Below, piece after piece: positions 1 through 64,000 of a DNA stretch of 64,000 nucleotides. Under the pieces are notes generated by a model, which was given only the letters and a program-made list of their open reading frames with translations, did not search any database and was not told the DNA's origin. The stretch is taken from the IMG/VR virus record IMGVR_UViG_3300036760_000689, positions 46,117 through 110,116 of that record; one strand, written 5' to 3'. How positions within the stretch are numbered: the stretch's first letter is position 1; each line of letters starts with the position of its first letter. This stretch comes from a virus. The translations under genes were made by a program, and so were the position numbers.

Positions 1-3000
1 AGCATTTTCCTCTCCGGGGACAGGTTCCAGAGGCGGAATCTCTGCCTCGGCAGCCGCAGGCAACACTTCCTCAGGCGGTTCTGCCAACGTCATAGATACC
101 AGTCTTCGTTCCAGCTTCCTGTCGGGGAGTCGCGGTGGGCGACCCGACTCGGAAATTCGCATGACATCCTTGGCCCAGCGTCCCACAGATCTGCCATCGG
201 GCATCCTTATCGTGAGACGTTGCCTACCCTGGAAATCAGCGATATTGGTGATCCTACCGATACCAAGATCGACATCGGCATCTGTGAAGATGTCACTCTC
301 AGTGAAGATATTGTTTTTAGGTTCATTCTTGGCCAGAATGCTCTGTGCTTGTTCTGGTCGAAGGCGGCCGATGATATTGTCGCTATAATCCAATCCGCGC
401 AACTTATCTTCCTGGTCTCGAGTGATCACAAATGCCGCCAAAGGTTGCGGCGTAGGTTCTTGAGCTTTCTCGATTTCTTCGGCTGCAACAGCAAATTTGG
501 CGCGGGTGTCCTTCAACTCATCGGCGATCTTTTCTCCCGGCTTGACCGCGAACGTCGATCCAGTTTGCGTGTCAGTATAAAGGAAGAATACGGTATTGCC
601 TTGTAGATCTTGCTGTGGGCCGTTATAGACGACGCCTTCTGGAAGTTCTTCCATCTCATGAGGCGCTGCCACCTTGCCGATATCCTCGGGTCTAGGCAAT
701 GGTTCTGGCTGAGGAGCCACTGGAATCGGCGGTTTAATTGGTAACTCCGTTGGCGGAATTTCGGTCACTGTCGGAAGCATCCCTAGCGGTGCCTCGGGCG
801 CTGCCGCCGCGACCTCGGGTTCAACTGTTTTGCCGGAAAATTCATTGGCCCTGCGCGCGGCATCTGTCAGATCTTCTGGGGTAATCCCAGCGACAATCTG
901 TTTGCGTTCTTGACCGCTCATATCGGCAAAACCTACGGTCATTTCGGAAGGTGTCATGGCGCGCCCATATTTGGCCTGAAACGCGCGCGCGATTGACGGA
1001 ATGTGGAATCCGGCGATCTGGAGAAATGTTATGAAACCATCTTCACCAGCAGCAGAAAGTCGTGTTGCGAGATTTCCGGGGGTCTCCACCGCTGTAATGC
1101 CAGCCGCCGCCAGACCATAGGATACCGCGCTCTGGAGAGCCGTTCCGATTGAGGTGCGATGCGTTTCGTTCGCGTAATCCTCGATAAACTTCTTGAACTG
1201 TTCATATTCTGGATAACGCGCGCGGGCCATATCACGAATGGTGTCCACAACCGAAAAGCGAAAGGCATTGGGATCCACCATGCCCCTATTAACGGCATCG
1301 CCGACCCACGCACGCGCTACCGCCTGCGCCGCGAGCAAATCCTCTTTTGTGGCCGTAGTAGGATCAAGGAGCGTGCCAGACCATCCCGCCCTGGATGCCG
1401 CCAACAACTCCGCTTGTATCTTGATGGTTTCGGCTTCCTCTTTGTTAGCGACCGTCGCCATCCCGCGAAGTAATTGCGATATCTTTGGATCCGTGATATC
1501 CATTTTGAAGGTTTGGGCAAGATTCCTGATTCCCGGTGCATATTTCAGAACTTCGCCACCGACGCCGAAGGCAACTGCCCTTGCGATAGCATTGGGGACA
1601 CTTTCCCCTCTTCCGAGCGCCGTAATAGTTCCGGCTGTAGCCAAAGCCAAACTATTCTCTGCCCCGGCGATTCCTCGAACGGCCCAGGATAATTTGTTGG
1701 GATTTTCCAGTCCCCATAGGAGTGTCTTTTCGAAGTTGGGATTTTTTAGGGCCTGTTGGGCCAAAACCTTGACGGCTAACTTTGCCGATGTCTGATCAAC
1801 TTCCTTAATGGCTTTCACGGCTTCGATGGCTTTCTTGGCCGCTGGCAATACACGGAGCCGTTCAAGCCAATTGGCCACAACAGGAATCTGCCCGATCTTG
1901 CCGGATATCCCGATCATTTCGGCCATGGTACCGCCGCCAAGAAATGCCATACTGCCAAGGAATCCTGGAACGCCAGCAACCATTCGTACCAGTTCCTCGC
2001 CCTTATATTCTTCGGGTTGGAATTTGCCGATGTTGTAAGCCCAAGCATTGCCAAAACTTTCGATCGCAGAGACGTAGATTTTTTCCGCCAGGGAAGGTTG
2101 GCCATAACCTTCGGGGACCTCCCCATAGCGCATCGCCGCCGCTTGCTCTGGGGGTAACGCGCTGATGAAGGGGCCTTTGGCAGTCTTCATCCGATCCATC
2201 ATGGCGCGAAGGTCTTTATCTACAGGAGCGCCAGCAACTTTGATAGCGCCGATCTCTTGACCCAGGGTAATCAGATCACCCAGAGCCTTTATCTTCGGGC
2301 CGGCCTCACCAATGACCGATCTGATTTTGGTGACTCTCGAGTTATATTCGTTCACATCCTCTCTGTTGGTTGTATCAGGTCCACCCGGCCACCTATCTTT
2401 GATTTCGGCGGAGAGAAGATCGATATCCTGTCTATGGACTCCAATTTCCCTTGAGAGTCGGTCGATATCTCCGCCGACTTCCCTTTGTTCGGGCGGTTTC
2501 CCAACCTTTGTACTCGGCACTGGCATGGGTGGCTGTTTATTCAGCCAATCCTGAAATGATTCCCGTTTCTCGAACTGAGGGACCGCAGGATATTTTAGCC
2601 GTTCGGAAATCTCAGGAGGCGGAGCAAGTGGGGCTGAAACAGCAGGTGCGACTTGGGGAGTTGGTTCAGGAGGCGGAGCGAATGTGGCTGGAATGCCTGG
2701 ACCAGAAGGAACAACGGCACGCATTCTCTGAGTCGGGGAAACAAATGCTCCTGTAATCAGGTCTTCCGTCTGTCTGACTTTCTGCTTTGTCCAGTTCAAC
2801 AGGTCATCTAACCACCAAGTTTCCTTCGTCTCAGGTGTGTTCTTGAAATAGTCGTTCCACGTCCCCTTATCGACATTCAGTTCATTATCCTGGCCTTCTT
2901 TGGGGGCATTGGCGAACTCTGGCGACACCTTGTTCAGAATATATCTGCGGGTTTCCATGTCTAACTGATGGAACCAATCCTGAGTTAGCACATCCTTGGG

Positions 3001-3150
3001 TTTGATCGAGGCCCAATCTGGTTGAGACACCTTGGCCTTTGGAGGCGCGACTGGCGTCTTCGGAGGGACAGGTGGTTTCGGTTCTTGATCCTGCGATCCT
3101 TCATTATCAGGAGGAAGAGGCAGAGGTTGGTCGAACAGATTTGCGGCCAT
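1..3150 (-). CDS. Large virion/ejection-type protein, C-terminus beyond left edge
   Basis: The frame stays open for 1050 codons from an ATG at 3150 to the window edge, so the gene is partial at its 3' end. The N-terminus (residues ~1-40 and ~150-210) is rich in Pro. Gly/Ala-rich hydrophobic stretches lie at about residues 385-410 and 490-530, and a second acidic Pro-rich linker lies near 740-800. It follows the 532-residue protein by 7 bp and is last in the tail/ejection block. This is the position of the very large internal virion proteins (gp15/gp16 type) in T7-like phages. That role is inferred from order and size; I recognise no enzymatic motif in the visible part. Confidence 0.8.
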   Translation of the reverse strand, partial: MAANLFDQPLPLPPDNEGSQDQEPKPPVPPKTPVAPPKAKVSQPDWASIKPKDVLTQDWFHQLDMETRRYILNKVSPEFANAPKEGQDNELNVDKGTWNDYFKNTPETKETWWLDDLLNWTKQKVRQTEDLITGAFVSPTQRMRAVVPSGPGIPATFAPPPEPTPQVAPAVSAPLAPPPEISERLKYPAVPQFEKRESFQDWLNKQPPMPVPSTKVGKPPEQREVGGDIDRLSREIGVHRQDIDLLSAEIKDRWPGGPDTTNREDVNEYNSRVTKIRSVIGEAGPKIKALGDLITLGQEIGAIKVAGAPVDKDLRAMMDRMKTAKGPFISALPPEQAAAMRYGEVPEGYGQPSLAEKIYVSAIESFGNAWAYNIGKFQPEEYKGEELVRMVAGVPGFLGSMAFLGGGTMAEMIGISGKIGQIPVVANWLERLRVLPAAKKAIEAVKAIKEVDQTSAKLAVKVLAQQALKNPNFEKTLLWGLENPNKLSWAVRGIAGAENSLALATAGTITALGRGESVPNAIARAVAFGVGGEVLKYAPGIRNLAQTFKMDITDPKISQLLRGMATVANKEEAETIKIQAELLAASRAGWSGTLLDPTTATKEDLLAAQAVARAWVGDAVNRGMVDPNAFRFSVVDTIRDMARARYPEYEQFKKFIEDYANETHRTSIGTALQSAVSYGLAAAGITAVETPGNLATRLSAAGEDGFITFLQIAGFHIPSIARAFQAKYGRAMTPSEMTVGFADMSGQERKQIVAGITPEDLTDAARRANEFSGKTVEPEVAAAAPEAPLGMLPTVTEIPPTELPIKPPIPVAPQPEPLPRPEDIGKVAAPHEMEELPEGVVYNGPQQDLQGNTVFFLYTDTQTGSTFAVKPGEKIADELKDTRAKFAVAAEEIEKAQEPTPQPLAAFVITRDQEDKLRGLDYSDNIIGRLRPEQAQSILAKNEPKNNIFTESDIFTDADVDLGIGRITNIADFQGRQRLTIRMPDGRSVGRWAKDVMRISESGRPPRLPDRKLERRLVSMTLAEPPEEVLPAAAEAEIPPLEPVPGEENA

Positions 3151-3157
3151 TGATTCC

Positions 3158-4756
3158 TCAACGTTTAATATACTGCGGCTCAGGACCGGGTGCCGGTATC
3201 CCTCCTCGTCCTGCCGCCTGGGGCAGATTGGTTTTAATAGCGTCGATCGCTTTTTCCTCAGAAGTTATCTCTGGGGATCCAGCCCTACGGATCGCCTGAA
3301 CAGTTTCCCATGAAACTCCTACGTAATCCTCAACATAGCGCATCATCCATGAGTTGACTTCTCTCGCATTCCTAGTCTTGGTTATACCATCTTGATCAAG
3401 TTGCACCGGAACCATCTGCATCGCAAAGGTCTGCGCCGCCTGCATGATTTTGGCCGCATCCTGTTTTGTCAGTTTTCCGCTTTGGGCCGCAGTCTTCAAA
3501 TCCATGGCCTGCTGCCTCGATTCGGAGAGCAATCGAGCATTCGTAACTTCTTGCTGCCTGAGCATCCTGCTGGCCGTCAGATCATCGACATAACTCTTAT
3601 CGGCGACAACTCGGGCTTGGTCATAATTCTCGATCTTTTTACCATTGATTGTCTGACCGATAAGCGCGATCGCCTGTTGCTCATAGGTAGTCGGTTCGAT
3701 CTCATCCCTCGTTCCAATCTCGGCACCCGTTTCGGTATCATAAGCCGCTTTATAGCGTAATCCAGTCCTTGGATCTCGGCCAGTAATGTTGATGAGTTTG
3801 CCAGGTCTGTCCTGAATCGGTTTCCCATAGCGAAGGAACGAATAGATTTCGTTGTAATAGTTCCTGTCCTTAGTTTTAGTTTCCTGGGCATCTGGAGTCG
3901 CAGCCCAATCTTCGGCCCGCTTCTTGTACCACTCCTCATTAGCGGTCTGATCCGCTTGTTTTTGCGCGGATTCGGCCTTGATTCTCGCCTCCTGAATTTG
4001 GATTGTGCTCCCAGTCTGCTTGGCAGTATCGTAATCGGTCATGGCGCGATGCAAAGCAAACTGTGCTCGTTGGTTGGGACTCAGACCTGTCAGATCAGGT
4101 TGGGCCTGAGGAGCAACGCCAGGGATTCCAACAGGTGCCGCAGCAGCAGCACGGAACTGAAAACGAGATACAGGAAATGCCCCCGGAGCTTGGGGTTGCG
4201 CCTGTGGAGTCATAAACTGCCCCCCCTGAACCGTCGTTGGGCTAATCGGGATCGTTGGCGGCGGAGGTTGAGCAGGAGGCGGGGTCACGAATCTTCCACC
4301 CTCCACAGTTGTCGGAGGTAAGGCCGCTGCAGGATATGTACCGGCGATTCCCATCAGGGAACCTTGAGGCGCAGTCTGAATTGCTCCAGTTGGGGGAGCG
4401 GCCATCCCCTCTTGAGGTCTTTGACCTGGGGTCCCTGTCGCAACAGCCATGTCCGCCGCCTGCGTCATTGATTTATCCTGCGTCCCTTTTCCGCCCGGAC
4501 TGATCAGTTTGCTCACAAGGTTCCATAGGCCAGTCTTCTGCGTTCGAATCTTTTCGGCCTGATTCATCAAATCGACCGCGCGTTCATGAAACATTTGCTG
4601 AAAGTGGGGATCCGTCTCATTGCCGGCCTGAGTGGAAAATTTGATCGACATGTCCTGCAATTGGCGCACTTGTTCGATCTTCTGTTGATGGGCTTGATTC
4701 GATGCCTGGACATAGCCCTTGAGAAATTCCCCAAAGATTCCTGCCGCCTGATACAT
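3158..4756 (-). CDS. Internal virion-like structural protein, 532 aa
   Basis: The N-terminal ~100 residues are Gln/Ala/Lys-rich and probably helical. A Pro-rich middle (~130-200) contains a near-duplicated unit, TTVEGGRFVTPP followed by TTVQGGQFMTPQ. The remaining ~300 residues are charged and helical. No catalytic motif is visible. It sits between the 177- and 121-residue proteins (with an HNH gene inserted) and the giant leftmost gene, as DNA-ejection proteins do in podoviruses. The low-complexity Pro linker fits a flexible virion protein. The function is inferred from context. Confidence 0.75.
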   Translation of the reverse strand: MYQAAGIFGEFLKGYVQASNQAHQQKIEQVRQLQDMSIKFSTQAGNETDPHFQQMFHERAVDLMNQAEKIRTQKTGLWNLVSKLISPGGKGTQDKSMTQAADMAVATGTPGQRPQEGMAAPPTGAIQTAPQGSLMGIAGTYPAAALPPTTVEGGRFVTPPPAQPPPPTIPISPTTVQGGQFMTPQAQPQAPGAFPVSRFQFRAAAAAPVGIPGVAPQAQPDLTGLSPNQRAQFALHRAMTDYDTAKQTGSTIQIQEARIKAESAQKQADQTANEEWYKKRAEDWAATPDAQETKTKDRNYYNEIYSFLRYGKPIQDRPGKLINITGRDPRTGLRYKAAYDTETGAEIGTRDEIEPTTYEQQAIALIGQTINGKKIENYDQARVVADKSYVDDLTASRMLRQQEVTNARLLSESRQQAMDLKTAAQSGKLTKQDAAKIMQAAQTFAMQMVPVQLDQDGITKTRNAREVNSWMMRYVEDYVGVSWETVQAIRRAGSPEITSEEKAIDAIKTNLPQAAGRGGIPAPGPEPQYIKR

Positions 4757-4772
4757 GATTCCTCCTAACGAT

Positions 4773-5351
4773 CTAGTCGATGCGTTTGGGGTGTTCCTTC
4801 ATCTCGAATCGTTTAATCCAATTGCAGTTGGCACAAAGCAATTGATATTTGTTCGGTACACCGCTGAGAACATCCCGGCATATCGGCCAAACGCCCCATC
4901 CGAGTTTCTTTTTCTCGGCTACACCGCCGCCGTTTATGTGATCTATTTGCAGTACCCGCTTATCCTCTATTCCGCACTTGGCGCACCGATTACCCAAAAA
5001 CTTCAGGGCGGCATCCCTTAGTTGATCTGACACCCTTCTGTGGTTAGCACGTTTCCGAGATTTAAACTCTTCACTGTAATAGGAATTATTGCATTTCTTG
5101 CATGCTGGACTTAATCCATCGCTCGCGGACCTCCTACCAAAAAATTCATGTTTTGGCTTACATTCATGGCATCGACAGCAGGTTTTGCTTCCGGTCCTGT
5201 CAATGATCGAGTTCCGAATCGTATTCTCCTCTAATATCTTGGAGGTCCTATATTTGCGGCATTCCGTGCAAACATTTCTCAACTTCCCAGTATCGCTTCT
5301 AGTCGCAAATTCGTCGCTGGATTTATCTTGTTTACACTTTTTGCAAACCAT
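4773..5351 (-). CDS. HNH homing-type endonuclease with N-terminal zinc knuckles
   Basis: The N-terminus has Cys pairs (CKKC, CTEC, CCRC, CHEC), typical of DNA-binding zinc knuckles on phage HNH proteins. The nuclease core follows: a CAKC pair, LQIDHINGGG carrying the catalytic Asp-His, then LLCANCNWIK with the final Asn and Cys pair. I chose the ATG at 5351, just after GGTGATGTG. The ORF opens further upstream but would then overlap the 121-residue gene. It is a free-standing mobile endonuclease wedged between two virion genes. The 192-aa length is normal for such elements. Confidence 0.88.
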   Translation of the reverse strand: MVCKKCKQDKSSDEFATRSDTGKLRNVCTECRKYRTSKILEENTIRNSIIDRTGSKTCCRCHECKPKHEFFGRRSASDGLSPACKKCNNSYYSEEFKSRKRANHRRVSDQLRDAALKFLGNRCAKCGIEDKRVLQIDHINGGGVAEKKKLGWGVWPICRDVLSGVPNKYQLLCANCNWIKRFEMKEHPKRID

Positions 5352-5355
5352 CACA

Positions 5356-5721
5356 TCACCTGTTTCGCATGCGCCTGCTTCCATTCCGTGAGGACTTCCT
5401 GACTTTATCCAATTTGCGGAGTATCTCTGCCGGAATTATTATTTCGTTTTTATGCAGCATATAGATCCCAGTCTTCTTGATCCTTCCGCCCTTACGAAAG
5501 CTGGCAAAAGCGCCGAATTCGCCAGCGTTGGGAACTCCGCCGACATTTTCCGTGTCAGTCGATGGGCCACCACGATTTGCGAGTCTTTGCGTTTCGGCCT
5601 TCTGAGTGACCTGCCGAATGGATTCCTTGAGTGTCCTCTGTTTTTGCGCCTGTTTCGCCGGGAAATATATCGAAGAAAATCCCTTCATCAGATTCCCAAA
5701 CGCGTTAGTCGTTGCCATCAT
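5356..5721 (-). CDS. Small basic virion-associated protein, 121 aa
   Basis: The N-terminus is Met/Ala/Lys-rich. The C-terminal half carries IKKTGIYMLHKNEIIIP and ends in a very basic Arg/Ser tail. The KTG-x(4)-LHK-x-E core recurs in the 125-aa protein at 38104-38481, so both belong to one motif family, probably binding DNA or another virion component. Its start overlaps the stop of the 177-aa gene by 4 bp (ATGA). The exact function is unknown. Confidence 0.7.
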   Translation of the reverse strand: MMATTNAFGNLMKGFSSIYFPAKQAQKQRTLKESIRQVTQKAETQRLANRGGPSTDTENVGGVPNAGEFGAFASFRKGGRIKKTGIYMLHKNEIIIPAEILRKLDKVRKSSRNGSRRMRNR

Positions 5722-6251
5722 TTACCCTTCATCGCCATGAATCCACCAGCCATGGATCCGAGACCGCCTGCCAAACTACCCCATGCCCCAGCTTGCGATG
5801 CCGATAACTGAGCATATGCCTGACCCGCTTGCCCATATCCGCCTTGCGCCTGTCCATAGGCTCCGATGCCGGCCTGCGTGCCGCCGCTTCCCATTGCAGC
5901 AAGACGCGCCAAAGCTTCGGATACTCCCCCAGAATAGATACCAGTCTTCGTTCCAGCTTCCTGAAGGTTGATATCCCTCATGGTCACATCCCTCAACCCA
6001 CCAGGTGCCATCTCCTGAGCTTGTTTCCGCTGGAGATAGTACTGTTGAGTTGCGGCGTTGATGGAAGGAGCCATGGAACGTTGGAGATCCGCACCTTTGC
6101 CCGTTGCCATGGCCATATAAGCATCCTGGGCTGTTTGGCGAGCTGGGGCAGCTTCCTGTTCCAAACCTTTACCAAGAGTAAAGGTCTGCTGAGCGATATC
6201 CATCATCTGTTTAGTGGCGACATCGGCCTGTTTTGCGGCTCCCTTGCCCAT
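5718..6251 (-). CDS. Internal virion-like protein (Ala/Gly/Gln-rich), 177 aa
   Basis: A helical Ala/Gln/Met-rich N-terminal part is followed by a Gly/Ala/Gln/Tyr-rich low-complexity C-terminal third (about residues 115-177). Length, composition and place fit the small internal virion protein (gp14 type) of podoviruses, which forms part of the DNA-ejection channel. There is no signal peptide or catalytic motif. It overlaps the next gene by 4 bp. The assignment comes from position and composition. Confidence 0.7.
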   Translation of the reverse strand: MGKGAAKQADVATKQMMDIAQQTFTLGKGLEQEAAPARQTAQDAYMAMATGKGADLQRSMAPSINAATQQYYLQRKQAQEMAPGGLRDVTMRDINLQEAGTKTGIYSGGVSEALARLAAMGSGGTQAGIGAYGQAQGGYGQAGQAYAQLSASQAGAWGSLAGGLGSMAGGFMAMKGK

Positions 6252-6267
6252 CGTAACTCCTTTGCCG

Positions 6268-6891
6268 TCAATAGTTTACGGCCACTCCTCGATAGTCAGT
6301 TGCAGATTGATGTTTCCTGGCGTTACACGATTGACACAATGGCTGGATGTTGGAAATATCACTTAATCCGCCCCGGATAACGGGAATTATATGATCGATC
6401 ACAAGTTTGATTTCAGGTTCGCATCGTTTACAGCATAAGCACATATGTTGATATTTGCTTTTCAATGCTTCCCACTCTTCTAAGGTGAAGGATCCGCGTG
6501 CCGTTGTCTTGCACGCCCTACGATTCGCCTCATACACGGCAAGTTTGCTCTTATTGTTTTGCTTCCATACCTTGATTGAGGCATACGCTTTGTCCAGATT
6601 TTCGCGCTGCCATTTTGCGTTGGCTTCCCTTTTCTGTTCTCGGTGTCTTTCCCTATATTTTCTTTTCTGCTCCCTGTACTTTTGGGGATTGTCCTTCCGC
6701 CATTGCCTTGCCAATTCGTTCAAGTGCGCTCTGTGTTCCTTGCTGTATTTCTTGACCTTAGCTGATAACTCCGCGATGTGATTCAGACGATAGTTTTTGA
6801 ATTCCGCCCCACCGCAAGTTCTGCATGTATTCCTGTACCTTCTAAACTGATCATCCGGTAGAGTCTGCAGGCATCCGTGGCATTGCTTCAT
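6268..6891 (-). CDS. HNH homing-type endonuclease, 207 aa
   Basis: It starts with an N-terminal zinc knuckle (CHGC and CRTC). A long Lys/Arg/Glu-rich helical linker spans about residues 35-125. The HNH core has CLCC, then [13 protein letters not shown] with the Asp-His pair, then [13 protein letters not shown] with Asn and the second Cys pair. It lies between the acetyltransferase-like gene and the 177-aa virion gene and is typical of self-splicing-independent homing genes that land at gene borders. It is intact by motif. Confidence 0.9.
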
Positions 6892-6897
6892 CGCAAT

Positions 6898-7488
6898 CTA
6901 TTGTCCTCTGAGTTGGCGGTGTTCCTCTTTCGTCATCATCACGATCGTCGAATTGCTGACGATCCCATGGATTGTGGTGTATTTGGGAATCGTCGCAACA
7001 TGCGTGAATCCAATCCTTTTGACGAATAACTTGGCCGCGATATTTTCTTCTGGGGTTTCCCCGATTATCAGATCAACATTGAGCCGATTAAACCAATAAT
7101 CCAAGACGATCTCGGAGAACTGATCGGTATAAGATGGTTTCTGATAATCTTTGAAAAATACAAAAGATCCGAGCGCCCGTGTCCAATCGCCTTTGCAAGT
7201 CGTAATATCGGCAAGCCAAGCCATACCAGCGATTTCCACGATTTCATCACCATTGACGATCGAAAAGATAGCCAGTAGAGTCTTACCGGAATTGAAAAAG
7301 ACGAGGTAATCAAACAAGCTCATATCAGGATTTTCATGGAATACCGTGTCCCATAAGTCCTCTGAATGGAGCTTTTTATAAAGCATGATGAGCGTTTCGA
7401 CCGTGAACACACCTGTCCTTGGATCGTAAGGCAACGCTGCCAAGTTTCCTCTGACAAACTCAAAATCCTTAACGGCTGTAGTTTCCAT
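6898..7488 (-). CDS. GNAT-fold / T7 gp13-like protein
   Basis: 196 residues from an ATG preceded by GGAAGGATTCT. It shows the GNAT order: strand-rich centre, then LIIGETPEENIAAKLFVKRIGFTHV near residues 145-170, which matches the 'GF' end of acetyltransferase motif B. Podoviruses encode a gp13/DUF2833 family with this fold between tail and internal virion genes, and this gene has that position. Whether it is catalytic or structural is not evident: the acetyl-CoA-binding Q/R-x-x-G-x-G/A loop is not obvious. Confidence 0.65.
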   Translation of the reverse strand: METTAVKDFEFVRGNLAALPYDPRTGVFTVETLIMLYKKLHSEDLWDTVFHENPDMSLFDYLVFFNSGKTLLAIFSIVNGDEIVEIAGMAWLADITTCKGDWTRALGSFVFFKDYQKPSYTDQFSEIVLDYWFNRLNVDLIIGETPEENIAAKLFVKRIGFTHVATIPKYTTIHGIVSNSTIVMMTKEEHRQLRGQ

Positions 7489-7530
7489 AGAATCCTTCCA
7501 TCCCGACTTTATCACAGCTTCGTCAATCCC

Positions 7531-7908
7531 CTATCCGATATAAGCCCCCATATCACCAGCAAAGACTGGTATCCGAGCATTCGTGAATTTATCAATCGTA
7601 TAAAAAACCACCATGGTATTTGCGCCGCCTTCCCAAAACTGAAGAACGGTATCGGGGGCGGATGGCAGATTGACCTCCATCAGAACTCGGGGAGTATCCT
7701 CCCGATGATAGAAAATCGGTTTTGGAATCGCTGTCTGGGGATGTATCGCCTGAGATTCATAGTATTGAAAATCGGCAGTATTTGCCAGCGACCAGCAATC
7801 CGATAACACAGTATCTGGGGTAGACGGAAGATTGACATTTGCCTGCCATAGATGCAGGCCAAGATTTATCTGCTGAAGAAACCATTGAATGCTACGAACA
7901 ACCATCAT
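7531..7908 (-). CDS. Unknown tail-region protein, 125 aa
   Basis: It is not recognised. An internal repeat, VNLPSTPDTVL (~25-35) and VNLPSAPDTVL (~80-90), each followed by a short aromatic strand, suggests a two-unit beta protein. It overlaps the next gene's end by 4 bp and belongs to the fibre/receptor-type block. A role in the tail is inferred from context. Confidence 0.6.
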   Translation of the reverse strand: MMVVRSIQWFLQQINLGLHLWQANVNLPSTPDTVLSDCWSLANTADFQYYESQAIHPQTAIPKPIFYHREDTPRVLMEVNLPSAPDTVLQFWEGGANTMVVFYTIDKFTNARIPVFAGDMGAYIG

Positions 7909-8786
7909 CCCACCCTATAAGCAATCTTATGGTATAGGTAGCCTCCCGCTACTGGACAAGCAACCTGGAAGATTCCAGTCGTGCCTAAGTCGATGGGGAT
8001 TGTCACTCGGGATCGGTTGGGAAATATCTGTCCATAATAATTAGGATAGGGTGCATAGATATGCTGATATCCTCGACCGGCCCAAGTTCTGGTGTTTGCG
8101 CCTGTCGCGGTACACCAATATTCAACTGGCACAAAACGGCAATAGCCACCCGGGGTGGATTGACCGTCGCATGAAGAACCTAAACCCTGAGGTCCACCAC
8201 ATCGTGAGGTGTTTACAGGCGTGACATTATCTATCATCCAAGCGGAGGCGGAATCATTGTATGACAAAGAATCCGCAGTGGTTCTTGACCCTTGGCCATA
8301 AACATAATGCGTGTTTTGCGTCTGGGCTTCGGGAGTAAAATCGGTGATGCCCGCCTTGAAGAATTCGGGCAACTGAGTACCAAAGTAGAACTCGATGCAA
8401 AAATGATACTGGCCAGAAAATACCCAGACATCCCAAGCCGCGCCTGCTGGCGCATTTACTCTTACATTCCAAGCGGGGGTGGTTCCTGTCACGGGACTCG
8501 CGTTTTGATCTGTGAGCGCCATCGACATTTTGAGGTCGCTCGATCCAGCAATATCCGTGAACACCATTTTAAAAAATCGTCCATCCGCATCGTGCGGCGA
8601 TTCAGCCGTAACCGTGGGAGGAGTGCCATCTCTATTATCCGTCAGAGTCCAGGCAGGAGTCTGACCGCTCAAGGCATTATAGATGACGGACAGCCCATGC
8701 GTGTCGCCAGCCGTGCCAAGCATATCAACTACGGCGGCGGCGTGATAGACATGATAACTAGAATTCAAAAACATCGGTACAGCCAT
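7905..8786 (-). CDS. Tail-region structural protein, paralogue of next gene
   Basis: 293 residues from the ATG at 8786, which has GGAGAAAG upstream and lies 2 bp past the previous stop. The protein is rich in Gly, Asn, Thr, Tyr and Trp. Its C-terminal strand motif TIPIDLGTTGIFQV corresponds to TVPIDTGVTGVFRV in the 276-aa neighbour, and both begin with a similar short N-terminus, so they look like diverged duplicates. It is probably a virion surface or fibre component. Confidence 0.65.
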   Translation of the reverse strand: MAVPMFLNSSYHVYHAAAVVDMLGTAGDTHGLSVIYNALSGQTPAWTLTDNRDGTPPTVTAESPHDADGRFFKMVFTDIAGSSDLKMSMALTDQNASPVTGTTPAWNVRVNAPAGAAWDVWVFSGQYHFCIEFYFGTQLPEFFKAGITDFTPEAQTQNTHYVYGQGSRTTADSLSYNDSASAWMIDNVTPVNTSRCGGPQGLGSSCDGQSTPGGYCRFVPVEYWCTATGANTRTWAGRGYQHIYAPYPNYYGQIFPNRSRVTIPIDLGTTGIFQVACPVAGGYLYHKIAYRVG

Positions 8787-8788
8787 GA

Positions 8789-9619
8789 CTAACTCTTTCT
8801 CCAACACATTTTTCTAATATCCTGGAGGGGTGGGCCAGTTACTCTAAACACTCCAGTTACGCCGGTGTCAATCGGGACGGTAAGTTCGGCATTAAACGCT
8901 TGGAGGCTATCCACCCATAAGACGTTTGGCAACTTGCCAAACACGAGATCATAATTCTGAAACGTGATCGGAATGAACAACAACGCACCGCTCTGGGTTG
9001 TTAAAGAGCTAGGGGTTGTAAAGGGATATCCTACGCAATACCAAGCGTACGAAGGAGTTATATTGTAAGCAAGGCTGCCATATACTTTATTCATCCAATG
9101 GGCTTCATTACTATAATCATATGATGAATGAACATTGGCATTGGTATATGGACCTCCAGCGCATAACCAGACTGGGGGATTGGTAATTTCTGGGTAGGGA
9201 TCCACCTCACAGCACCACCATGTTTGCGGAACCGCCTGTTGGGCATTGATACACACATAGGGTCTGTTTTTGCCGCAATAAGTGCTTACGTCGGAGCCGC
9301 CACCTGCAACGTTGAGGTTTTGGCTGGTTTCATTGTTGATCTGAAGACCATATCCATCCTTGGCGACGATATTTAATTGAGTGGCGGCGGCCCTAGTGAA
9401 TTGGACTGTGAAATAATGCGTTGCCCCGTAATCCCCAACTGGAGACTTGTAGGTCGTGGGCGTCTGCGTCTTACCCCCCACAGTGCAGGTCCAACCGAGG
9501 GTTGTCACAAGATCATCATATAGATCGTCAATGATATCTTGGACGTCGGTTATGCCGGCATGGAGCCTATAGGTGTAATCGATGTTGAGCGTTCCAGCCA
9601 GAAAACTTGGGATGGCCAT
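8789..9619 (-). CDS. Tail-region structural protein, 276 aa
   Basis: The N-terminus has a helical IQDIIDDLYDDL-like segment, then a beta-rich Tyr/Asn/Thr body with several Cys and Trp, closing with TVPIDTGVTGVFRV. This closing motif is shared with the 293-aa neighbour. Its start codon overlaps the stop of a 40-codon NUMOD3 ORF (TAATG). The gene is a probable fibre or receptor-binding component, by context only. Confidence 0.65.
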   Translation of the reverse strand: MAIPSFLAGTLNIDYTYRLHAGITDVQDIIDDLYDDLVTTLGWTCTVGGKTQTPTTYKSPVGDYGATHYFTVQFTRAAATQLNIVAKDGYGLQINNETSQNLNVAGGGSDVSTYCGKNRPYVCINAQQAVPQTWWCCEVDPYPEITNPPVWLCAGGPYTNANVHSSYDYSNEAHWMNKVYGSLAYNITPSYAWYCVGYPFTTPSSLTTQSGALLFIPITFQNYDLVFGKLPNVLWVDSLQAFNAELTVPIDTGVTGVFRVTGPPLQDIRKMCWRKS

Positions 9620-9741
9620 TATAAGACCGTTGCCTTTCTGCGTTTCCAGAGTAAAGAGTGGGTTTCGCTCATTTTTCTAATCGTCTCTTCCGAATGATGG
9701 CGGCCAATCCAATTTCTATTGCCGATTGGGGTATTAGGCAT
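9619..9741 (-). CDS. 40-aa NUMOD3-like remnant of a homing endonuclease
   Basis: A 40-residue frame runs from an ATG inside the 3' end of the fibre gene (8-bp overlap) to a TAA that overlaps the next ATG. Its sequence contains GRHHSEETIRKMSETH, the helix of the nuclease-associated modular domain NUMOD3, with a basic tail. NUMOD3 is a DNA-binding add-on of GIY-YIG and HNH homing enzymes. An isolated copy suggests a truncated endonuclease or a free DNA-binding relic. The GIY-YIG gene at 17043 carries full copies of the same motif. Confidence 0.6.
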   Translation of the reverse strand: MPNTPIGNRNWIGRHHSEETIRKMSETHSLLWKRRKATVL

Positions 9742-10921
9742 ATTCTTTCATAAAACCCGTTATGACGAACCGGTCAAGAACGGCGTTATAGATCGCTCCC
9801 AGCATATCCGTTTTCCCAGGTCCAGTACTCAGGGTGATGTCGGGCATGTTTTGTGGAACGCTGAATTTGGTATCCAAAGTTAGCGTCCGATTTCCTGTAG
9901 CATCCTGGGTAAACTCCCAAATGATACGCTGACCATCTACTCCATTGGTTGGATTCCCAAGAATGCGGTTGGCCCCCAATGTTACTCTGAAATGATTTCC
10001 TGCGGATCCATCGGTGGCCAATGGAGAAGCATCACTCATGGCAACGACCGTAGGAAGAATTGAACCTGTCGTGGCCTTTACTTGTCCCTGGACCTCCAGG
10101 GTATAAGTTGGCGCTCCCGTCGTTGCGATACCGATCTTGTTTGAGGACTCTTTGATAACTGAATCGCCGATCGTGCCGGCGGCAGTGAACTTTGGTATGT
10201 TACCTGCTGTGCCGCTGCCACCAACCTTACCGTTGAATGTTGACCAATCGCCAGATGACAGGTAACCGCTTTGACCGGCACCACCCTGTTTAACCTGAAT
10301 GCTTGTGCCGCCCCCGACCACCGCGCCAGTGCCCCCTGAGACGGTCAGAACAGAGGACGTGGCCTCAGTCAGGTTGCCAAAACCGAGGGCATTCTGCTTG
10401 CCATTGAATGTGGCCCAATCAGTGGAAGACAGGTATCCATCCACTGCGGCAGTGGCCTTGGTGATCGAGAGTGTCAGATCACTGCCGAGGTTTCCTCCAC
10501 CTGACAATGGCGAATTGCTGGAGACTTGTCTGATAGCGGGAACAAAACCAGTATGTAATGCTTGGGCATAGTCCAAATGCGACAACAACGCATGATCGGT
10601 TACCCCGCCACCTCCATTGGTTGGGATAGGCAATGGCGTTTTTCCTTTTGATTTTAGGAGATCAAGATAGATGTTTCCCGCCTCAACTGAGGACAGATAA
10701 CTTTTTGTAACATAATCCGTCGCAGTCAAGTTTTTTTGCAACGGCCCCCCAGTGATCGCATGCGCGGTCATCTGGATCGGACTGTAGAACTTTACCGGAC
10801 CTTCCTCACCATGGATGTTTTTAATGATGTTGAAGATCTGTCTGAGGACGAAATTCAACTTTTCCCATTGCTGGGCCTCGGGTGATTTCCGATTGTAATC
10901 GACCTGATAAAACTCTGACAT
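9734..10921 (-). CDS. Tail fibre protein with repeated VDGYL modules, 395 aa
   Basis: An N-terminal adaptor region (~1-110) is followed by DHALLSHLDYAQALHTGF, then repeated trimeric-fibre units: AVDGYLSSTDWATFNGKQ near 160 and SGYLSSGDWSTFNGKV near 220, each after a GGG-rich turn. The last ~130 residues form a beta-rich tip. Similar units occur in the 520-aa fibre at 40105 and, in part, in the 255-aa protein at 27465. It sits immediately downstream of the 2038-aa tail protein, to which it may attach. Confidence 0.8.
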   Translation of the reverse strand: MSEFYQVDYNRKSPEAQQWEKLNFVLRQIFNIIKNIHGEEGPVKFYSPIQMTAHAITGGPLQKNLTATDYVTKSYLSSVEAGNIYLDLLKSKGKTPLPIPTNGGGGVTDHALLSHLDYAQALHTGFVPAIRQVSSNSPLSGGGNLGSDLTLSITKATAAVDGYLSSTDWATFNGKQNALGFGNLTEATSSVLTVSGGTGAVVGGGTSIQVKQGGAGQSGYLSSGDWSTFNGKVGGSGTAGNIPKFTAAGTIGDSVIKESSNKIGIATTGAPTYTLEVQGQVKATTGSILPTVVAMSDASPLATDGSAGNHFRVTLGANRILGNPTNGVDGQRIIWEFTQDATGNRTLTLDTKFSVPQNMPDITLSTGPGKTDMLGAIYNAVLDRFVITGFMKEYA

Positions 10922-10929
10922 TTCGTCTC

Positions 10930-13900
10930 TCAGTATGTCTGCGGTGGTGCCATCTTCTCCCTGCGATAACCATCTTCCATATTCAGATCTTTCAACTCAA
11001 TCTCGCTCTTATCCCAGAAAATGCCGAAGGCGCTAGTGGAACTGAAGATGAGGCGGAACAGTTTGCCTTTTTTCGCGCTGGTCAGATCAATTTTTCTCTT
11101 CGAGAAGGATGGATCTGGACTGGGATTGGCTAGGATATTACCAGAATGCCTCAAAATGTTGTCGATCCAGATCTCGAAATTCACATCAGCGTTGGGATTG
11201 GTCATCGACAACCATAGTCGTCTAAGAATCTTGTAGCGATCATAATTGAAGATCTGAGTCCAAGTATCAGCCAATGTCACATCTGGTGGAAGTTTATCAA
11301 TCACATAGTTGACGGAATAATTCCTCATAATTTTTGCGCTGAAGGTAACCCTGGCGAGTTTCCCGATGGTATCTTTGGCCAAACTGAAAGTGGACAGCAA
11401 ACGGCCAGCATGCGAGAAAGTAAATGTTTGGGCCGTCACAACACCATCAAGCCAGAAGGTCAAAGTAGCTGGCTGACCACCTGTATCGGCTTGGACGACG
11501 ACCTCTTTCCAGAGTTTTTTGTAGGGCCACTCTTCAATCACCCATGGCATCTCGATGATCGTTTCCTCGATGCTATCCTCAAAATATTTGAACTCGTGTT
11601 CGTAAATTGTGAACGGAAAGCCTGAGGTAGCGGTAATCCGCATGATTTTCCCGATCGTGTCGATCGGCAAGGAGAACACCACGCGCGAACGAGCGGACGT
11701 GGCCAGGGTAAAAGTATCTGGTAGACTATAACCATCAACCCAGACTGTTATGGTGACGTTATGTCCCCCGGTGTCGCCTTCCAGGATCACATCCCTCAGA
11801 CGTTTTTGGTTCGAAATGCCTTGATCTGTCCATGGAGATTCATGCCGATATTCCTGAAAAGGTTCTGGAATGGCTTCCACCCATGCTTTCCAAAACCGCA
11901 TCTGAGATCCAGTCTCTGATCTCAAGATGACCCGCCAGAGGATACCAACCGTATCTGGTTCAAAACTGAAGGAATATTGGTCGCGCCCCAGATCCGAAAT
12001 ATATGTGGGAATCGTCGTGACTGAACGGTTATCCACCTGAGTGTCAATTATGATCCCACCTGGGCCGAGGTTGTTTACCTCCACAAGAAGTTTTCGGAAT
12101 CGTTTTCTTTGGTTGGGCGCGCCCTCGTTGCTCCACGGAGTTTCGATGACCGTATTCTCAATCGAATCATCAAAATGGGCGAAGTCACTTCCATAGATCG
12201 TAAATCTCTGATTGGCTACTGCCGTAATTCTTGTGATTTTGCCAATCAGATCCACGGGCAAGGAGTAAACAACTCTTTCCCTATAAGGTGTGTTGAGGAT
12301 AAAGGTATCAGGTAGCGCAGCGCCGTCAACCCACGCCGTGACTATGACATCGTCGCCCGTCGTATCCGCCTCGATAATCAGATCTCTGAGACGTTTCTCC
12401 TGGTCGGTGCCATTATTCGCCCATGGGGATTCATACCGCCATTCGTGGAAAGGTTCTGGAATGGCTTCCACCCATGCCCTCCAGAATCTCATTTGGGATC
12501 CTGGTTCTGATCTCAAAATCACTCTCCACAGAATTCCCACGGTGTCGGGGTCAAAACTAAAGACATATTCGCTCCGGCCCAGAGCGGTGATGGTATCTGG
12601 GGTCGTCAATACCGTTGCATTATCAATCTGGGCTTCAACGGTCACCGCTCCCGGCCCGAGATTGTTGACCTCCACCATGAGTTTTCTAAAACGCTTTTTC
12701 TGGTTAGGCGCGCCCTCATCACTCCAGGGCATCTCGATGATCGTGTTTTCGATGGCGTCGGCGAAATGCGCGAACTCATGGACGTAGATCGTAAACCAAT
12801 ATCCCGATGTTGCCGTTATTCGTGTGATCTTTCCGATCAAATCCACGGGCAACGAGAAAACCACTTTCTGCCTGTCTGGGGTATTCAGAAGAAATGTGTC
12901 TGGAAGGGCGCTACCATCGACCCAGACTGTTATGGTGACGTTGTGACTCCGTGTGTCCGCCTCAATTACCAAATCTCTGAGACGCTTCTCATTGTCCGTT
13001 CCATTGTTGGTCCACGGGGATTCAAATCGTCTTTGTTCGAAAGGTTCTGGGATCGCTTCAACCCAAGCGCGCCAAAAACGCATAACGGATCCAGAATCAG
13101 AGGTAAGAATCACCCTCCAGAGGATACCTACGCTGTCAGGTTCAAAACTAAAAGTATACTCAGATCTGCCCAGTGCGGTAATTCGTGTGGGGGTCGTTGT
13201 CATCGAGGCATTGTCAATCTGAGCATTGACGGTGATGCCACCTGGACCGAGATTGTTCACTTCCACGATTAAATTTCGGAATCTCTTTTTTTGATTGGGC
13301 GCACCCTGATCGTTCCATGGCGTCTCGATAATCGTATCCTGAATCGAGTCATCGAAATGGATAATATCGTGACCATAGATGGTGAATCTGTGGTCGCCTA
13401 TCGCGGTAATCCTTGTGATTTTCCCTATAGTATCCACAGGCAGGGAAAAACACACTCGCGATCTTACCTTTGTATTTACGGTATAGGCGTCAGGCAGAGC
13501 CGCACCATCCACCCATGGAGTAACAACAACATCGTCCCCAACAGTATCCGCCTCAATTACCAGATCTCTGAGACGTTTCTCCTGGTCGGTGCCATTGTTC
13601 GCCCATGGGGATTCATACCGCCATTCCTGAAGAGGTTCGGGAAGAGCCTCTACCCAGGCACGATAGAATCTGAATGTTGACCCAGGATCATTGACCGTAA
13701 TCAACGCACGCCACAAAATTCCGACGGTATCTGGCTCGAAACTGAAGACATATTCCGTCCTGCCATGCTCGGAAACATTGATTCCCGTCGAAGTGATGCT
13801 AACCGATGCGTTGTCCACCTGGGCATCGACGGTCAAACCGCTAGGACCAACATTGTCGGCTTCCACGATCATCTTACGATAACGCTTCCTTTGATTTGGT

Positions 13901-16900
13901 GCGCCTTCATCGCTCCAGGAGGTTTGGATGTTTTCGATTTCAGGTGGTTCGGGAATGACCTTGAAATCGTGACTCCATATCTTTACGAGGGCATCACCAG
14001 AGGGGATAAACTTGAGGCGTATCAGTCTGCCACGGAGATCAGGATCCATCGCCCGGAATATCTGGTGGCGACCATTGGCGACGATATCCGTGAATGTTTG
14101 CGCTATTTGGCCATCCACCTGAACTTCGAGGGACGCCAGCGTTTTTCCGAATGTGTCCAACTCCAACCATAATTCGCGAAGGAATTTGGAACCAGGATTG
14201 CCGTAGTCACTCCAGTCTGTGACGAAAGTTCTGTGGGCTTGAGGCTCAAGTAGGATCCGATGGGCGATCTTATAAAGTCGAGTCGCTGCTATCGAGGAAG
14301 CAGATGTGGTTGCAATGATTCGGATCTGGCAACGAACAGCCAGTTTGCTTTCGCCTTCTCCGCGCAGGACTGGCAGAATGACTCGCTCGCGACCTGCCGT
14401 TTGCACCACGCCAATGGGATCATACATGGCATCATCAAATGCGGCTTCAAACAAAACAGGAACGCCTTGCGTATCAACATCGAGAACAAAATCGATGAAT
14501 CGCTTTTCCTGATCCGGGGCACCAAGGTCATAGTCCTTGGTATCCACAGCCCAGTAGATCCCCAGATAACCTTCCTGGCAGTGATCGGCATAACCCATCT
14601 CTAATTGCATTGGCCATGCGCCACTGTAACGATAATCGGTTGGATCTTCGCTTGGTTCGATCGCATCATCCGATGAGACTATCGTGCCTCCAATCAGGAT
14701 GTTGTTCTCAGGTTCGGTGAAGTAGCAGTACGCTCCATATAGATAGTAATGCCACCGTTCATAGATCGTGTCCCAGACGAGTATACGATTATTCTTGATC
14801 TCGATGTTCTGGTTGGCAGGATAGGAGAAGTAGACCTTTGAATCCCAGAAACCCATGCAACATTCTGTTTCCCTGCCGATCGATATCGGATCAATGTCAT
14901 TCAATCGTTGGCCAAAAAATACTTGATTGATCGGTTCGGAGATTTTTCGCCCAGATGGAAATTCATAAACCCCATCGTAGGCATGCATATAAAGAGATCG
15001 CAGGCCGCGAATGATCCCGAATTTGCTCTTCAGACCCTGGTTTACCGGGGTCGTAACCGCACGATAAGCGCCTCCGCTCCCAATGACCCGATAAACCCTT
15101 GTAAGAGTAAAGACGAAGAGTTCGGCGTCATTTTCCATAACGCGTTGGATCTGTTCGGAGCCGGTACCTACATAGATATAGTTCCCAGCCGGAAAATGTT
15201 CAACTCGCACGGCTTTGGAAAATCGCAAGCGATTAGGTGGCTCAGGGATCAGCAGTCCGTCGTCACTGGTATAATAACCGCCCCAGGTCCACAAACGATC
15301 ATCGTATAGCTCAATGCCCGATACCGCATTCATCGGTAGTTGATTATCTACTTCCAATGGTTGGCCAAGAAGTGCATCTGCTTGATCGTCCGTAACGACA
15401 GGAGATGTTCCTGCCACATAGGGAATCTCGATATCTACCAACTGAAATTGGGTGACCGTTCCCCCCATGCGATAAAGACGGACGAAATCTGGATTGGCCT
15501 TGGGAGGTGTGGTTGATGGTAACGTCGGAATCGTGAGTGTATAGGAATCATACTGCGCACCAGGTGCGGGAACCGCGACCGCTGGGGAATAATCACTCTC
15601 CGTATTTGTTTTGGAATTATAGAAGGTATAGGCCCACTGATAATCCCAACCGAATAATTGTCCCGTGGTCAGCAGAACACAGTTGTCAAATTCCAGATTC
15701 AGGGTCTTGCCTCCCTTGGCGACGGCGATCATAGAACAATCAATTCGGATTGCGGTTACAGTCGTCCAGTTTAGATCAGGGGCTGTGAGGGCATCCCTGC
15801 CGACCCTCTTGAATTCCTCTTGATTTATCCGTTGCCTTATCCAGACACCGGCACTGGGTGGCAAAACCGTCGGTTCTCCAGTGTTATCTCTCGGATCACC
15901 GAATGTCGGATTTTCTGGATCCCACACCAACCCATATTTGTTGGCAAGCAATCCGCGAATATAGATTGGGTCCAACGTTGGAAGATCAGAAGGATAAGCA
16001 TCTAAGAATCCGTTGTTTCTTAGATATGTCAGCAGTTCGGCCCCCTGGTCACGGTCATATAGGACCTTGCCGAAAATGATATCCAAAACGCTTTCTGGCG
16101 TCGAACCAGTATATGTGATCGTTCTGCCACCCGATCCTCCGATGGTAGCAGCTTGAAATGATGAAGGCACGAAAGCCCGTTCATAACGGGTTTGGAAGGT
16201 TATATCGCCAGCAATGTGGGACAATCCAAATGAGATTACAAATTGCGAAAGATTCAGAGACGCTTCCTCGTCAGTGAACTTAACCCACAATTCAATGGTT
16301 TTGTCTGCAGTAATGCCGAGATTGGCCACTACAGGATATCCGCCAACAGTGATGGCTTTCTTTATGCTCCCCGTAGCCCCGTCCCCAGTTGTGATCACCT
16401 TGAGGGCATTTGTGGAAATTATCTCTGTTGGCGGGGTGGAAGCGGCAACTGTGGCATTATCCAGAGTCCATGATCCTGCGGTTTCGAAATCTTCGATATT
16501 TTGGGTGACCTCGCCAGTGTTTGCGCTGACAGTCATTTCGTGCGTGGGTCTTGGAATGCCAATCCTTGTCGCCGAAGTTGCGCCGCCCGAATGTTTGATG
16601 AACGCGGTACCATCCGTCATGAAACTATATGGTTTAATTTCTCTCCCGATCAACGTATAAGATGCAAACAAAGCACGAGGATCGGGTTCCGCTGAAAGAT
16701 TGCTGCCTCCGATAACGGCCTGAAAGTGAGTGTGCTGATTGAGGGGCCAGATCAAATCGCTCTCTGGATCTTCCACGGGGGCCACGTAAAGTTTTCCGCC
16801 AGCGATGCAATATCTCCACTGGTATCCATTCATGTCCTTGAGATAGAAAATTGAATAGGGGGCTGACGGCAAACCATCATTCAATCGATCGAATCCCTTC

Positions 16901-17046
16901 CTGACTGAGATTGAATTTTCTCGGTCTGTAATGACATTGATCAGGGCCTTATAGCCAGTGATTGGCAGTTCATCTGGGACAGTCCTCAATACTATTCCGG
17001 TATTAGCGAACGTGATGGCCACACTACGAATGTCTTGTGTGCTCAT
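10930..17046 (-). CDS. Giant tail hub/nozzle-type protein with tandem repeats, 2038 aa
   Basis: The first ~750 residues are beta-rich and resemble the stabilisation or nozzle proteins of short-tailed phages (N-terminal SVRKGFDRLNDGLPSAPYS and a central beta-propeller-like domain). From about residue 1040 to 1760 the protein consists of alternating ~100-aa modules beginning with E-(T/M)-PW-x-x-(E/Q)GAPNQ or ESPW-x-(N/D), about four pairs, then one degenerate module and a unique C-terminal domain. Each module keeps a V-D-x-IGK-ITRI or DSVGILWR-type strand. It begins with a 4-bp overlap with the GIY-YIG gene. The role is inferred from position and fold signals. The repeats could extend the tail or bind host polymers. 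Confidence 0.75.
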   Translation of the reverse strand: MSTQDIRSVAITFANTGIVLRTVPDELPITGYKALINVITDRENSISVRKGFDRLNDGLPSAPYSIFYLKDMNGYQWRYCIAGGKLYVAPVEDPESDLIWPLNQHTHFQAVIGGSNLSAEPDPRALFASYTLIGREIKPYSFMTDGTAFIKHSGGATSATRIGIPRPTHEMTVSANTGEVTQNIEDFETAGSWTLDNATVAASTPPTEIISTNALKVITTGDGATGSIKKAITVGGYPVVANLGITADKTIELWVKFTDEEASLNLSQFVISFGLSHIAGDITFQTRYERAFVPSSFQAATIGGSGGRTITYTGSTPESVLDIIFGKVLYDRDQGAELLTYLRNNGFLDAYPSDLPTLDPIYIRGLLANKYGLVWDPENPTFGDPRDNTGEPTVLPPSAGVWIRQRINQEEFKRVGRDALTAPDLNWTTVTAIRIDCSMIAVAKGGKTLNLEFDNCVLLTTGQLFGWDYQWAYTFYNSKTNTESDYSPAVAVPAPGAQYDSYTLTIPTLPSTTPPKANPDFVRLYRMGGTVTQFQLVDIEIPYVAGTSPVVTDDQADALLGQPLEVDNQLPMNAVSGIELYDDRLWTWGGYYTSDDGLLIPEPPNRLRFSKAVRVEHFPAGNYIYVGTGSEQIQRVMENDAELFVFTLTRVYRVIGSGGAYRAVTTPVNQGLKSKFGIIRGLRSLYMHAYDGVYEFPSGRKISEPINQVFFGQRLNDIDPISIGRETECCMGFWDSKVYFSYPANQNIEIKNNRILVWDTIYERWHYYLYGAYCYFTEPENNILIGGTIVSSDDAIEPSEDPTDYRYSGAWPMQLEMGYADHCQEGYLGIYWAVDTKDYDLGAPDQEKRFIDFVLDVDTQGVPVLFEAAFDDAMYDPIGVVQTAGRERVILPVLRGEGESKLAVRCQIRIIATTSASSIAATRLYKIAHRILLEPQAHRTFVTDWSDYGNPGSKFLRELWLELDTFGKTLASLEVQVDGQIAQTFTDIVANGRHQIFRAMDPDLRGRLIRLKFIPSGDALVKIWSHDFKVIPEPPEIENIQTSWSDEGAPNQRKRYRKMIVEADNVGPSGLTVDAQVDNASVSITSTGINVSEHGRTEYVFSFEPDTVGILWRALITVNDPGSTFRFYRAWVEALPEPLQEWRYESPWANNGTDQEKRLRDLVIEADTVGDDVVVTPWVDGAALPDAYTVNTKVRSRVCFSLPVDTIGKITRITAIGDHRFTIYGHDIIHFDDSIQDTIIETPWNDQGAPNQKKRFRNLIVEVNNLGPGGITVNAQIDNASMTTTPTRITALGRSEYTFSFEPDSVGILWRVILTSDSGSVMRFWRAWVEAIPEPFEQRRFESPWTNNGTDNEKRLRDLVIEADTRSHNVTITVWVDGSALPDTFLLNTPDRQKVVFSLPVDLIGKITRITATSGYWFTIYVHEFAHFADAIENTIIEMPWSDEGAPNQKKRFRKLMVEVNNLGPGAVTVEAQIDNATVLTTPDTITALGRSEYVFSFDPDTVGILWRVILRSEPGSQMRFWRAWVEAIPEPFHEWRYESPWANNGTDQEKRLRDLIIEADTTGDDVIVTAWVDGAALPDTFILNTPYRERVVYSLPVDLIGKITRITAVANQRFTIYGSDFAHFDDSIENTVIETPWSNEGAPNQRKRFRKLLVEVNNLGPGGIIIDTQVDNRSVTTIPTYISDLGRDQYSFSFEPDTVGILWRVILRSETGSQMRFWKAWVEAIPEPFQEYRHESPWTDQGISNQKRLRDVILEGDTGGHNVTITVWVDGYSLPDTFTLATSARSRVVFSLPIDTIGKIMRITATSGFPFTIYEHEFKYFEDSIEETIIEMPWVIEEWPYKKLWKEVVVQADTGGQPATLTFWLDGVVTAQTFTFSHAGRLLSTFSLAKDTIGKLARVTFSAKIMRNYSVNYVIDKLPPDVTLADTWTQIFNYDRYKILRRLWLSMTNPNADVNFEIWIDNILRHSGNILANPSPDPSFSKRKIDLTSAKKGKLFRLIFSSTSAFGIFWDKSEIELKDLNMEDGYRREKMAPPQTY
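11790..13930 (-). repeat. ~600-bp tandem repeats inside the 2038-aa gene
   Basis: Blocks encoding the GAPNQ(K/R)KR unit recur near 12115, 12715, 13305 and 13905, a spacing of roughly 600 bp. Between them lie the ESPW-type units with strongly similar DNA, for example GAGATTTGGTAATTGAG on the minus strand. Copies differ at many positions, so the expansion is old enough to have diverged while staying in frame. Confidence 0.85.
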
Positions 17047-17624
17047 ATGTTAGTCTCTTTGGGCCGCCGCCATCGTTCGGCGATCATCTGGCGACAGTGT
17101 TCAATGTTTTCCGGCCTTTTGGATCGTATTGACTGTTCTCGCTTCCAGTCCTCGGTGTGTTTTGGATGTGATTTCCCAAGATTGGACATCCGTATCTCTT
17201 CGATTACTTTCGATGAATGCTTATATCCTTTCCTCATTCTCGCTGCTTTCGATGCGATGCTACTTCTCAGATCTGGAGACATACGACATTTTGCCGCTCG
17301 TAATTTGGCGCGATGATCATCGCTGAATCGATGTCCAGTCGTCCCCTCGCCTCCGTTGGTTGCGTTTACGAGATTGACCCCAGATTGTCTGAAGCCCAGG
17401 ATCCATGCCTGTTCGGAATCGATGCGGCACCTATCGGCAATGACATCAAGAATTTCAATGAGCGGTTTCAGACCCCGCCGATACACCGATTGGATCCAGT
17501 TACACCGATGATTGTCTCTCTTGTCATTCCGATGTTCCCTCAGACGTTTGGCAACCGATCCGGTCACACCGACATAGCGCGCCTCTCTTGTAATAGGATC
17601 ACGAAGAAGATAGACCGTTTGCAT
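17043..17624 (-). CDS. GIY-YIG homing endonuclease with NUMOD3 repeats
   Basis: The N-terminus reads TVYLLRDP...ARYVGVTG, the GIY-YIG core in the variant form VYL/YVG, followed by RLREH with the catalytic Arg and SEQAWI with the catalytic Glu near residue 75. Residues ~90-165 carry NUMOD3-type DNA-binding units (GHRFSDDHRAKLRAA and GKSHPKHTEDWK). The gene is inserted between the 258-aa tail gene (1-bp gap) and the 2038-aa gene (4-bp overlap). It is a free-standing homing gene. Confidence 0.9.
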   Translation of the reverse strand: MQTVYLLRDPITREARYVGVTGSVAKRLREHRNDKRDNHRCNWIQSVYRRGLKPLIEILDVIADRCRIDSEQAWILGFRQSGVNLVNATNGGEGTTGHRFSDDHRAKLRAAKCRMSPDLRSSIASKAARMRKGYKHSSKVIEEIRMSNLGKSHPKHTEDWKREQSIRSKRPENIEHCRQMIAERWRRPKETNI

Positions 17625-17625
17625 T

Positions 17626-18402
17626 TTATCTTCCAGGCACCACGTTAGTTTCTGTCCCCATTGTCAGTCGTTTGGCCAAGGAAACTCCCATCAAATATCT
17701 CTGGTGGGCATAATTACTCCGCGCGACATCTTGGTTGTCCCCATCCTTGCCCAAAGCCAGAGAAAGCACCTCCCATCGAATAAATGGTTCCCAGACAACA
17801 TCCACCGATGTCGTCGTCTCATGTGATTCCGAAACAAAGAATGGCAATGGCGCAACCCTGTCGGTATCGCCATAACGCATAGGATCAATCGGAAATATGC
17901 GCGCGGGATTCGGCAAAGGAAGCGACCGACCTGCGGTTACCACAGTAATCACGGTCGTTGAGGTATGGGGCGGCGGCAAGAGATCACCGATGATCCGATA
18001 ACTTCCACCCTGGAGAGGAACCCGATCAAATTCAAACTGCAAAACTGATGTAAGATGGTCCTCGTGATAGTAACGCGCCTTGCCGTTTGGATTTGCACGC
18101 CATTTCGGATCCTCGCGTTGCAAATCCCATGAAGTTACGCGACGCAGACGTTTTTTATTAAAGGAGATGCGATCAATATCCATCATGTTCGAGGGTTTGG
18201 TGAAGATAAGTTGAACACCTGATATCACTGCGACCGTTGCATCCACTTTGACGATTCCAGTCTGGCGATAGAAATCTCTTTCCGCATGTTCGATATATCC
18301 TATCATCTCATCGACGGTCCACAGGCCAGAGGGAAATGTATTATCTTCCTCATGAAGATCCCGTGCGATTGCCGTCAGGAAGTTATCAATCGAATTCGTC
18401 AT
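17626..18402 (-). CDS. Tail/connector protein, 258 aa
   Basis: The helical N-terminus contains TVDEMIGYIEHAERDFYR, typical of head-tail adaptor proteins of short-tailed phages. A beta-rich middle follows, then GRSLPLPNPARIFPIDPM and YGDTDRVAPLPFF. That last segment is duplicated as a free 100-aa gene at 19494-19796. The C-terminus is helical. It overlaps the 230-aa gene by 1 bp. The two genes look like relatives with the same architecture (helical N-terminus, beta middle) and are probably connector or tail-tube parts. Confidence 0.7.
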   Translation of the reverse strand: MTNSIDNFLTAIARDLHEEDNTFPSGLWTVDEMIGYIEHAERDFYRQTGIVKVDATVAVISGVQLIFTKPSNMMDIDRISFNKKRLRRVTSWDLQREDPKWRANPNGKARYYHEDHLTSVLQFEFDRVPLQGGSYRIIGDLLPPPHTSTTVITVVTAGRSLPLPNPARIFPIDPMRYGDTDRVAPLPFFVSESHETTTSVDVVWEPFIRWEVLSLALGKDGDNQDVARSNYAHQRYLMGVSLAKRLTMGTETNVVPGR

Positions 18403-19094
18403 TACATTCCCTTCGCAACTTTGGGTTGTGGCGCGCCTTCCCTCAAAGAGGTCTCAGACAACTTGCCCTCTCTAATATCCCAAGAGGGCAGACTTCTGAT
18501 TACGTTCCTGCCAGACAACTCTTGTACGGCATCGATGAAACGAGAATAATAAACAAGCGCCTGCTGAAATTCAGCGCCGCCCTCTTTAAACATCCCCCTG
18601 CAAACAATGAAATCTTCAATTGCCCTCTCATATTCCGGACGAATGGGCAGATTCAGATCCACATCCTCAATCGGGTCATGGAATGCTAAGATCTCCACAT
18701 AGATGATTGTGCCGATCAACGGACGTGGATAAATCAGGATCTTCGTCAAACCTATCGGTGCCCAGGAATTGATGCGGAGACGCACTGCCTTGTCAGATTC
18801 CCAGTCAGCCTCGTTGTCAATGTCATTTACCTGCTGGCGTAGGAGATATCCATCTACTGTTCTGACGGACAATGCAGCGATCGTTCCGGGGGGAAGATCG
18901 TAGACGTTATGGGCGCTGTCGGCGGTGATTGTGATGGTGCCTTGGTTGTCGGCGGCGATCAGATTCAGTTCGAAGAGGGCATCATTCAGAAAGACGAGCA
19001 ACTCTGGACGGGTCCATCGGATTGGGGCCGCTGTGTTGTTCATTTCGTTCAGGCGTCTGATTGCCTGATCTATAAGTTCGCGTGCAGTTGCCAT
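18402..19094 (-). CDS. Head-tail adaptor-like protein, 230 aa
   Basis: It starts ATARELIDQAIRRLNEMN followed by WTRPELLVFLNDALFEL, the helical opening typical of phage adaptor/tubular A proteins. A beta segment (~55-140) leads to a helical C-terminus (YERAIEDFIVCRGMF). It is translationally coupled to the 258-aa gene by a 1-bp overlap. The assignment rests on fold pattern and neighbours. Confidence 0.7.
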   Translation of the reverse strand: MATARELIDQAIRRLNEMNNTAAPIRWTRPELLVFLNDALFELNLIAADNQGTITITADSAHNVYDLPPGTIAALSVRTVDGYLLRQQVNDIDNEADWESDKAVRLRINSWAPIGLTKILIYPRPLIGTIIYVEILAFHDPIEDVDLNLPIRPEYERAIEDFIVCRGMFKEGGAEFQQALVYYSRFIDAVQELSGRNVIRSLPSWDIREGKLSETSLREGAPQPKVAKGM

Positions 19095-19126
19095 CTTCGC
19101 CCCTCAACCAGATTGCCATAGCTTTC

Positions 19127-19480
19127 TCATGTTGACTGGGTCACATCTGGCAGAACCACCAAGTTCCCTGAGGCCACCGTGTAAATCATGTCATCCGCGT
19201 CCTTCAGTTGCACGTCCCAAAGCAACAGAGTTTTGACCGCTGGCAGACCATGAGTGTCGGATGGAATCAAAGCCAGAGCTGCCCTTCCGCCGAGGGCGTT
19301 GGTCACAGTGATACCATCGCCGATCGTTTTCTGAAACACGGCTGCCAAGTCTGAATCCTTGTAGGCATATTTCCCCGTGAACCAGATTTCACACCCAGTC
19401 AAGGGGAAGGCTACCGCCGATTTGGTAACCAGCATGTTGAATACCACTGTGTCACCACGATACATCTGCAAGTCCGCCAC
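19127..19480 (-). CDS. BppU-N-like baseplate/fibre adaptor protein, 117 aa
   Basis: The pattern MYRGDTVVFNMLVTK, then LTGCEIWFTGKYAY, TNALGGRAALALIP and LLLWDVQLKDADD matches the beta-sandwich domain seen at the N-terminus of phage baseplate upper proteins (BppU_N family) and related stand-alone adaptors. It probably connects fibre or tail proteins. It is a single-domain gene between the 100-aa and 230-aa genes. Confidence 0.65.
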   Translation of the reverse strand: MADLQMYRGDTVVFNMLVTKSAVAFPLTGCEIWFTGKYAYKDSDLAAVFQKTIGDGITVTNALGGRAALALIPSDTHGLPAVKTLLLWDVQLKDADDMIYTVASGNLVVLPDVTQST

Positions 19481-19493
19481 AACCTACCCCCTT

Positions 19494-19796
19494 CTATATC
19501 GCCTCACAAGTTATCCTCGCAATCGGTCCCGGATCCAATGTGAGAAGAGCCACTGGAGGACAGATGTTGCCGCCACTCCCCCCAACTATGATCACGCAAG
19601 GTTCATCTGGATTCGTCGCATTGATCATGCTCTGTAATATCTGTTTGATCGTGAAAAGAGATTCGATAACAACGCTCTGAACGGCTCCAATCTGAAACGG
19701 CAACGGGGCAATCCTATCGGTATCCCCATACTCCAACGGTTCCATCGGGAATATGCGATCTGGATTAGGGATTGGAAGAGTTCGCCCTCGTGCCAT
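19494..19796 (-). CDS. Free-standing duplicate of a tail-protein segment, 100 aa
   Basis: Residues ~3-52 (GRTLPIPNPDRIFPMEPL, then YGDTDRIAPLPF) align with the middle of the 258-aa protein at 17626-18402. The remainder (INATNPDEPCVIIVGGSGG and onward) is Gly/Pro-rich and unrelated. It overlaps the 749-aa gene stop by 1 bp. It may be a linker that mimics a contact surface of the connector protein. The function is unknown. Confidence 0.6.
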   Translation of the reverse strand: MARGRTLPIPNPDRIFPMEPLEYGDTDRIAPLPFQIGAVQSVVIESLFTIKQILQSMINATNPDEPCVIIVGGSGGNICPPVALLTLDPGPIARITCEAI

Positions 19797-22045
19797 CAGT
19801 ACCTCGTGCAGATCCCTTTAATGACCTCAAACTGGGTCAAAGTCGCGTATGATCCCACCCCTGAGGCAGACTGATAATATATTGGAAATGGTCTGATTCC
19901 AAACATATGAACTCCAGCACATCTCCTGACAATTGCCGTTTGGGTGATAGTATTCCAACCGCCGCCGCCGAGTTGATATTCCGCCACACTGAAGATAGCT
20001 TGCTTATCGGTAGGATCCTTTTTGATCCACAATCTCAATTCCACATCGCACGGCATCGTAGGTATGCTTGCATTAGGGATGGTTACCTTGGCACTGGTGC
20101 TGATAGCGGATGGAGTTGCACTTGAATCAAGCGGCGTGTTAATACCCAGTCCAATTTCAAAATCGACAAGATGACTTCCTCCATTTTCTTTATGGCGAAG
20201 AACCAATCCAGGCAGCATAGTGTCATAGCCATAATACATCATTCCGTGCGCAGGAAGTTGGAACAATATTCCAACACCGCCAGCATTGGGACATCCACCG
20301 CTACCGTTGGTAAAGAGGACTGACCATTTTGCGCGGAGCTGAATCTCTCCCTCCGCTCTCGACGGAAATATTCTGAATCGTGCGGCTGGTCCGACGTAAC
20401 CGTATTGGTTGCCCGATGCGCTTCCAGCCGATCCTTTTACAGTCGCATCCGCGAGCATAGTCAAGGTTACGTCTCCACCTTGAATCGTAGGAATCCACCA
20501 ATTTGGATCGTTGAATTGAGTCCAGGTATGATCTCCCTCGACATAATCCGATGTGATGCCCATAAAACTGGTACTGTGAATCAACCCGCCATCCGACCTC
20601 GAGTACCAGTTTTCAAACCAGACGCGGACTTCCACGTTGGTAACGGTGTCTGGAACTTGTACAGGCCCCGTTTGAAAAGATCGGGCCGAGTAGTTCCCAT
20701 AGATCCAATTGCTGCCGGGCGAATTTTCATTCCATATCCCATGGTTCGCCTCCGCGCCAAGGTAACCTTCGGTATTCCACAACCAAGGGGGTTTTACAAT
20801 CTTGATGCGAACCTGGTCAAAGATATCACCCGTTTTATGGGCTGTTGCCTGAAAACGATCCGATCCATCCGTGCCAATGGTGGTGCTCAGAGTGTCAAGT
20901 GTCGCCCAAGTACAATGATCGGCATCAAACGTACCGTTGCCTCTTACGTCAACGAGAATAAGATCGCCGATGCTGGCCGTTCCCCAACCAGCTCCCCCGT
21001 TGCTAAATTCTCCAGTCGCTGGATCGTAATTGTGATTTACACCTGACCCGTCATAATAAGTAACGGCAACCCCAGCATTTGCATCCAAAGCCCTCCAAGA
21101 TCCCGTATCAGCATCCTTAAATTGCGCCCAGAAAAAGAGGATGCAGTTCCCATTGGTTCTTGGCCTTGATGCTGATGCTACGTAGGTATTCGGCACGGAT
21201 CCGGGGCATAAGGTTACTTCCCAATCGGCTGGGGGACCCGCGTCGGAAGCGGTCATTGTATCGGCATATTGATAAACCAAGGCAGGAGTGGGATTTCCGT
21301 CCGTCCAATTCGACCATCCATAAGTGTCTTTCAATCGCCAAGCGAAATACCACCTGCCTTGAGCAAAAGATCTGAAGAGATAGGAACATCCCCTATAAGT
21401 CGCACGAAGGCCCGTAATGATGAGTTGAGTGACGCCATCGTGAACAAACGATCCACCTTCGGCTGGAGTTCTCATGTCCACATAGGCGGGCAATACCGTG
21501 CTCGGGTCCACATACATCGCCCTGAACTCGCCTTCAATAACGGTGGAATTATTATAGGCAGCGATACACGATGAATGCCCCATAAGGCCATCGAACTGCA
21601 ACGCCGCTGCCAGTCCATCGGGTTTGTTGGCGGCAACGATCGCATAAATGGTCACCGCATAGGTGATTGCGATGGCATAGGTATGAGCGCCACTGTCGTT
21701 ATTCTTGATCCTCAGATGCATATGAAGCGAGACATCCAGATCCTCATAATGACAGACGAAGGATTCGTTCCTGCCGAAATAGTTGGCACCGCGCTCTTCT
21801 ACAGGATCATAGAAAGGAACAGTATGACTCTGCGTCCAGGGAGCCGTTGCATAGATCAGATCTGCATCAGCACGGGCCGATGTTTTATGGATGAAAAATT
21901 CCGCTGTTCCGCCAGCACTATTTGGGGTGATCTTGATTCGGAAGATGTCGATGCCATTATCAGGCATGATGCGGTCGATATCCAACGTTGCGCCGGCACC
22001 TACTGAAGCTGTAGTGAAACTATCCTGAGTAAATCTTGATGTCAT
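19796..22045 (-). CDS. Large beta-rich tail/receptor protein, paralogue 3 of 3, 749 aa
   Basis: It starts with RFTQDSFTTASVGAGATLD, matching the openings of the 773- and 760-aa genes upstream. All three share, in order, an HKTSARADADLIYAT-like segment, a fibronectin-like region around WYFAWRLKDTYGWSNWTDGN, RPRTNG, a VDVRG strand, WLWNTEGYLGGEANHG-type sequence and RFRIFP. The C-termini diverge and end with ATLTQFEVIKGI. It is probably a virion surface protein that binds polysaccharide or receptor. No catalytic motif is recognised. Confidence 0.7.
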   Translation of the reverse strand: MTSRFTQDSFTTASVGAGATLDIDRIMPDNGIDIFRIKITPNSAGGTAEFFIHKTSARADADLIYATAPWTQSHTVPFYDPVEERGANYFGRNESFVCHYEDLDVSLHMHLRIKNNDSGAHTYAIAITYAVTIYAIVAANKPDGLAAALQFDGLMGHSSCIAAYNNSTVIEGEFRAMYVDPSTVLPAYVDMRTPAEGGSFVHDGVTQLIITGLRATYRGCSYLFRSFAQGRWYFAWRLKDTYGWSNWTDGNPTPALVYQYADTMTASDAGPPADWEVTLCPGSVPNTYVASASRPRTNGNCILFFWAQFKDADTGSWRALDANAGVAVTYYDGSGVNHNYDPATGEFSNGGAGWGTASIGDLILVDVRGNGTFDADHCTWATLDTLSTTIGTDGSDRFQATAHKTGDIFDQVRIKIVKPPWLWNTEGYLGAEANHGIWNENSPGSNWIYGNYSARSFQTGPVQVPDTVTNVEVRVWFENWYSRSDGGLIHSTSFMGITSDYVEGDHTWTQFNDPNWWIPTIQGGDVTLTMLADATVKGSAGSASGNQYGYVGPAARFRIFPSRAEGEIQLRAKWSVLFTNGSGGCPNAGGVGILFQLPAHGMMYYGYDTMLPGLVLRHKENGGSHLVDFEIGLGINTPLDSSATPSAISTSAKVTIPNASIPTMPCDVELRLWIKKDPTDKQAIFSVAEYQLGGGGWNTITQTAIVRRCAGVHMFGIRPFPIYYQSASGVGSYATLTQFEVIKGICTRY

Positions 22046-22049
22046 GGCG

Positions 22050-24371
22050 CTAATAGACCTCAGCTAAACCATTGATAATTTCCACTTTGGTAAGCCACGC
22101 CAATGTATATTGTTGAACGCAAGTTGCGACGATCCCCACGAACAGTTCCAGACCGCCTACCTGTGCCGAAAAACCATCCCGTGCCCAGACTGGAAATACA
22201 GGCATGGTTTTGCCCGGCGTTCCAAATACCACTCCTTGAACATCCACTTCAGACATGGCGAATGAAGGCATCGAACTCACAGCATTGTGGAAATACCACG
22301 AAGCCTTGACAGTGATGTTCTCTCCAAAATCTGGAGCAATTACGTTGTTGTAACCTATTGCGTTTGGATACTGGATGATCGCAAATCCAGCCTCGTTTGC
22401 GCGATGTTGAAGCCAGACGCCGTTGACACACATCCATGGTGGAACGTGGCTATCGCCACCAATGGCCGTGAGGGCAGCTCCCATGACTGGATAATTCCAT
22501 CCAGCACTCGGACCAGAAAAGAAGAGACCGATCGCCAATCGATCACCAGTTGAAAGCGGATATATCGTCACATTCTCAAACGTAACTCTGACGGTTAAAA
22601 GACCAGTCGCATCAGGGTAGAGTCTGAATCTGGCCTTCACACCCATGGCAGAGTTGTATCCCTGTTGATAGGTTCCCACCGCCTCCATCACGCACATACG
22701 GCTTGTAAGACCGCCGTGCAACGGGAAGGTTATTTGCCCCCAGTCGGATTGTGGATGGACAGGAATCCAATATTTGGTATCCCCCATGTTTGTGAAGGTT
22801 CTCGGTGCCTGGATTATCCCGACGCCTCCAGTTTTACCTGTACTATGAGTCGCATTATTGTCGGACCGCGAATAGGTATTTTCGAAGAAAACCCTAGCCT
22901 CAGGGTTTGTGATCGAAACAGGAACGGCGATCGGATCGGAGAGGAATTCCAAAGTCGATTTGTCATAGATCTGGGGACTGTTAAAAACTCCGCCACCCGG
23001 ATACCAGACGTTATGCCGGTTGTTTTCGCCTACGTTCCACCATCCACGATTGGCATAAGCCGATCCTCCCAGATATCCATTCGTTGTCCAAGTCCATGGG
23101 GGCCTGACGATCTTGATCCTCAAATCAGTGAATTGTTGTGGGCGGACGGAACTGGACGGCAAAACAAACGGTTGACCGTTTACCGTAAATACATTGCCCA
23201 TCCAAAAGGGTTGCAAGGTCAGGGTCGTTCCGGACACCGCCTTGACAAGCGCCCACTGGCAATGTGCGATGGCAAAATCTCCGCCACGCACATCGATCAA
23301 TACCAGATCATCTGTTTGCGCGACGCCATAAGTTCCTGAAACTTTACCAACGGTTACGCCATCGGCCGAGATCGTGTGGGCAATTGCAGATCCATCATAG
23401 GTAACGGTTCCAGGTGCCGATGCAGTATCCACGGCGACCCAAGATCCTGTACTGGCATCCTTGATCTGCACAGACCAATAGAGAATGGTTCCGCCGTTGG
23501 TTCTTGGCCGGGTAGCGCGCACCATTACGGTGCCGATCGAAGGACCATCCTCCAATGTTACTTCCCAATCGGCTGGCGGACCTATATCTGCTGTTGCGCT
23601 GGATTCTGTATCGACATATTGAAGGACATGATTCGGAACAAGGTTGCCATCGGTCCATCGCGACCAACCAACTGGATTATGCAAACGCCATGCAAAATAC
23701 CATCGGCCTGGTCCAGCAGAAAGAAAGGTATAGTTGGCCCCACCTGAATCGGCCGTGATGTTCTCGATTTGAAGGTTGGTCACGCCGTCTGGGATAAAAG
23801 TGCCACCTTCGGAAACCAAGGAGAGATCGGCATATGCCGTGGCACCAGAAGCATAATATTTTGCTCTGAACTCACCAAGATCGATTGTCGCATTGTATCT
23901 GGAGGCCGTGACAATATTGAGAAGTCTCAAGCCATTCGCAACTGCTCGGCCAACCAAACCCTCAGGAGATCCAGGGACGGCAGCCACATCGGTTGGCATG
24001 ACCTCATATTTGATCGTAACGGTGTAGGTCTTGGCAGCACTGTGATTGTTCTTGAAGGTAAAGTGCAAACATTTGGTATTATCCTCATCGTAATAGGGAA
24101 TGATCCATCCTTCATTGATCTCGGCCCCAGTAGAATCTACAGGATCGATCGATGATGCTCCCGTGAATGCCTTGGTTGACCAGATGATGTCGGATGAACC
24201 GCGAGCGGCCTTTTTATAGATTATGACCTGATCTGTTCCAGCATGAATCGAAGGGATGATTTTAATCAGTCCGATGTCGATCGTATCAAGAAGGATCGTC
24301 AAATCGTAATTCAGGGAGCCTCCCGGTGAGACAGATGAAGTGGTGAAAACTACTGTTGTGAATCGGGCCAT
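22050..24371 (-). CDS. Large beta-rich tail/receptor protein, paralogue 2 of 3, 773 aa
   Basis: It opens with MARFTTVVFTTSSVSPGGS and carries YKKAARGSSDIIWSTKAF, RWYFAWRLHNPVGWSRWTDGN, RPRTNGG, LVLIDVRGG, WTTNGYLGG and RFRLYP in the same order as its two neighbours. The end is AWLTKVEIINGLAEVY. Unique insertions occur around residues 380-480. It lies 5 bp from paralogue 3. See the 749-aa entry for the shared interpretation. Confidence 0.7.
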   Translation of the reverse strand: MARFTTVVFTTSSVSPGGSLNYDLTILLDTIDIGLIKIIPSIHAGTDQVIIYKKAARGSSDIIWSTKAFTGASSIDPVDSTGAEINEGWIIPYYDEDNTKCLHFTFKNNHSAAKTYTVTIKYEVMPTDVAAVPGSPEGLVGRAVANGLRLLNIVTASRYNATIDLGEFRAKYYASGATAYADLSLVSEGGTFIPDGVTNLQIENITADSGGANYTFLSAGPGRWYFAWRLHNPVGWSRWTDGNLVPNHVLQYVDTESSATADIGPPADWEVTLEDGPSIGTVMVRATRPRTNGGTILYWSVQIKDASTGSWVAVDTASAPGTVTYDGSAIAHTISADGVTVGKVSGTYGVAQTDDLVLIDVRGGDFAIAHCQWALVKAVSGTTLTLQPFWMGNVFTVNGQPFVLPSSSVRPQQFTDLRIKIVRPPWTWTTNGYLGGSAYANRGWWNVGENNRHNVWYPGGGVFNSPQIYDKSTLEFLSDPIAVPVSITNPEARVFFENTYSRSDNNATHSTGKTGGVGIIQAPRTFTNMGDTKYWIPVHPQSDWGQITFPLHGGLTSRMCVMEAVGTYQQGYNSAMGVKARFRLYPDATGLLTVRVTFENVTIYPLSTGDRLAIGLFFSGPSAGWNYPVMGAALTAIGGDSHVPPWMCVNGVWLQHRANEAGFAIIQYPNAIGYNNVIAPDFGENITVKASWYFHNAVSSMPSFAMSEVDVQGVVFGTPGKTMPVFPVWARDGFSAQVGGLELFVGIVATCVQQYTLAWLTKVEIINGLAEVY

Positions 24372-24377
24372 AATCCC

Positions 24378-26660
24378 TTACCTCACGAGCCGATGCTGCA
24401 CGACGATTCCCTTAATTATTTCGCATTCCTTGAGCGTAGCGTAGATCCCAGTCGCACTGGGTGCTGCCGTAGCATATGACAGACGGGCGCGGATGATACC
24501 AAACATGGGAGTGAATCCTCGCAAACCGGCCATCTGGTTCCCATATGTGATTAGATGCCACGCAAGTCCCATATTATTATCAATCCAGGTTGCTCCGTTA
24601 TCTAAACTGTAGGCCATTTCAATGGGCGTGAAATCCGTACCATCACGATCCCCATATTTCACCTTGATTTCGAGGTTGTATCCGGCGGCGGGTCTGCTCG
24701 CTGTAATGTAATTTGCGGTCGGTGGTATTCCATAGTGGCTCCAGGGATAGATCGTCCCCTCAGTGGCATTCAGGTAACCGTCCGTCGCCATGAAATCAAT
24801 ATCGGCATTGTTTCTGTAGTTACCCCACAAAATCATTCCCTCAGGAAAGATGTGAACTCCACTGGAATTCGCGTCACAGATGATGAGTGAAGATCTGTCC
24901 TCTTGTGCGCCGATTGTCCACTGATCCAACTGAACGTCTTCAAAACGGACTCGGAGTTCAATCAAACTCTGATCATCGGGATAGATCTCAAAACGGCCCC
25001 TGACTCCCCAGAAATCTCCTGGAGTCGTAATTACGTTGTCACCGCCACCATACTTCTGAATCACCTTGCGAATATATTTGCCGCCGCAACGTACAGACCC
25101 ATTGGAGGCATCGAAGATCACCGATCCTGTTTGTGGGGACGAATAAATCGGAATCCAGTATCTCCGATCGCTGAAATTATTGAAGAGGCGAGATGATGCG
25201 TAGCCGCGTTTACCTGAAGAATGAACTAAAGTGTTGTCATTTCGACAATAACCATTTTCAAACCAGATTCTCGCTTCCGTACTAGTCAGGGATACGGGAA
25301 CCTCGAGGGCAGTAGTTATGAATTCGTCCGTTGACCAATCATCCCAATAGATCAATTGGTCTTCAAGACGTATCGGCCACCATCCGTGATTGGCTTCGCC
25401 GCCTAGATATCCACCATCCTGCCAGCTCATCGGATGTTTGATAACGATCAGGCGCAGATCGGTCATTGTCTGAGGATAAAAGAAGCCAGTGCAAACCAAT
25501 GTCGTAGCACTGACAGAACGAACAAGCGCCCACTGGCAATATTGCTCATCCCAAGTCACCCCACCGCCACGCACATCTAAGAGGACAAGATCTCCCTCTA
25601 TTGCCGTGCCGAACCCCGAGGCAGTGCCGTCCGTGAGCGTTTTATAATCATCGTCCAAATTGTAGGAAATCGCGCGACCATCCTTTTTCATATGATCTAC
25701 ATCGATTCCCTGAAGCAACGTTTTCCAGGTCGCTCCTACTCCATCCTTTAGTTGTACAATGTAGTCGGTGATGACCAATGAATTGGAACGTGGTCTTTGG
25801 GCATTCACAAGGACCGTATTAGTAACAGGTCCATCCTGCAGATATACATCCCATCCACTAGGTTTGTCATCATCCGCCTGCATGTCGGTATCGACGAATT
25901 TGGTTACCTTCGAGGGGGTAACATTCCCATCTGTCCAAACCGAAGGACCTGAAGCATTGACCAATTTCCAGGCATAATACCACCGGCCTATGGATCCTGA
26001 CGTAAAGACATACTGAGATCCAGTTTCGTCGGCTATCAATGAGGTGGCGATGATGGCTGTTGTTCCGTCGTGGACGAGTGTTCCTCCCTCAGAAGGTGTC
26101 CGCAAATCATATTGGGCCTGAACAGGTGATCCGCTTGACACGAGTTTGGCTCGGAACTCGGCTGAATAAATCCCATCAGTATTTTTGAAAGCTTTTACTC
26201 GAGACATCGTCTCGGATCCGCGCCTAATCGCCCGTTGGAGCAGCCAGTCTGGAGTATTTAATATAACAGTCGTCCCGCCGACAGTGATCACTTCATAGGT
26301 GACCGTTCCTGTGTATGTGACGGTGACGGCATGATTATTTTCAATGCGGATGTAGAGTTTGCTGGTCGATGAAAGATCCTCATAAGGGAAGAGAAAGCCC
26401 TGGTTCCGCTCCGAGATGATGACCCCACTCTCTTCGCACGGGTCAATTAAACTTCCTGAATATTCCTTGGTCGCATAAATCAGATCGGCATCCGCATAGG
26501 TGCCGTTTTTGTACATAAACACCTTGGTCGGAGCGTTGAAGATCGAGGGAACGATCTTGATTTTCACGACATTGATGGAATTCGACACCGCAACGTTGAA
26601 GTTCAGATAGGACCCTGCGGCGATCGTTTTGGTGAAACTGACAGTCTGGAATCTAGCCAT
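24378..26660 (-). CDS. Large beta-rich tail/receptor protein, paralogue 1 of 3, 760 aa
   Basis: First of the tandem trio. It opens with MARFQTVSFTKTIAAGSYL, then YKNGTYADADLIYATKEY, RWYYAWKLVNASGPSVWTDGN, RPRSNS, LVLLDVRGGG, YLGGEANHGWW and RFEIYPD. The C-terminal 150 residues differ most from the other two copies, as expected if that part carries the variable binding surface. It lies 7 bp from paralogue 2. Confidence 0.7.
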   Translation of the reverse strand: MARFQTVSFTKTIAAGSYLNFNVAVSNSINVVKIKIVPSIFNAPTKVFMYKNGTYADADLIYATKEYSGSLIDPCEESGVIISERNQGFLFPYEDLSSTSKLYIRIENNHAVTVTYTGTVTYEVITVGGTTVILNTPDWLLQRAIRRGSETMSRVKAFKNTDGIYSAEFRAKLVSSGSPVQAQYDLRTPSEGGTLVHDGTTAIIATSLIADETGSQYVFTSGSIGRWYYAWKLVNASGPSVWTDGNVTPSKVTKFVDTDMQADDDKPSGWDVYLQDGPVTNTVLVNAQRPRSNSLVITDYIVQLKDGVGATWKTLLQGIDVDHMKKDGRAISYNLDDDYKTLTDGTASGFGTAIEGDLVLLDVRGGGVTWDEQYCQWALVRSVSATTLVCTGFFYPQTMTDLRLIVIKHPMSWQDGGYLGGEANHGWWPIRLEDQLIYWDDWSTDEFITTALEVPVSLTSTEARIWFENGYCRNDNTLVHSSGKRGYASSRLFNNFSDRRYWIPIYSSPQTGSVIFDASNGSVRCGGKYIRKVIQKYGGGDNVITTPGDFWGVRGRFEIYPDDQSLIELRVRFEDVQLDQWTIGAQEDRSSLIICDANSSGVHIFPEGMILWGNYRNNADIDFMATDGYLNATEGTIYPWSHYGIPPTANYITASRPAAGYNLEIKVKYGDRDGTDFTPIEMAYSLDNGATWIDNNMGLAWHLITYGNQMAGLRGFTPMFGIIRARLSYATAAPSATGIYATLKECEIIKGIVVQHRLVR

Positions 26661-26666
26661 GGTTGC

Positions 26667-27053
26667 CTAGCACCGGGCCATTTGGATTTTGAAGGTAAAG
26701 TTGATAATCCCGCCAATTGCCAACGTGGTTCCGGGAGCCTTAACCTCCCTGAGTAACATGTTTCCACCGGATCCAGCGTCAAAAAGACCCCATTCCGTAA
26801 TCGTCAATACGGCATTCGCCGTAAGCGACCCACTCACCTGATAAGTATCGCCGACCTGGGTGATCGTGATGATGGAGGATACGGCGGTCGCACGTGTATA
26901 TCCGCCCGTTGTATCTTCGGTGGCTAAATGGATATCGGCATTGGTCGGGCCAGTCGTACCAATTCCCCAACCGATATAAAGAGGCTCATCGCCGACACCC
27001 TTGATGCGATTGGCGAGAATGTTAAGCCCCTTATTTGTGATCACTTTGGCCAT
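26667..27053 (-). CDS. Small fibre-associated beta protein, 128 aa
   Basis: The sequence has ITNKGLNILANRIKG at the start and ITEWGLFDAGSGGNMLLREV near residue 85, a signature seen in short phage tail-fibre-associated proteins. It is otherwise beta-rich with Gly/Thr strands. It lies between the fibre paralogues and the 129-aa gene. Probably a structural component. Confidence 0.65.
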   Translation of the reverse strand: MAKVITNKGLNILANRIKGVGDEPLYIGWGIGTTGPTNADIHLATEDTTGGYTRATAVSSIITITQVGDTYQVSGSLTANAVLTITEWGLFDAGSGGNMLLREVKAPGTTLAIGGIINFTFKIQMARC

Positions 27054-27062
27054 TGTTCCCCC

Positions 27063-27452
27063 TTAAGGTTCGTGTGTCTGACCTTTAACCTCTTCCAAAT
27101 ACCAGAGAAGCGCATATCTCCATTGAACCCAACCCACCGCGATGGCTATTGATTGATCCTTGAGCAGATCCACAAGCCAGTCCAATTGACCCATTGTAAT
27201 CGTGATCTCATTGCTATTTGGCTGCTCGCTTTCTACCAATGTTTCTTGCCAGACCGCCCATATCTTGCCCTCAAGAGGATTCATTCCTTTTGGGAATTTG
27301 GCTTGAACCAGACTGCAGATCACCATTCTGCTGCCATCCCCGATATCGGCGAGGTGATCCCTGTCGGCCTTCAATAAGGCTATCTTGGGTTTGGTCAAAT
27401 CGATCACAACCTCTTTCGCCGATTCATTCAATCTTTGACCGACAATTCCCAT
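27063..27452 (-). CDS. Unknown protein, paralogue of the 139-aa gene at 39468
   Basis: It shares an ordered pattern with 39468-39887: EV-x(3)-DLT-x-PK-x-AL, then a P-KGM turn, a conserved LDWLVDLL helix and VQWRYALLWYLEEVK at the C-terminus. Identity is modest but spans nearly the full length. The two copies lie in separate structural blocks 12 kb apart. The function is unknown. It may be a small tail- or head-associated helical protein. Confidence 0.6.
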   Translation of the reverse strand: MGIVGQRLNESAKEVVIDLTKPKIALLKADRDHLADIGDGSRMVICSLVQAKFPKGMNPLEGKIWAVWQETLVESEQPNSNEITITMGQLDWLVDLLKDQSIAIAVGWVQWRYALLWYLEEVKGQTHEP

Positions 27453-27464
27453 GATTTATCCTCG

Positions 27465-28232
27465 CTAGTTCCAAACAGGAATCCATGCCCTGCCATCATC
27501 GGATAGGGTGATCGGCAACCAACCACTCTGGGCGGCACTCTGGGGACCCTCTTCGGTCTCATATCCGATAACGACATGAGCGCCTGAACCAGCATCGGCA
27601 ATTACGGGTATGCCGAACTTAACCGTTGAGTCTGCGGCAATAAGAGTGAGCGGAGATCCTAATTGTCCTGAGGTATGGTTGTAAAACGACAAATCAGTTG
27701 AGTTACCAAGCAGACCCACTGACCACCCATATGTAGTATCTACACCCCGCATAAATCTTATTAGGGCTTCAAACGAAACATAGTAACTGCGGATGGTCAT
27801 ACGAGTATTGTCCGAACTTGTGAGATCTAAGGTGGCACCCATCGCGGCATGAAAGAATGCATGGGTACTAGAAAAATTCGCCGTAGAACCTATTCCCATA
27901 GCGCCATCTGCCAGGACTGCGAAACAGGGATCTTGACCGTGAATTAGCACGGCCATAAGAATTGATTGGCTGTCGTAGGCGGTCTCGGTAACGTCGATCT
28001 GAAATCCGGTAAACTTAACGGCGGCATTGTTCCAGGTGACATTATATGAGAAAGGAGCGTTCGCCGTTATCGTGCCGTGATTGATGGTTACTTGGCCGGT
28101 GAATGTCGGAGATACGGATGGGGCAAAACCAGTGTGACCTGACGCCGCGAAGGTCAAATTAGTTAAAGCCGCGTGATCCGTAACACCAGGAGACCCACCG
28201 CCTCCAGCCATTCCAAGATAACTGACGCCCAT
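27465..28232 (-). CDS. Fibre/spike protein, 255 aa
   Basis: The N-terminus GVTDHAALTNLTFAASGHTGF is the same adaptor module found in the 395- and 520-aa fibres. The rest is a beta-rich body with STAN, TLDLTSSDNTRMTI and PLTLIAADSTVKFGIP strands. The end PITLSDDGRAWIPVW resembles a fibre tip. There is no intramolecular chaperone motif. Confidence 0.65.
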   Translation of the reverse strand: MGVSYLGMAGGGGSPGVTDHAALTNLTFAASGHTGFAPSVSPTFTGQVTINHGTITANAPFSYNVTWNNAAVKFTGFQIDVTETAYDSQSILMAVLIHGQDPCFAVLADGAMGIGSTANFSSTHAFFHAAMGATLDLTSSDNTRMTIRSYYVSFEALIRFMRGVDTTYGWSVGLLGNSTDLSFYNHTSGQLGSPLTLIAADSTVKFGIPVIADAGSGAHVVIGYETEEGPQSAAQSGWLPITLSDDGRAWIPVWN

Positions 28233-28244
28233 GGTTTTGGCTCC

Positions 28245-28544
28245 TTAGAAGACTTCATAAAAAAAGTTGACGCCGTCTCCCATTTCACCGATGAGGTAGA
28301 TCTCGGAGAGATTAACGCAGTTCTGTCCAGTTCCACCAAGGGTCAAGACTGGAATTTGACCAGTAGTGGGCGGGACGGCGATTTCGATGCCTCGGATGGC
28401 GGCTACGGTGTGGTCACCAAGCATAAATGCTGCGTTATTGCCACGGATTGCTTGGATCAGAACCTGATTGCAGATTACCGTTGTTGCCGACAGAGGTTCA
28501 GCGCTCGTGGTCGAAAGCACCTTTTGGGATAGAATCCAACTCAT
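28245..28544 (-). CDS. Unknown structural protein, 99 aa
   Basis: A beta-rich small protein with LGDHTVAAIRGIEIAVPPTT in the middle and a Gly/Thr-rich centre, closing with an acidic YFVEVF-like strand. It is close-packed between the 255-aa and 80-aa genes. It is not recognised. Its composition resembles the decoration proteins further right. Confidence 0.5.
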   Translation of the reverse strand: MSWILSQKVLSTTSAEPLSATTVICNQVLIQAIRGNNAAFMLGDHTVAAIRGIEIAVPPTTGQIPVLTLGGTGQNCVNLSEIYLIGEMGDGVNFFYEVF

Positions 28545-28553
28545 GATGCCCTC

Positions 28554-28796
28554 CTACGGGATCTGTCTGCCCTTATCCGTCCCATTTGGAAGATCTTCGT
28601 CATCCAAGACGAACGGTGTTATGAATTGACCCCCTGCCTTGGTACCGCAATCTGGAATGGCGAAGTTCATGCTGGGATCATCTGGGGATCGGCCCTCCGG
28701 GATCTTGTGACCCGTTGGGGCCTGGTTGTAAGTCCGTTGTGATCTCTCGGGTGGATTTGGTATTTCTTTTCTTGCCATAATTCCTCCAAACATCAT
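28554..28796 (-). CDS. Unknown Pro-rich protein, 80 aa
   Basis: An 80-residue hydrophilic protein rich in Pro, Asp and Gly (IPNPPERSQRTYNQAPTG, then PEGRSPDDPSMNFAIPD). It has no predicted helix or membrane segment. A shorter start at the internal ATG giving MARKEIPN is also possible, with GGAGGAATT upstream at a good distance. Its place just after the glycosyltransferase suggests one transcript. The function is unknown. Confidence 0.5.
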   Translation of the reverse strand: MMFGGIMARKEIPNPPERSQRTYNQAPTGHKIPEGRSPDDPSMNFAIPDCGTKAGGQFITPFVLDDEDLPNGTDKGRQIP

Positions 28797-28797
28797 C

Positions 28798-29451
28798 TTA
28801 CAATTGTTCTGTCAATCCCCAAGTGGCTTTTGAGTAATCCTCTTCCCCGATCGGAGTCTGACAAGCCATTTGCCGTACCAGGATCCTACTGTCGCACCAG
28901 CACTTGAATCCCAGAAGCATGGCACGTCTGCAAAAGTCAATATCCTCTCCGATTGTCAGATCCAACGTTGGACGGAAATAAGGTGACTCCATGGCCTTGA
29001 AGACTTCCATCTTAACCAGCATGACTCCAGTTCCCACACCTCCAGAACATTCAAATAATGCCTTTTTGGGATAATCCCAGATGGGAACTGGTCGGCCATT
29101 GGTTCCAGATTCGAAACATAAGGGTTTTATTGGAGGGCCAGCCGTGAAAAACAATGGGACAACAATATCCACATCATCTGCCAGAAGATGATCAATCAGT
29201 TTCTGGGGACAAACCATGTCATCGTCAATCTGGAGAAGATGTGAGCAACCCTTTTGCTGGGCTATGCGAACCGCTCCTTCACGAACAGGAATGATCTTGA
29301 CCTTTGGACCTCCTACCATCCAACAAACCGCGTAACGTCCTTCCAGTTCGGCCCTGCCGGTTTCCTGCGACAGGATAAGGAAATGTATGAAAGGATATGG
29401 CTCCACGGCATGATAATTCGGTACTGAAACGAGAATTCTAGGAATCGACAT
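28798..29451 (-). CDS. GT-A fold glycosyltransferase-like protein, 217 aa
   Basis: The N-terminus IPRILVSVPNYHAVEPYPF begins a nucleotide-sugar fold. CSHLLQIDDDMVCPQ near residues 69-83 carries the DxD metal/sugar-nucleotide motif, and GEDIDFCRRAMLLGF near 168 fits the ED acceptor-side motif of family 2 enzymes. It lies inside the virion gene block, so it may modify a virion or host surface component. The substrate is unknown. There is no membrane helix. Confidence 0.75.
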   Translation of the reverse strand: MSIPRILVSVPNYHAVEPYPFIHFLILSQETGRAELEGRYAVCWMVGGPKVKIIPVREGAVRIAQQKGCSHLLQIDDDMVCPQKLIDHLLADDVDIVVPLFFTAGPPIKPLCFESGTNGRPVPIWDYPKKALFECSGGVGTGVMLVKMEVFKAMESPYFRPTLDLTIGEDIDFCRRAMLLGFKCWCDSRILVRQMACQTPIGEEDYSKATWGLTEQL

Positions 29452-29480
29452 ATTGCTTATCCTGTGATACAGTCTGCGAC

Positions 29481-30035
29481 ATGATGAACACCGAACTTAG
29501 ACCAGATGAGTCCAGGCGCAAGGAATATGTCGTCAAAACCTGTCCATGTTGTGGAAAAGAGTTTCCTCTCGTTCCTTGGCAAGCGCGAGGGAAGAGGCAG
29601 AGACGGTTTTGTAGTAAACCATGCTCTTCCAGGTTCAATGAGACCGGCAAGATCAAAAGCCCGAGGCAGAAGATGGAATGTCCAATCTGCGGAACCACCT
29701 ACACCAGAACAAAGGGGGAGGCATTGGCTAGACGCAGAGAGACATGCTCCCGAGAATGCGGTTTTAAGAGCATGGCAATCAGAAAGACCAAAACGGAATT
29801 TGGGAGCGCCCCCAACGTTCACAGAGATAATCTCAGGAAAATAAGACCGATGGAACGATGTGAACTCTGCGGATGGAACGCCGAGCCAAGAATTCTTCAA
29901 ATGCATCACATGGACGGCAATGATAAGAATGGCAATCCAGAGAATCTCAAATGGTTGTGTCCAAACTGTCATTCCCTTGAACATTTGCGCTCCAAGACTG
30001 GGTGGTATGCATCCATTCGAAAACGAGCCTCATAA
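29481..30035 (+). CDS. HNH endonuclease on the opposite strand, 184 aa
   Basis: One of only two plus-strand coding regions seen here. CPCCGK-x(18)-RRFCSKPC and CPICGTTYTR-x(13)-CSREC form two N-terminal zinc knuckles. The HNH core is CELCGWN, ILQMHHMDGN with paired His, and LKWLCPNCHSLEH. It is convergent with the 393-aa gene (11-bp gap) and divergent from the glycosyltransferase, so it must use its own promoter. This is typical of a recently landed homing gene. Confidence 0.88.
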   Translation: MMNTELRPDESRRKEYVVKTCPCCGKEFPLVPWQARGKRQRRFCSKPCSSRFNETGKIKSPRQKMECPICGTTYTRTKGEALARRRETCSRECGFKSMAIRKTKTEFGSAPNVHRDNLRKIRPMERCELCGWNAEPRILQMHHMDGNDKNGNPENLKWLCPNCHSLEHLRSKTGWYASIRKRAS

Positions 30036-30046
30036 TCCCCATAACC

Positions 30047-31228
30047 CTATACGCTGCCGAGAGTTGAGTCAATGTCATGGCTCTGCCAATAGTTGGCACC
30101 ATGCTGGGTAAAGGGGTACCTCGAATACGCCCACTGAAGGTTCTGCATGTAGACGGAATCATCGGCAAAGACAGCCCATTCAAGATCAGACAGGAATTGT
30201 TGCAAAAAACCTGCCGCAACATTGGGATCATAATAGGCGCTCTTCCGATTGTGGATCATGACATCGGCAAGTGCGCCGTGAACCAAGAGATGTGACGGAA
30301 TGCATGGCGGGGGAGTATCCTCATCTTCCGCTAGGTTCGGAATTGTCCGATAGGCAAGATAGGGGAATCCTTGTTCCATGCTCGGTGTCGGGTAGAGTTC
30401 ATACTGCATGCGTCCGATCTCATCCGGGATGTAATCAACCATCATGTAGACCCATCCAGTGGTCTGCCGCCAAGCATCATAGGTATTCAGGACTTCCTGG
30501 GGCATGTTAAGTCTGAGCCGCCAACCCTGGGCCGTATTCAGGACAGACCAGACCATTCTCAGGTTCTGCTCCAGGGTCACGTAAGCTTGGCAGATCTGGT
30601 AGGCAGACAGAGATTGGGAGTTGTGGCCCCAAGGAAGATCGAGCGTTAGGTGCTGATCCGCTGATACCCCGATGATATTGTAGAACGGCCTAGTGGTTCC
30701 AAGACGGAACTGCCGCCTCGACAGGATCGACTTATAGATTGTGGAATGCGCTGCATGCGCAACGGTGGGTTTGGCCTGGAAAGATGAGGAGGTCACGGAA
30801 AGGACTAGAAGATACTCCTGATCTGCCGCCCCGTCACTGATGTTGAGCCAGTCCCCCGCGTTGATCCCAGTCATCGAGTCTGGGGTGATATCCTGATATT
30901 CGCCCGGATAGAGAATCGCGTTTGTAAGATGAGTAGCAATATCCTGGTAGGACCAAGAGGTACCCGTGCCTGTGACGAGCTTTGACCCACGGGTCACGGT
31001 TATTGTGCCAGTCGTGTAAGCTGCTGGAATCGACAGTTCCCCACGCACAAGCAGACCGCCCCACATTCGGCGGTCTTGCACTTGGCGTAGGCGAGTATTG
31101 ATACGCCTCTTCGCTAACTGCGGCGGACAGTCAGGATTGTAACTCAAAACGTGGTCGATCATTTGTCGGAAATTTTCCTGTACCGCTCCGCCCCCTGCCA
31201 TTGGTTGCGTCGGGCCTGTTATTGGCAT
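30047..31228 (-). CDS. Connector/tail-type structural protein, 393 aa
   Basis: Helical N-terminus (NFRQMIDHVLSYNPDCPPQL, then RINTRLRQVQDRR). A beta segment with ITVTRGSKLVTGTGTSW near residues 80-97 follows, a motif recurrent in phage adaptor proteins. The middle is beta-rich (to ~200), and the C-terminal half is helical and aromatic. It lies downstream of the capsid/decoration block, where head-tail joining proteins are found. The role is inferred. Confidence 0.65.
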   Translation of the reverse strand: MPITGPTQPMAGGGAVQENFRQMIDHVLSYNPDCPPQLAKRRINTRLRQVQDRRMWGGLLVRGELSIPAAYTTGTITVTRGSKLVTGTGTSWSYQDIATHLTNAILYPGEYQDITPDSMTGINAGDWLNISDGAADQEYLLVLSVTSSSFQAKPTVAHAAHSTIYKSILSRRQFRLGTTRPFYNIIGVSADQHLTLDLPWGHNSQSLSAYQICQAYVTLEQNLRMVWSVLNTAQGWRLRLNMPQEVLNTYDAWRQTTGWVYMMVDYIPDEIGRMQYELYPTPSMEQGFPYLAYRTIPNLAEDEDTPPPCIPSHLLVHGALADVMIHNRKSAYYDPNVAAGFLQQFLSDLEWAVFADDSVYMQNLQWAYSRYPFTQHGANYWQSHDIDSTLGSV

Positions 31229-31275
31229 ATGGCCCCCGCTGGACTTCCTTCGTATGATGATCTACAATCCACGAT

Positions 31276-31505
31276 ATGGAGAAAACCTGCACAAAATGCC
31301 TTAACTCCTTCCCCATTGAGCACTTTCACCTTAAAGGAAATCTTGACAGGATAAAGAAGGCAGGCCAACAATATCGCAAAACCCACGCCGAGGAAGTTCG
31401 CACGTCGTCCCGCTGTCCCTTGGCGGCGGCAATGGCATTGACAATATCCAGCCCCTCTGTGGAACCTGCAATAGCTCCAAGCAGGCCAAGGCCGTCCGCC
31501 ACTAG
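31276..31505 (+). pseudogene. Decayed HNH endonuclease with internal deletion
   Basis: The plus strand encodes MEKTCTKCLNSFPIEHFHLK, a normal N-terminal zinc knuckle of an HNH protein. The frame then breaks at about 31398. The HNH C-terminus resumes two frames away at 31401: HVVPLSLGGGN, NIQPLCGTCNSSKQ and a stop at 31505. The linker, first Cys pair and catalytic Asp before the His are missing. This is a remnant left by a deletion of roughly 80-100 codons compared with intact relatives such as 6268-6891. Confidence 0.75.
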
Positions 31506-31526
31506 GCATGATTCCCTCGTGCAAAT

Positions 31527-31550
31527 GCCGGGGCCGCTACAGACCCCGGC
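31527..31550. terminator. GC-rich hairpin after the decoration gene block
   Basis: A perfect 7-bp stem GCCGGGG/CCCCGGC with a 10-base loop. On the minus strand it lies just beyond the last decoration gene and is followed by ATTTG, a weak T tract. It also lies just past the decayed HNH gene on the plus strand, so it could end transcription from both sides. Confidence 0.5.
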
Positions 31551-31561
31551 CATATTGCGCA

Positions 31562-31579
31562 GGCTTCTTATTTGAAGCC
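31562..31579. terminator. Second hairpin overlapping a stop codon
   Basis: A perfect 6-bp stem GGCTTC/GAAGCC around a 6-base loop that contains the stop codon of the 82-aa gene on the minus strand. With the neighbouring 7-bp hairpin it makes a double structure at the end of the capsid operon. Confidence 0.4.
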
Positions 31580-31816
31580 GATAGCCAGAATGCTGGTCGC
31601 GCCGTATGAACCACTGAGAATGAACGTGATGGTTCCCCCACTTACCGTATATCCACCTGTCTGTCCACTGGTTGCGTTGGTGAAACTAACGTGGTCGATG
31701 GCTGACAGTCCGGTAGGGAAGGTATCACCATTGTCGATCGAAGCGGTCTTAGCAACAACCCCATCCCGGCTACCGAGGGACAGATTCTCTTTTAGCGTAG
31801 TTGTGATAACAGGCAT
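31568..31816 (-). CDS. Small decoration-like protein, family B, 82 aa
   Basis: The pattern LSLGSRDGVVAKTASIDNGD, IDHVSFTNATSG, GGYTVSGGTITFIL and a C-terminal ILAIGFK aligns along its full length with the 84-aa protein at 32978-33232. It is small, beta-rich and lacks a signal. Its place among capsid-adjacent genes suggests a head decoration or coat-associated protein. That function is inferred. Confidence 0.65.
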   Translation of the reverse strand: MPVITTTLKENLSLGSRDGVVAKTASIDNGDTFPTGLSAIDHVSFTNATSGQTGGYTVSGGTITFILSGSYGATSILAIGFK

Positions 31817-31825
31817 TGTCCCCCC

Positions 31826-32380
31826 TTAAAAGGTCATCATGTTGTGCAACAGAACAGCCGCCACGCCGGCAAGATCCTCTTCGAGGGCTACTCCGAATGG
31901 GATCGCCGTCGAGTTGGCATCCGCAGCGTCTCGCCCGAAGGTTAGATCGGTCGTACTATAGATCATAAGATCGCCAACATCGGTGGCACGATCAACCAGA
32001 CAGTCGGCTACACCGCCAACCTGAATCCAGGTATAATGGCCATGCGTAACCGCGCAGCCCAGAATGCCAGCGATCAGATTCCAACCGTTTGTGGCTCCCA
32101 TCCGCAACGCATATGCCGTGCAAACCTCGAATTTGCCCTCATCGGATAAATCGAGTTCATGCCAGTAGACCACACCATTTGCCGCTGCCGCGACAGAAAC
32201 TGCGTCTACCTTGACATAACGATAGACTTGACCCTTGAAACGCAATAACGTTCCGAGAGGTGCCTTCTGAACTGCATCGTTGGTGTTGGCAATGCCTCCA
32301 CCAACGCTCAGATCTGGAGGAACCTCAACGATCTCGTTCGACCCGAAGGTGAACAATCCATCTTTCAATTGAATAGTCAT
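31826..32380 (-). CDS. Decoration-like protein, family A copy 3, 184 aa
   Basis: It shares with the 189- and 179-aa genes the sequence GLFTFGSNEIVEVPPDL, ANTNDAVQKAPLGTLLRFKG, YRYVKVD, a GVVYWHELD strand, HYTWIQVGGVA and a closing strand before a short hydrophobic end. This is one of three tandem homologues just downstream of the coat gene. A head decoration or stabilising role is likely but unproven. Confidence 0.7.
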   Translation of the reverse strand: MTIQLKDGLFTFGSNEIVEVPPDLSVGGGIANTNDAVQKAPLGTLLRFKGQVYRYVKVDAVSVAAAANGVVYWHELDLSDEGKFEVCTAYALRMGATNGWNLIAGILGCAVTHGHYTWIQVGGVADCLVDRATDVGDLMIYSTTDLTFGRDAADANSTAIPFGVALEEDLAGVAAVLLHNMMTF

Positions 32381-32392
32381 TGTGATTCCTCC

Positions 32393-32962
32393 TTAGAAAC
32401 TCGCCAAAACACCTGGCAGAATCAGTACATAAGACTTGTTGCTGCTCACGGAACTGAGGGCAATGGCGAAAACGACGGACGTAATCTCCGCAGTTGCGCC
32501 TGCGATCCGGTTGAAATACATGGTATCATCAGCCGTACCGATCATCTTGTCTCCAGCCACGGTTGAAGCAGCTACAAACGCATAACCATATCCACCAACC
32601 TGAATCCAGGTGCAGTAACCATCGGTTACTGTGCAGAGTAGCACACCCGCGATGGCATTAAGACCAGCCAAAGCATAGGTGTAGTCTCCAGTTACCGAAA
32701 ACTTTCCCGCCCCTGGATCAAATTGAGTGGTATGCCAAAACATGACAGATCCTAATACCGCTGTGTTCGAGTTCGTCTGTTTTACGAACTTGACGTAGCG
32801 ATATAGTTTGCCCTTATACCGATACAAGGTTCCCAAAGGAACCTTAGCCGTCGCATCATTGGTGTTTGCAATTCCACCGAAGGGGGAAGCGACTAGATCG
32901 GGAGGAATTTCCACCGTCTGAGCATTCCCGAAGGCGGACAAGCCATCACCATAAACAGACAT
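32393..32962 (-). CDS. Decoration-like protein, family A copy 2, 189 aa
   Basis: Same order of motifs as its neighbours: GLSAFGNAQTVEIPPDL, NTNDATAKVPLGTLYRYKG, YRYVKFV, VMFWHTTQFD, YCTWIQVGGYG, and an Ala/Ser-rich C-terminus. It lies 12 bp from copy 3. The three copies differ mainly after the TWIQVGG strand. Confidence 0.7.
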   Translation of the reverse strand: MSVYGDGLSAFGNAQTVEIPPDLVASPFGGIANTNDATAKVPLGTLYRYKGKLYRYVKFVKQTNSNTAVLGSVMFWHTTQFDPGAGKFSVTGDYTYALAGLNAIAGVLLCTVTDGYCTWIQVGGYGYAFVAASTVAGDKMIGTADDTMYFNRIAGATAEITSVVFAIALSSVSSNKSYVLILPGVLASF

Positions 32963-32977
32963 AAAGCCTCCTTTAGG

Positions 32978-33232
32978 TCACTTGAAACCGAGAACGAAAA
33001 CGGTGGTGACGCCCAACGTAGCATCGCCACCACCAACCTTGAAGGTGATGATACCGCCTGATACGGTACATCCCACTGTGTGCAATCCGCTGGCATCCAC
33101 GATCTCCACGTGTTCGATGACGCTCATGGGACTTTCCCAGGTGTCGCCTTCGGCAACAGTGGTGAACTTCGCAACGACGCCATCGCGGTTTCCGAGTGAT
33201 AGATTTGCGAGTTGAGTAGGAGTAATTGCCAT
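32978..33232 (-). CDS. Small decoration-like protein, family B, 84 aa
   Basis: It starts at the ATG preceded by AGGAGGACTC. LSLGNRDGVVAKFTTVAEGD, IEHVEIVDASG, TVSGGIITFKVGGG and FVLGFK parallel the 82-aa protein at 31568. It sits between family A copies 1 and 2, which shows that an A/B unit was duplicated as a block. Confidence 0.68.
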   Translation of the reverse strand: MAITPTQLANLSLGNRDGVVAKFTTVAEGDTWESPMSVIEHVEIVDASGLHTVGCTVSGGIITFKVGGGDATLGVTTVFVLGFK

Positions 33233-33240
33233 GAGTCCTC

Positions 33241-33780
33241 CTACCAATCAAGGTTCTGAAGGAGGACCTTGCCATAGGAATCCGTAACGGACCCCAACTC
33301 GATCATCACGCCGAAGACCATCGCATCTGCGCCAGTAGTGGGAGCTACGGCAGCGAACTTCTTATCCGTCGCGCTGTACTTCATCTTGATGCCCGGAACG
33401 GCTCCCGCCACATAATCCCCAGGCAAGACTGTGAAATCGATGAGAGCACTGGCTACACCGCCAACCTGAATCCAGGTATAGTATCCGTCCGTCACCACGC
33501 AACCGAGGACGCCCGCGACAAGGTTTTTGCCGATGCCATCACTCATGTCAGTAGTAACTGTGAAGACGCCGTTGGCTGGATCGAGGGCATACCAGTGCAC
33601 GACCCCTATGGCAACGGCAGCTACGCCCTGGGCATCAAATTTCACATAGCGCCAGATCTTACCGTTTTCACGATACAAGGCCCCCAAAGGGGCCTTGGCC
33701 GTAGCATGGTTGGCCGTTCCGGGGGAGGACGGAACTTCCGCCGTCTGATCACTGCCAAACAGAAACAATCCGTCAGTCAT
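33241..33780 (-). CDS. Decoration-like protein, family A copy 1, 179 aa
   Basis: First family A copy after the coat gene. GLFLFGSDQTAEVPSSPG, ATAKAPLGALYRENGK, WRYVKFD, GVVHWYALDP and YYTWIQVGGVA follow the family order. The C-terminal LLQNLDW corresponds to the short hydrophobic tail of the others. It lies 11 bp from the coat gene stop. Confidence 0.7.
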   Translation of the reverse strand: MTDGLFLFGSDQTAEVPSSPGTANHATAKAPLGALYRENGKIWRYVKFDAQGVAAVAIGVVHWYALDPANGVFTVTTDMSDGIGKNLVAGVLGCVVTDGYYTWIQVGGVASALIDFTVLPGDYVAGAVPGIKMKYSATDKKFAAVAPTTGADAMVFGVMIELGSVTDSYGKVLLQNLDW

Positions 33781-33791
33781 GGATGCCCCCC

Positions 33792-34516
33792 TTATGAGGT
33801 GATGGCACTGAACATGAAGAATAAGCGCGGTGCCGGGAATAACAGGTTTCCTGCGAACAGATACTGCCCCGCCACGTCATCCGTGTTCTGCGCCTCTTTG
33901 AAACCCGTGAACCCGAACTGATATTTGGGAAGGGTCGAGATCCAGAACTGGATGTACTTCGTGTTGAGGCCGAAGATAAAATTTGCTGGGCAATACTGAT
34001 CGACGCAGACGGACGCGCCATTCCAACGCAAACTCTGGAATCCGATCTTCGCCACATCGGTTGATTCTTCCATGTATCTCTGTTGCGGCAGAATCTTGTT
34101 CCAGATGATGTTCCAGAGCGTTTGAGTGGTGACGATCAGGTCGACATGTTCGTTGCCGAACCAAGCAGCACCATAGGCGGTCTGAAATGCGGCCATCGTA
34201 AAGACTGTAGTCGAGGCATTGGAATAACCGTTGATGCCGGCATTGTTGGTGCCGTTAGCTACGCCGAGGTCAGTACGAGTAATACCGCCATATGAGGTAA
34301 ACCCTAAGGCGGTGCCATTATCCAACGCCTGCTGCATCCCATCGAGATTGATGGTTCCAGAGGTAACGCCAGTACCATCAAGGAAGATGTCGGTTCCCAG
34401 CAGTTTTGCCATCTTACCGCTGGCATTCACCATCTTGGATTCGACGTAATTCATCGCAGCCTCGGGGCCACGAGCCAGCACGTTGTCGGTACCGAAGAGG
34501 GTGACGTTCACGTAGT
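33792..34516 (-). CDS. Major capsid protein, exon 2
   Basis: Exon 2 supplies residues ~85-325 of the coat protein: VNVTLFGTDNVLARGPEA, then a helical spine (YVESKMVNASGKMAKLLGT), a beta core and a C-terminus rich in Phe and Pro (NLLFPAPRLFFMFS). Joined to exon 1 at 35259 through the codon T|AC it gives K-Y-Y-V-N-V-T, a continuous 325-aa protein of normal size for the HK97-fold coat family of short-tailed phages. The 239-aa frame starting at a GTG is the unspliced view of this exon. Confidence 0.88.
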
Positions 34517-35258
34517 CAGTTATGTTATCGAGCGGTTCTTTATCCGCTCTTCAGCGCGGTTACTGGATGCTGCGGGAAATCGCGCTGCTCAGACTATCTC
34601 TTCCCTTTCGGGCCGGGGTCTCTTGGAGAGGATTATCGTTGGGACTCACCTCTCTAGTCGTTACACCTTCCGCAGAACCTTTGCCCTCTGCGGCTTGGCT
34701 CGGCATTGTCTCTCCCGTTGAGAGTTCCACCGATTTCACCCGGTTTGTTCTAAACGCTTGGGCATCCTTATGGTTTAGGAATTGAGTCTTCTGGCAGAGA
34801 GTTATCCGTTGTGCGAATACTTCATCGCTAACAGGCTCGTGGCCACCCTTCTCATACCTCTTGCCGATCTTCTTGCTTGATCGGTTCAACTTTTCTAATT
34901 CCAATACCGTGAACCCCTGTTCCTGTTTGATCCTCAGATAAGGAGATAGCATCTTTGCTGCGGCAATGGATGATCGTGGGGAAAGTTGCAAAGTGTGAAC
35001 CATGGATGTATTGGGCGGAGTGATCGCCCCGCCAACGATATCTCGAATTTCGTACAGTACCCCAAGATTCTGCGAATAGAAGTTGATCTTCGCATAATAT
35101 TCATCTCGGGTCCTGTTGGGACGCCGGGAGTGAACTATCGAGATGCTTCCGTCGCAATCCAGAAATGCTGCAACGTATTCGAGCGCCAAACGCATAGAGT
35201 ACCTTCTAAGCAGCTACCGGCATTATACCACAATCCAGACCGAATAGCCGCACTAAGT
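34517..35258 (-). ncRNA. Group I self-splicing intron in the coat gene (742 nt)
   Basis: The coat gene is interrupted here. The 5' exon ends in U (CCGAAGU), the intron ends in G (ATAACTG), and an internal guide near 35208-35217 can form P1 with AAGU (including the U-G pair) and P10 with CUAC of exon 2. The P7 strands are visible: GACTA in R (34655-34659) and TAGTC in S (34592-34596), with the context GTAACGACTAGAG and AAGAGATAGTCTGAGC. P9-type hairpins (GAGCGG/CCGCTC at 34530-34549 and CAGCGCG/CGCGCTG) precede the 3' site. A stop codon soon after the 5' junction excludes an intein. Confidence 0.88.
34560..35195 (-). CDS. Intron-encoded LAGLIDADG homing endonuclease, 211 aa
   Basis: YVAAFLDCDGSISI at residues 7-20 is a LAGLIDADG helix with the catalytic Asp. 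A single clear copy means the protein would work as a dimer. Residues ~25-150 form the DNA-binding body. The last ~60 residues (from about VKSVELSTGETMPS to the end) are translated from the conserved intron core, P3 to P8, so they are probably an unstructured by-product of overlap between ORF and ribozyme. The ATG lies just after the internal guide. It would promote homing of the intron into intron-free coat genes. Confidence 0.85.
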   Translation of the reverse strand: MRLALEYVAAFLDCDGSISIVHSRRPNRTRDEYYAKINFYSQNLGVLYEIRDIVGGAITPPNTSMVHTLQLSPRSSIAAAKMLSPYLRIKQEQGFTVLELEKLNRSSKKIGKRYEKGGHEPVSDEVFAQRITLCQKTQFLNHKDAQAFRTNRVKSVELSTGETMPSQAAEGKGSAEGVTTREVSPNDNPLQETPARKGRDSLSSAISRSIQ

Positions 35259-35511
35259 ACTTCGGCACGACCTCAAGAGCCGTGTCCGTCTGTACGTAGG
35301 TAATATTGAACGTCCCCCCACGCTGGAAAGCCCCGCCGTTCAGCTCGGCAAATGCGATGGGGTGCCGGATGGAAGTTCCACCCTCAAACCGCTCCGCGTT
35401 GCGAGTCCGAAGACGAGTGAAGACGGGAGAGCTTTTATACACATTATCCACAAGTCTCGGGATTATGTGTTTATTGACCTTTCCCGTTATGTCATCCCAA
35501 GTGAGAGCCAT
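35259..35511 (-). CDS. Major capsid protein, exon 1
   Basis: Exon 1 encodes the first 84 residues plus one base: MALTWDDITGKVNKHIIPRL at the N-terminus, then RIRTRN-, GGTSIRHPIAF- and YVQTDTALEVVPK. Reading on past the junction adds 16 intron-encoded residues and a stop, giving a 101-aa dead-end product. The start has AGGAGGTTAAATTAGTT upstream. See exon 2 for the joined product. Confidence 0.88.
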
Positions 35512-35731
35512 AACTAATTTAACCTCCTGAGTTTACTGGTAAGTTGAAGATAGAAACAAACATTGCAAATGCTCCATTGGCTCTTACCCAATTGGCACTC
35601 ACCTCTGCTTGTCTCACCTTCCAACTTTCGGTTCTGCCTTTGCGGGGCTTCCGATCGCCGGCTCGGGTAACGCTTCTGGTTTGTGCTACAGGAACGGGGC
35701 CGGAATGAGCCAAGACCGATCCCGTCCGTTA
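35512..35731 (-). other. Leader region upstream of the coat gene (no convincing gene)
   Basis: 220 bases separate the scaffold stop from the coat start. The only frame begins with TTG and encodes a basic 64-aa product with no Shine-Dalgarno sequence, so I do not call it. On the minus strand the sequence has paired GCCAAT copies (GAGTGCCAATTGGGTAAGAGCCAATGG) and ends with a strong AGGAGG. A long structured 5' leader or a late promoter region is likely. I see no clear sigma70 match. Confidence 0.4.
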
Positions 35732-36583
35732 TCAGGACTTACCTTCCGCGCGAAATTCCTGCGCAATGAGGCCAGCTAATCTGCCTGAACCATCGGCCTG
35801 AACATCATCAGGAATGCCCGAATCCTTCTTTTGAAGTCGTTGCTGCAAGGGGCCAAGCACTGGTTCCCCCCCGCCTGCTGCGTATGGAGTGTTATCGTTT
35901 TTGTGTTTTTCATCCCATCGCTTTTGCACGTCGGCTTCGATTGTTTCTCTGAGTTTCTTTTCTCGCGACTCCTTGGTCAAAAATTCGTAGGCGGCAGACA
36001 AATCCCCGCCGCGCTTTTGTGCCTCATCGAGGAGTGCTTGCCTCGGGAGTTCAATGCCGAAATCGGCTCGATGTCTTGACTGGAGATCGATGATGTCAAG
36101 AACGGCTGCGCCCAGTGCATCTCCACGCCGATTTACATCATCGGCAGTGAGAAGTTTGCCATCCTTGAGCATTGTTTGAAATTCGGTGACGGTGGTCGCG
36201 ACCGCCTCGAGTTGCAACTTCGTGGCTGCAACTTCCTCGCGCGCTACACGAAGTTGCCGTTGAAGTGCGGCTTGATCATCTGGGGATTCAAGATCATTAG
36301 GGTGATCTTCCCTGGTTTCGAGGGCTGCAAGCCGCTCTTTTGCCTCACGAGCCTCTTTCTGCATAGCCTCATATTGCGGTTTGGCCGTGTCGAACCATTC
36401 CCGATTTTTCCGGTGGATAACCTCGGCCTCCTTATTCCTCTTGTCGAGGTCATTCATCTTGCGCGAGAATTCATCTTGCCGCAAACTACCCTCTTGGAGG
36501 GCACTTAATTCTTTCCTTCTCGCTTCTCGTTCGGCCTCTGGTACATATCCCAGGAGCTTTTCGAGTTCCGCTGAGAGTGGCAT
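35732..36583 (-). CDS. Scaffolding-type protein, 283 aa
   Basis: A highly charged helical protein. Residues ~25-160 are heptad-like Glu/Lys/Arg/Ala segments with coiled-coil potential, and an acidic Pro linker lies near 95-105. The C-terminus ends with a basic/hydrophobic helix (SGRLAGLIAQEFRAEGKS). Size, composition and location directly upstream of the coat gene match phage scaffolds, which shape the procapsid and then leave. No protease motif is seen. Confidence 0.82.
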   Translation of the reverse strand: MPLSAELEKLLGYVPEAEREARRKELSALQEGSLRQDEFSRKMNDLDKRNKEAEVIHRKNREWFDTAKPQYEAMQKEAREAKERLAALETREDHPNDLESPDDQAALQRQLRVAREEVAATKLQLEAVATTVTEFQTMLKDGKLLTADDVNRRGDALGAAVLDIIDLQSRHRADFGIELPRQALLDEAQKRGGDLSAAYEFLTKESREKKLRETIEADVQKRWDEKHKNDNTPYAAGGGEPVLGPLQQRLQKKDSGIPDDVQADGSGRLAGLIAQEFRAEGKS

Positions 36584-36659
36584 GTTATTTCAACATTTCT
36601 CTCACCCCAAAGTAATAGCAACTCCGATGTCCATCAGCATCCAACGGTTGGATTGACGG

Positions 36660-37064
36660 CTACCCCAAAGGTGGCATTCCCCCTCCGCCAGGTGCTGGGG
36701 TCGATCCGGGAGGCATCCCTCCCGCTGGCCCTGCTTCCATGGCTTCAGGTCTTCCTACCTGTGGGGCAGTGCTGACGGCTGACACTCCAGTATCAAGATT
36801 ACTGATCGCTTTCTGAGCAAACGGGGCAAAGACTGGCTCCGCGCCAGCTATCTGTTGGAGAACCCGTTTTACAGCTTCTACCTGAGCCAGCAGAAATCCA
36901 TGCGGATTGGGAATCCCCACACCGCCCGCCGGCCCTTGGGCCGCGTTTCTCTGAACGATCGCTGAGAGACCACCGCCCGGAGGCGGGGTTTGCTGGGGCA
37001 TCCCCATTTGCGATTGGATATCTGGAGATGGCAAAGGTGGTCTGTCCATTCCAGGTATCGGCAT
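36660..37064 (-). CDS. Pro/Gly-rich protein, 134 aa
   Basis: A low-complexity Pro/Gly/Met N-terminus (~1-55) and C-terminus (~105-134) flank a helical middle (LLAQVEAVKRVLQQIAGA, then FAPFAQKAISNL). It starts directly after the stop of the 57-aa gene (TAGATG). A portal- or scaffold-associated assembly factor is possible from its place. It is not recognised by family. Confidence 0.6.
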   Translation of the reverse strand: MPIPGMDRPPLPSPDIQSQMGMPQQTPPPGGGLSAIVQRNAAQGPAGGVGIPNPHGFLLAQVEAVKRVLQQIAGAEPVFAPFAQKAISNLDTGVSAVSTAPQVGRPEAMEAGPAGGMPPGSTPAPGGGGMPPLG

Positions 37065-37238
37065 CTAGGACTCCTTCCCCTTCTTCCCAGACTCGGTTTT
37101 CTGGTTCACGCTCTTCGGCTCCTGACTTAGGGGCGCGAAGGTTGCGGGACTCTGGATTCCAGCAGGCTGGGTGTTATCACCGTGGCCCTCATAAATTTGT
37201 CCGGGTACGATTTCGTTTCCTTCATCCTTCTTGGCCAT
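37065..37238 (-). CDS. Small hydrophilic protein, 57 aa
   Basis: A 57-codon frame with AAAGGAGAATGGT upstream of its ATG. It begins MAKKDEGNEIVPGQIYEGHG and ends in a Lys-rich tail. The stop is immediately followed by the next gene's ATG, which supports its reality. It is one of a run of very small basic proteins between scaffold and fibre genes. The function is unknown. Confidence 0.6.
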   Translation of the reverse strand: MAKKDEGNEIVPGQIYEGHGDNTQPAGIQSPATFAPLSQEPKSVNQKTESGKKGKES

Positions 37239-37279
37239 ACCATTCTCCTTTGAAAATACTCAGTTGCAGCTCCCGACTC

Positions 37280-37459
37280 TTAGCGGCGTCCCGATGCTCT
37301 GGGGGCCTTGCGATCCTTCTTGGCACGATACTTCGAAAGCTCCCCGGCCTGATCCTTGGCCTCGGCTTTCAGTGCGCGTTTACCTCCTGACCTCAGGACT
37401 TTCACTAATTTTTCATGTTCCTGCACCGCATCCTTCTTGGTCATGCAGATATTAGGCAT
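37280..37459 (-). CDS. Small basic protein, 59 aa
   Basis: The frame begins MPNICMTKKDAVQEHEKLVK and ends in an Arg/Lys-rich stretch (KKDRKAPRASGRR). AGAAGGTAGGCA precedes the ATG. The KDAVQEHEKLVKVL helix is typical of short phage proteins of unknown role found near portal or scaffold genes. It lies 3 bp after the 73-aa gene. Confidence 0.62.
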   Translation of the reverse strand: MPNICMTKKDAVQEHEKLVKVLRSGGKRALKAEAKDQAGELSKYRAKKDRKAPRASGRR

Positions 37460-37462
37460 TGC

Positions 37463-37684
37463 CTACCTTCTACTGGATCCCCTGGTGGCCTTGCGTCCAG
37501 ATCGTTTCGTCTTTCTCGATGCTCCCGCTTCCGAGAGTGCGATCGCTATTGCCTGTTTTCGGTTCTCTACGGTGGGGCCTGTCTTGCTGCCGGAATGAAG
37601 CGCACCATGTTTGAACTTTGACATTTCCTCGTGGATGCGTTCCTGTTTAGCTCCCTTGCTGGCATTTCTCGCAAGTTTAGGCAC
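37463..37684 (-). CDS. Small basic DUF6496-like protein, 73 aa
   Basis: The pattern MSKFKHGALHSGSKTGPTVENRKQAIAIALSEAG is characteristic of a widespread short phage and bacterial family, DUF6496-like by my recollection. The C-terminus is Arg/Lys/Ser-rich. It overlaps the 103-aa gene by 8 bp. The role is unknown. The charge suggests nucleic-acid contact. Confidence 0.65.
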   Translation of the reverse strand: MPKLARNASKGAKQERIHEEMSKFKHGALHSGSKTGPTVENRKQAIAIALSEAGASRKTKRSGRKATRGSSRR

Positions 37685-37988
37685 GGCCTATATTCCTTGC
37701 AGCCGTTCTTCGTCCCTGACGGGCCTTGCCGCGCGGCTGCGGTTTGCGGCCTTCGTTGTTGCCCTCCAGCTGGTCAAGCATGCTGGATTTCCAACGCAGA
37801 TGATCGATGGCTTTCGAATGTCTTCCTGAGTCCTTCCGAAGTTCGGCGTAATCCTCGATCCGACGCGCATCATCCTTGACCTGGTATTCCTCTTCGCGCT
37901 TCTGGGCTGCGGCCGTATCCATCGACGGCCCAATCGGTACCGCCATCGACATCCTGGGGGCTTTCATCTTCGATTTTCTCTTCGCCAT
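37677..37988 (-). CDS. Charged helical protein, 103 aa
   Basis: Residues ~25-80 form charged helices (AQKREEEYQVKDDARRIEDY and onward) flanked by basic tails. It is the first gene after a 115-bp gap that contains a promoter-like motif at 38071-38093, so it may open the capsid transcription unit. It is not recognised. Confidence 0.6.
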   Translation of the reverse strand: MAKRKSKMKAPRMSMAVPIGPSMDTAAAQKREEEYQVKDDARRIEDYAELRKDSGRHSKAIDHLRWKSSMLDQLEGNNEGRKPQPRGKARQGRRTAARNIGRA

Positions 37989-38070
37989 AAGCTCTCCTGG
38001 GCAACGCGGTCAGTCCAGCGGGTGAGTGCTCAACTTCCCGCGTTGCCACATCGGGAGTTTGCCGTCACTC

Positions 38071-38093
38071 ACAGCCTAGCATTACCTTGTCAA
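38071..38093 (-). promoter_or_regulatory. Promoter-like motif ahead of the capsid block
   Basis: Reading on the minus strand: TTGACAAGGTAATGCTAGGCTGT. It matches the 23-bp element at 44403-44425 in the positions TTGACAA-N5-TG-N-TAG-N-CTGT. The -35-like TTGACA is clear, but no TATAAT follows at 17 bp, so a variant or phage-modified sigma specificity is possible. A C9 tract and the stop of the 125-aa gene lie just upstream. Confidence 0.5.
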
Positions 38094-38103
38094 GCCCCCC
38101 CCC

Positions 38104-38481
38104 CTAACTTCGACGACCTGAACGGGATGATTTTCTGGGCTTTTTCCTGGCCACGGCTTCTCCTTTATGGAGTTCGGCCTGTCCGGTCTTTCTGACTAGA
38201 CCGCCCCTTTTATACTGGGGTACGTTTCCAGGTACTTTGCTCGTGCCGGCTGTCATCGCCCTCGTTTCCCTTCGCAACAGTTCCATGCCCATCTTTCGGG
38301 CACTTAATTCGTTCTGGGAAAGCAACTTCGAGTAATCATCACCCAGAGGCATTGGATGCTTGATCTGGCCGATAATATTACGCTCAGAGTGATAGTTCCT
38401 GAATTCCTGGAGTTTCCTGTCGGCATATTGGAGCCAGTCCTTGGATTTTCCAGTCTTAGGAAGGGTTTCGCCTTCAGGCAT
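38104..38481 (-). CDS. Basic protein with KTG-LHKGE motif, 125 aa
   Basis: It starts at the ATG preceded by GGAGGTGACC. The N-terminal two thirds are helical and charged. Near the end it has YKRGGLVRKTGQAELHKGE followed by a Lys/Arg tail. The same KTG-x(4)-LHK-x-E core is in the 121-aa virion gene at 5356. The motif is frequent in small phage virion proteins. The function is unknown. Confidence 0.65.
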   Translation of the reverse strand: MPEGETLPKTGKSKDWLQYADRKLQEFRNYHSERNIIGQIKHPMPLGDDYSKLLSQNELSARKMGMELLRRETRAMTAGTSKVPGNVPQYKRGGLVRKTGQAELHKGEAVARKKPRKSSRSGRRS

Positions 38482-38483
38482 GG

Positions 38484-38684
38484 TCACCTCCGCGATCCAC
38501 CACGAGCCTTCTTGCGGCCCAATTTACGCAAAGTCATGGCCAATCTGGCCCGACGCCCCACCTTACCCCCTGCGCCTTTCTTTTCCTGGGCATATTCCGC
38601 CACAGATTTCCCCGCCGCTTTGGCGGAAGCAGTGAAACTGCCGGGTTTCTTAATGGCCGAAGCTATCCAACGTTTTTCAGACAT
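38484..38684 (-). CDS. Small basic protein, 66 aa
   Basis: KRWIASAIKKPGSFTASAKA is followed by AEYAQEKKGAGGK and a Lys/Arg-rich end. The 'W-I-x-x-A-I-K-K-P-G-x-x-x' opening is common among short phage proteins near scaffold genes. It is translationally coupled to the 125-aa gene (its stop lies in that gene's Shine-Dalgarno). Confidence 0.62.
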   Translation of the reverse strand: MSEKRWIASAIKKPGSFTASAKAAGKSVAEYAQEKKGAGGKVGRRARLAMTLRKLGRKKARGGSRR

Positions 38685-38768
38685 TCTATTGCCTCCTGTC
38701 TCTTGGGACCCCTTATATTAAGATCTCTCAGTTTGAATGCTAATTCCTCTGCCTGCCATTTTCTCCTC

Positions 38769-39095
38769 CTAACTGATTAAAATAGCTCCCGTAACACCAT
38801 CTCCGCCGTTGTCGGCATCGATGTAAACACAAGACATATCCGTGCCGTTGAGTTCGATCCCAATACCTGCAGAGAACGAAGGTTGCGATGCTGAGAGAAT
38901 GCACAGGATCTTGGTCAAGTTGATACGATCATCTATTGGAGATAGAGATACATACACGTCTCCGACGTTGCTCTTTAACCTCTGGAGAGCATAACCATGC
39001 ACATAAAACGGAGCCGTGGGATCGGCACGGTTTTTTGTTGCCCTCTGGGGTTGGCCCGGAATGGCTACTACGATTTTCCCGAGCGAATCTTGCAT
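38769..39095 (-). CDS. Beta-rich small structural protein, 108 aa
   Basis: Its opening IVVAIPGQPQRATKNRADPT is followed by VHGYALQRLKSNVGDVYVSL, a pattern seen in small phage head or tail accessory proteins with a beta-sandwich fold. The closing strands MSCVYIDADNGGDGVTGAIL are acidic. It overlaps the 52-aa gene by 28 bp. The role is not known. Confidence 0.6.
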   Translation of the reverse strand: MQDSLGKIVVAIPGQPQRATKNRADPTAPFYVHGYALQRLKSNVGDVYVSLSPIDDRINLTKILCILSASQPSFSAGIGIELNGTDMSCVYIDADNGGDGVTGAILIS

Positions 39096-39226
39096 ATTAC
39101 AGTCCTTATCGCTGCGGACAAAAGCCGGTACATTTTACGATTCCAAGTTTTCAACCTGCGCCAGATCGACGGATGGCCGACGAAGGGGATGTGGTAGATC
39201 GCACCTCCCTGTTGCCTGGTGGACAT
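39068..39226 (-). CDS. Small basic protein, 52 aa
   Basis: The ATG at 39226 follows GGCGGAGAGGAC. The product is STRQQGGAIYHIPFVGHPSI plus a basic amphipathic C-terminus (WRRLKTWNRKMYRLLSAA). The same frame stays open upstream, but the sequence there belongs to the 59-aa membrane protein gene. The function is unknown. The basic amphipathic end could bind membrane or DNA. Confidence 0.5.
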   Translation of the reverse strand: MSTRQQGGAIYHIPFVGHPSIWRRLKTWNRKMYRLLSAAIRTVICKIRSGKS

Positions 39227-39248
39227 GTCCTCTCCGCCAAGATGAGGG

Positions 39249-39428
39249 TCAAATTTCATATATGCTACCCTCGAGTCGCGTCCACCGTTCATCCGCGCCC
39301 CGGTGAATCTCGTGGCACATTTCTTTTGCGACATATTTCCCGTTCCGAATTTTGTTCACAAGACCACCCGCGCCGAATACCACAACCGCCGCGCCTACGA
39401 GCATGAGCCAAATTTCCGCTGGAGTCAT
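39249..39428 (-). CDS. Single-pass membrane protein, 59 aa
   Basis: MTPAEIWLMLVGAAVVVFGA forms an N-terminal membrane helix, followed by a short basic linker and an amphipathic cytoplasmic tail (YVAKEMCHEIHRGADERWTR). This layout is common for short phage membrane proteins near structural genes. A holin-like or spanin-like role is possible but unproven, since no endolysin lies nearby. Confidence 0.65.
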   Translation of the reverse strand: MTPAEIWLMLVGAAVVVFGAGGLVNKIRNGKYVAKEMCHEIHRGADERWTRLEGSIYEI

Positions 39429-39467
39429 GGAAGCCTCTATAATATGTCTATTGTTTGAGTGCCGTTT

Positions 39468-39887
39468 TTATCCAGCCGTGATCTGCCCCTGAGCTTCGGC
39501 GGCCATCTTGAGCTGCTTCAGATACCGAAGTAGGGCACAAACCCATTGCACAAGGGCGGTATCGATTTTCAGGCCATCCTTTTCGATAGTCCTTCGGAGC
39601 CACTCGACTTCTCCGAGCGTCAGTCCCGCTGAAACGATCGTGACATCCGAATTGACAAATTCCTGCAGCAGCTCCCAGTGCTCAGATTCAGCGATCGCCA
39701 TCCCCTGTGGATAGGCGGCAGAGATAACGTGCCGAATTGCCAACTTCGCCGCCTGGCTGACATGATCTTCCGGCGACGTGATCGAAAAGTTTCGGTGATC
39801 GCCGGCGCTGATCGCCATCTTGGGCGCAGTGAAATCAAACGCCACTTCTTTTGATTCAAACACCTTCCTTATTACCGCCTCTCCCAT
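39468..39887 (-). CDS. Unknown protein, paralogue of the 129-aa gene at 27063
   Basis: It shares EV-A-F-DFTAPKMAI, YPQGMAIAESEHWELLQEF, LGEVEWLRRTI and VQWVCALLRYLKQLK with the other copy. Helical overall. It lies just downstream of the S74 fibre and the 64-aa repeat protein, as its paralogue lies next to fibre genes, which suggests a fibre-linked function. Confidence 0.6.
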   Translation of the reverse strand: MGEAVIRKVFESKEVAFDFTAPKMAISAGDHRNFSITSPEDHVSQAAKLAIRHVISAAYPQGMAIAESEHWELLQEFVNSDVTIVSAGLTLGEVEWLRRTIEKDGLKIDTALVQWVCALLRYLKQLKMAAEAQGQITAG

Positions 39888-39908
39888 GATTCCTCCGCGG
39901 GTTAAACA

Positions 39909-40103
39909 TTACCGAATAACTTCTATCCCGTAAACCGGTTTGACGGTCGGGATACCGGTTTTAGGCCCCTCGTTAAACAAAACTTCGTCAAACATATGCC
40001 CATTGAAGCGCGCGTCTACGACAAAGACTGAAGATTCAATCGGCCCATCATTGAACAGCACTTCGTTGAATAAATTCTCGTTAAATAAACCACTGGTGGG
40101 CAT
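39909..40103 (-). CDS. LFNE-repeat protein, 64 aa
   Basis: The sequence is built from short repeats: LFNENLFNEVLFNDGP, then MFDEVLFNEGP. Such pentapeptide-like or beta-turn repeats are compatible with a small stacked structure. It starts 1 bp after the 520-aa fibre gene's stop. It could be a fibre partner or a fragment of a longer repeat protein. The function is unknown. Confidence 0.55.
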   Translation of the reverse strand: MPTSGLFNENLFNEVLFNDGPIESSVFVVDARFNGHMFDEVLFNEGPKTGIPTVKPVYGIEVIR

Positions 40104-40104
40104 T

Positions 40105-41667
40105 TTAGAAACCTGCCTTTGTCATTCTCTGATCCAATTCCTTAATTGCGTTCAACAAAATAAATGGAAGAGCGTGACCTTGATAGCCCAGTAATTCTGT
40201 ATCTTCCGAATCATTGGGATTAAGCCGCATTTTAAGTTTTTCGATCATGTATGGAGCGATGGACATGATTTCCTGCGCGATCACTCCGATGTGTTCCCCA
40301 TCGTCCTTAAATCCACCCAGGCCATTATATCTATACCATACAGGACCAATCTCCCTGATAATATTCAGGCCATCGTGGAATCGGCCGGTTATGGTTTTGA
40401 TTCTCCGGTCGGAAACTATGCCCCATGTACTTGAGGTAGGCTTATAGGCATCATCAGTGCCAATCTCCAGAGCGTGTCCAGGACTCGCCGTCCCGATGCC
40501 GACGTTGCCAGTTCTTAATACTGTAAACACATCTGTCCCGCCAGCCAATCCTTGATCATTTACAGCAAAGACAGCACCGGTAGCATTCTGAGACAATCCT
40601 ATGACCACGGAACCTGGTCTTGTGGAATGAGCGTGACTAAATAAATTGATAGCTCCGCCATATCCAGCAGAACCAACACCAGCTTGGATACGAAGAGATG
40701 CGCTTCCGGTTTGGACAGCATCCGTTATGATATATCTATCAGTCGCCGCTCCTTGAATTTCAACATTTCCAGCAACACTTAATTTTTGTCCCGGACCCGT
40801 CGTCCCGATGCCGACGTAGCCGCCGCTTGGTTGCAGTAACAAGTTATAGACAGCGGTGTTTGCATCATTCCGCTGGACTTGCATCAAAACATCCCCGGTG
40901 CCAGACACCGCAGTATAGAGGCCGTACAACTTGGCTTCGTTCAATATCCCAAAACTTCCTTTTGCTGTGCCGGGTGTCATCCCAGTAGCGGATTGCCCCG
41001 CAACTTCTAACCTCACGTTCGGCCCCGTCGTCCCGATGCCGACCTTACCATTCGATTCAGTGATAACTGAATCACCTATGGCAGAGGCGCTAGTGAACTT
41101 TGCGATCTGCCCACTTGTTCCACTTAGAGCGTTCGCTTTCGCGTTGAATGTGTCCCAATCAGAATGGTCTAAATATCCGTCCACCGACGATGTGGCCTTG
41201 GGAATCGAAACCTGAGTCGCACCTCCGGATACTTGGCGGGTGGCATCGAATGCCAGAGGAGAAACTGCCGTAAGATTCCCCAGGGTCAAAGCACTCTGTT
41301 TCCCATTGAAGGTAGCAAAATCGGTGTGATCTAAATATCCATCCACGGAGGCGGTAGCCTTGGCAACGGCCAGCGTCCGATCAGCACTCAAGTCCCCGCC
41401 ACCTGTAAGGGGTGCTGTGGTGCTGATGGTACGAGTTGTTGGTACCTTACCAGCGAGATCTGTAACAAGACTAGTAACATCACTTTCGGCGTGCGTATGA
41501 GAAGTAGGAGCAAAACCTGAATGCCCTGCATCCGCATAGGCTAGGTGAGCCAGTTGATCGTGGTCTGCTCCAGGACCTGGGGGTCCTTGATCCCCATCTG
41601 GCCCTTTATCGCCTATCGGACCTTTATCACCAGATGCACTTATTTTGAGATCAGCGCCAAGTTCCAT
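40105..41667 (-). CDS. Tail fibre with collagen-like start and S74 chaperone domain, 520 aa
   Basis: Residues ~13-34 are collagen-like (GDKGPIGDKGPDGDQGPPGP). Then come DHDQLAHLAYADAGHSGFAP, repeated trimer units SVDGYLDHTDFATFNGKQ (~108-124) and SVDGYLDHSDWDTFNAKA (~161-178), IGTTGP-type beta helix turns, and from ~418 a peptidase S74 intramolecular chaperone: the self-cleavage Ser419-Asp420 with Lys424, then IGVIAQEI. S74 domains trimerise the fibre and are then cut off. This is the clearest receptor-binding fibre in the window. Confidence 0.85.
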   Translation of the reverse strand: MELGADLKISASGDKGPIGDKGPDGDQGPPGPGADHDQLAHLAYADAGHSGFAPTSHTHAESDVTSLVTDLAGKVPTTRTISTTAPLTGGGDLSADRTLAVAKATASVDGYLDHTDFATFNGKQSALTLGNLTAVSPLAFDATRQVSGGATQVSIPKATSSVDGYLDHSDWDTFNAKANALSGTSGQIAKFTSASAIGDSVITESNGKVGIGTTGPNVRLEVAGQSATGMTPGTAKGSFGILNEAKLYGLYTAVSGTGDVLMQVQRNDANTAVYNLLLQPSGGYVGIGTTGPGQKLSVAGNVEIQGAATDRYIITDAVQTGSASLRIQAGVGSAGYGGAINLFSHAHSTRPGSVVIGLSQNATGAVFAVNDQGLAGGTDVFTVLRTGNVGIGTASPGHALEIGTDDAYKPTSSTWGIVSDRRIKTITGRFHDGLNIIREIGPVWYRYNGLGGFKDDGEHIGVIAQEIMSIAPYMIEKLKMRLNPNDSEDTELLGYQGHALPFILLNAIKELDQRMTKAGF

Positions 41668-41676
41668 AAACCCTCG

Positions 41677-42117
41677 TCAGAGTGGTCTTCCATCAGGTCC
41701 CAGCAAATCCATCGGGCTTCTGGCGGGCGATCTTGGATCAATTATAATTGATGTAGATCGAGGAGGTGCCAATTCGATCTCCCGATAACACTTGTTGCAT
41801 TTGACCGATACCGACTGTCCAGCGGATCCCATGATCCTGTATGCCGACGCTTTATTCCGCATATCACAACCTGGACAATTGAAAACAATGTAATCCGTTC
41901 CCTTTGTCTTGGGGCCAAACTGCGTTTGACGACGTCCGCCGCCGAGGTTTATGGTCTTGCACTTCCTGCCACCGCCCCGATTGATGATTTTCAGAGCTTT
42001 TCCCTGAAGAATGACCTTTGGCGTGGTCCCTCCACCAAAAGGAATCGCATCCGGTGCCCACACATCTCTTTTCCGATCTTTATAGAGGGCATCTTTGGCT
42101 TCCTTAGACCAAATCAT
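41677..42117 (-). CDS. Zinc-ribbon protein, 146 aa
   Basis: Residues ~90-135 have CPGC and CNKC pairs in a zinc ribbon (FNCPGCDMRNKAS, then VSVKCNKCYREIEL). The N-terminal half is basic with two GGGR(K/R) turns, suggesting nucleic-acid binding. The gene lies between the fibre and the portal-linked 127-aa gene. The role is unknown. Confidence 0.6.
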   Translation of the reverse strand: MIWSKEAKDALYKDRKRDVWAPDAIPFGGGTTPKVILQGKALKIINRGGGRKCKTINLGGGRRQTQFGPKTKGTDYIVFNCPGCDMRNKASAYRIMGSAGQSVSVKCNKCYREIELAPPRSTSIIIDPRSPARSPMDLLGPDGRPL

Positions 42118-42125
42118 GTCCCCCC

Positions 42126-42509
42126 CTATCTCCTCGGTTTATTTCCCCTTAAGGTGGGATTTGCGGCGATCGCTTGCCGTACAAGAGTCTCAACATTGGC
42201 CGCGCAATCGTGCGCTTTATCGTAATCCTTCTTCAGATACCTCATGAGGGTATATTCATAGATCTCGTGCATCATGTTGATGCCCTGATCGATCTCATTG
42301 CGCATATCCTCGACCCAGATTTCATCTTTAGGGATCCAGGAATAGACGTAACCGTGGCCACCTTCGACATAATCGACAAAATATTTCTCTCGAACATGGG
42401 GGCCATCGACAATGAAGATCTGTGTCCCATCCCAGAGTTTTCCCCAAAGTTTCTTCCAGTTCTTACTTTTTCCTTCGTAGAATCTGATGACAGGCCCCAT
42501 GGATGCCAT
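42126..42509 (-). CDS. Unknown portal-adjacent protein, 127 aa
   Basis: I chose the second ATG of ATGGAAATGG, 6 bases past GGAG. It is an aromatic, charged protein (WKKLWGKLWDGTQIFIVDGP, then EGGHGYVYSWIPKDEIWVED) with a helical C-terminus (INMMHEIYEYTLMRYLKKDY). It lies 9 bp after the portal stop. It is not recognised. Confidence 0.6.
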   Translation of the reverse strand: MASMGPVIRFYEGKSKNWKKLWGKLWDGTQIFIVDGPHVREKYFVDYVEGGHGYVYSWIPKDEIWVEDMRNEIDQGINMMHEIYEYTLMRYLKKDYDKAHDCAANVETLVRQAIAANPTLRGNKPRR

Positions 42510-42518
42510 TTCCATCTC

Positions 42519-44387
42519 CTACGATACTAGTTGAGAGCTTGCTGGTGTCATAGGAGCCGTGGCAGGCATCCCTATTCCGCCACCGCCCTGTGCGGCCATT
42601 TTCTGTTTGACGATGTTGATGAGAATCTCTCTTCCTTCCTGCTCCAGATTCTTGCGAACACTATCCTTCATGCTACCCAGATCTAGGGCTTCGAGCGTAT
42701 TGTCTCGGTCAAAATCACCGCGACCGCGAAGACCCAAAATGAGTTGCTGTTGTTGCAACCGACTGGATTTGAGAAGCGAACCTGGCTGAACCATGAATTG
42801 GAATGAGCGCCAGTGCTCTTCAGGTGGTGTTCCTGCTGGGACCATCGTACCAGGATTCCAGTCAAAATCCTCCCACGTCATGCCATCGGATCCCAGCATA
42901 ATGATTCGACGTTGAAGACTATAAAACTGAAAAACATCCGCCATCATCTGTTGGCCTATTTCCTTCAGGAATCCTTCGATATATCTCACCTTGAGGCGAA
43001 CTAGGGTTTGCTGTCCTTCTTTCATCTGCTCCAGGGTATCGGCGGCGGGGATAATCCCTTTGCGACTGACCGCGCCGAGATCCACGAATCCAGCTTGAGA
43101 ATCCATTTCCTGCTGGACATAAAGCATAACCTGAAACACAAAGCCGGGAAGTTGAGGGGCTGGAGCATATTGTGGGGGCGCAATCGATGCCGGGGAATAG
43201 AATACTTTGGCTCCGGGCATGTTCGGATCCAGGTTTTTTCTAGCGGCAGGACCAAGTGCATTGTCGGGCATGATAATGGGTGGATTGACGGCTTTTTTGA
43301 CTGCATCCAGGATCCCGGCAAGAATATTATTCATCGTATCCTGGAGCGGGATCTGGTTACGAAACTCGCTGACTCCGGGCCATTGCCATGGCACTCGATT
43401 TAGTCTCAGGGCGGCGAATGGGAAACAACCATGATAGAATGGGTTGGGGCCATCATACAGAACGATTGGGCCACCCATGCAGATGAGTCGCCCTCTCGGA
43501 TACAACTTTTTCCCCGGTGCGACCACATATCCATGTTCTGTAACGACATCGCCCACAAAGACATCGGCATTTGAAGTGTTTTTTTGGTTATCCCTTAGCC
43601 AGAATTCTCGGTACAGGGACATCGGAATCACTGAATCCCGAAATTGCGAGGCCGACTGCCCAAAAAGTCGTTTCATTTGCGGGGAAAGAATTTGCCAAGC
43701 CCTCCCAAACATGCCCTGCCCAGCATTGCTTGCGGATGACTGAAATTGGGAATATTCCCTATCCGCTGGTACGGCAAATCCTTTGGTAGGATATTTTTCC
43801 TGAAACCATGCCAATGGTTTGGGTGAACGATAAATCACGCCGAGGGATCGTTGGAGAGTATGGCTTGGCCGGATCGGAATCACATCCATAGCCCCACAGG
43901 ATGTAAATTCGATCTCTCCCTCCCCATTTTTCAGATCTGGATTCCAGACGAGTCTGCCATATCCGATCGTAAGGGCAGCGTGGATAATGATCATGGCTAA
44001 GGTCATATCCACGTCCTCATTAAAAAACCATGCCCGAATCACCTTGTTCAGGACCTTGGCATGATCGTCGAAATTTTTGTTGGTGGCTTTGACTTCGAAC
44101 GATTGTCTGATATCGGTTAGATAGGACACCAACTGAATCAGATTGGTCCAGATCCTGTTGGAAACGGGCGCAGCCTTGTAGCTGGGACGCCTCTCTGTCC
44201 ATTGTCGGCCCATCAGGTAGTTGATATATCGATCCAATTGAACAATATCTTCATACCGCTCCAGTTCATCCTTGGCTTCTTCAAAGACAGCCTGACACCA
44301 TGATGAGACCTGCTTGTCGTGGTCGGATTGTTGCATGGAACGATCCATGCCACCAGAATCGTAACTATACCAACCTGGGAGGTTCAT
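42519..44387 (-). CDS. Portal protein, 622 aa
   Basis: The N-terminus contains WCQAVFEEAKDELERYEDIV and INYLMGRQWTERRPSYKAAP, the opening typical of portal proteins of short-tailed phages. The central wing and stem are present, with IDSQAGFV- and RLKVRYIEGFLKEIGQQM near residues 455-500, and a helical C-terminus with QQQQLILGLRGRGDFDR. The portal forms the dodecameric ring through which DNA is packaged. It follows the terminase by ~1.5 kb of small genes and has a promoter-like motif just upstream. Confidence 0.88.
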   Translation of the reverse strand: MNLPGWYSYDSGGMDRSMQQSDHDKQVSSWCQAVFEEAKDELERYEDIVQLDRYINYLMGRQWTERRPSYKAAPVSNRIWTNLIQLVSYLTDIRQSFEVKATNKNFDDHAKVLNKVIRAWFFNEDVDMTLAMIIIHAALTIGYGRLVWNPDLKNGEGEIEFTSCGAMDVIPIRPSHTLQRSLGVIYRSPKPLAWFQEKYPTKGFAVPADREYSQFQSSASNAGQGMFGRAWQILSPQMKRLFGQSASQFRDSVIPMSLYREFWLRDNQKNTSNADVFVGDVVTEHGYVVAPGKKLYPRGRLICMGGPIVLYDGPNPFYHGCFPFAALRLNRVPWQWPGVSEFRNQIPLQDTMNNILAGILDAVKKAVNPPIIMPDNALGPAARKNLDPNMPGAKVFYSPASIAPPQYAPAPQLPGFVFQVMLYVQQEMDSQAGFVDLGAVSRKGIIPAADTLEQMKEGQQTLVRLKVRYIEGFLKEIGQQMMADVFQFYSLQRRIIMLGSDGMTWEDFDWNPGTMVPAGTPPEEHWRSFQFMVQPGSLLKSSRLQQQQLILGLRGRGDFDRDNTLEALDLGSMKDSVRKNLEQEGREILINIVKQKMAAQGGGGIGMPATAPMTPASSQLVS

Positions 44388-44402
44388 AGGAGTTCCTCAG
44401 GA

Positions 44403-44425
44403 ACAGACTAACACGAGGTTGTCAA
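44403..44425 (-). promoter_or_regulatory. Promoter-like motif ahead of the portal gene
   Basis: Minus-strand reading TTGACAACCTCGTGTTAGTCTGT, 16 bp from the portal start. It aligns without gaps to 38071-38093 (TTGACAA-N5-TG-N-TAG-N-CTGT). Two copies in front of structural genes suggest a shared late promoter type. No standard -10 hexamer follows. Confidence 0.5.
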
Positions 44426-44436
44426 GTACCCCGGTC

Positions 44437-51986: not shown

Positions 51987-52531
51987 GCCGGTTTCCTGTT
52001 TCTCAGGTACTCGCAGATCGCATGATAGTCATACCCCTTTCTGAGACACCAACTTTCGGGATGTTCTGATCCTTTATCCTTATTGTCTCTTTTGCAAGAG
52101 GTCAGATAATTCGTAGCGTCGTTCTTGCCCCCAAGCTCCAATGGCACCCAATGATCAATCGTGAGAAGTGCATCGCCCATTTTCGCGCCACAATATACAC
52201 ACTTAAATCCATCCTTTGACCAAATCCGTTGCTGCACCGATCCGGAAATCTCCCACCGTAGTTTCCGCTGGAAGATCTTCGCATTCCCAACCAGAATCTC
52301 CGGATCATCGCTCCGGTGAATGAAATCGCTCCACTCTTCGTCCGTCAGATCGATGAACGTCCAGTCGAGTCCTTTGTAGGCAACGGCGCTCGGCAACAGC
52401 AAAACCGCAGCGGCTCCGCCGCCACTCACCACAAGGCCGCTGATCTTCAGGAGTGATCCGATGTCGCCATACTGCACCGGCCTGTTCCGGAACTCCATCA
52501 GGTAGAAACGATCTCCGCTTGCACCACTCAT
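51983..52531 (-). CDS. HNH nuclease fused to an unknown N-terminal domain, 182 aa
   Basis: The ATG at 52531 follows GGAGGGTTAGTGAGG. Residues 1-~82 are not HNH-like: YLMEFRNRPVQYGDIGSLLK, then a Gly/Ala/Val-rich strand and TDEEWSDFIHRSDDPEILVG. The nuclease part starts near ~95 with CVYCGAKMGDAL, LTIDHWVPLELGG and SCKRDNKDKG. The fusion looks like an HNH module attached to a pre-existing small phage protein. The longer frame upstream is out of register with the overlapping 205-aa ORF. Confidence 0.72.
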   Translation of the reverse strand: MSGASGDRFYLMEFRNRPVQYGDIGSLLKISGLVVSGGGAAAVLLLPSAVAYKGLDWTFIDLTDEEWSDFIHRSDDPEILVGNAKIFQRKLRWEISGSVQQRIWSKDGFKCVYCGAKMGDALLTIDHWVPLELGGKNDATNYLTSCKRDNKDKGSEHPESWCLRKGYDYHAICEYLRNRKPA

Positions 52532-52922
52532 CCTCACTAACCCTCCATATGACGGTATGACCAACAATTCCAACGATGTTCTTAACATAATGGAGGGCAT
52601 TGCAAACCCGGCAAAGGACGTTGTATTGGAATCTGCATGCCTCATCCCGAATGATTTTTCTGTAAAGGGCCACGTTCGAATGCATTGCGCGAGCCTCTTT
52701 ATTTCCACCGCCGTTGATGTGATTGATTTCTAGGATCGCAATTACGTCACAATCGCATATGAAGCATCTAGGCCCTCCCAGGACTTTCATAGCCCCAACC
52801 CTGAGTCTTTGTCTTTGAGCCTTCCAATAAGTCCTATTGTAGAGAACGCGGTGGGTTTTCCTATATTCCCTCATGTAAAAACGCTGGTATTTTGTTCTTA
52901 TCTCCTTGTCCTTATTTGCCAT
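52305..52922 (-). CDS. HNH endonuclease reading into the next gene, 205 aa
   Basis: Residues 1-~125 form a normal small HNH protein: CFICDCDVIAILEINHINGG with the Asp/Asn-His site, and VLCRVCNALHYVKNIVG. No stop follows. The frame continues for ~80 residues through the body of the 182-aa gene in another frame, producing an Arg-rich tail without relatives. The original stop has probably been lost by the insertion or fusion next door. The functional part is likely complete. Confidence 0.68.
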   Translation of the reverse strand: MANKDKEIRTKYQRFYMREYRKTHRVLYNRTYWKAQRQRLRVGAMKVLGGPRCFICDCDVIAILEINHINGGGNKEARAMHSNVALYRKIIRDEACRFQYNVLCRVCNALHYVKNIVGIVGHTVIWRVSEDEWCKRRSFLPDGVPEQAGAVWRHRITPEDQRPCGEWRRSRCGFAVAERRCLQRTRLDVHRSDGRRVERFHSPER

Positions 52923-52968
52923 GCGCGTTAGGCGAGCCTTCCAAACTGGGGACGGGGGCTGGAAATGT

Positions 52969-53033
52969 GGGGATCACTTTTGAACCAACGACCTCTTGCA
53001 AAGAGTGTGCATGTAACCTCATCAGTGATCCCC
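52969..53033 (-). other. tRNA-like cruciform, 65 nt
   Basis: A perfect 10-bp outer stem GGGGATCACT/AGTGATCCCC encloses a D-loop-like GAGGTTACATGC, a hairpin CTCTT-TGC-AAGAG at anticodon position, and GGTTCAAAA like a T loop. The T stem cannot pair and no CCA follows, so it is not a functional canonical tRNA. A degenerate tRNA, a tRNA mimic or a regulatory hairpin are the choices. Confidence 0.4.
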
Positions 53034-53133
53034 ATATTTGCTCATGTGCGTTCCCCGATTAGCATGACGCTCGGACCATGCCCACGCGCGGGGGGAAGAT
53101 GTCGGGCCGATGAAGGATTTGGGTCGGATTCTG

Positions 53134-53541
53134 TTATTCGATAACTGGGAGCCAACTACCGTCTTCTGTCCTGACGACCTTTTTTGAGCGATTGAGGGCG
53201 GAATACAGGGTAACCAGAGGCTTTTTACCTCCCACCTGATATCCCCGTCCGTTCAATGCTGCTGAGATTTCTGCCGTTTTCATTGCCTGGTCTTTCGACA
53301 TTACTTCCCAAGCTCTATCAGCCAAACTGATCCTCACGTTCCTTAACGATGGCGGTGAAACCAGTCTTGAATTCTCTAACGGTAGCCGATCCTTCGAGGC
53401 GGCCAAAATCTTGGTTGCTTTCTGGATATCGCTCGTAATCCGCCTCACCTGTGATTGTAGTTTTAGGGCCGCTTCAATCGTTTTGCTCAGATCCGAGCGT
53501 TTATCCTTCAGCAACTCGATTACGTTATCTAAGGTCTGCAT
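53134..53541 (-). CDS. Winged-helix-like DNA-binding protein, 135 aa
   Basis: The N-terminal ~60 residues are a coiled coil (LLKDKRSDLSKTIEAALKLQ). The C-terminal ~70 show a winged-helix pattern: ADRAWEVMSKDQAMKTAEIS, then ALNGRGYQVGGKKPLVTLYS and RTEDGSWLPV. A regulator is likely. A sigma70-like promoter lies just upstream with a very short leader. Confidence 0.65.
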   Translation of the reverse strand: MQTLDNVIELLKDKRSDLSKTIEAALKLQSQVRRITSDIQKATKILAASKDRLPLENSRLVSPPSLRNVRISLADRAWEVMSKDQAMKTAEISAALNGRGYQVGGKKPLVTLYSALNRSKKVVRTEDGSWLPVIE

Positions 53542-53558
53542 GACAACTCCCGATTGTC

Positions 53559-53587
53559 TTTTTACAACGATTAGAATTTCATGTCAA
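53559..53587 (-). promoter_or_regulatory. Sigma70-like promoter for the 135-aa gene
   Basis: On the minus strand TTGACA, 17 bp, TAAAAA. It lies 18 bp from the start codon, so the leader is only long enough for the Shine-Dalgarno (GGGAG). Confidence 0.6.
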
Positions 53588-53601
53588 CAAGAATCTTGCG
53601 C

Positions 53602-53925
53602 CTATTCGTTTTTTCTTGGTCTGCCTCGTCTTCCTGGGTGCTTCGCGGCCTTCAGCGTCTTCCAATAATAATCAAAGGCCCGTTCTTTTTTGCAGGTCCG
53701 GCATACCCTGATTTTGTACTTTCCGCGCATGTAAGAACCAACATTATCACCATCATAGGGATGACCCTTGGGGCAGGATCTTTTTTCCGCGTTCGGCAAA
53801 TTTCCTTTATACCCTCGATTCTTTCGCCTGCATGTCAGGCATTGCCCATCACGGGTCATATTCTTTCGTATCAGCCGATGACCGTGGCAACAGGTTCTAC
53901 GTTCTTGTTTCTTTGTCAATGGCAT
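53602..53925 (-). CDS. Zinc-knuckle protein with two CxxGH repeats, 107 aa
   Basis: Two similar units each have C-x-x-GH followed by an Asn/Thr stretch and CRTC or CLTC: CCHGHRLIRKN-x(9)-CLTCRRKN and CPKGHPYDGDN-x(13)-CRTCKKE. A basic tail follows. The pattern resembles DNA-binding zinc units found on HNH homing proteins, without a nuclease core. It overlaps the 66-aa gene by 29 bp. Confidence 0.65.
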   Translation of the reverse strand: MPLTKKQERRTCCHGHRLIRKNMTRDGQCLTCRRKNRGYKGNLPNAEKRSCPKGHPYDGDNVGSYMRGKYKIRVCRTCKKERAFDYYWKTLKAAKHPGRRGRPRKNE

Positions 53926-54100
53926 TTATTTTCTCGACGGAATCGATGATGATGATCAACTCATTTTCCTGTCCTACGGTAATCCTCACACCCCTGTCGC
54001 TGTACTGCCTGATCATCTGCAATTGCGACTTGTTCAAGGGGCTGGTCGGAACCAAATGGATCTCCGCCAGTTTTTCTTCCAACTTGAAAATCACTTGCAT
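53897..54100 (-). CDS. Unknown small protein, 66 aa
   Basis: I start at the ATG giving MQVIFKLEEKLAEIHLVPTS, with GGAG upstream. It is beta/helix mixed with an acidic strand (NELIIIIDSVEKIN). It is in a tightly packed early block. Not recognised. Confidence 0.5.
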   Translation of the reverse strand: MQVIFKLEEKLAEIHLVPTSPLNKSQLQMIRQYSDRGVRITVGQENELIIIIDSVEKINAIDKETRT

Positions 54101-54130
54101 ATTTGTTCTAACTCCCATACGTGTGCGTGA

Positions 54131-54478
54131 CTATGTCGGTTCGCCTCGAGAATCTGGAACATTATCGTAGGCATCGATAATGTCCCTTAATCGCGCCAAA
54201 AGCATTCCCCGGATCTCTTGCTTTCGGACTGCCTTTGTGGCTTGGGTTACATATTGGTCTACCTCTTCGAGGCGGCTGCCGATTGCGATATTAAGATTGC
54301 AGGATGCAGAAAAACACATGCCGACTGTCCCTGGGTAGGATGCAAATAATATCCTTCCATCCGGGAGAAACATAAACCATTGAGCTACTAGGCATAGTCG
54401 GTCGGGCGTTGACTTCCAGCCCGTCCAATAGAGTCGGTAGCCCTTGTATGTGATTCCAATCGCCTGATCACGTTTCAT
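54131..54478 (-). CDS. Unknown early protein, 115 aa
   Basis: A 115-aa protein with an aromatic N-terminus (IGITYKGYRLYWTGWKSTPD) and a basic helical C-terminus (MLLARLRDIIDAYDNV). It overlaps the 292-aa gene stop by 4 bp. Function unknown. Confidence 0.5.
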   Translation of the reverse strand: MKRDQAIGITYKGYRLYWTGWKSTPDRLCLVAQWFMFLPDGRILFASYPGTVGMCFSASCNLNIAIGSRLEEVDQYVTQATKAVRKQEIRGMLLARLRDIIDAYDNVPDSRGEPT

Positions 54479-55353
54479 GCCGCTCTCAATTGATGCTTGT
54501 TTGCCACCCTTTCAAGGGTAACCTCGTCAAATTTGCAAAGAAGGATGTGGGCCGCGACCTGATCGCCTTCAACATATCTCCAGTGGCTTTCCGGATGGAT
54601 GCAGAGCGACAATGTTGTTTCGACCCAAATATCCTTTTCCAGTTTGACGATTCCGATCCGTCTCCCTTTCCGAACGCGGTACATCATGTCTGGAGTCTTC
54701 TTACTCGGAATATCGATAAAACCATTCCCCATGAATTTAGCATATTCGTCGCTTCCCAGAATGTCCTCAAGAAGTCTCTCGCCTTTGCTTACTGCAACGG
54801 CCTTCACCTTGGCGGCAGTTCTGCATCTGGCGGCTTCGGCCAAACAATCCTCTTCCATCCCCTGATTGAGGACCGCGATATTTGCTCGTGAAACTTGCGG
54901 GATGGATTCAACGGCAGAATAAGTAAATCGAATTCCCTTGAGGTCCTGGTTCAGGCCATTGATGATTCCCTGATAGAATGGGATACCGCCTTCTAGAATA
55001 ATCTGGTTAAGTTGTTGCGTGTATAGGTTTCCGATCATTTGCATCCGTTCCTCATAGTATCGGTCGGCCGGATACGAATAATCTCCGAGGTCGTTCGTTG
55101 TGATTTCATATCCATAGGTACTCAACGGATAAGAATCGAATTGGACGGTCCCCGTTGTACCGCCAGCGAGACCATGGTCAATGCCCCAATTCTCACCGCC
55201 AACGTCTATCGATCCTGTGTCTCCAAAGGCAAAAGTCGTAAATGTCGGATATCTTATGGTCGGATATAAGGGATAGATTACCATCCTAATCCTCTTCGTG
55301 CGATCGCAAGGATTTATTACGGTTTTCACCAACGATTTGTAGGGACCCACCAC
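54475..55353 (-). CDS. Unknown protein, 292 aa (alternative ATG gives 269 aa)
   Basis: The frame begins at a GTG 3 bp after the previous stop. An ATG 23 codons in (MVIYPLYPTIRYPTF) is an alternative. Features: a Gly/Thr-rich strand region (GGTTGTVQFDSYPLSTYGYE), helical middle with EEDCLAEAARCRTAAKVKAV, and an acidic C-terminus (WRYVEGDQVAAHILLCKFDE). It is not recognised. A capsid- or tail-linked role cannot be excluded. Confidence 0.5.
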   Translation of the reverse strand: MVGPYKSLVKTVINPCDRTKRIRMVIYPLYPTIRYPTFTTFAFGDTGSIDVGGENWGIDHGLAGGTTGTVQFDSYPLSTYGYEITTNDLGDYSYPADRYYEERMQMIGNLYTQQLNQIILEGGIPFYQGIINGLNQDLKGIRFTYSAVESIPQVSRANIAVLNQGMEEDCLAEAARCRTAAKVKAVAVSKGERLLEDILGSDEYAKFMGNGFIDIPSKKTPDMMYRVRKGRRIGIVKLEKDIWVETTLSLCIHPESHWRYVEGDQVAAHILLCKFDEVTLERVANKHQLRAA

Positions 55354-55355
55354 GG

Positions 55356-55610
55356 TTATCCGCCGGCCACCATCGGCATTCCGACGATTCTCTCTGCGTA
55401 GGGATCGAAAACATAGAGGCGTTCTCCTTTGGTACCGCCTTTGTTCATCCTGTAGAAAAGCATGTTATCTTTCAACGCCTTCTTGAAAGCTTCCTCCGCG
55501 GCCGCAACTTGTTTGGCATCTGTGCTGTCCCACTCCATTTTCAGATCACCAGATTCCGGATCCATGATTCTCATCTCGCACTTTTCGTTAATTTTGGTGG
55601 TTTCTTGCAT
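55356..55610 (-). CDS. Unknown small protein, 84 aa
   Basis: Residues ~1-30 are charged and ~30-84 contain helical AKQVAAAEEAFKKALKDNML and a beta end (GERLYVFDPYAERIVGMP). It follows a promoter-like element and ends 3 bp before the 292-aa frame. The function is unknown. Confidence 0.55.
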   Translation of the reverse strand: MQETTKINEKCEMRIMDPESGDLKMEWDSTDAKQVAAAEEAFKKALKDNMLFYRMNKGGTKGERLYVFDPYAERIVGMPMVAGG

Positions 55611-55633
55611 TTCGGCTTCTCCTCGATTTTTTC

Positions 55634-55663
55634 ATTGTGCCACAGTTTGACTGCGTTTGTCTA
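55634..55663 (-). promoter_or_regulatory. Sigma70-like promoter for the 84-aa gene
   Basis: Minus-strand TAGACA, 18 bp, CACAAT, 24 bp before the start codon. The -35 is one base off consensus, and spacing is acceptable. Confidence 0.45.
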
Positions 55664-55675
55664 CTGAACTTATTT

Positions 55676-55945
55676 CTACTTGATAATATCGTCCTCGAAC
55701 CAACAACAAATGAAAAAGGAGAACCCAACAGTCAAAGAGGCTGACAGATTGTACAGACGAAACCCCGGATCATGTGGGACGCAATCGCTGAGTGACGGAT
55801 TATAAAACCTAAGACGCACAGGAATCATGTCTCTGATCTCGATCCATTTGGAGCGAGGCACCATCAAACATAATTGCCCGTTTACCATCCTTAATTCTTC
55901 GGTCGCCTCAGTTGCTTTGATCCATATATCCCTTGCTGTTGCCAC
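55676..55945 (-). CDS. Unknown protein, 89 aa
   Basis: It begins at a GTG with GGTGAT upstream (ATARDIWIKATEATEELRMV). The middle is basic and beta-like (VRLRFYNPSLSDCVPHDPGF), and a hydrophobic strand (VGFSFFICCWF) near the C-terminus may insert in or contact a membrane. Not recognised. Confidence 0.45.
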   Translation of the reverse strand: MATARDIWIKATEATEELRMVNGQLCLMVPRSKWIEIRDMIPVRLRFYNPSLSDCVPHDPGFRLYNLSASLTVGFSFFICCWFEDDIIK

Positions 55946-55968
55946 AAATCACCAGGTTGGAATTATTT

Positions 55969-56172
55969 CTACGTACTCCCCGACAGGGAAACGTTTTTCA
56001 CCACAAGAACTCGCGCCAGATCCCTGTTATCGACAAGGGCCGTCGCGCCGATGGCATGAAAGTAGTACCGATTCCCTGTCACGCTGCCAAAAGTTTGGAA
56101 CGGTTTCCGGCCCAGATAGACTACGCGCGTTTTCTCTTTCTCATCCTTCCTTTTGTCCCCGCAACAACCCAT
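55969..56172 (-). CDS. Small basic protein, 67 aa
   Basis: The sequence has VVYLGRKPFQTFGSVTGNRY, then ALVDNRDLARVLVVKNVSL. The YLG-R-x-F...VTG-x-x-Y pattern is shared by short phage proteins related to a head-closure or tail-assembly group. Start overlaps the end of the DUF1360-like gene by 32 bp. Confidence 0.55.
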   Translation of the reverse strand: MGCCGDKRKDEKEKTRVVYLGRKPFQTFGSVTGNRYYFHAIGATALVDNRDLARVLVVKNVSLSGST

Positions 56173-56431
56173 AAAGCGCCTCGATGAGCAGAGTCCCTGC
56201 CGATAGCGATAGCCAGGTAAGAACCAACGTTTTCCCCCATTGGCGGTTTAGGTAGGTCGCCACCGGCAGGGACACCCAAATGCTACTGCATCCCACACAG
56301 TCCATTAGGTTTCCCAACATGCCACGCCCGAGCCGTCTGCGCGTTCGCAGAATGATATCCCATGGCCCATCCTCATAAGCCAACATGTGGCAAACACGCC
56401 AGACAGCCAGGCACCCGAGAATGAACTGCAT
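56141..56431 (-). CDS. DUF1360-like membrane protein, 96 aa
   Basis: Start ATG is preceded by GGAGGAGCCTTG. Residues ~1-20 form a membrane segment (FILGCLAVWRVCHMLAYEDG). LMDCVGCSSIWVSLPVATYL is the family hallmark, and two more hydrophobic helices close the protein. DUF1360 proteins (YjcA-like) are found in phages. The function is unknown. Confidence 0.7.
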   Translation of the reverse strand: MQFILGCLAVWRVCHMLAYEDGPWDIILRTRRRLGRGMLGNLMDCVGCSSIWVSLPVATYLNRQWGKTLVLTWLSLSAGTLLIEALYGLLRGQKEG

Positions 56432-56739
56432 CAAGGCTCCTCCGATTGCCCTAGCACCGGCATGGGGGAGCGCGGAATGACCCCTCCTTGCATTCCCGGA
56501 ATGGGATGCTGCCTCGACTGCCAACAGGCTGCGATTGCAGCGGCAATTGCCGTGACCAATGCATCCCTGTTTTGATCAAGAAATCTTCCCATCTTTCTTG
56601 CCAACTCATCCGCAACCGTCCTGATTGCTACGGTTTCGACTTTTTCCAGGGCATGACTGAAATACAAACCCATCTGCGCTTCATGGGCATTCAGCCAATT
56701 CGCTACTGCCCGCTCAAACGCCTCGTCATATTCGCCCAT
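56431..56739 (-). CDS. Helical protein, 102 aa
   Basis: Start at the ATG after GAAGGGTGAGAAA. The frame is a helical bundle-like sequence (EAFERAVANWLNAHEAQMGL and ALVTAIAAAIAACWQSRQHP) with a Pro-rich C-terminus. TGATG links it to the DUF1360-like gene. Unknown role. Confidence 0.55.
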   Translation of the reverse strand: MGEYDEAFERAVANWLNAHEAQMGLYFSHALEKVETVAIRTVADELARKMGRFLDQNRDALVTAIAAAIAACWQSRQHPIPGMQGGVIPRSPMPVLGQSEEP

Positions 56740-56744
56740 TTTTC

Positions 56745-56957
56745 TCACCCTTCGGGGATGATATCAATGAATTCCCCTCGGTTTTGCCTACTGCACCTAT
56801 GACAGAGGTTGAATTTATGACTACGTTTCCAACTGATAGGGCAGTCCTGGTGAGCGATCTTTTCATAGAGTTTCCGGCACCATGCACAGTAGTGATAGTG
56901 GAATTGCGCGTGGTGCCATTGCCTGCTGGGGAGAAGATGGATCAATCTTGGTTTCAT
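56745..56957 (-). CDS. Zinc-knuckle small protein, 70 aa
   Basis: Cys/His pairs occur as YHYCAWCRKL and FNLCHRCSRQ, a zinc ribbon. The protein is basic with several His residues. It overlaps both neighbours by 4 bp. Probably binds nucleic acid. Specific function unknown. Confidence 0.55.
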   Translation of the reverse strand: MKPRLIHLLPSRQWHHAQFHYHYCAWCRKLYEKIAHQDCPISWKRSHKFNLCHRCSRQNRGEFIDIIPEG

Positions 56958-57139
56958 ATCAGCAGATCTTCATTTTTCGTACCCCGGATTTCAAGAGGCC
57001 ATGCCCTGCCCCATTTGGGCATGACTCTCCAAAACCGACCGTCTGGCATCCTGAAAATCTTGAAGAGTTTCGTTTCCCAAAGTACTACAGCTCCACTCTT
57101 CAGGACATCTTGCCACTCGGTCATGTTTCGGATTGACAT
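56954..57139 (-). CDS. Unknown small protein, 61 aa
   Basis: I start at the ATG inside GAGGAGATG (57139), since the upstream start would be TTG. WQDVLKSGAVVLWETKLFKI is followed by a strand-rich end (FWRVMPKWGRAWPLEIRGTK). Not recognised. Confidence 0.5.
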   Translation of the reverse strand: MSIRNMTEWQDVLKSGAVVLWETKLFKIFRMPDGRFWRVMPKWGRAWPLEIRGTKNEDLLI

Positions 57140-57143
57140 CTCC

Positions 57144-57524
57144 TCAGATTGCAACACGCCCAATCTTCCTCAGGAGCATCTTGTTTGACTGGGAAATCAA
57201 TGCCGAAGCAGCCATCTTCTTTGCACCCCGCTTCGAGATGGGACGCGGCCGACTGTAACCCGGAGATCTGCCCCGCCATAAACGCCACGCACGCACGGCT
57301 GCGGTTAGAATTCCAGCGTTGGACGAGACGTCAGTCGGCATCCTCTTGCTGACTCCTGGCCATAGGCCCTTGGCGTCCAGGATCACAAAGATTGTGAAAT
57401 TGCCGAGGACGCCATAATGGATGTCGAATGTCTTGTCCTTCAAATCCACATCTCTATGCATGCGTTCCCGCTCGGGAAGCAGGGCAAGAAAGTCATCCCT
57501 GTTCATTTTTGACAACTGAGACAT
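57144..57524 (-). CDS. Unknown early protein, 126 aa
   Basis: The ATG is preceded by AAAGGAGATTGC. Residues ~1-40 (KMNRDDFLALLPERERMHRD) are helical. The middle is beta-like (NFTIFVILDAKGLWPGVSKR) and the C-terminus is basic. The longer frame back to 57683 would overlap the KTSC gene. Function unknown. Confidence 0.55.
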   Translation of the reverse strand: MSQLSKMNRDDFLALLPERERMHRDVDLKDKTFDIHYGVLGNFTIFVILDAKGLWPGVSKRMPTDVSSNAGILTAAVRAWRLWRGRSPGYSRPRPISKRGAKKMAASALISQSNKMLLRKIGRVAI

Positions 57525-57538
57525 GCAATCTCCTTTAT

Positions 57539-57757
57539 CTATTCCTTCCTGAAAGCGTGGTTCTTTTTCAGATACCATACATACTTCCCTTTGGACTCCG
57601 CATGGACGAACGACTGCCATTCCTCCAGACTGACATCCAGATAGACGTAGACATTTTCCCCGCCATGGAACTTGACGGAGCACTCACGCCTCGCTTCATC
57701 ATACTGGATTGCGGCCACATTGCTGCTGCCGTAGACTGGCATCCAACCATTGGACAT
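57539..57757 (-). CDS. KTSC-domain protein, 72 aa
   Basis: The order SSNVAAIQYDEARRECSVKF, HGGENVYVYLDVSLEEWQSF and HAESKGKYVWYLKKNH fits the KTSC fold: a small beta domain named after its conserved K-T-S-C residues, here with the final K...Y...F variation. It overlaps the helix-turn-helix gene by 1 bp. KTSC proteins are frequent in phages. Activity unknown. Confidence 0.8.
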   Translation of the reverse strand: MSNGWMPVYGSSNVAAIQYDEARRECSVKFHGGENVYVYLDVSLEEWQSFVHAESKGKYVWYLKKNHAFRKE

Positions 57758-57957
57758 TATTTCTCCTCCTGCAATTCTCCCGCGATATTAAGACTGATGG
57801 ACCAGATCAGCTTTGCCGTCGCACAGGGGATTGGATGCCTACCCTTGATCCAACGCCAGACGGTCTCTGGCCTGACACCGATCTGGCGGGACAACTCCCC
57901 CTGGGACATTCCCAGTTTTGCCAAAATCTGACGCAACTCTTCTCCGGTCATTATCAT
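57757..57957 (-). CDS. Helix-turn-helix regulator (XRE type), 66 aa
   Basis: ELRQILAKLGMSQGELSRQI followed by VRPETVWRWIKGRHPIP is a classic XRE helix-turn-helix with the recognition helix at ~28-38. It is short, consisting of the DNA-binding domain plus a C-terminal helix. Its place in the early block suggests a repressor or middle-gene switch. Confidence 0.8.
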   Translation of the reverse strand: MIMTGEELRQILAKLGMSQGELSRQIGVRPETVWRWIKGRHPIPCATAKLIWSISLNIAGELQEEK

Positions 57958-58010
57958 AAAGCCACCTTTGCCTCTTTATTGACTCGATCTAGGCCATCCA
58001 CCCGCGAATC

Positions 58011-58763
58011 TTACGCAATGATCGTGACCTTCGGCCCGGTGGACTTCACGATCCGCTCCCAGAGGAAGTCCCTGATCTTGGTGATGGCTTCGAGTTTCCA
58101 TTGACCGCCATCGGCCTCAAACAGGGCGATCGAAGGCAATGCGTCCTTTTGTCCGCGCACCCGCACAATGAAAAGGCTCTGCGGTTGTGCGATCTCCCGG
58201 AATGTCCGGTAAGGAGACAGAATCACCGGATTAGGAACCTGAGCCTCTGCCACGGTAGCAACTCCGGTCCTAGCAACGATGGCCTGTTTCATGCCGTCAT
58301 CGTGGGACTCCAAAACCTGTTCGGTTTTAATCATGGAGAAGAGCCGCAGCAACTTATCTCGATCGTCACTCTCGACGAACAGTGCTTGCAACTTCACGAT
58401 GAACTCCTCGTGACCGTAGTAAGTTCCGAAGTTAAAGGTCTTGCCGATGATATCCTCGCATCCGGCCTGACATAGGACATCGCGTTGACGCGCAGCCCCA
58501 TAGAGTGGACTCAGCAAGCGCACCTCATTGTGACTCAATACCTGGATGATCCGACGCTCTCCGCTCGGATCTTCTTCGTTATAGGCCACGTACTCGCAGA
58601 ATCCGGTCAGGGTGTTGACCTCAAGCGTTTCCGGTTGGGGGAGCTTCTTCACCGGGAGCATGTTCAGTGGGCGTGTACTGAATTCGTTTCCTGCTGCGTC
58701 CTTGAGAATAAGCGTTTTGACGCCGTTCTGGATTTCGTTTATAAGTCGTTCAGTTGCCTCCAT
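58011..58763 (-). CDS. YfdQ/DUF2303-like protein, 250 aa
   Basis: Sequence includes LINEIQNGVKTLILKDAAGN, VLSHNEVRLLSPLYGAARQR and FIVKLQALFVESDDRDKLLR, a layout like phage YfdQ (DUF2303) proteins found in early blocks. ATGGAGG overlaps the previous gene. The role in infection is unknown. The similarity is from memory of the family's pattern. Confidence 0.5.
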   Translation of the reverse strand: MEATERLINEIQNGVKTLILKDAAGNEFSTRPLNMLPVKKLPQPETLEVNTLTGFCEYVAYNEEDPSGERRIIQVLSHNEVRLLSPLYGAARQRDVLCQAGCEDIIGKTFNFGTYYGHEEFIVKLQALFVESDDRDKLLRLFSMIKTEQVLESHDDGMKQAIVARTGVATVAEAQVPNPVILSPYRTFREIAQPQSLFIVRVRGQKDALPSIALFEADGGQWKLEAITKIRDFLWERIVKSTGPKVTIIA

Positions 58764-59124
58764 CTTTCATCTCTCCAGTCTGTATGTTGACCACTGTCGC
58801 GCGAGGGCCAACCTGATCAAACATTTGTTTTTGGGCAGGGTTATGTTCCACGGCGATCGCACGACCGCCGCGCTTCCCGAAGGAGAACATCGTCCCGATT
58901 GGCTTAGTGGATCCGATCTTGCTGTCCACCGATACGCCGACCATGGCGAAGTTCCGGTTCTCGTCGGGTTTGATCTTGACTAAAATTGAGATCGATCGCA
59001 CGGCGGTCGCCTCGGTATTCAGGTCAAGAATATCGTTGTTGACTCTCTCCAGTTCACGCTCAAACAGTTCTTCGACCGCGCCACCGGCCATTGTGGTTAA
59101 GGTAACGGCTTGTTCTTCACTCAC
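58750..59124 (-). CDS. Unknown early protein, 124 aa
   Basis: GTG start preceded by AAGGAGGAGATC, an ideal spacing. The frame's upstream extension is not needed. VEELFERELERVNNDILDLN is helical, followed by a beta domain (VRSISILVKIKPDENRNFAM and GTMFSFGKRGGRAIAVEHNP). This combination occurs in small phage proteins linked to DUF2303 genes. Unknown. Confidence 0.55.
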   Translation of the reverse strand: MSEEQAVTLTTMAGGAVEELFERELERVNNDILDLNTEATAVRSISILVKIKPDENRNFAMVGVSVDSKIGSTKPIGTMFSFGKRGGRAIAVEHNPAQKQMFDQVGPRATVVNIQTGEMKDGGN

Positions 59125-59305
59125 GATCTCCTCCTTCATCTGGTTCGGGTGACTCTGCAATCAATAAATAGGTTTCGTTGGACCTTGCGTCAAGATGGAC
59201 AACTCCATGATGTGGGAAAAATTGTTTGTGCTGTTGAGCAAAATATTCTGAAAGAAACTCCCTCAGGCAACTACCGCAACGCCATCGCCGTGTGTTCTCA
59301 TCCAC
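59117..59305 (-). CDS. Zinc-finger small protein, 62 aa
   Basis: It begins at a GTG with GGAG at 7 bases. CGSCLREFLSEYFAQQHKQF is a C2-x-H zinc-finger-like unit. A strand and acidic C-terminus follow. It overlaps the 124-aa gene by 8 bp. The 161 bp upstream hold no gene I trust. Confidence 0.55.
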   Translation of the reverse strand: MDENTRRWRCGSCLREFLSEYFAQQHKQFFPHHGVVHLDARSNETYLLIAESPEPDEGGDRE

Positions 59306-59466
59306 CGCAATGCTCCAGGGGGCGACGGAGAGGACCCCGGATGGACATCAATTCGGCGCTTCCCACGAACGGTATAGGCGGGGAGTCACCCCCTATAAAC
59401 CCGAGTGCAGAATACGCGATTGATTGCACCGTTTCCCAGTCCTCCCCGTCATATGTTTACGTGTTT

Positions 59467-64000: not shown

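What the first reader, a model, noticed from the sequence alone, without database searches (positions are those of the whole stretch)
34517..35258. Group I intron in the coat gene with precise splice sites and an overlapping LAGLIDADG ORF
The coat protein is split. Joining CCGAAGU to ACTACGTG gives a smooth 325-aa protein. A guide sequence supports both P1 (with the U-G pair) and P10. P7 and P9 elements are in place. The endonuclease ORF runs through the ribozyme core, so its last ~60 residues are translated catalytic RNA. Coat-gene introns tie the element to an essential late gene.
Basis: partly seen in the sequence, partly recalled or inferred. Interest (0 to 1): 0.75.

Follow-up and report, generated by a model that had tools for sequence, protein, structure and literature searches.

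The report
Self-splicing intron in phage capsid gene
The main shell-protein gene of this uncultured phage is interrupted by a 739-base group I intron, an RNA predicted to cut itself out of the message, that also carries a DNA-cutting gene for spreading itself; this kind of element is known, but in this phage group the capsid gene is invaded at many sites, with five introns in one relative's gene.

Summary
The finding is real. On the minus strand the major head (capsid) gene is split, and the insert is a group I intron. Scanning 536 in-frame joins against uninterrupted relatives gave one best join: exon 1 ends at 35256 (U), the intron is 35255-34517 (739 nt, ends in G), exon 2 starts at 34516. 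Rfam's general model scores only 18.2 bits (cut-off 50), but a covariance model built from 12 related phage introns, without the window, gives 117 bits (E 2e-37) ending exactly at 34517. The ORF is an I-CreI/I-MsoI-like single-motif LAGLIDADG protein whose last 63 residues are translated from the catalytic core, as claimed; this is known 'core creep', here unusually long. Capsid-gene introns with LAGLIDADG ORFs are already known (mycobacteriophage LittleE). New here: five related phages also carry introns in this gene (nine sites in all, window included), one gene (L006) holding five. A conserved, undescribed RNA module lies in the capsid gene's leader.

The parts
35256..35511 (-). Major capsid (head) protein gene, exon 1 (codons 1-85 plus first base of codon 86)
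   Evidence: PHROG 9953 major head protein, E 5.9e-5; join scan
34517..35255 (-). Group I intron, 739 nt; 5' exon ends U, intron ends G
   Evidence: best of 536 in-frame joins; covariance model R1 117.2 bits, ends at 34517; RF00028 18.2 bits
33792..34516 (-). Major capsid protein gene, exon 2
   Evidence: PHROG 9953, E 5.2e-21; 25 viral contigs
34560..35195 (-). Intron ORF: single-motif LAGLIDADG homing endonuclease (I-CreI/I-MsoI-like), 211 aa; residues 1-148 domain, 149-211 translated ribozyme core
   Evidence: PHROG 5046 E 6.7e-9 over residues 4-148; LAGLIDADG_1 E 0.006; I-MsoI E 6.9e-5
35256..35261 (-). P1, exon strand AGUACU (terminal U pairs with G35203)
   Evidence: local fold, script
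35198..35203 (-). P1, internal guide GGUACU; overlaps the ORF's Shine-Dalgarno-like AGAAGG (35207-35202)
35206..35208 (-). UAG that ends exon-1 reading in unspliced RNA, just before the guide and at the ORF's ribosome-binding site
35186..35193 (-). P2 5' strand GCGUUUGG (pairs 34754-34761); LAGLIDADG domain is looped out between the two strands
   Evidence: fold; 8-bp run in 2.8% of shuffles
34754..34761 (-). P2 3' strand CCAAGCGU
34739..34743 (-). P3 5' strand (pairs 34613-34617)
34700..34733 (-). P4 (34728-34733/34700-34705) and P5 (34720-34724/34710-34714)
34665..34699 (-). P6 (34697-34699/34665-34667) and P6a (34686-34693/34670-34677)
34655..34659 (-). P7 5' strand GACUA (guanosine-binding helix; pairs 34592-34596)
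34626..34654 (-). P7.1 (34649-34654/34626-34631), subgroup IA feature
34603..34617 (-). P3 3' strand (34613-34617) and P8 (34610-34612/34603-34605)
34592..34596 (-). P7 3' strand UAGUC
34552..34587 (-). P9 (34581-34587/34552-34558); its loop carries an 18-nt insertion, absent from the four related introns aligned with it, that holds the ORF's UAA stop (34562-34560)
   Evidence: alignment, script
34530..34549 (-). P9.1 (34544-34549/34530-34535), GAGCGG...CCGCUC

Best explanation
A mobile group I intron of subgroup IA type sits in the major capsid gene of an uncultured tailed phage. The capsid pre-mRNA folds so that the guide GGUACU pairs with the end of exon 1 (P1); guanosine bound in P7 attacks after U35256, the freed exon attacks after G34517, and the joined message encodes a 326-aa capsid protein. 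The ORF between the P2 strands makes a single-motif LAGLIDADG endonuclease that would act as a homodimer on the intronless site CCGAAGTACT|ACTACGTGAA in related phages and copy the intron there by break repair. Shown: intron boundaries, core structure, family membership of RNA and protein, intronless alleles. Inferred from established group I biology: splicing itself, endonuclease cleavage and homing.
For: Two ORFs match consecutive parts of one major-head family. Intact relatives at about 58-88% identity. The best of 536 in-frame joins is unique and, without being asked to, has U before and G at the end of the intron. R1, built from 12 other phage introns, scores 117.2 bits, E 2.3e-37, and ends at 34517; introns in the loci that supplied it exceed Rfam's cut-off with 53-98 bits. 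Close alignment to L231, L237, L232, L239 up to the 3' end. BLASTN match to an annotated group I intron in cyanophage S-CBWM1 psbA. P1-P9 helices. LAGLIDADG protein related to I-MsoI/I-CreI, PHROG 5046, motif VAAFLDCDG with the catalytic Asp. Nine further introns in capsid genes of five related phages, with joins compatible with U|...G| (L006 intron 2 ambiguous).
Against: RF00028 itself gives only 18.2 bits, below its cut-off. P10 is not convincing and P1 alone could arise by chance. The minimum-energy fold of the trimmed intron prefers a competing pairing of the P1 loop with the P7'/P9 region. No transcript data; no close relative of the endonuclease found in viral contigs.
Confidence: 0.95

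Rival explanations
1. The same intron, but with the reader's splice site (35259|35258, 742 nt, 325-aa protein).
For: In frame, ends exon 1 in U, keeps the same 3' site.
Against: Lacks one of three tyrosines conserved in most intact relatives and is not among the 14 best joins listed; its P1 needs a bulge, whereas AGUACU/GGUACU is in the local minimum-energy fold.
Confidence: 0.04
2. A degenerate, no longer splicing intron; the capsid is made from two separate polypeptides or the contig comes from a dying lineage.
For: Exon 2 has a possible GTG start at 34511; the general Rfam score is low.
Against: Exons are intact and conserved, the core matches the subfamily consensus with 117 bits, and the LAGLIDADG motif keeps its acidic residue.
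Confidence: 0.03
3. An inserted free-standing homing endonuclease gene or an intein rather than an intron.
For: LAGLIDADG proteins occur in both (own knowledge).
Against: The insert is not in frame with both exons: exon 1 reads into UAG at 35208-35206, so no intein; a complete ribozyme core lies around and inside the ORF.
Confidence: 0.01

Closest known systems
Mycobacteriophage LittleE major capsid gene intron (PMC3706429)
   Same: Probable group I intron of 819 bp in a major capsid gene, with a LAGLIDADG-like ORF; exon ends U, intron ends G; splicing shown by RT-PCR and protein sequencing
   Different: Its ORF lies on the opposite strand and its ribozyme class was left unclear; the window's ORF is on the sense strand and runs through the core; different phage group
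Subgroup IA phage introns (T4 td type; here L231, L237, L232, L239 in IMG/VR)
   Same: Core sequence, P7.1, P9.1 and 3' end GCGGATAAAGAGCCGC..GATAACA..CTG
   Different: Those aligned cores have no long ORF through them; the window has an 18-nt longer P9 loop with the ORF stop
I-CreI / I-MsoI single-motif LAGLIDADG endonucleases
   Same: About 150-aa domain with one motif, E 6.9e-5 to I-MsoI
   Different: Those come from algal chloroplast rRNA introns (own knowledge); low identity; target of the window enzyme unknown
Core creep (PMC3073962)
   Same: Endonuclease ORF extended into the ribozyme core until the next stop; the published table lists overlaps up to 81 nt, including a LAGLIDADG case over P6-P9
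   Different: Here about 190 nt, from the 3' strand of P2 to the P9 loop
Multi-intron phage genes: Twort gene with three introns (Landthaler and Shub 1999, as cited in PMC11878797), Bastillevirinae polymerase and terminase genes with up to three (PMC11878797)
   Same: Repeated invasion of one phage gene by group I introns
   Different: Relative L006 has five in a capsid gene; the window itself has one

Membership tests
Group I self-splicing intron | 5' exon ends in U, intron ends in G, precise in-frame excision | tested here: met
   same pattern at the other capsid-gene introns (L006 intron 2 is ambiguous)
Group I self-splicing intron | Conserved core P3, P4, P5, P6, P7, P8, P9 | tested here: met
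   covariance model R1 117.2 bits, E 2.3e-37
Group I self-splicing intron | Score above the Rfam RF00028 gathering cut-off | tested here: inconclusive
   18.2 against 50 bits, while introns in the loci that supplied the subfamily model reach 53-98 bits; the ORF and long P1 loop probably stretch the general model
Group I self-splicing intron | P1 with U.G pair at the 5' splice site | tested here: met
   AGUACU/GGUACU, though 16% of shuffles also offer 6 bp
Group I self-splicing intron | P10 between guide and 3' exon | tested here: inconclusive
   only CUA (34515-34513) with UAG (35208-35206), from the sequence
Group I self-splicing intron | Splices with guanosine cofactor | not testable with these tools
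   needs RNA
Subgroup IA2 | P7.1 and P7.2 between P7 and P3' | tested here: inconclusive
   P7.1 present with a 3-bp extension, no clear separate P7.2
LAGLIDADG homing endonuclease (I-CreI type) | One LAGLIDADG motif with catalytic acidic residue in a domain of about 150 aa | tested here: met
   VAAFLDCDG in residues 1-148; I-MsoI E 6.9e-5, PHROG 5046 E 6.7e-9; Pfam LAGLIDADG_1 17.9 bits, below its 23.1 cut-off
LAGLIDADG homing endonuclease (I-CreI type) | Cuts the intronless allele at the insertion site | not testable with these tools
   intronless alleles exist
Phage major head protein (PHROG 9953) | Joined exons align over the family's length | tested here: met
   exon 1 to positions 7-77, exon 2 to 96-321 of 329; 326 aa against 320-325 aa in full-length relatives

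The most novel reading that the evidence does not exclude
In this phage group the capsid gene is a standing landing zone for group I introns (nine sites, up to five introns in one gene), and in the window the endonuclease's ribosome-binding site lies on the splice guide while its ORF spans the whole core, so that translating the endonuclease and splicing the capsid mRNA exclude each other and capsid output depends on that switch.
Probability: 0.2. Interest if true: 0.6.

Novelty: new member of a known kind. Interest (0 to 1): 0.42.

Why it matters
Phage group I introns are usually reported from nucleotide-metabolism and DNA-replication genes (PMC12350094 calls the preference mysterious). A virion-structure gene repeatedly invaded at different sites, once five times, gives a natural series (intact alleles, ORF-bearing introns, ORF-less introns, one intron whose endonuclease has lost its motifs) in which the homing cycle can be read directly. 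It also shows that the general Rfam model misses such introns in metagenomic phages and that split capsid genes can be mistaken for separate subunits.

Tried and rejected
(3) Idea that introns choose the most conserved DNA: the window site is in the 97th percentile of 20-nt conservation, but the nine sites together are not better than random (p 0.32). (4) Idea that the open frame through the core is itself improbable: 8% (mononucleotide shuffle) to 15% (Markov) for the window, so core creep by drift is enough. (5) Leader upstream of the capsid gene as a second group I intron: its GAGCC..GGAAGGUG looked similar, but R1 gives at most 4 bits. (6) Close relatives of the endonuclease in viral contigs: none; in named phages only about 26-32% identity, in Gordonia, Caulobacter and Mycobacterium phages and one uncultured phage. 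(7) Another RF00028 or R1 match in the 110-kb record: none.

Full report
What is there. The window is the last 64 kb of a 110-kb IMG/VR virus record. Around the finding the genes lie on the minus strand in a structural block: terminase large subunit (45868-47757), portal (42519-44387) and a tail-fibre-like gene (40105-41667) by PHROGs, then among others an unassigned 283-aa ORF (35732-36583) and the split head gene. The two halves of the head gene match positions 7-77 and 96-321 of one 329-position family, PHROG 9953 major head protein.

Splice sites. About twenty related viral contigs carry the same gene uninterrupted there and read K-(Y/F/A)-Y-Y-V-N at the junction, most of them K-Y-Y-Y-V-N. 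I enumerated every in-frame join within about 20 nt of both boundaries and scored the product against four intact relatives. Of 536 joins the best is exon 1 ending at 35256 and exon 2 starting at 34516. Although U and G were not required, this join has the group I signature U|...G|. It gives 326 aa, against 320-325 aa in full-length relatives.

RNA. Rfam as a whole-window scan finds nothing. In a restricted scan RF00028 aligns over its whole length at 18.2 bits, E 0.087 over 4227 families, roughly 2e-5 for the single family asked (my division). To get a sharper test I searched viral contigs for the P7/P7' pattern of the window; 13 loci came back, holding 16 RF00028 matches over the cut-off (53-98 bits). 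Twelve of the introns found by the pattern were aligned without the window and made into model R1. R1 hits the window once, at 34703-34517, with 117.2 bits and E 2.3e-37, ending exactly at the predicted last intron base, and hits nothing else in the record. The P7 motifs were part of the pattern, so that part of the score is not independent; P6, P7.1, P8, P9, P9.1 and the 3' end were not in the pattern. The alignment with L231, L237, L232 and L239 shows one main difference: an 18-nt longer P9 loop in the window. Free folding finds P1 locally and P2-P6, P7.1, P8 and P9.1. P7.1 points to subgroup IA, as in T4 td (own knowledge of td).

Protein. The ORF starts at 35195 behind AGAAGG and has one LAGLIDADG motif. 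It matches PHROG 5046 (named HNH endonuclease there, but the match is over the LAGLIDADG domain; E 6.7e-9), Pfam LAGLIDADG_1 weakly, and I-MsoI and I-CreI among solved structures. The domain ends near residue 148 at the 3' strand of P2; the other 63 residues are read from P3 to the P9 loop, where the stop lies. The same habit is seen in the other ORF-bearing introns of this gene: the ORFs of L006 introns 1 and 5, L099, L060 and L025 end 0-32 nt before the 3' splice site, and that of L061 83 nt before it. Edgell, Belfort and colleagues named this core creep (PMC3073962); their tabulated examples overlap by up to 81 nt. For the window an open frame of this length is not surprising (8-15%).

Relatives with introns. 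Splitting the head protein into three queries and searching again gave more than a hundred contigs; most gaps are contig ends. Five others have introns in the head gene: L025 and L099 (same site, codon 24), L060, L061 and L006. L006 has five introns, of 678, 181, 215, 281 and 1089 nt, and removing them gives an intact protein close to the relatives. Introns 3 and 4 and the L061 intron are hit by R1 (19-23 bits), intron 3 also by Rfam (E 0.0041); introns 3-5, L025, L099 and L060 share one core family. Intron 2 is less certain: its best protein joins lack the U/G signature and the U/G join scores slightly lower. L025's ORF has lost the acidic residues of both motifs.

How it works. Splicing, cleavage and homing are inferred from established group I biology. 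Two details in the window are worth a test: the ORF's ribosome-binding site shares bases with the P1 guide, and the reading frame of unspliced exon 1 ends at UAG immediately before the guide. Both suggest that ribosomes starting on the ORF would compete with 5' splice-site recognition; this is inference. Sequestration of the ribosome-binding site and splicing defects caused by ribosomes in the intron are published for T4 td (PMC3073962).

Known or new. Capsid-gene group I introns with LAGLIDADG ORFs are known: LittleE, spliced in vivo (PMC3706429), a paper that also cites a capsid-gene intron in lactococcal phage Tuc2009. Intron-rich phage genomes are known, for example the Jug phages (PMC12363816). 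For introns per phage gene I found at most three in the papers searched (PMC11878797), so five would exceed those, but the search covered open-access papers only. The window's element is therefore a new member of a known kind.

Noticed in passing
window 35731-35512 (minus strand), module at 35652-35630; also leaders of L027-L104: The leader between the 283-aa gene and the capsid gene carries a conserved RNA module, GGAA-hairpin-N(G/C)A(A/G)-CC, sometimes twice. Strict form: 37 times in 78 leaders (1.875 per kb) against 0.010 per kb in the rest of the same loci; the outer base pair forms in 31 of 34 distinct copies. No Rfam family, not group I. Possibly a control element of capsid expression.
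   Followed up: partly
L006 1281-4696 (IMGVR_UViG_3300036761_003996): One major capsid gene with five group I-like introns, two of them with LAGLIDADG ORFs. L061, another contig of the same metagenome, also has a capsid-gene intron.
   Followed up: partly
capsid genes of window, L006, L025, L060, L061, L099: All nine distinct intron sites lie in the first 275 nt of a gene of about 975 nt, although the exon-1 query would have shown later ones; five of the nine are in one genome, so they are not independent.
   Followed up: partly
L025 3004-3810: Intron whose LAGLIDADG ORF has lost the acidic residues of both motifs (LDAAS, LEACG), has a shortened 3' end and a changed P7 pair (GACCA/TGGCC): looks like a decaying stage of the homing cycle.
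   Followed up: no
L231, L232, L235, L237, L238: Two RF00028 or intron matches (three in L232) close together in each of these viral contigs, one pair separated by an exon of about 60 nt: multi-intron phage genes look common in IMG/VR.
   Followed up: no
window 35214-35205 with 34593-34584: A 10-bp complementarity between the P1 loop and the P7'/P9 region that wins in nested folding; perhaps chance, perhaps an alternative fold that blocks splicing.
   Followed up: no
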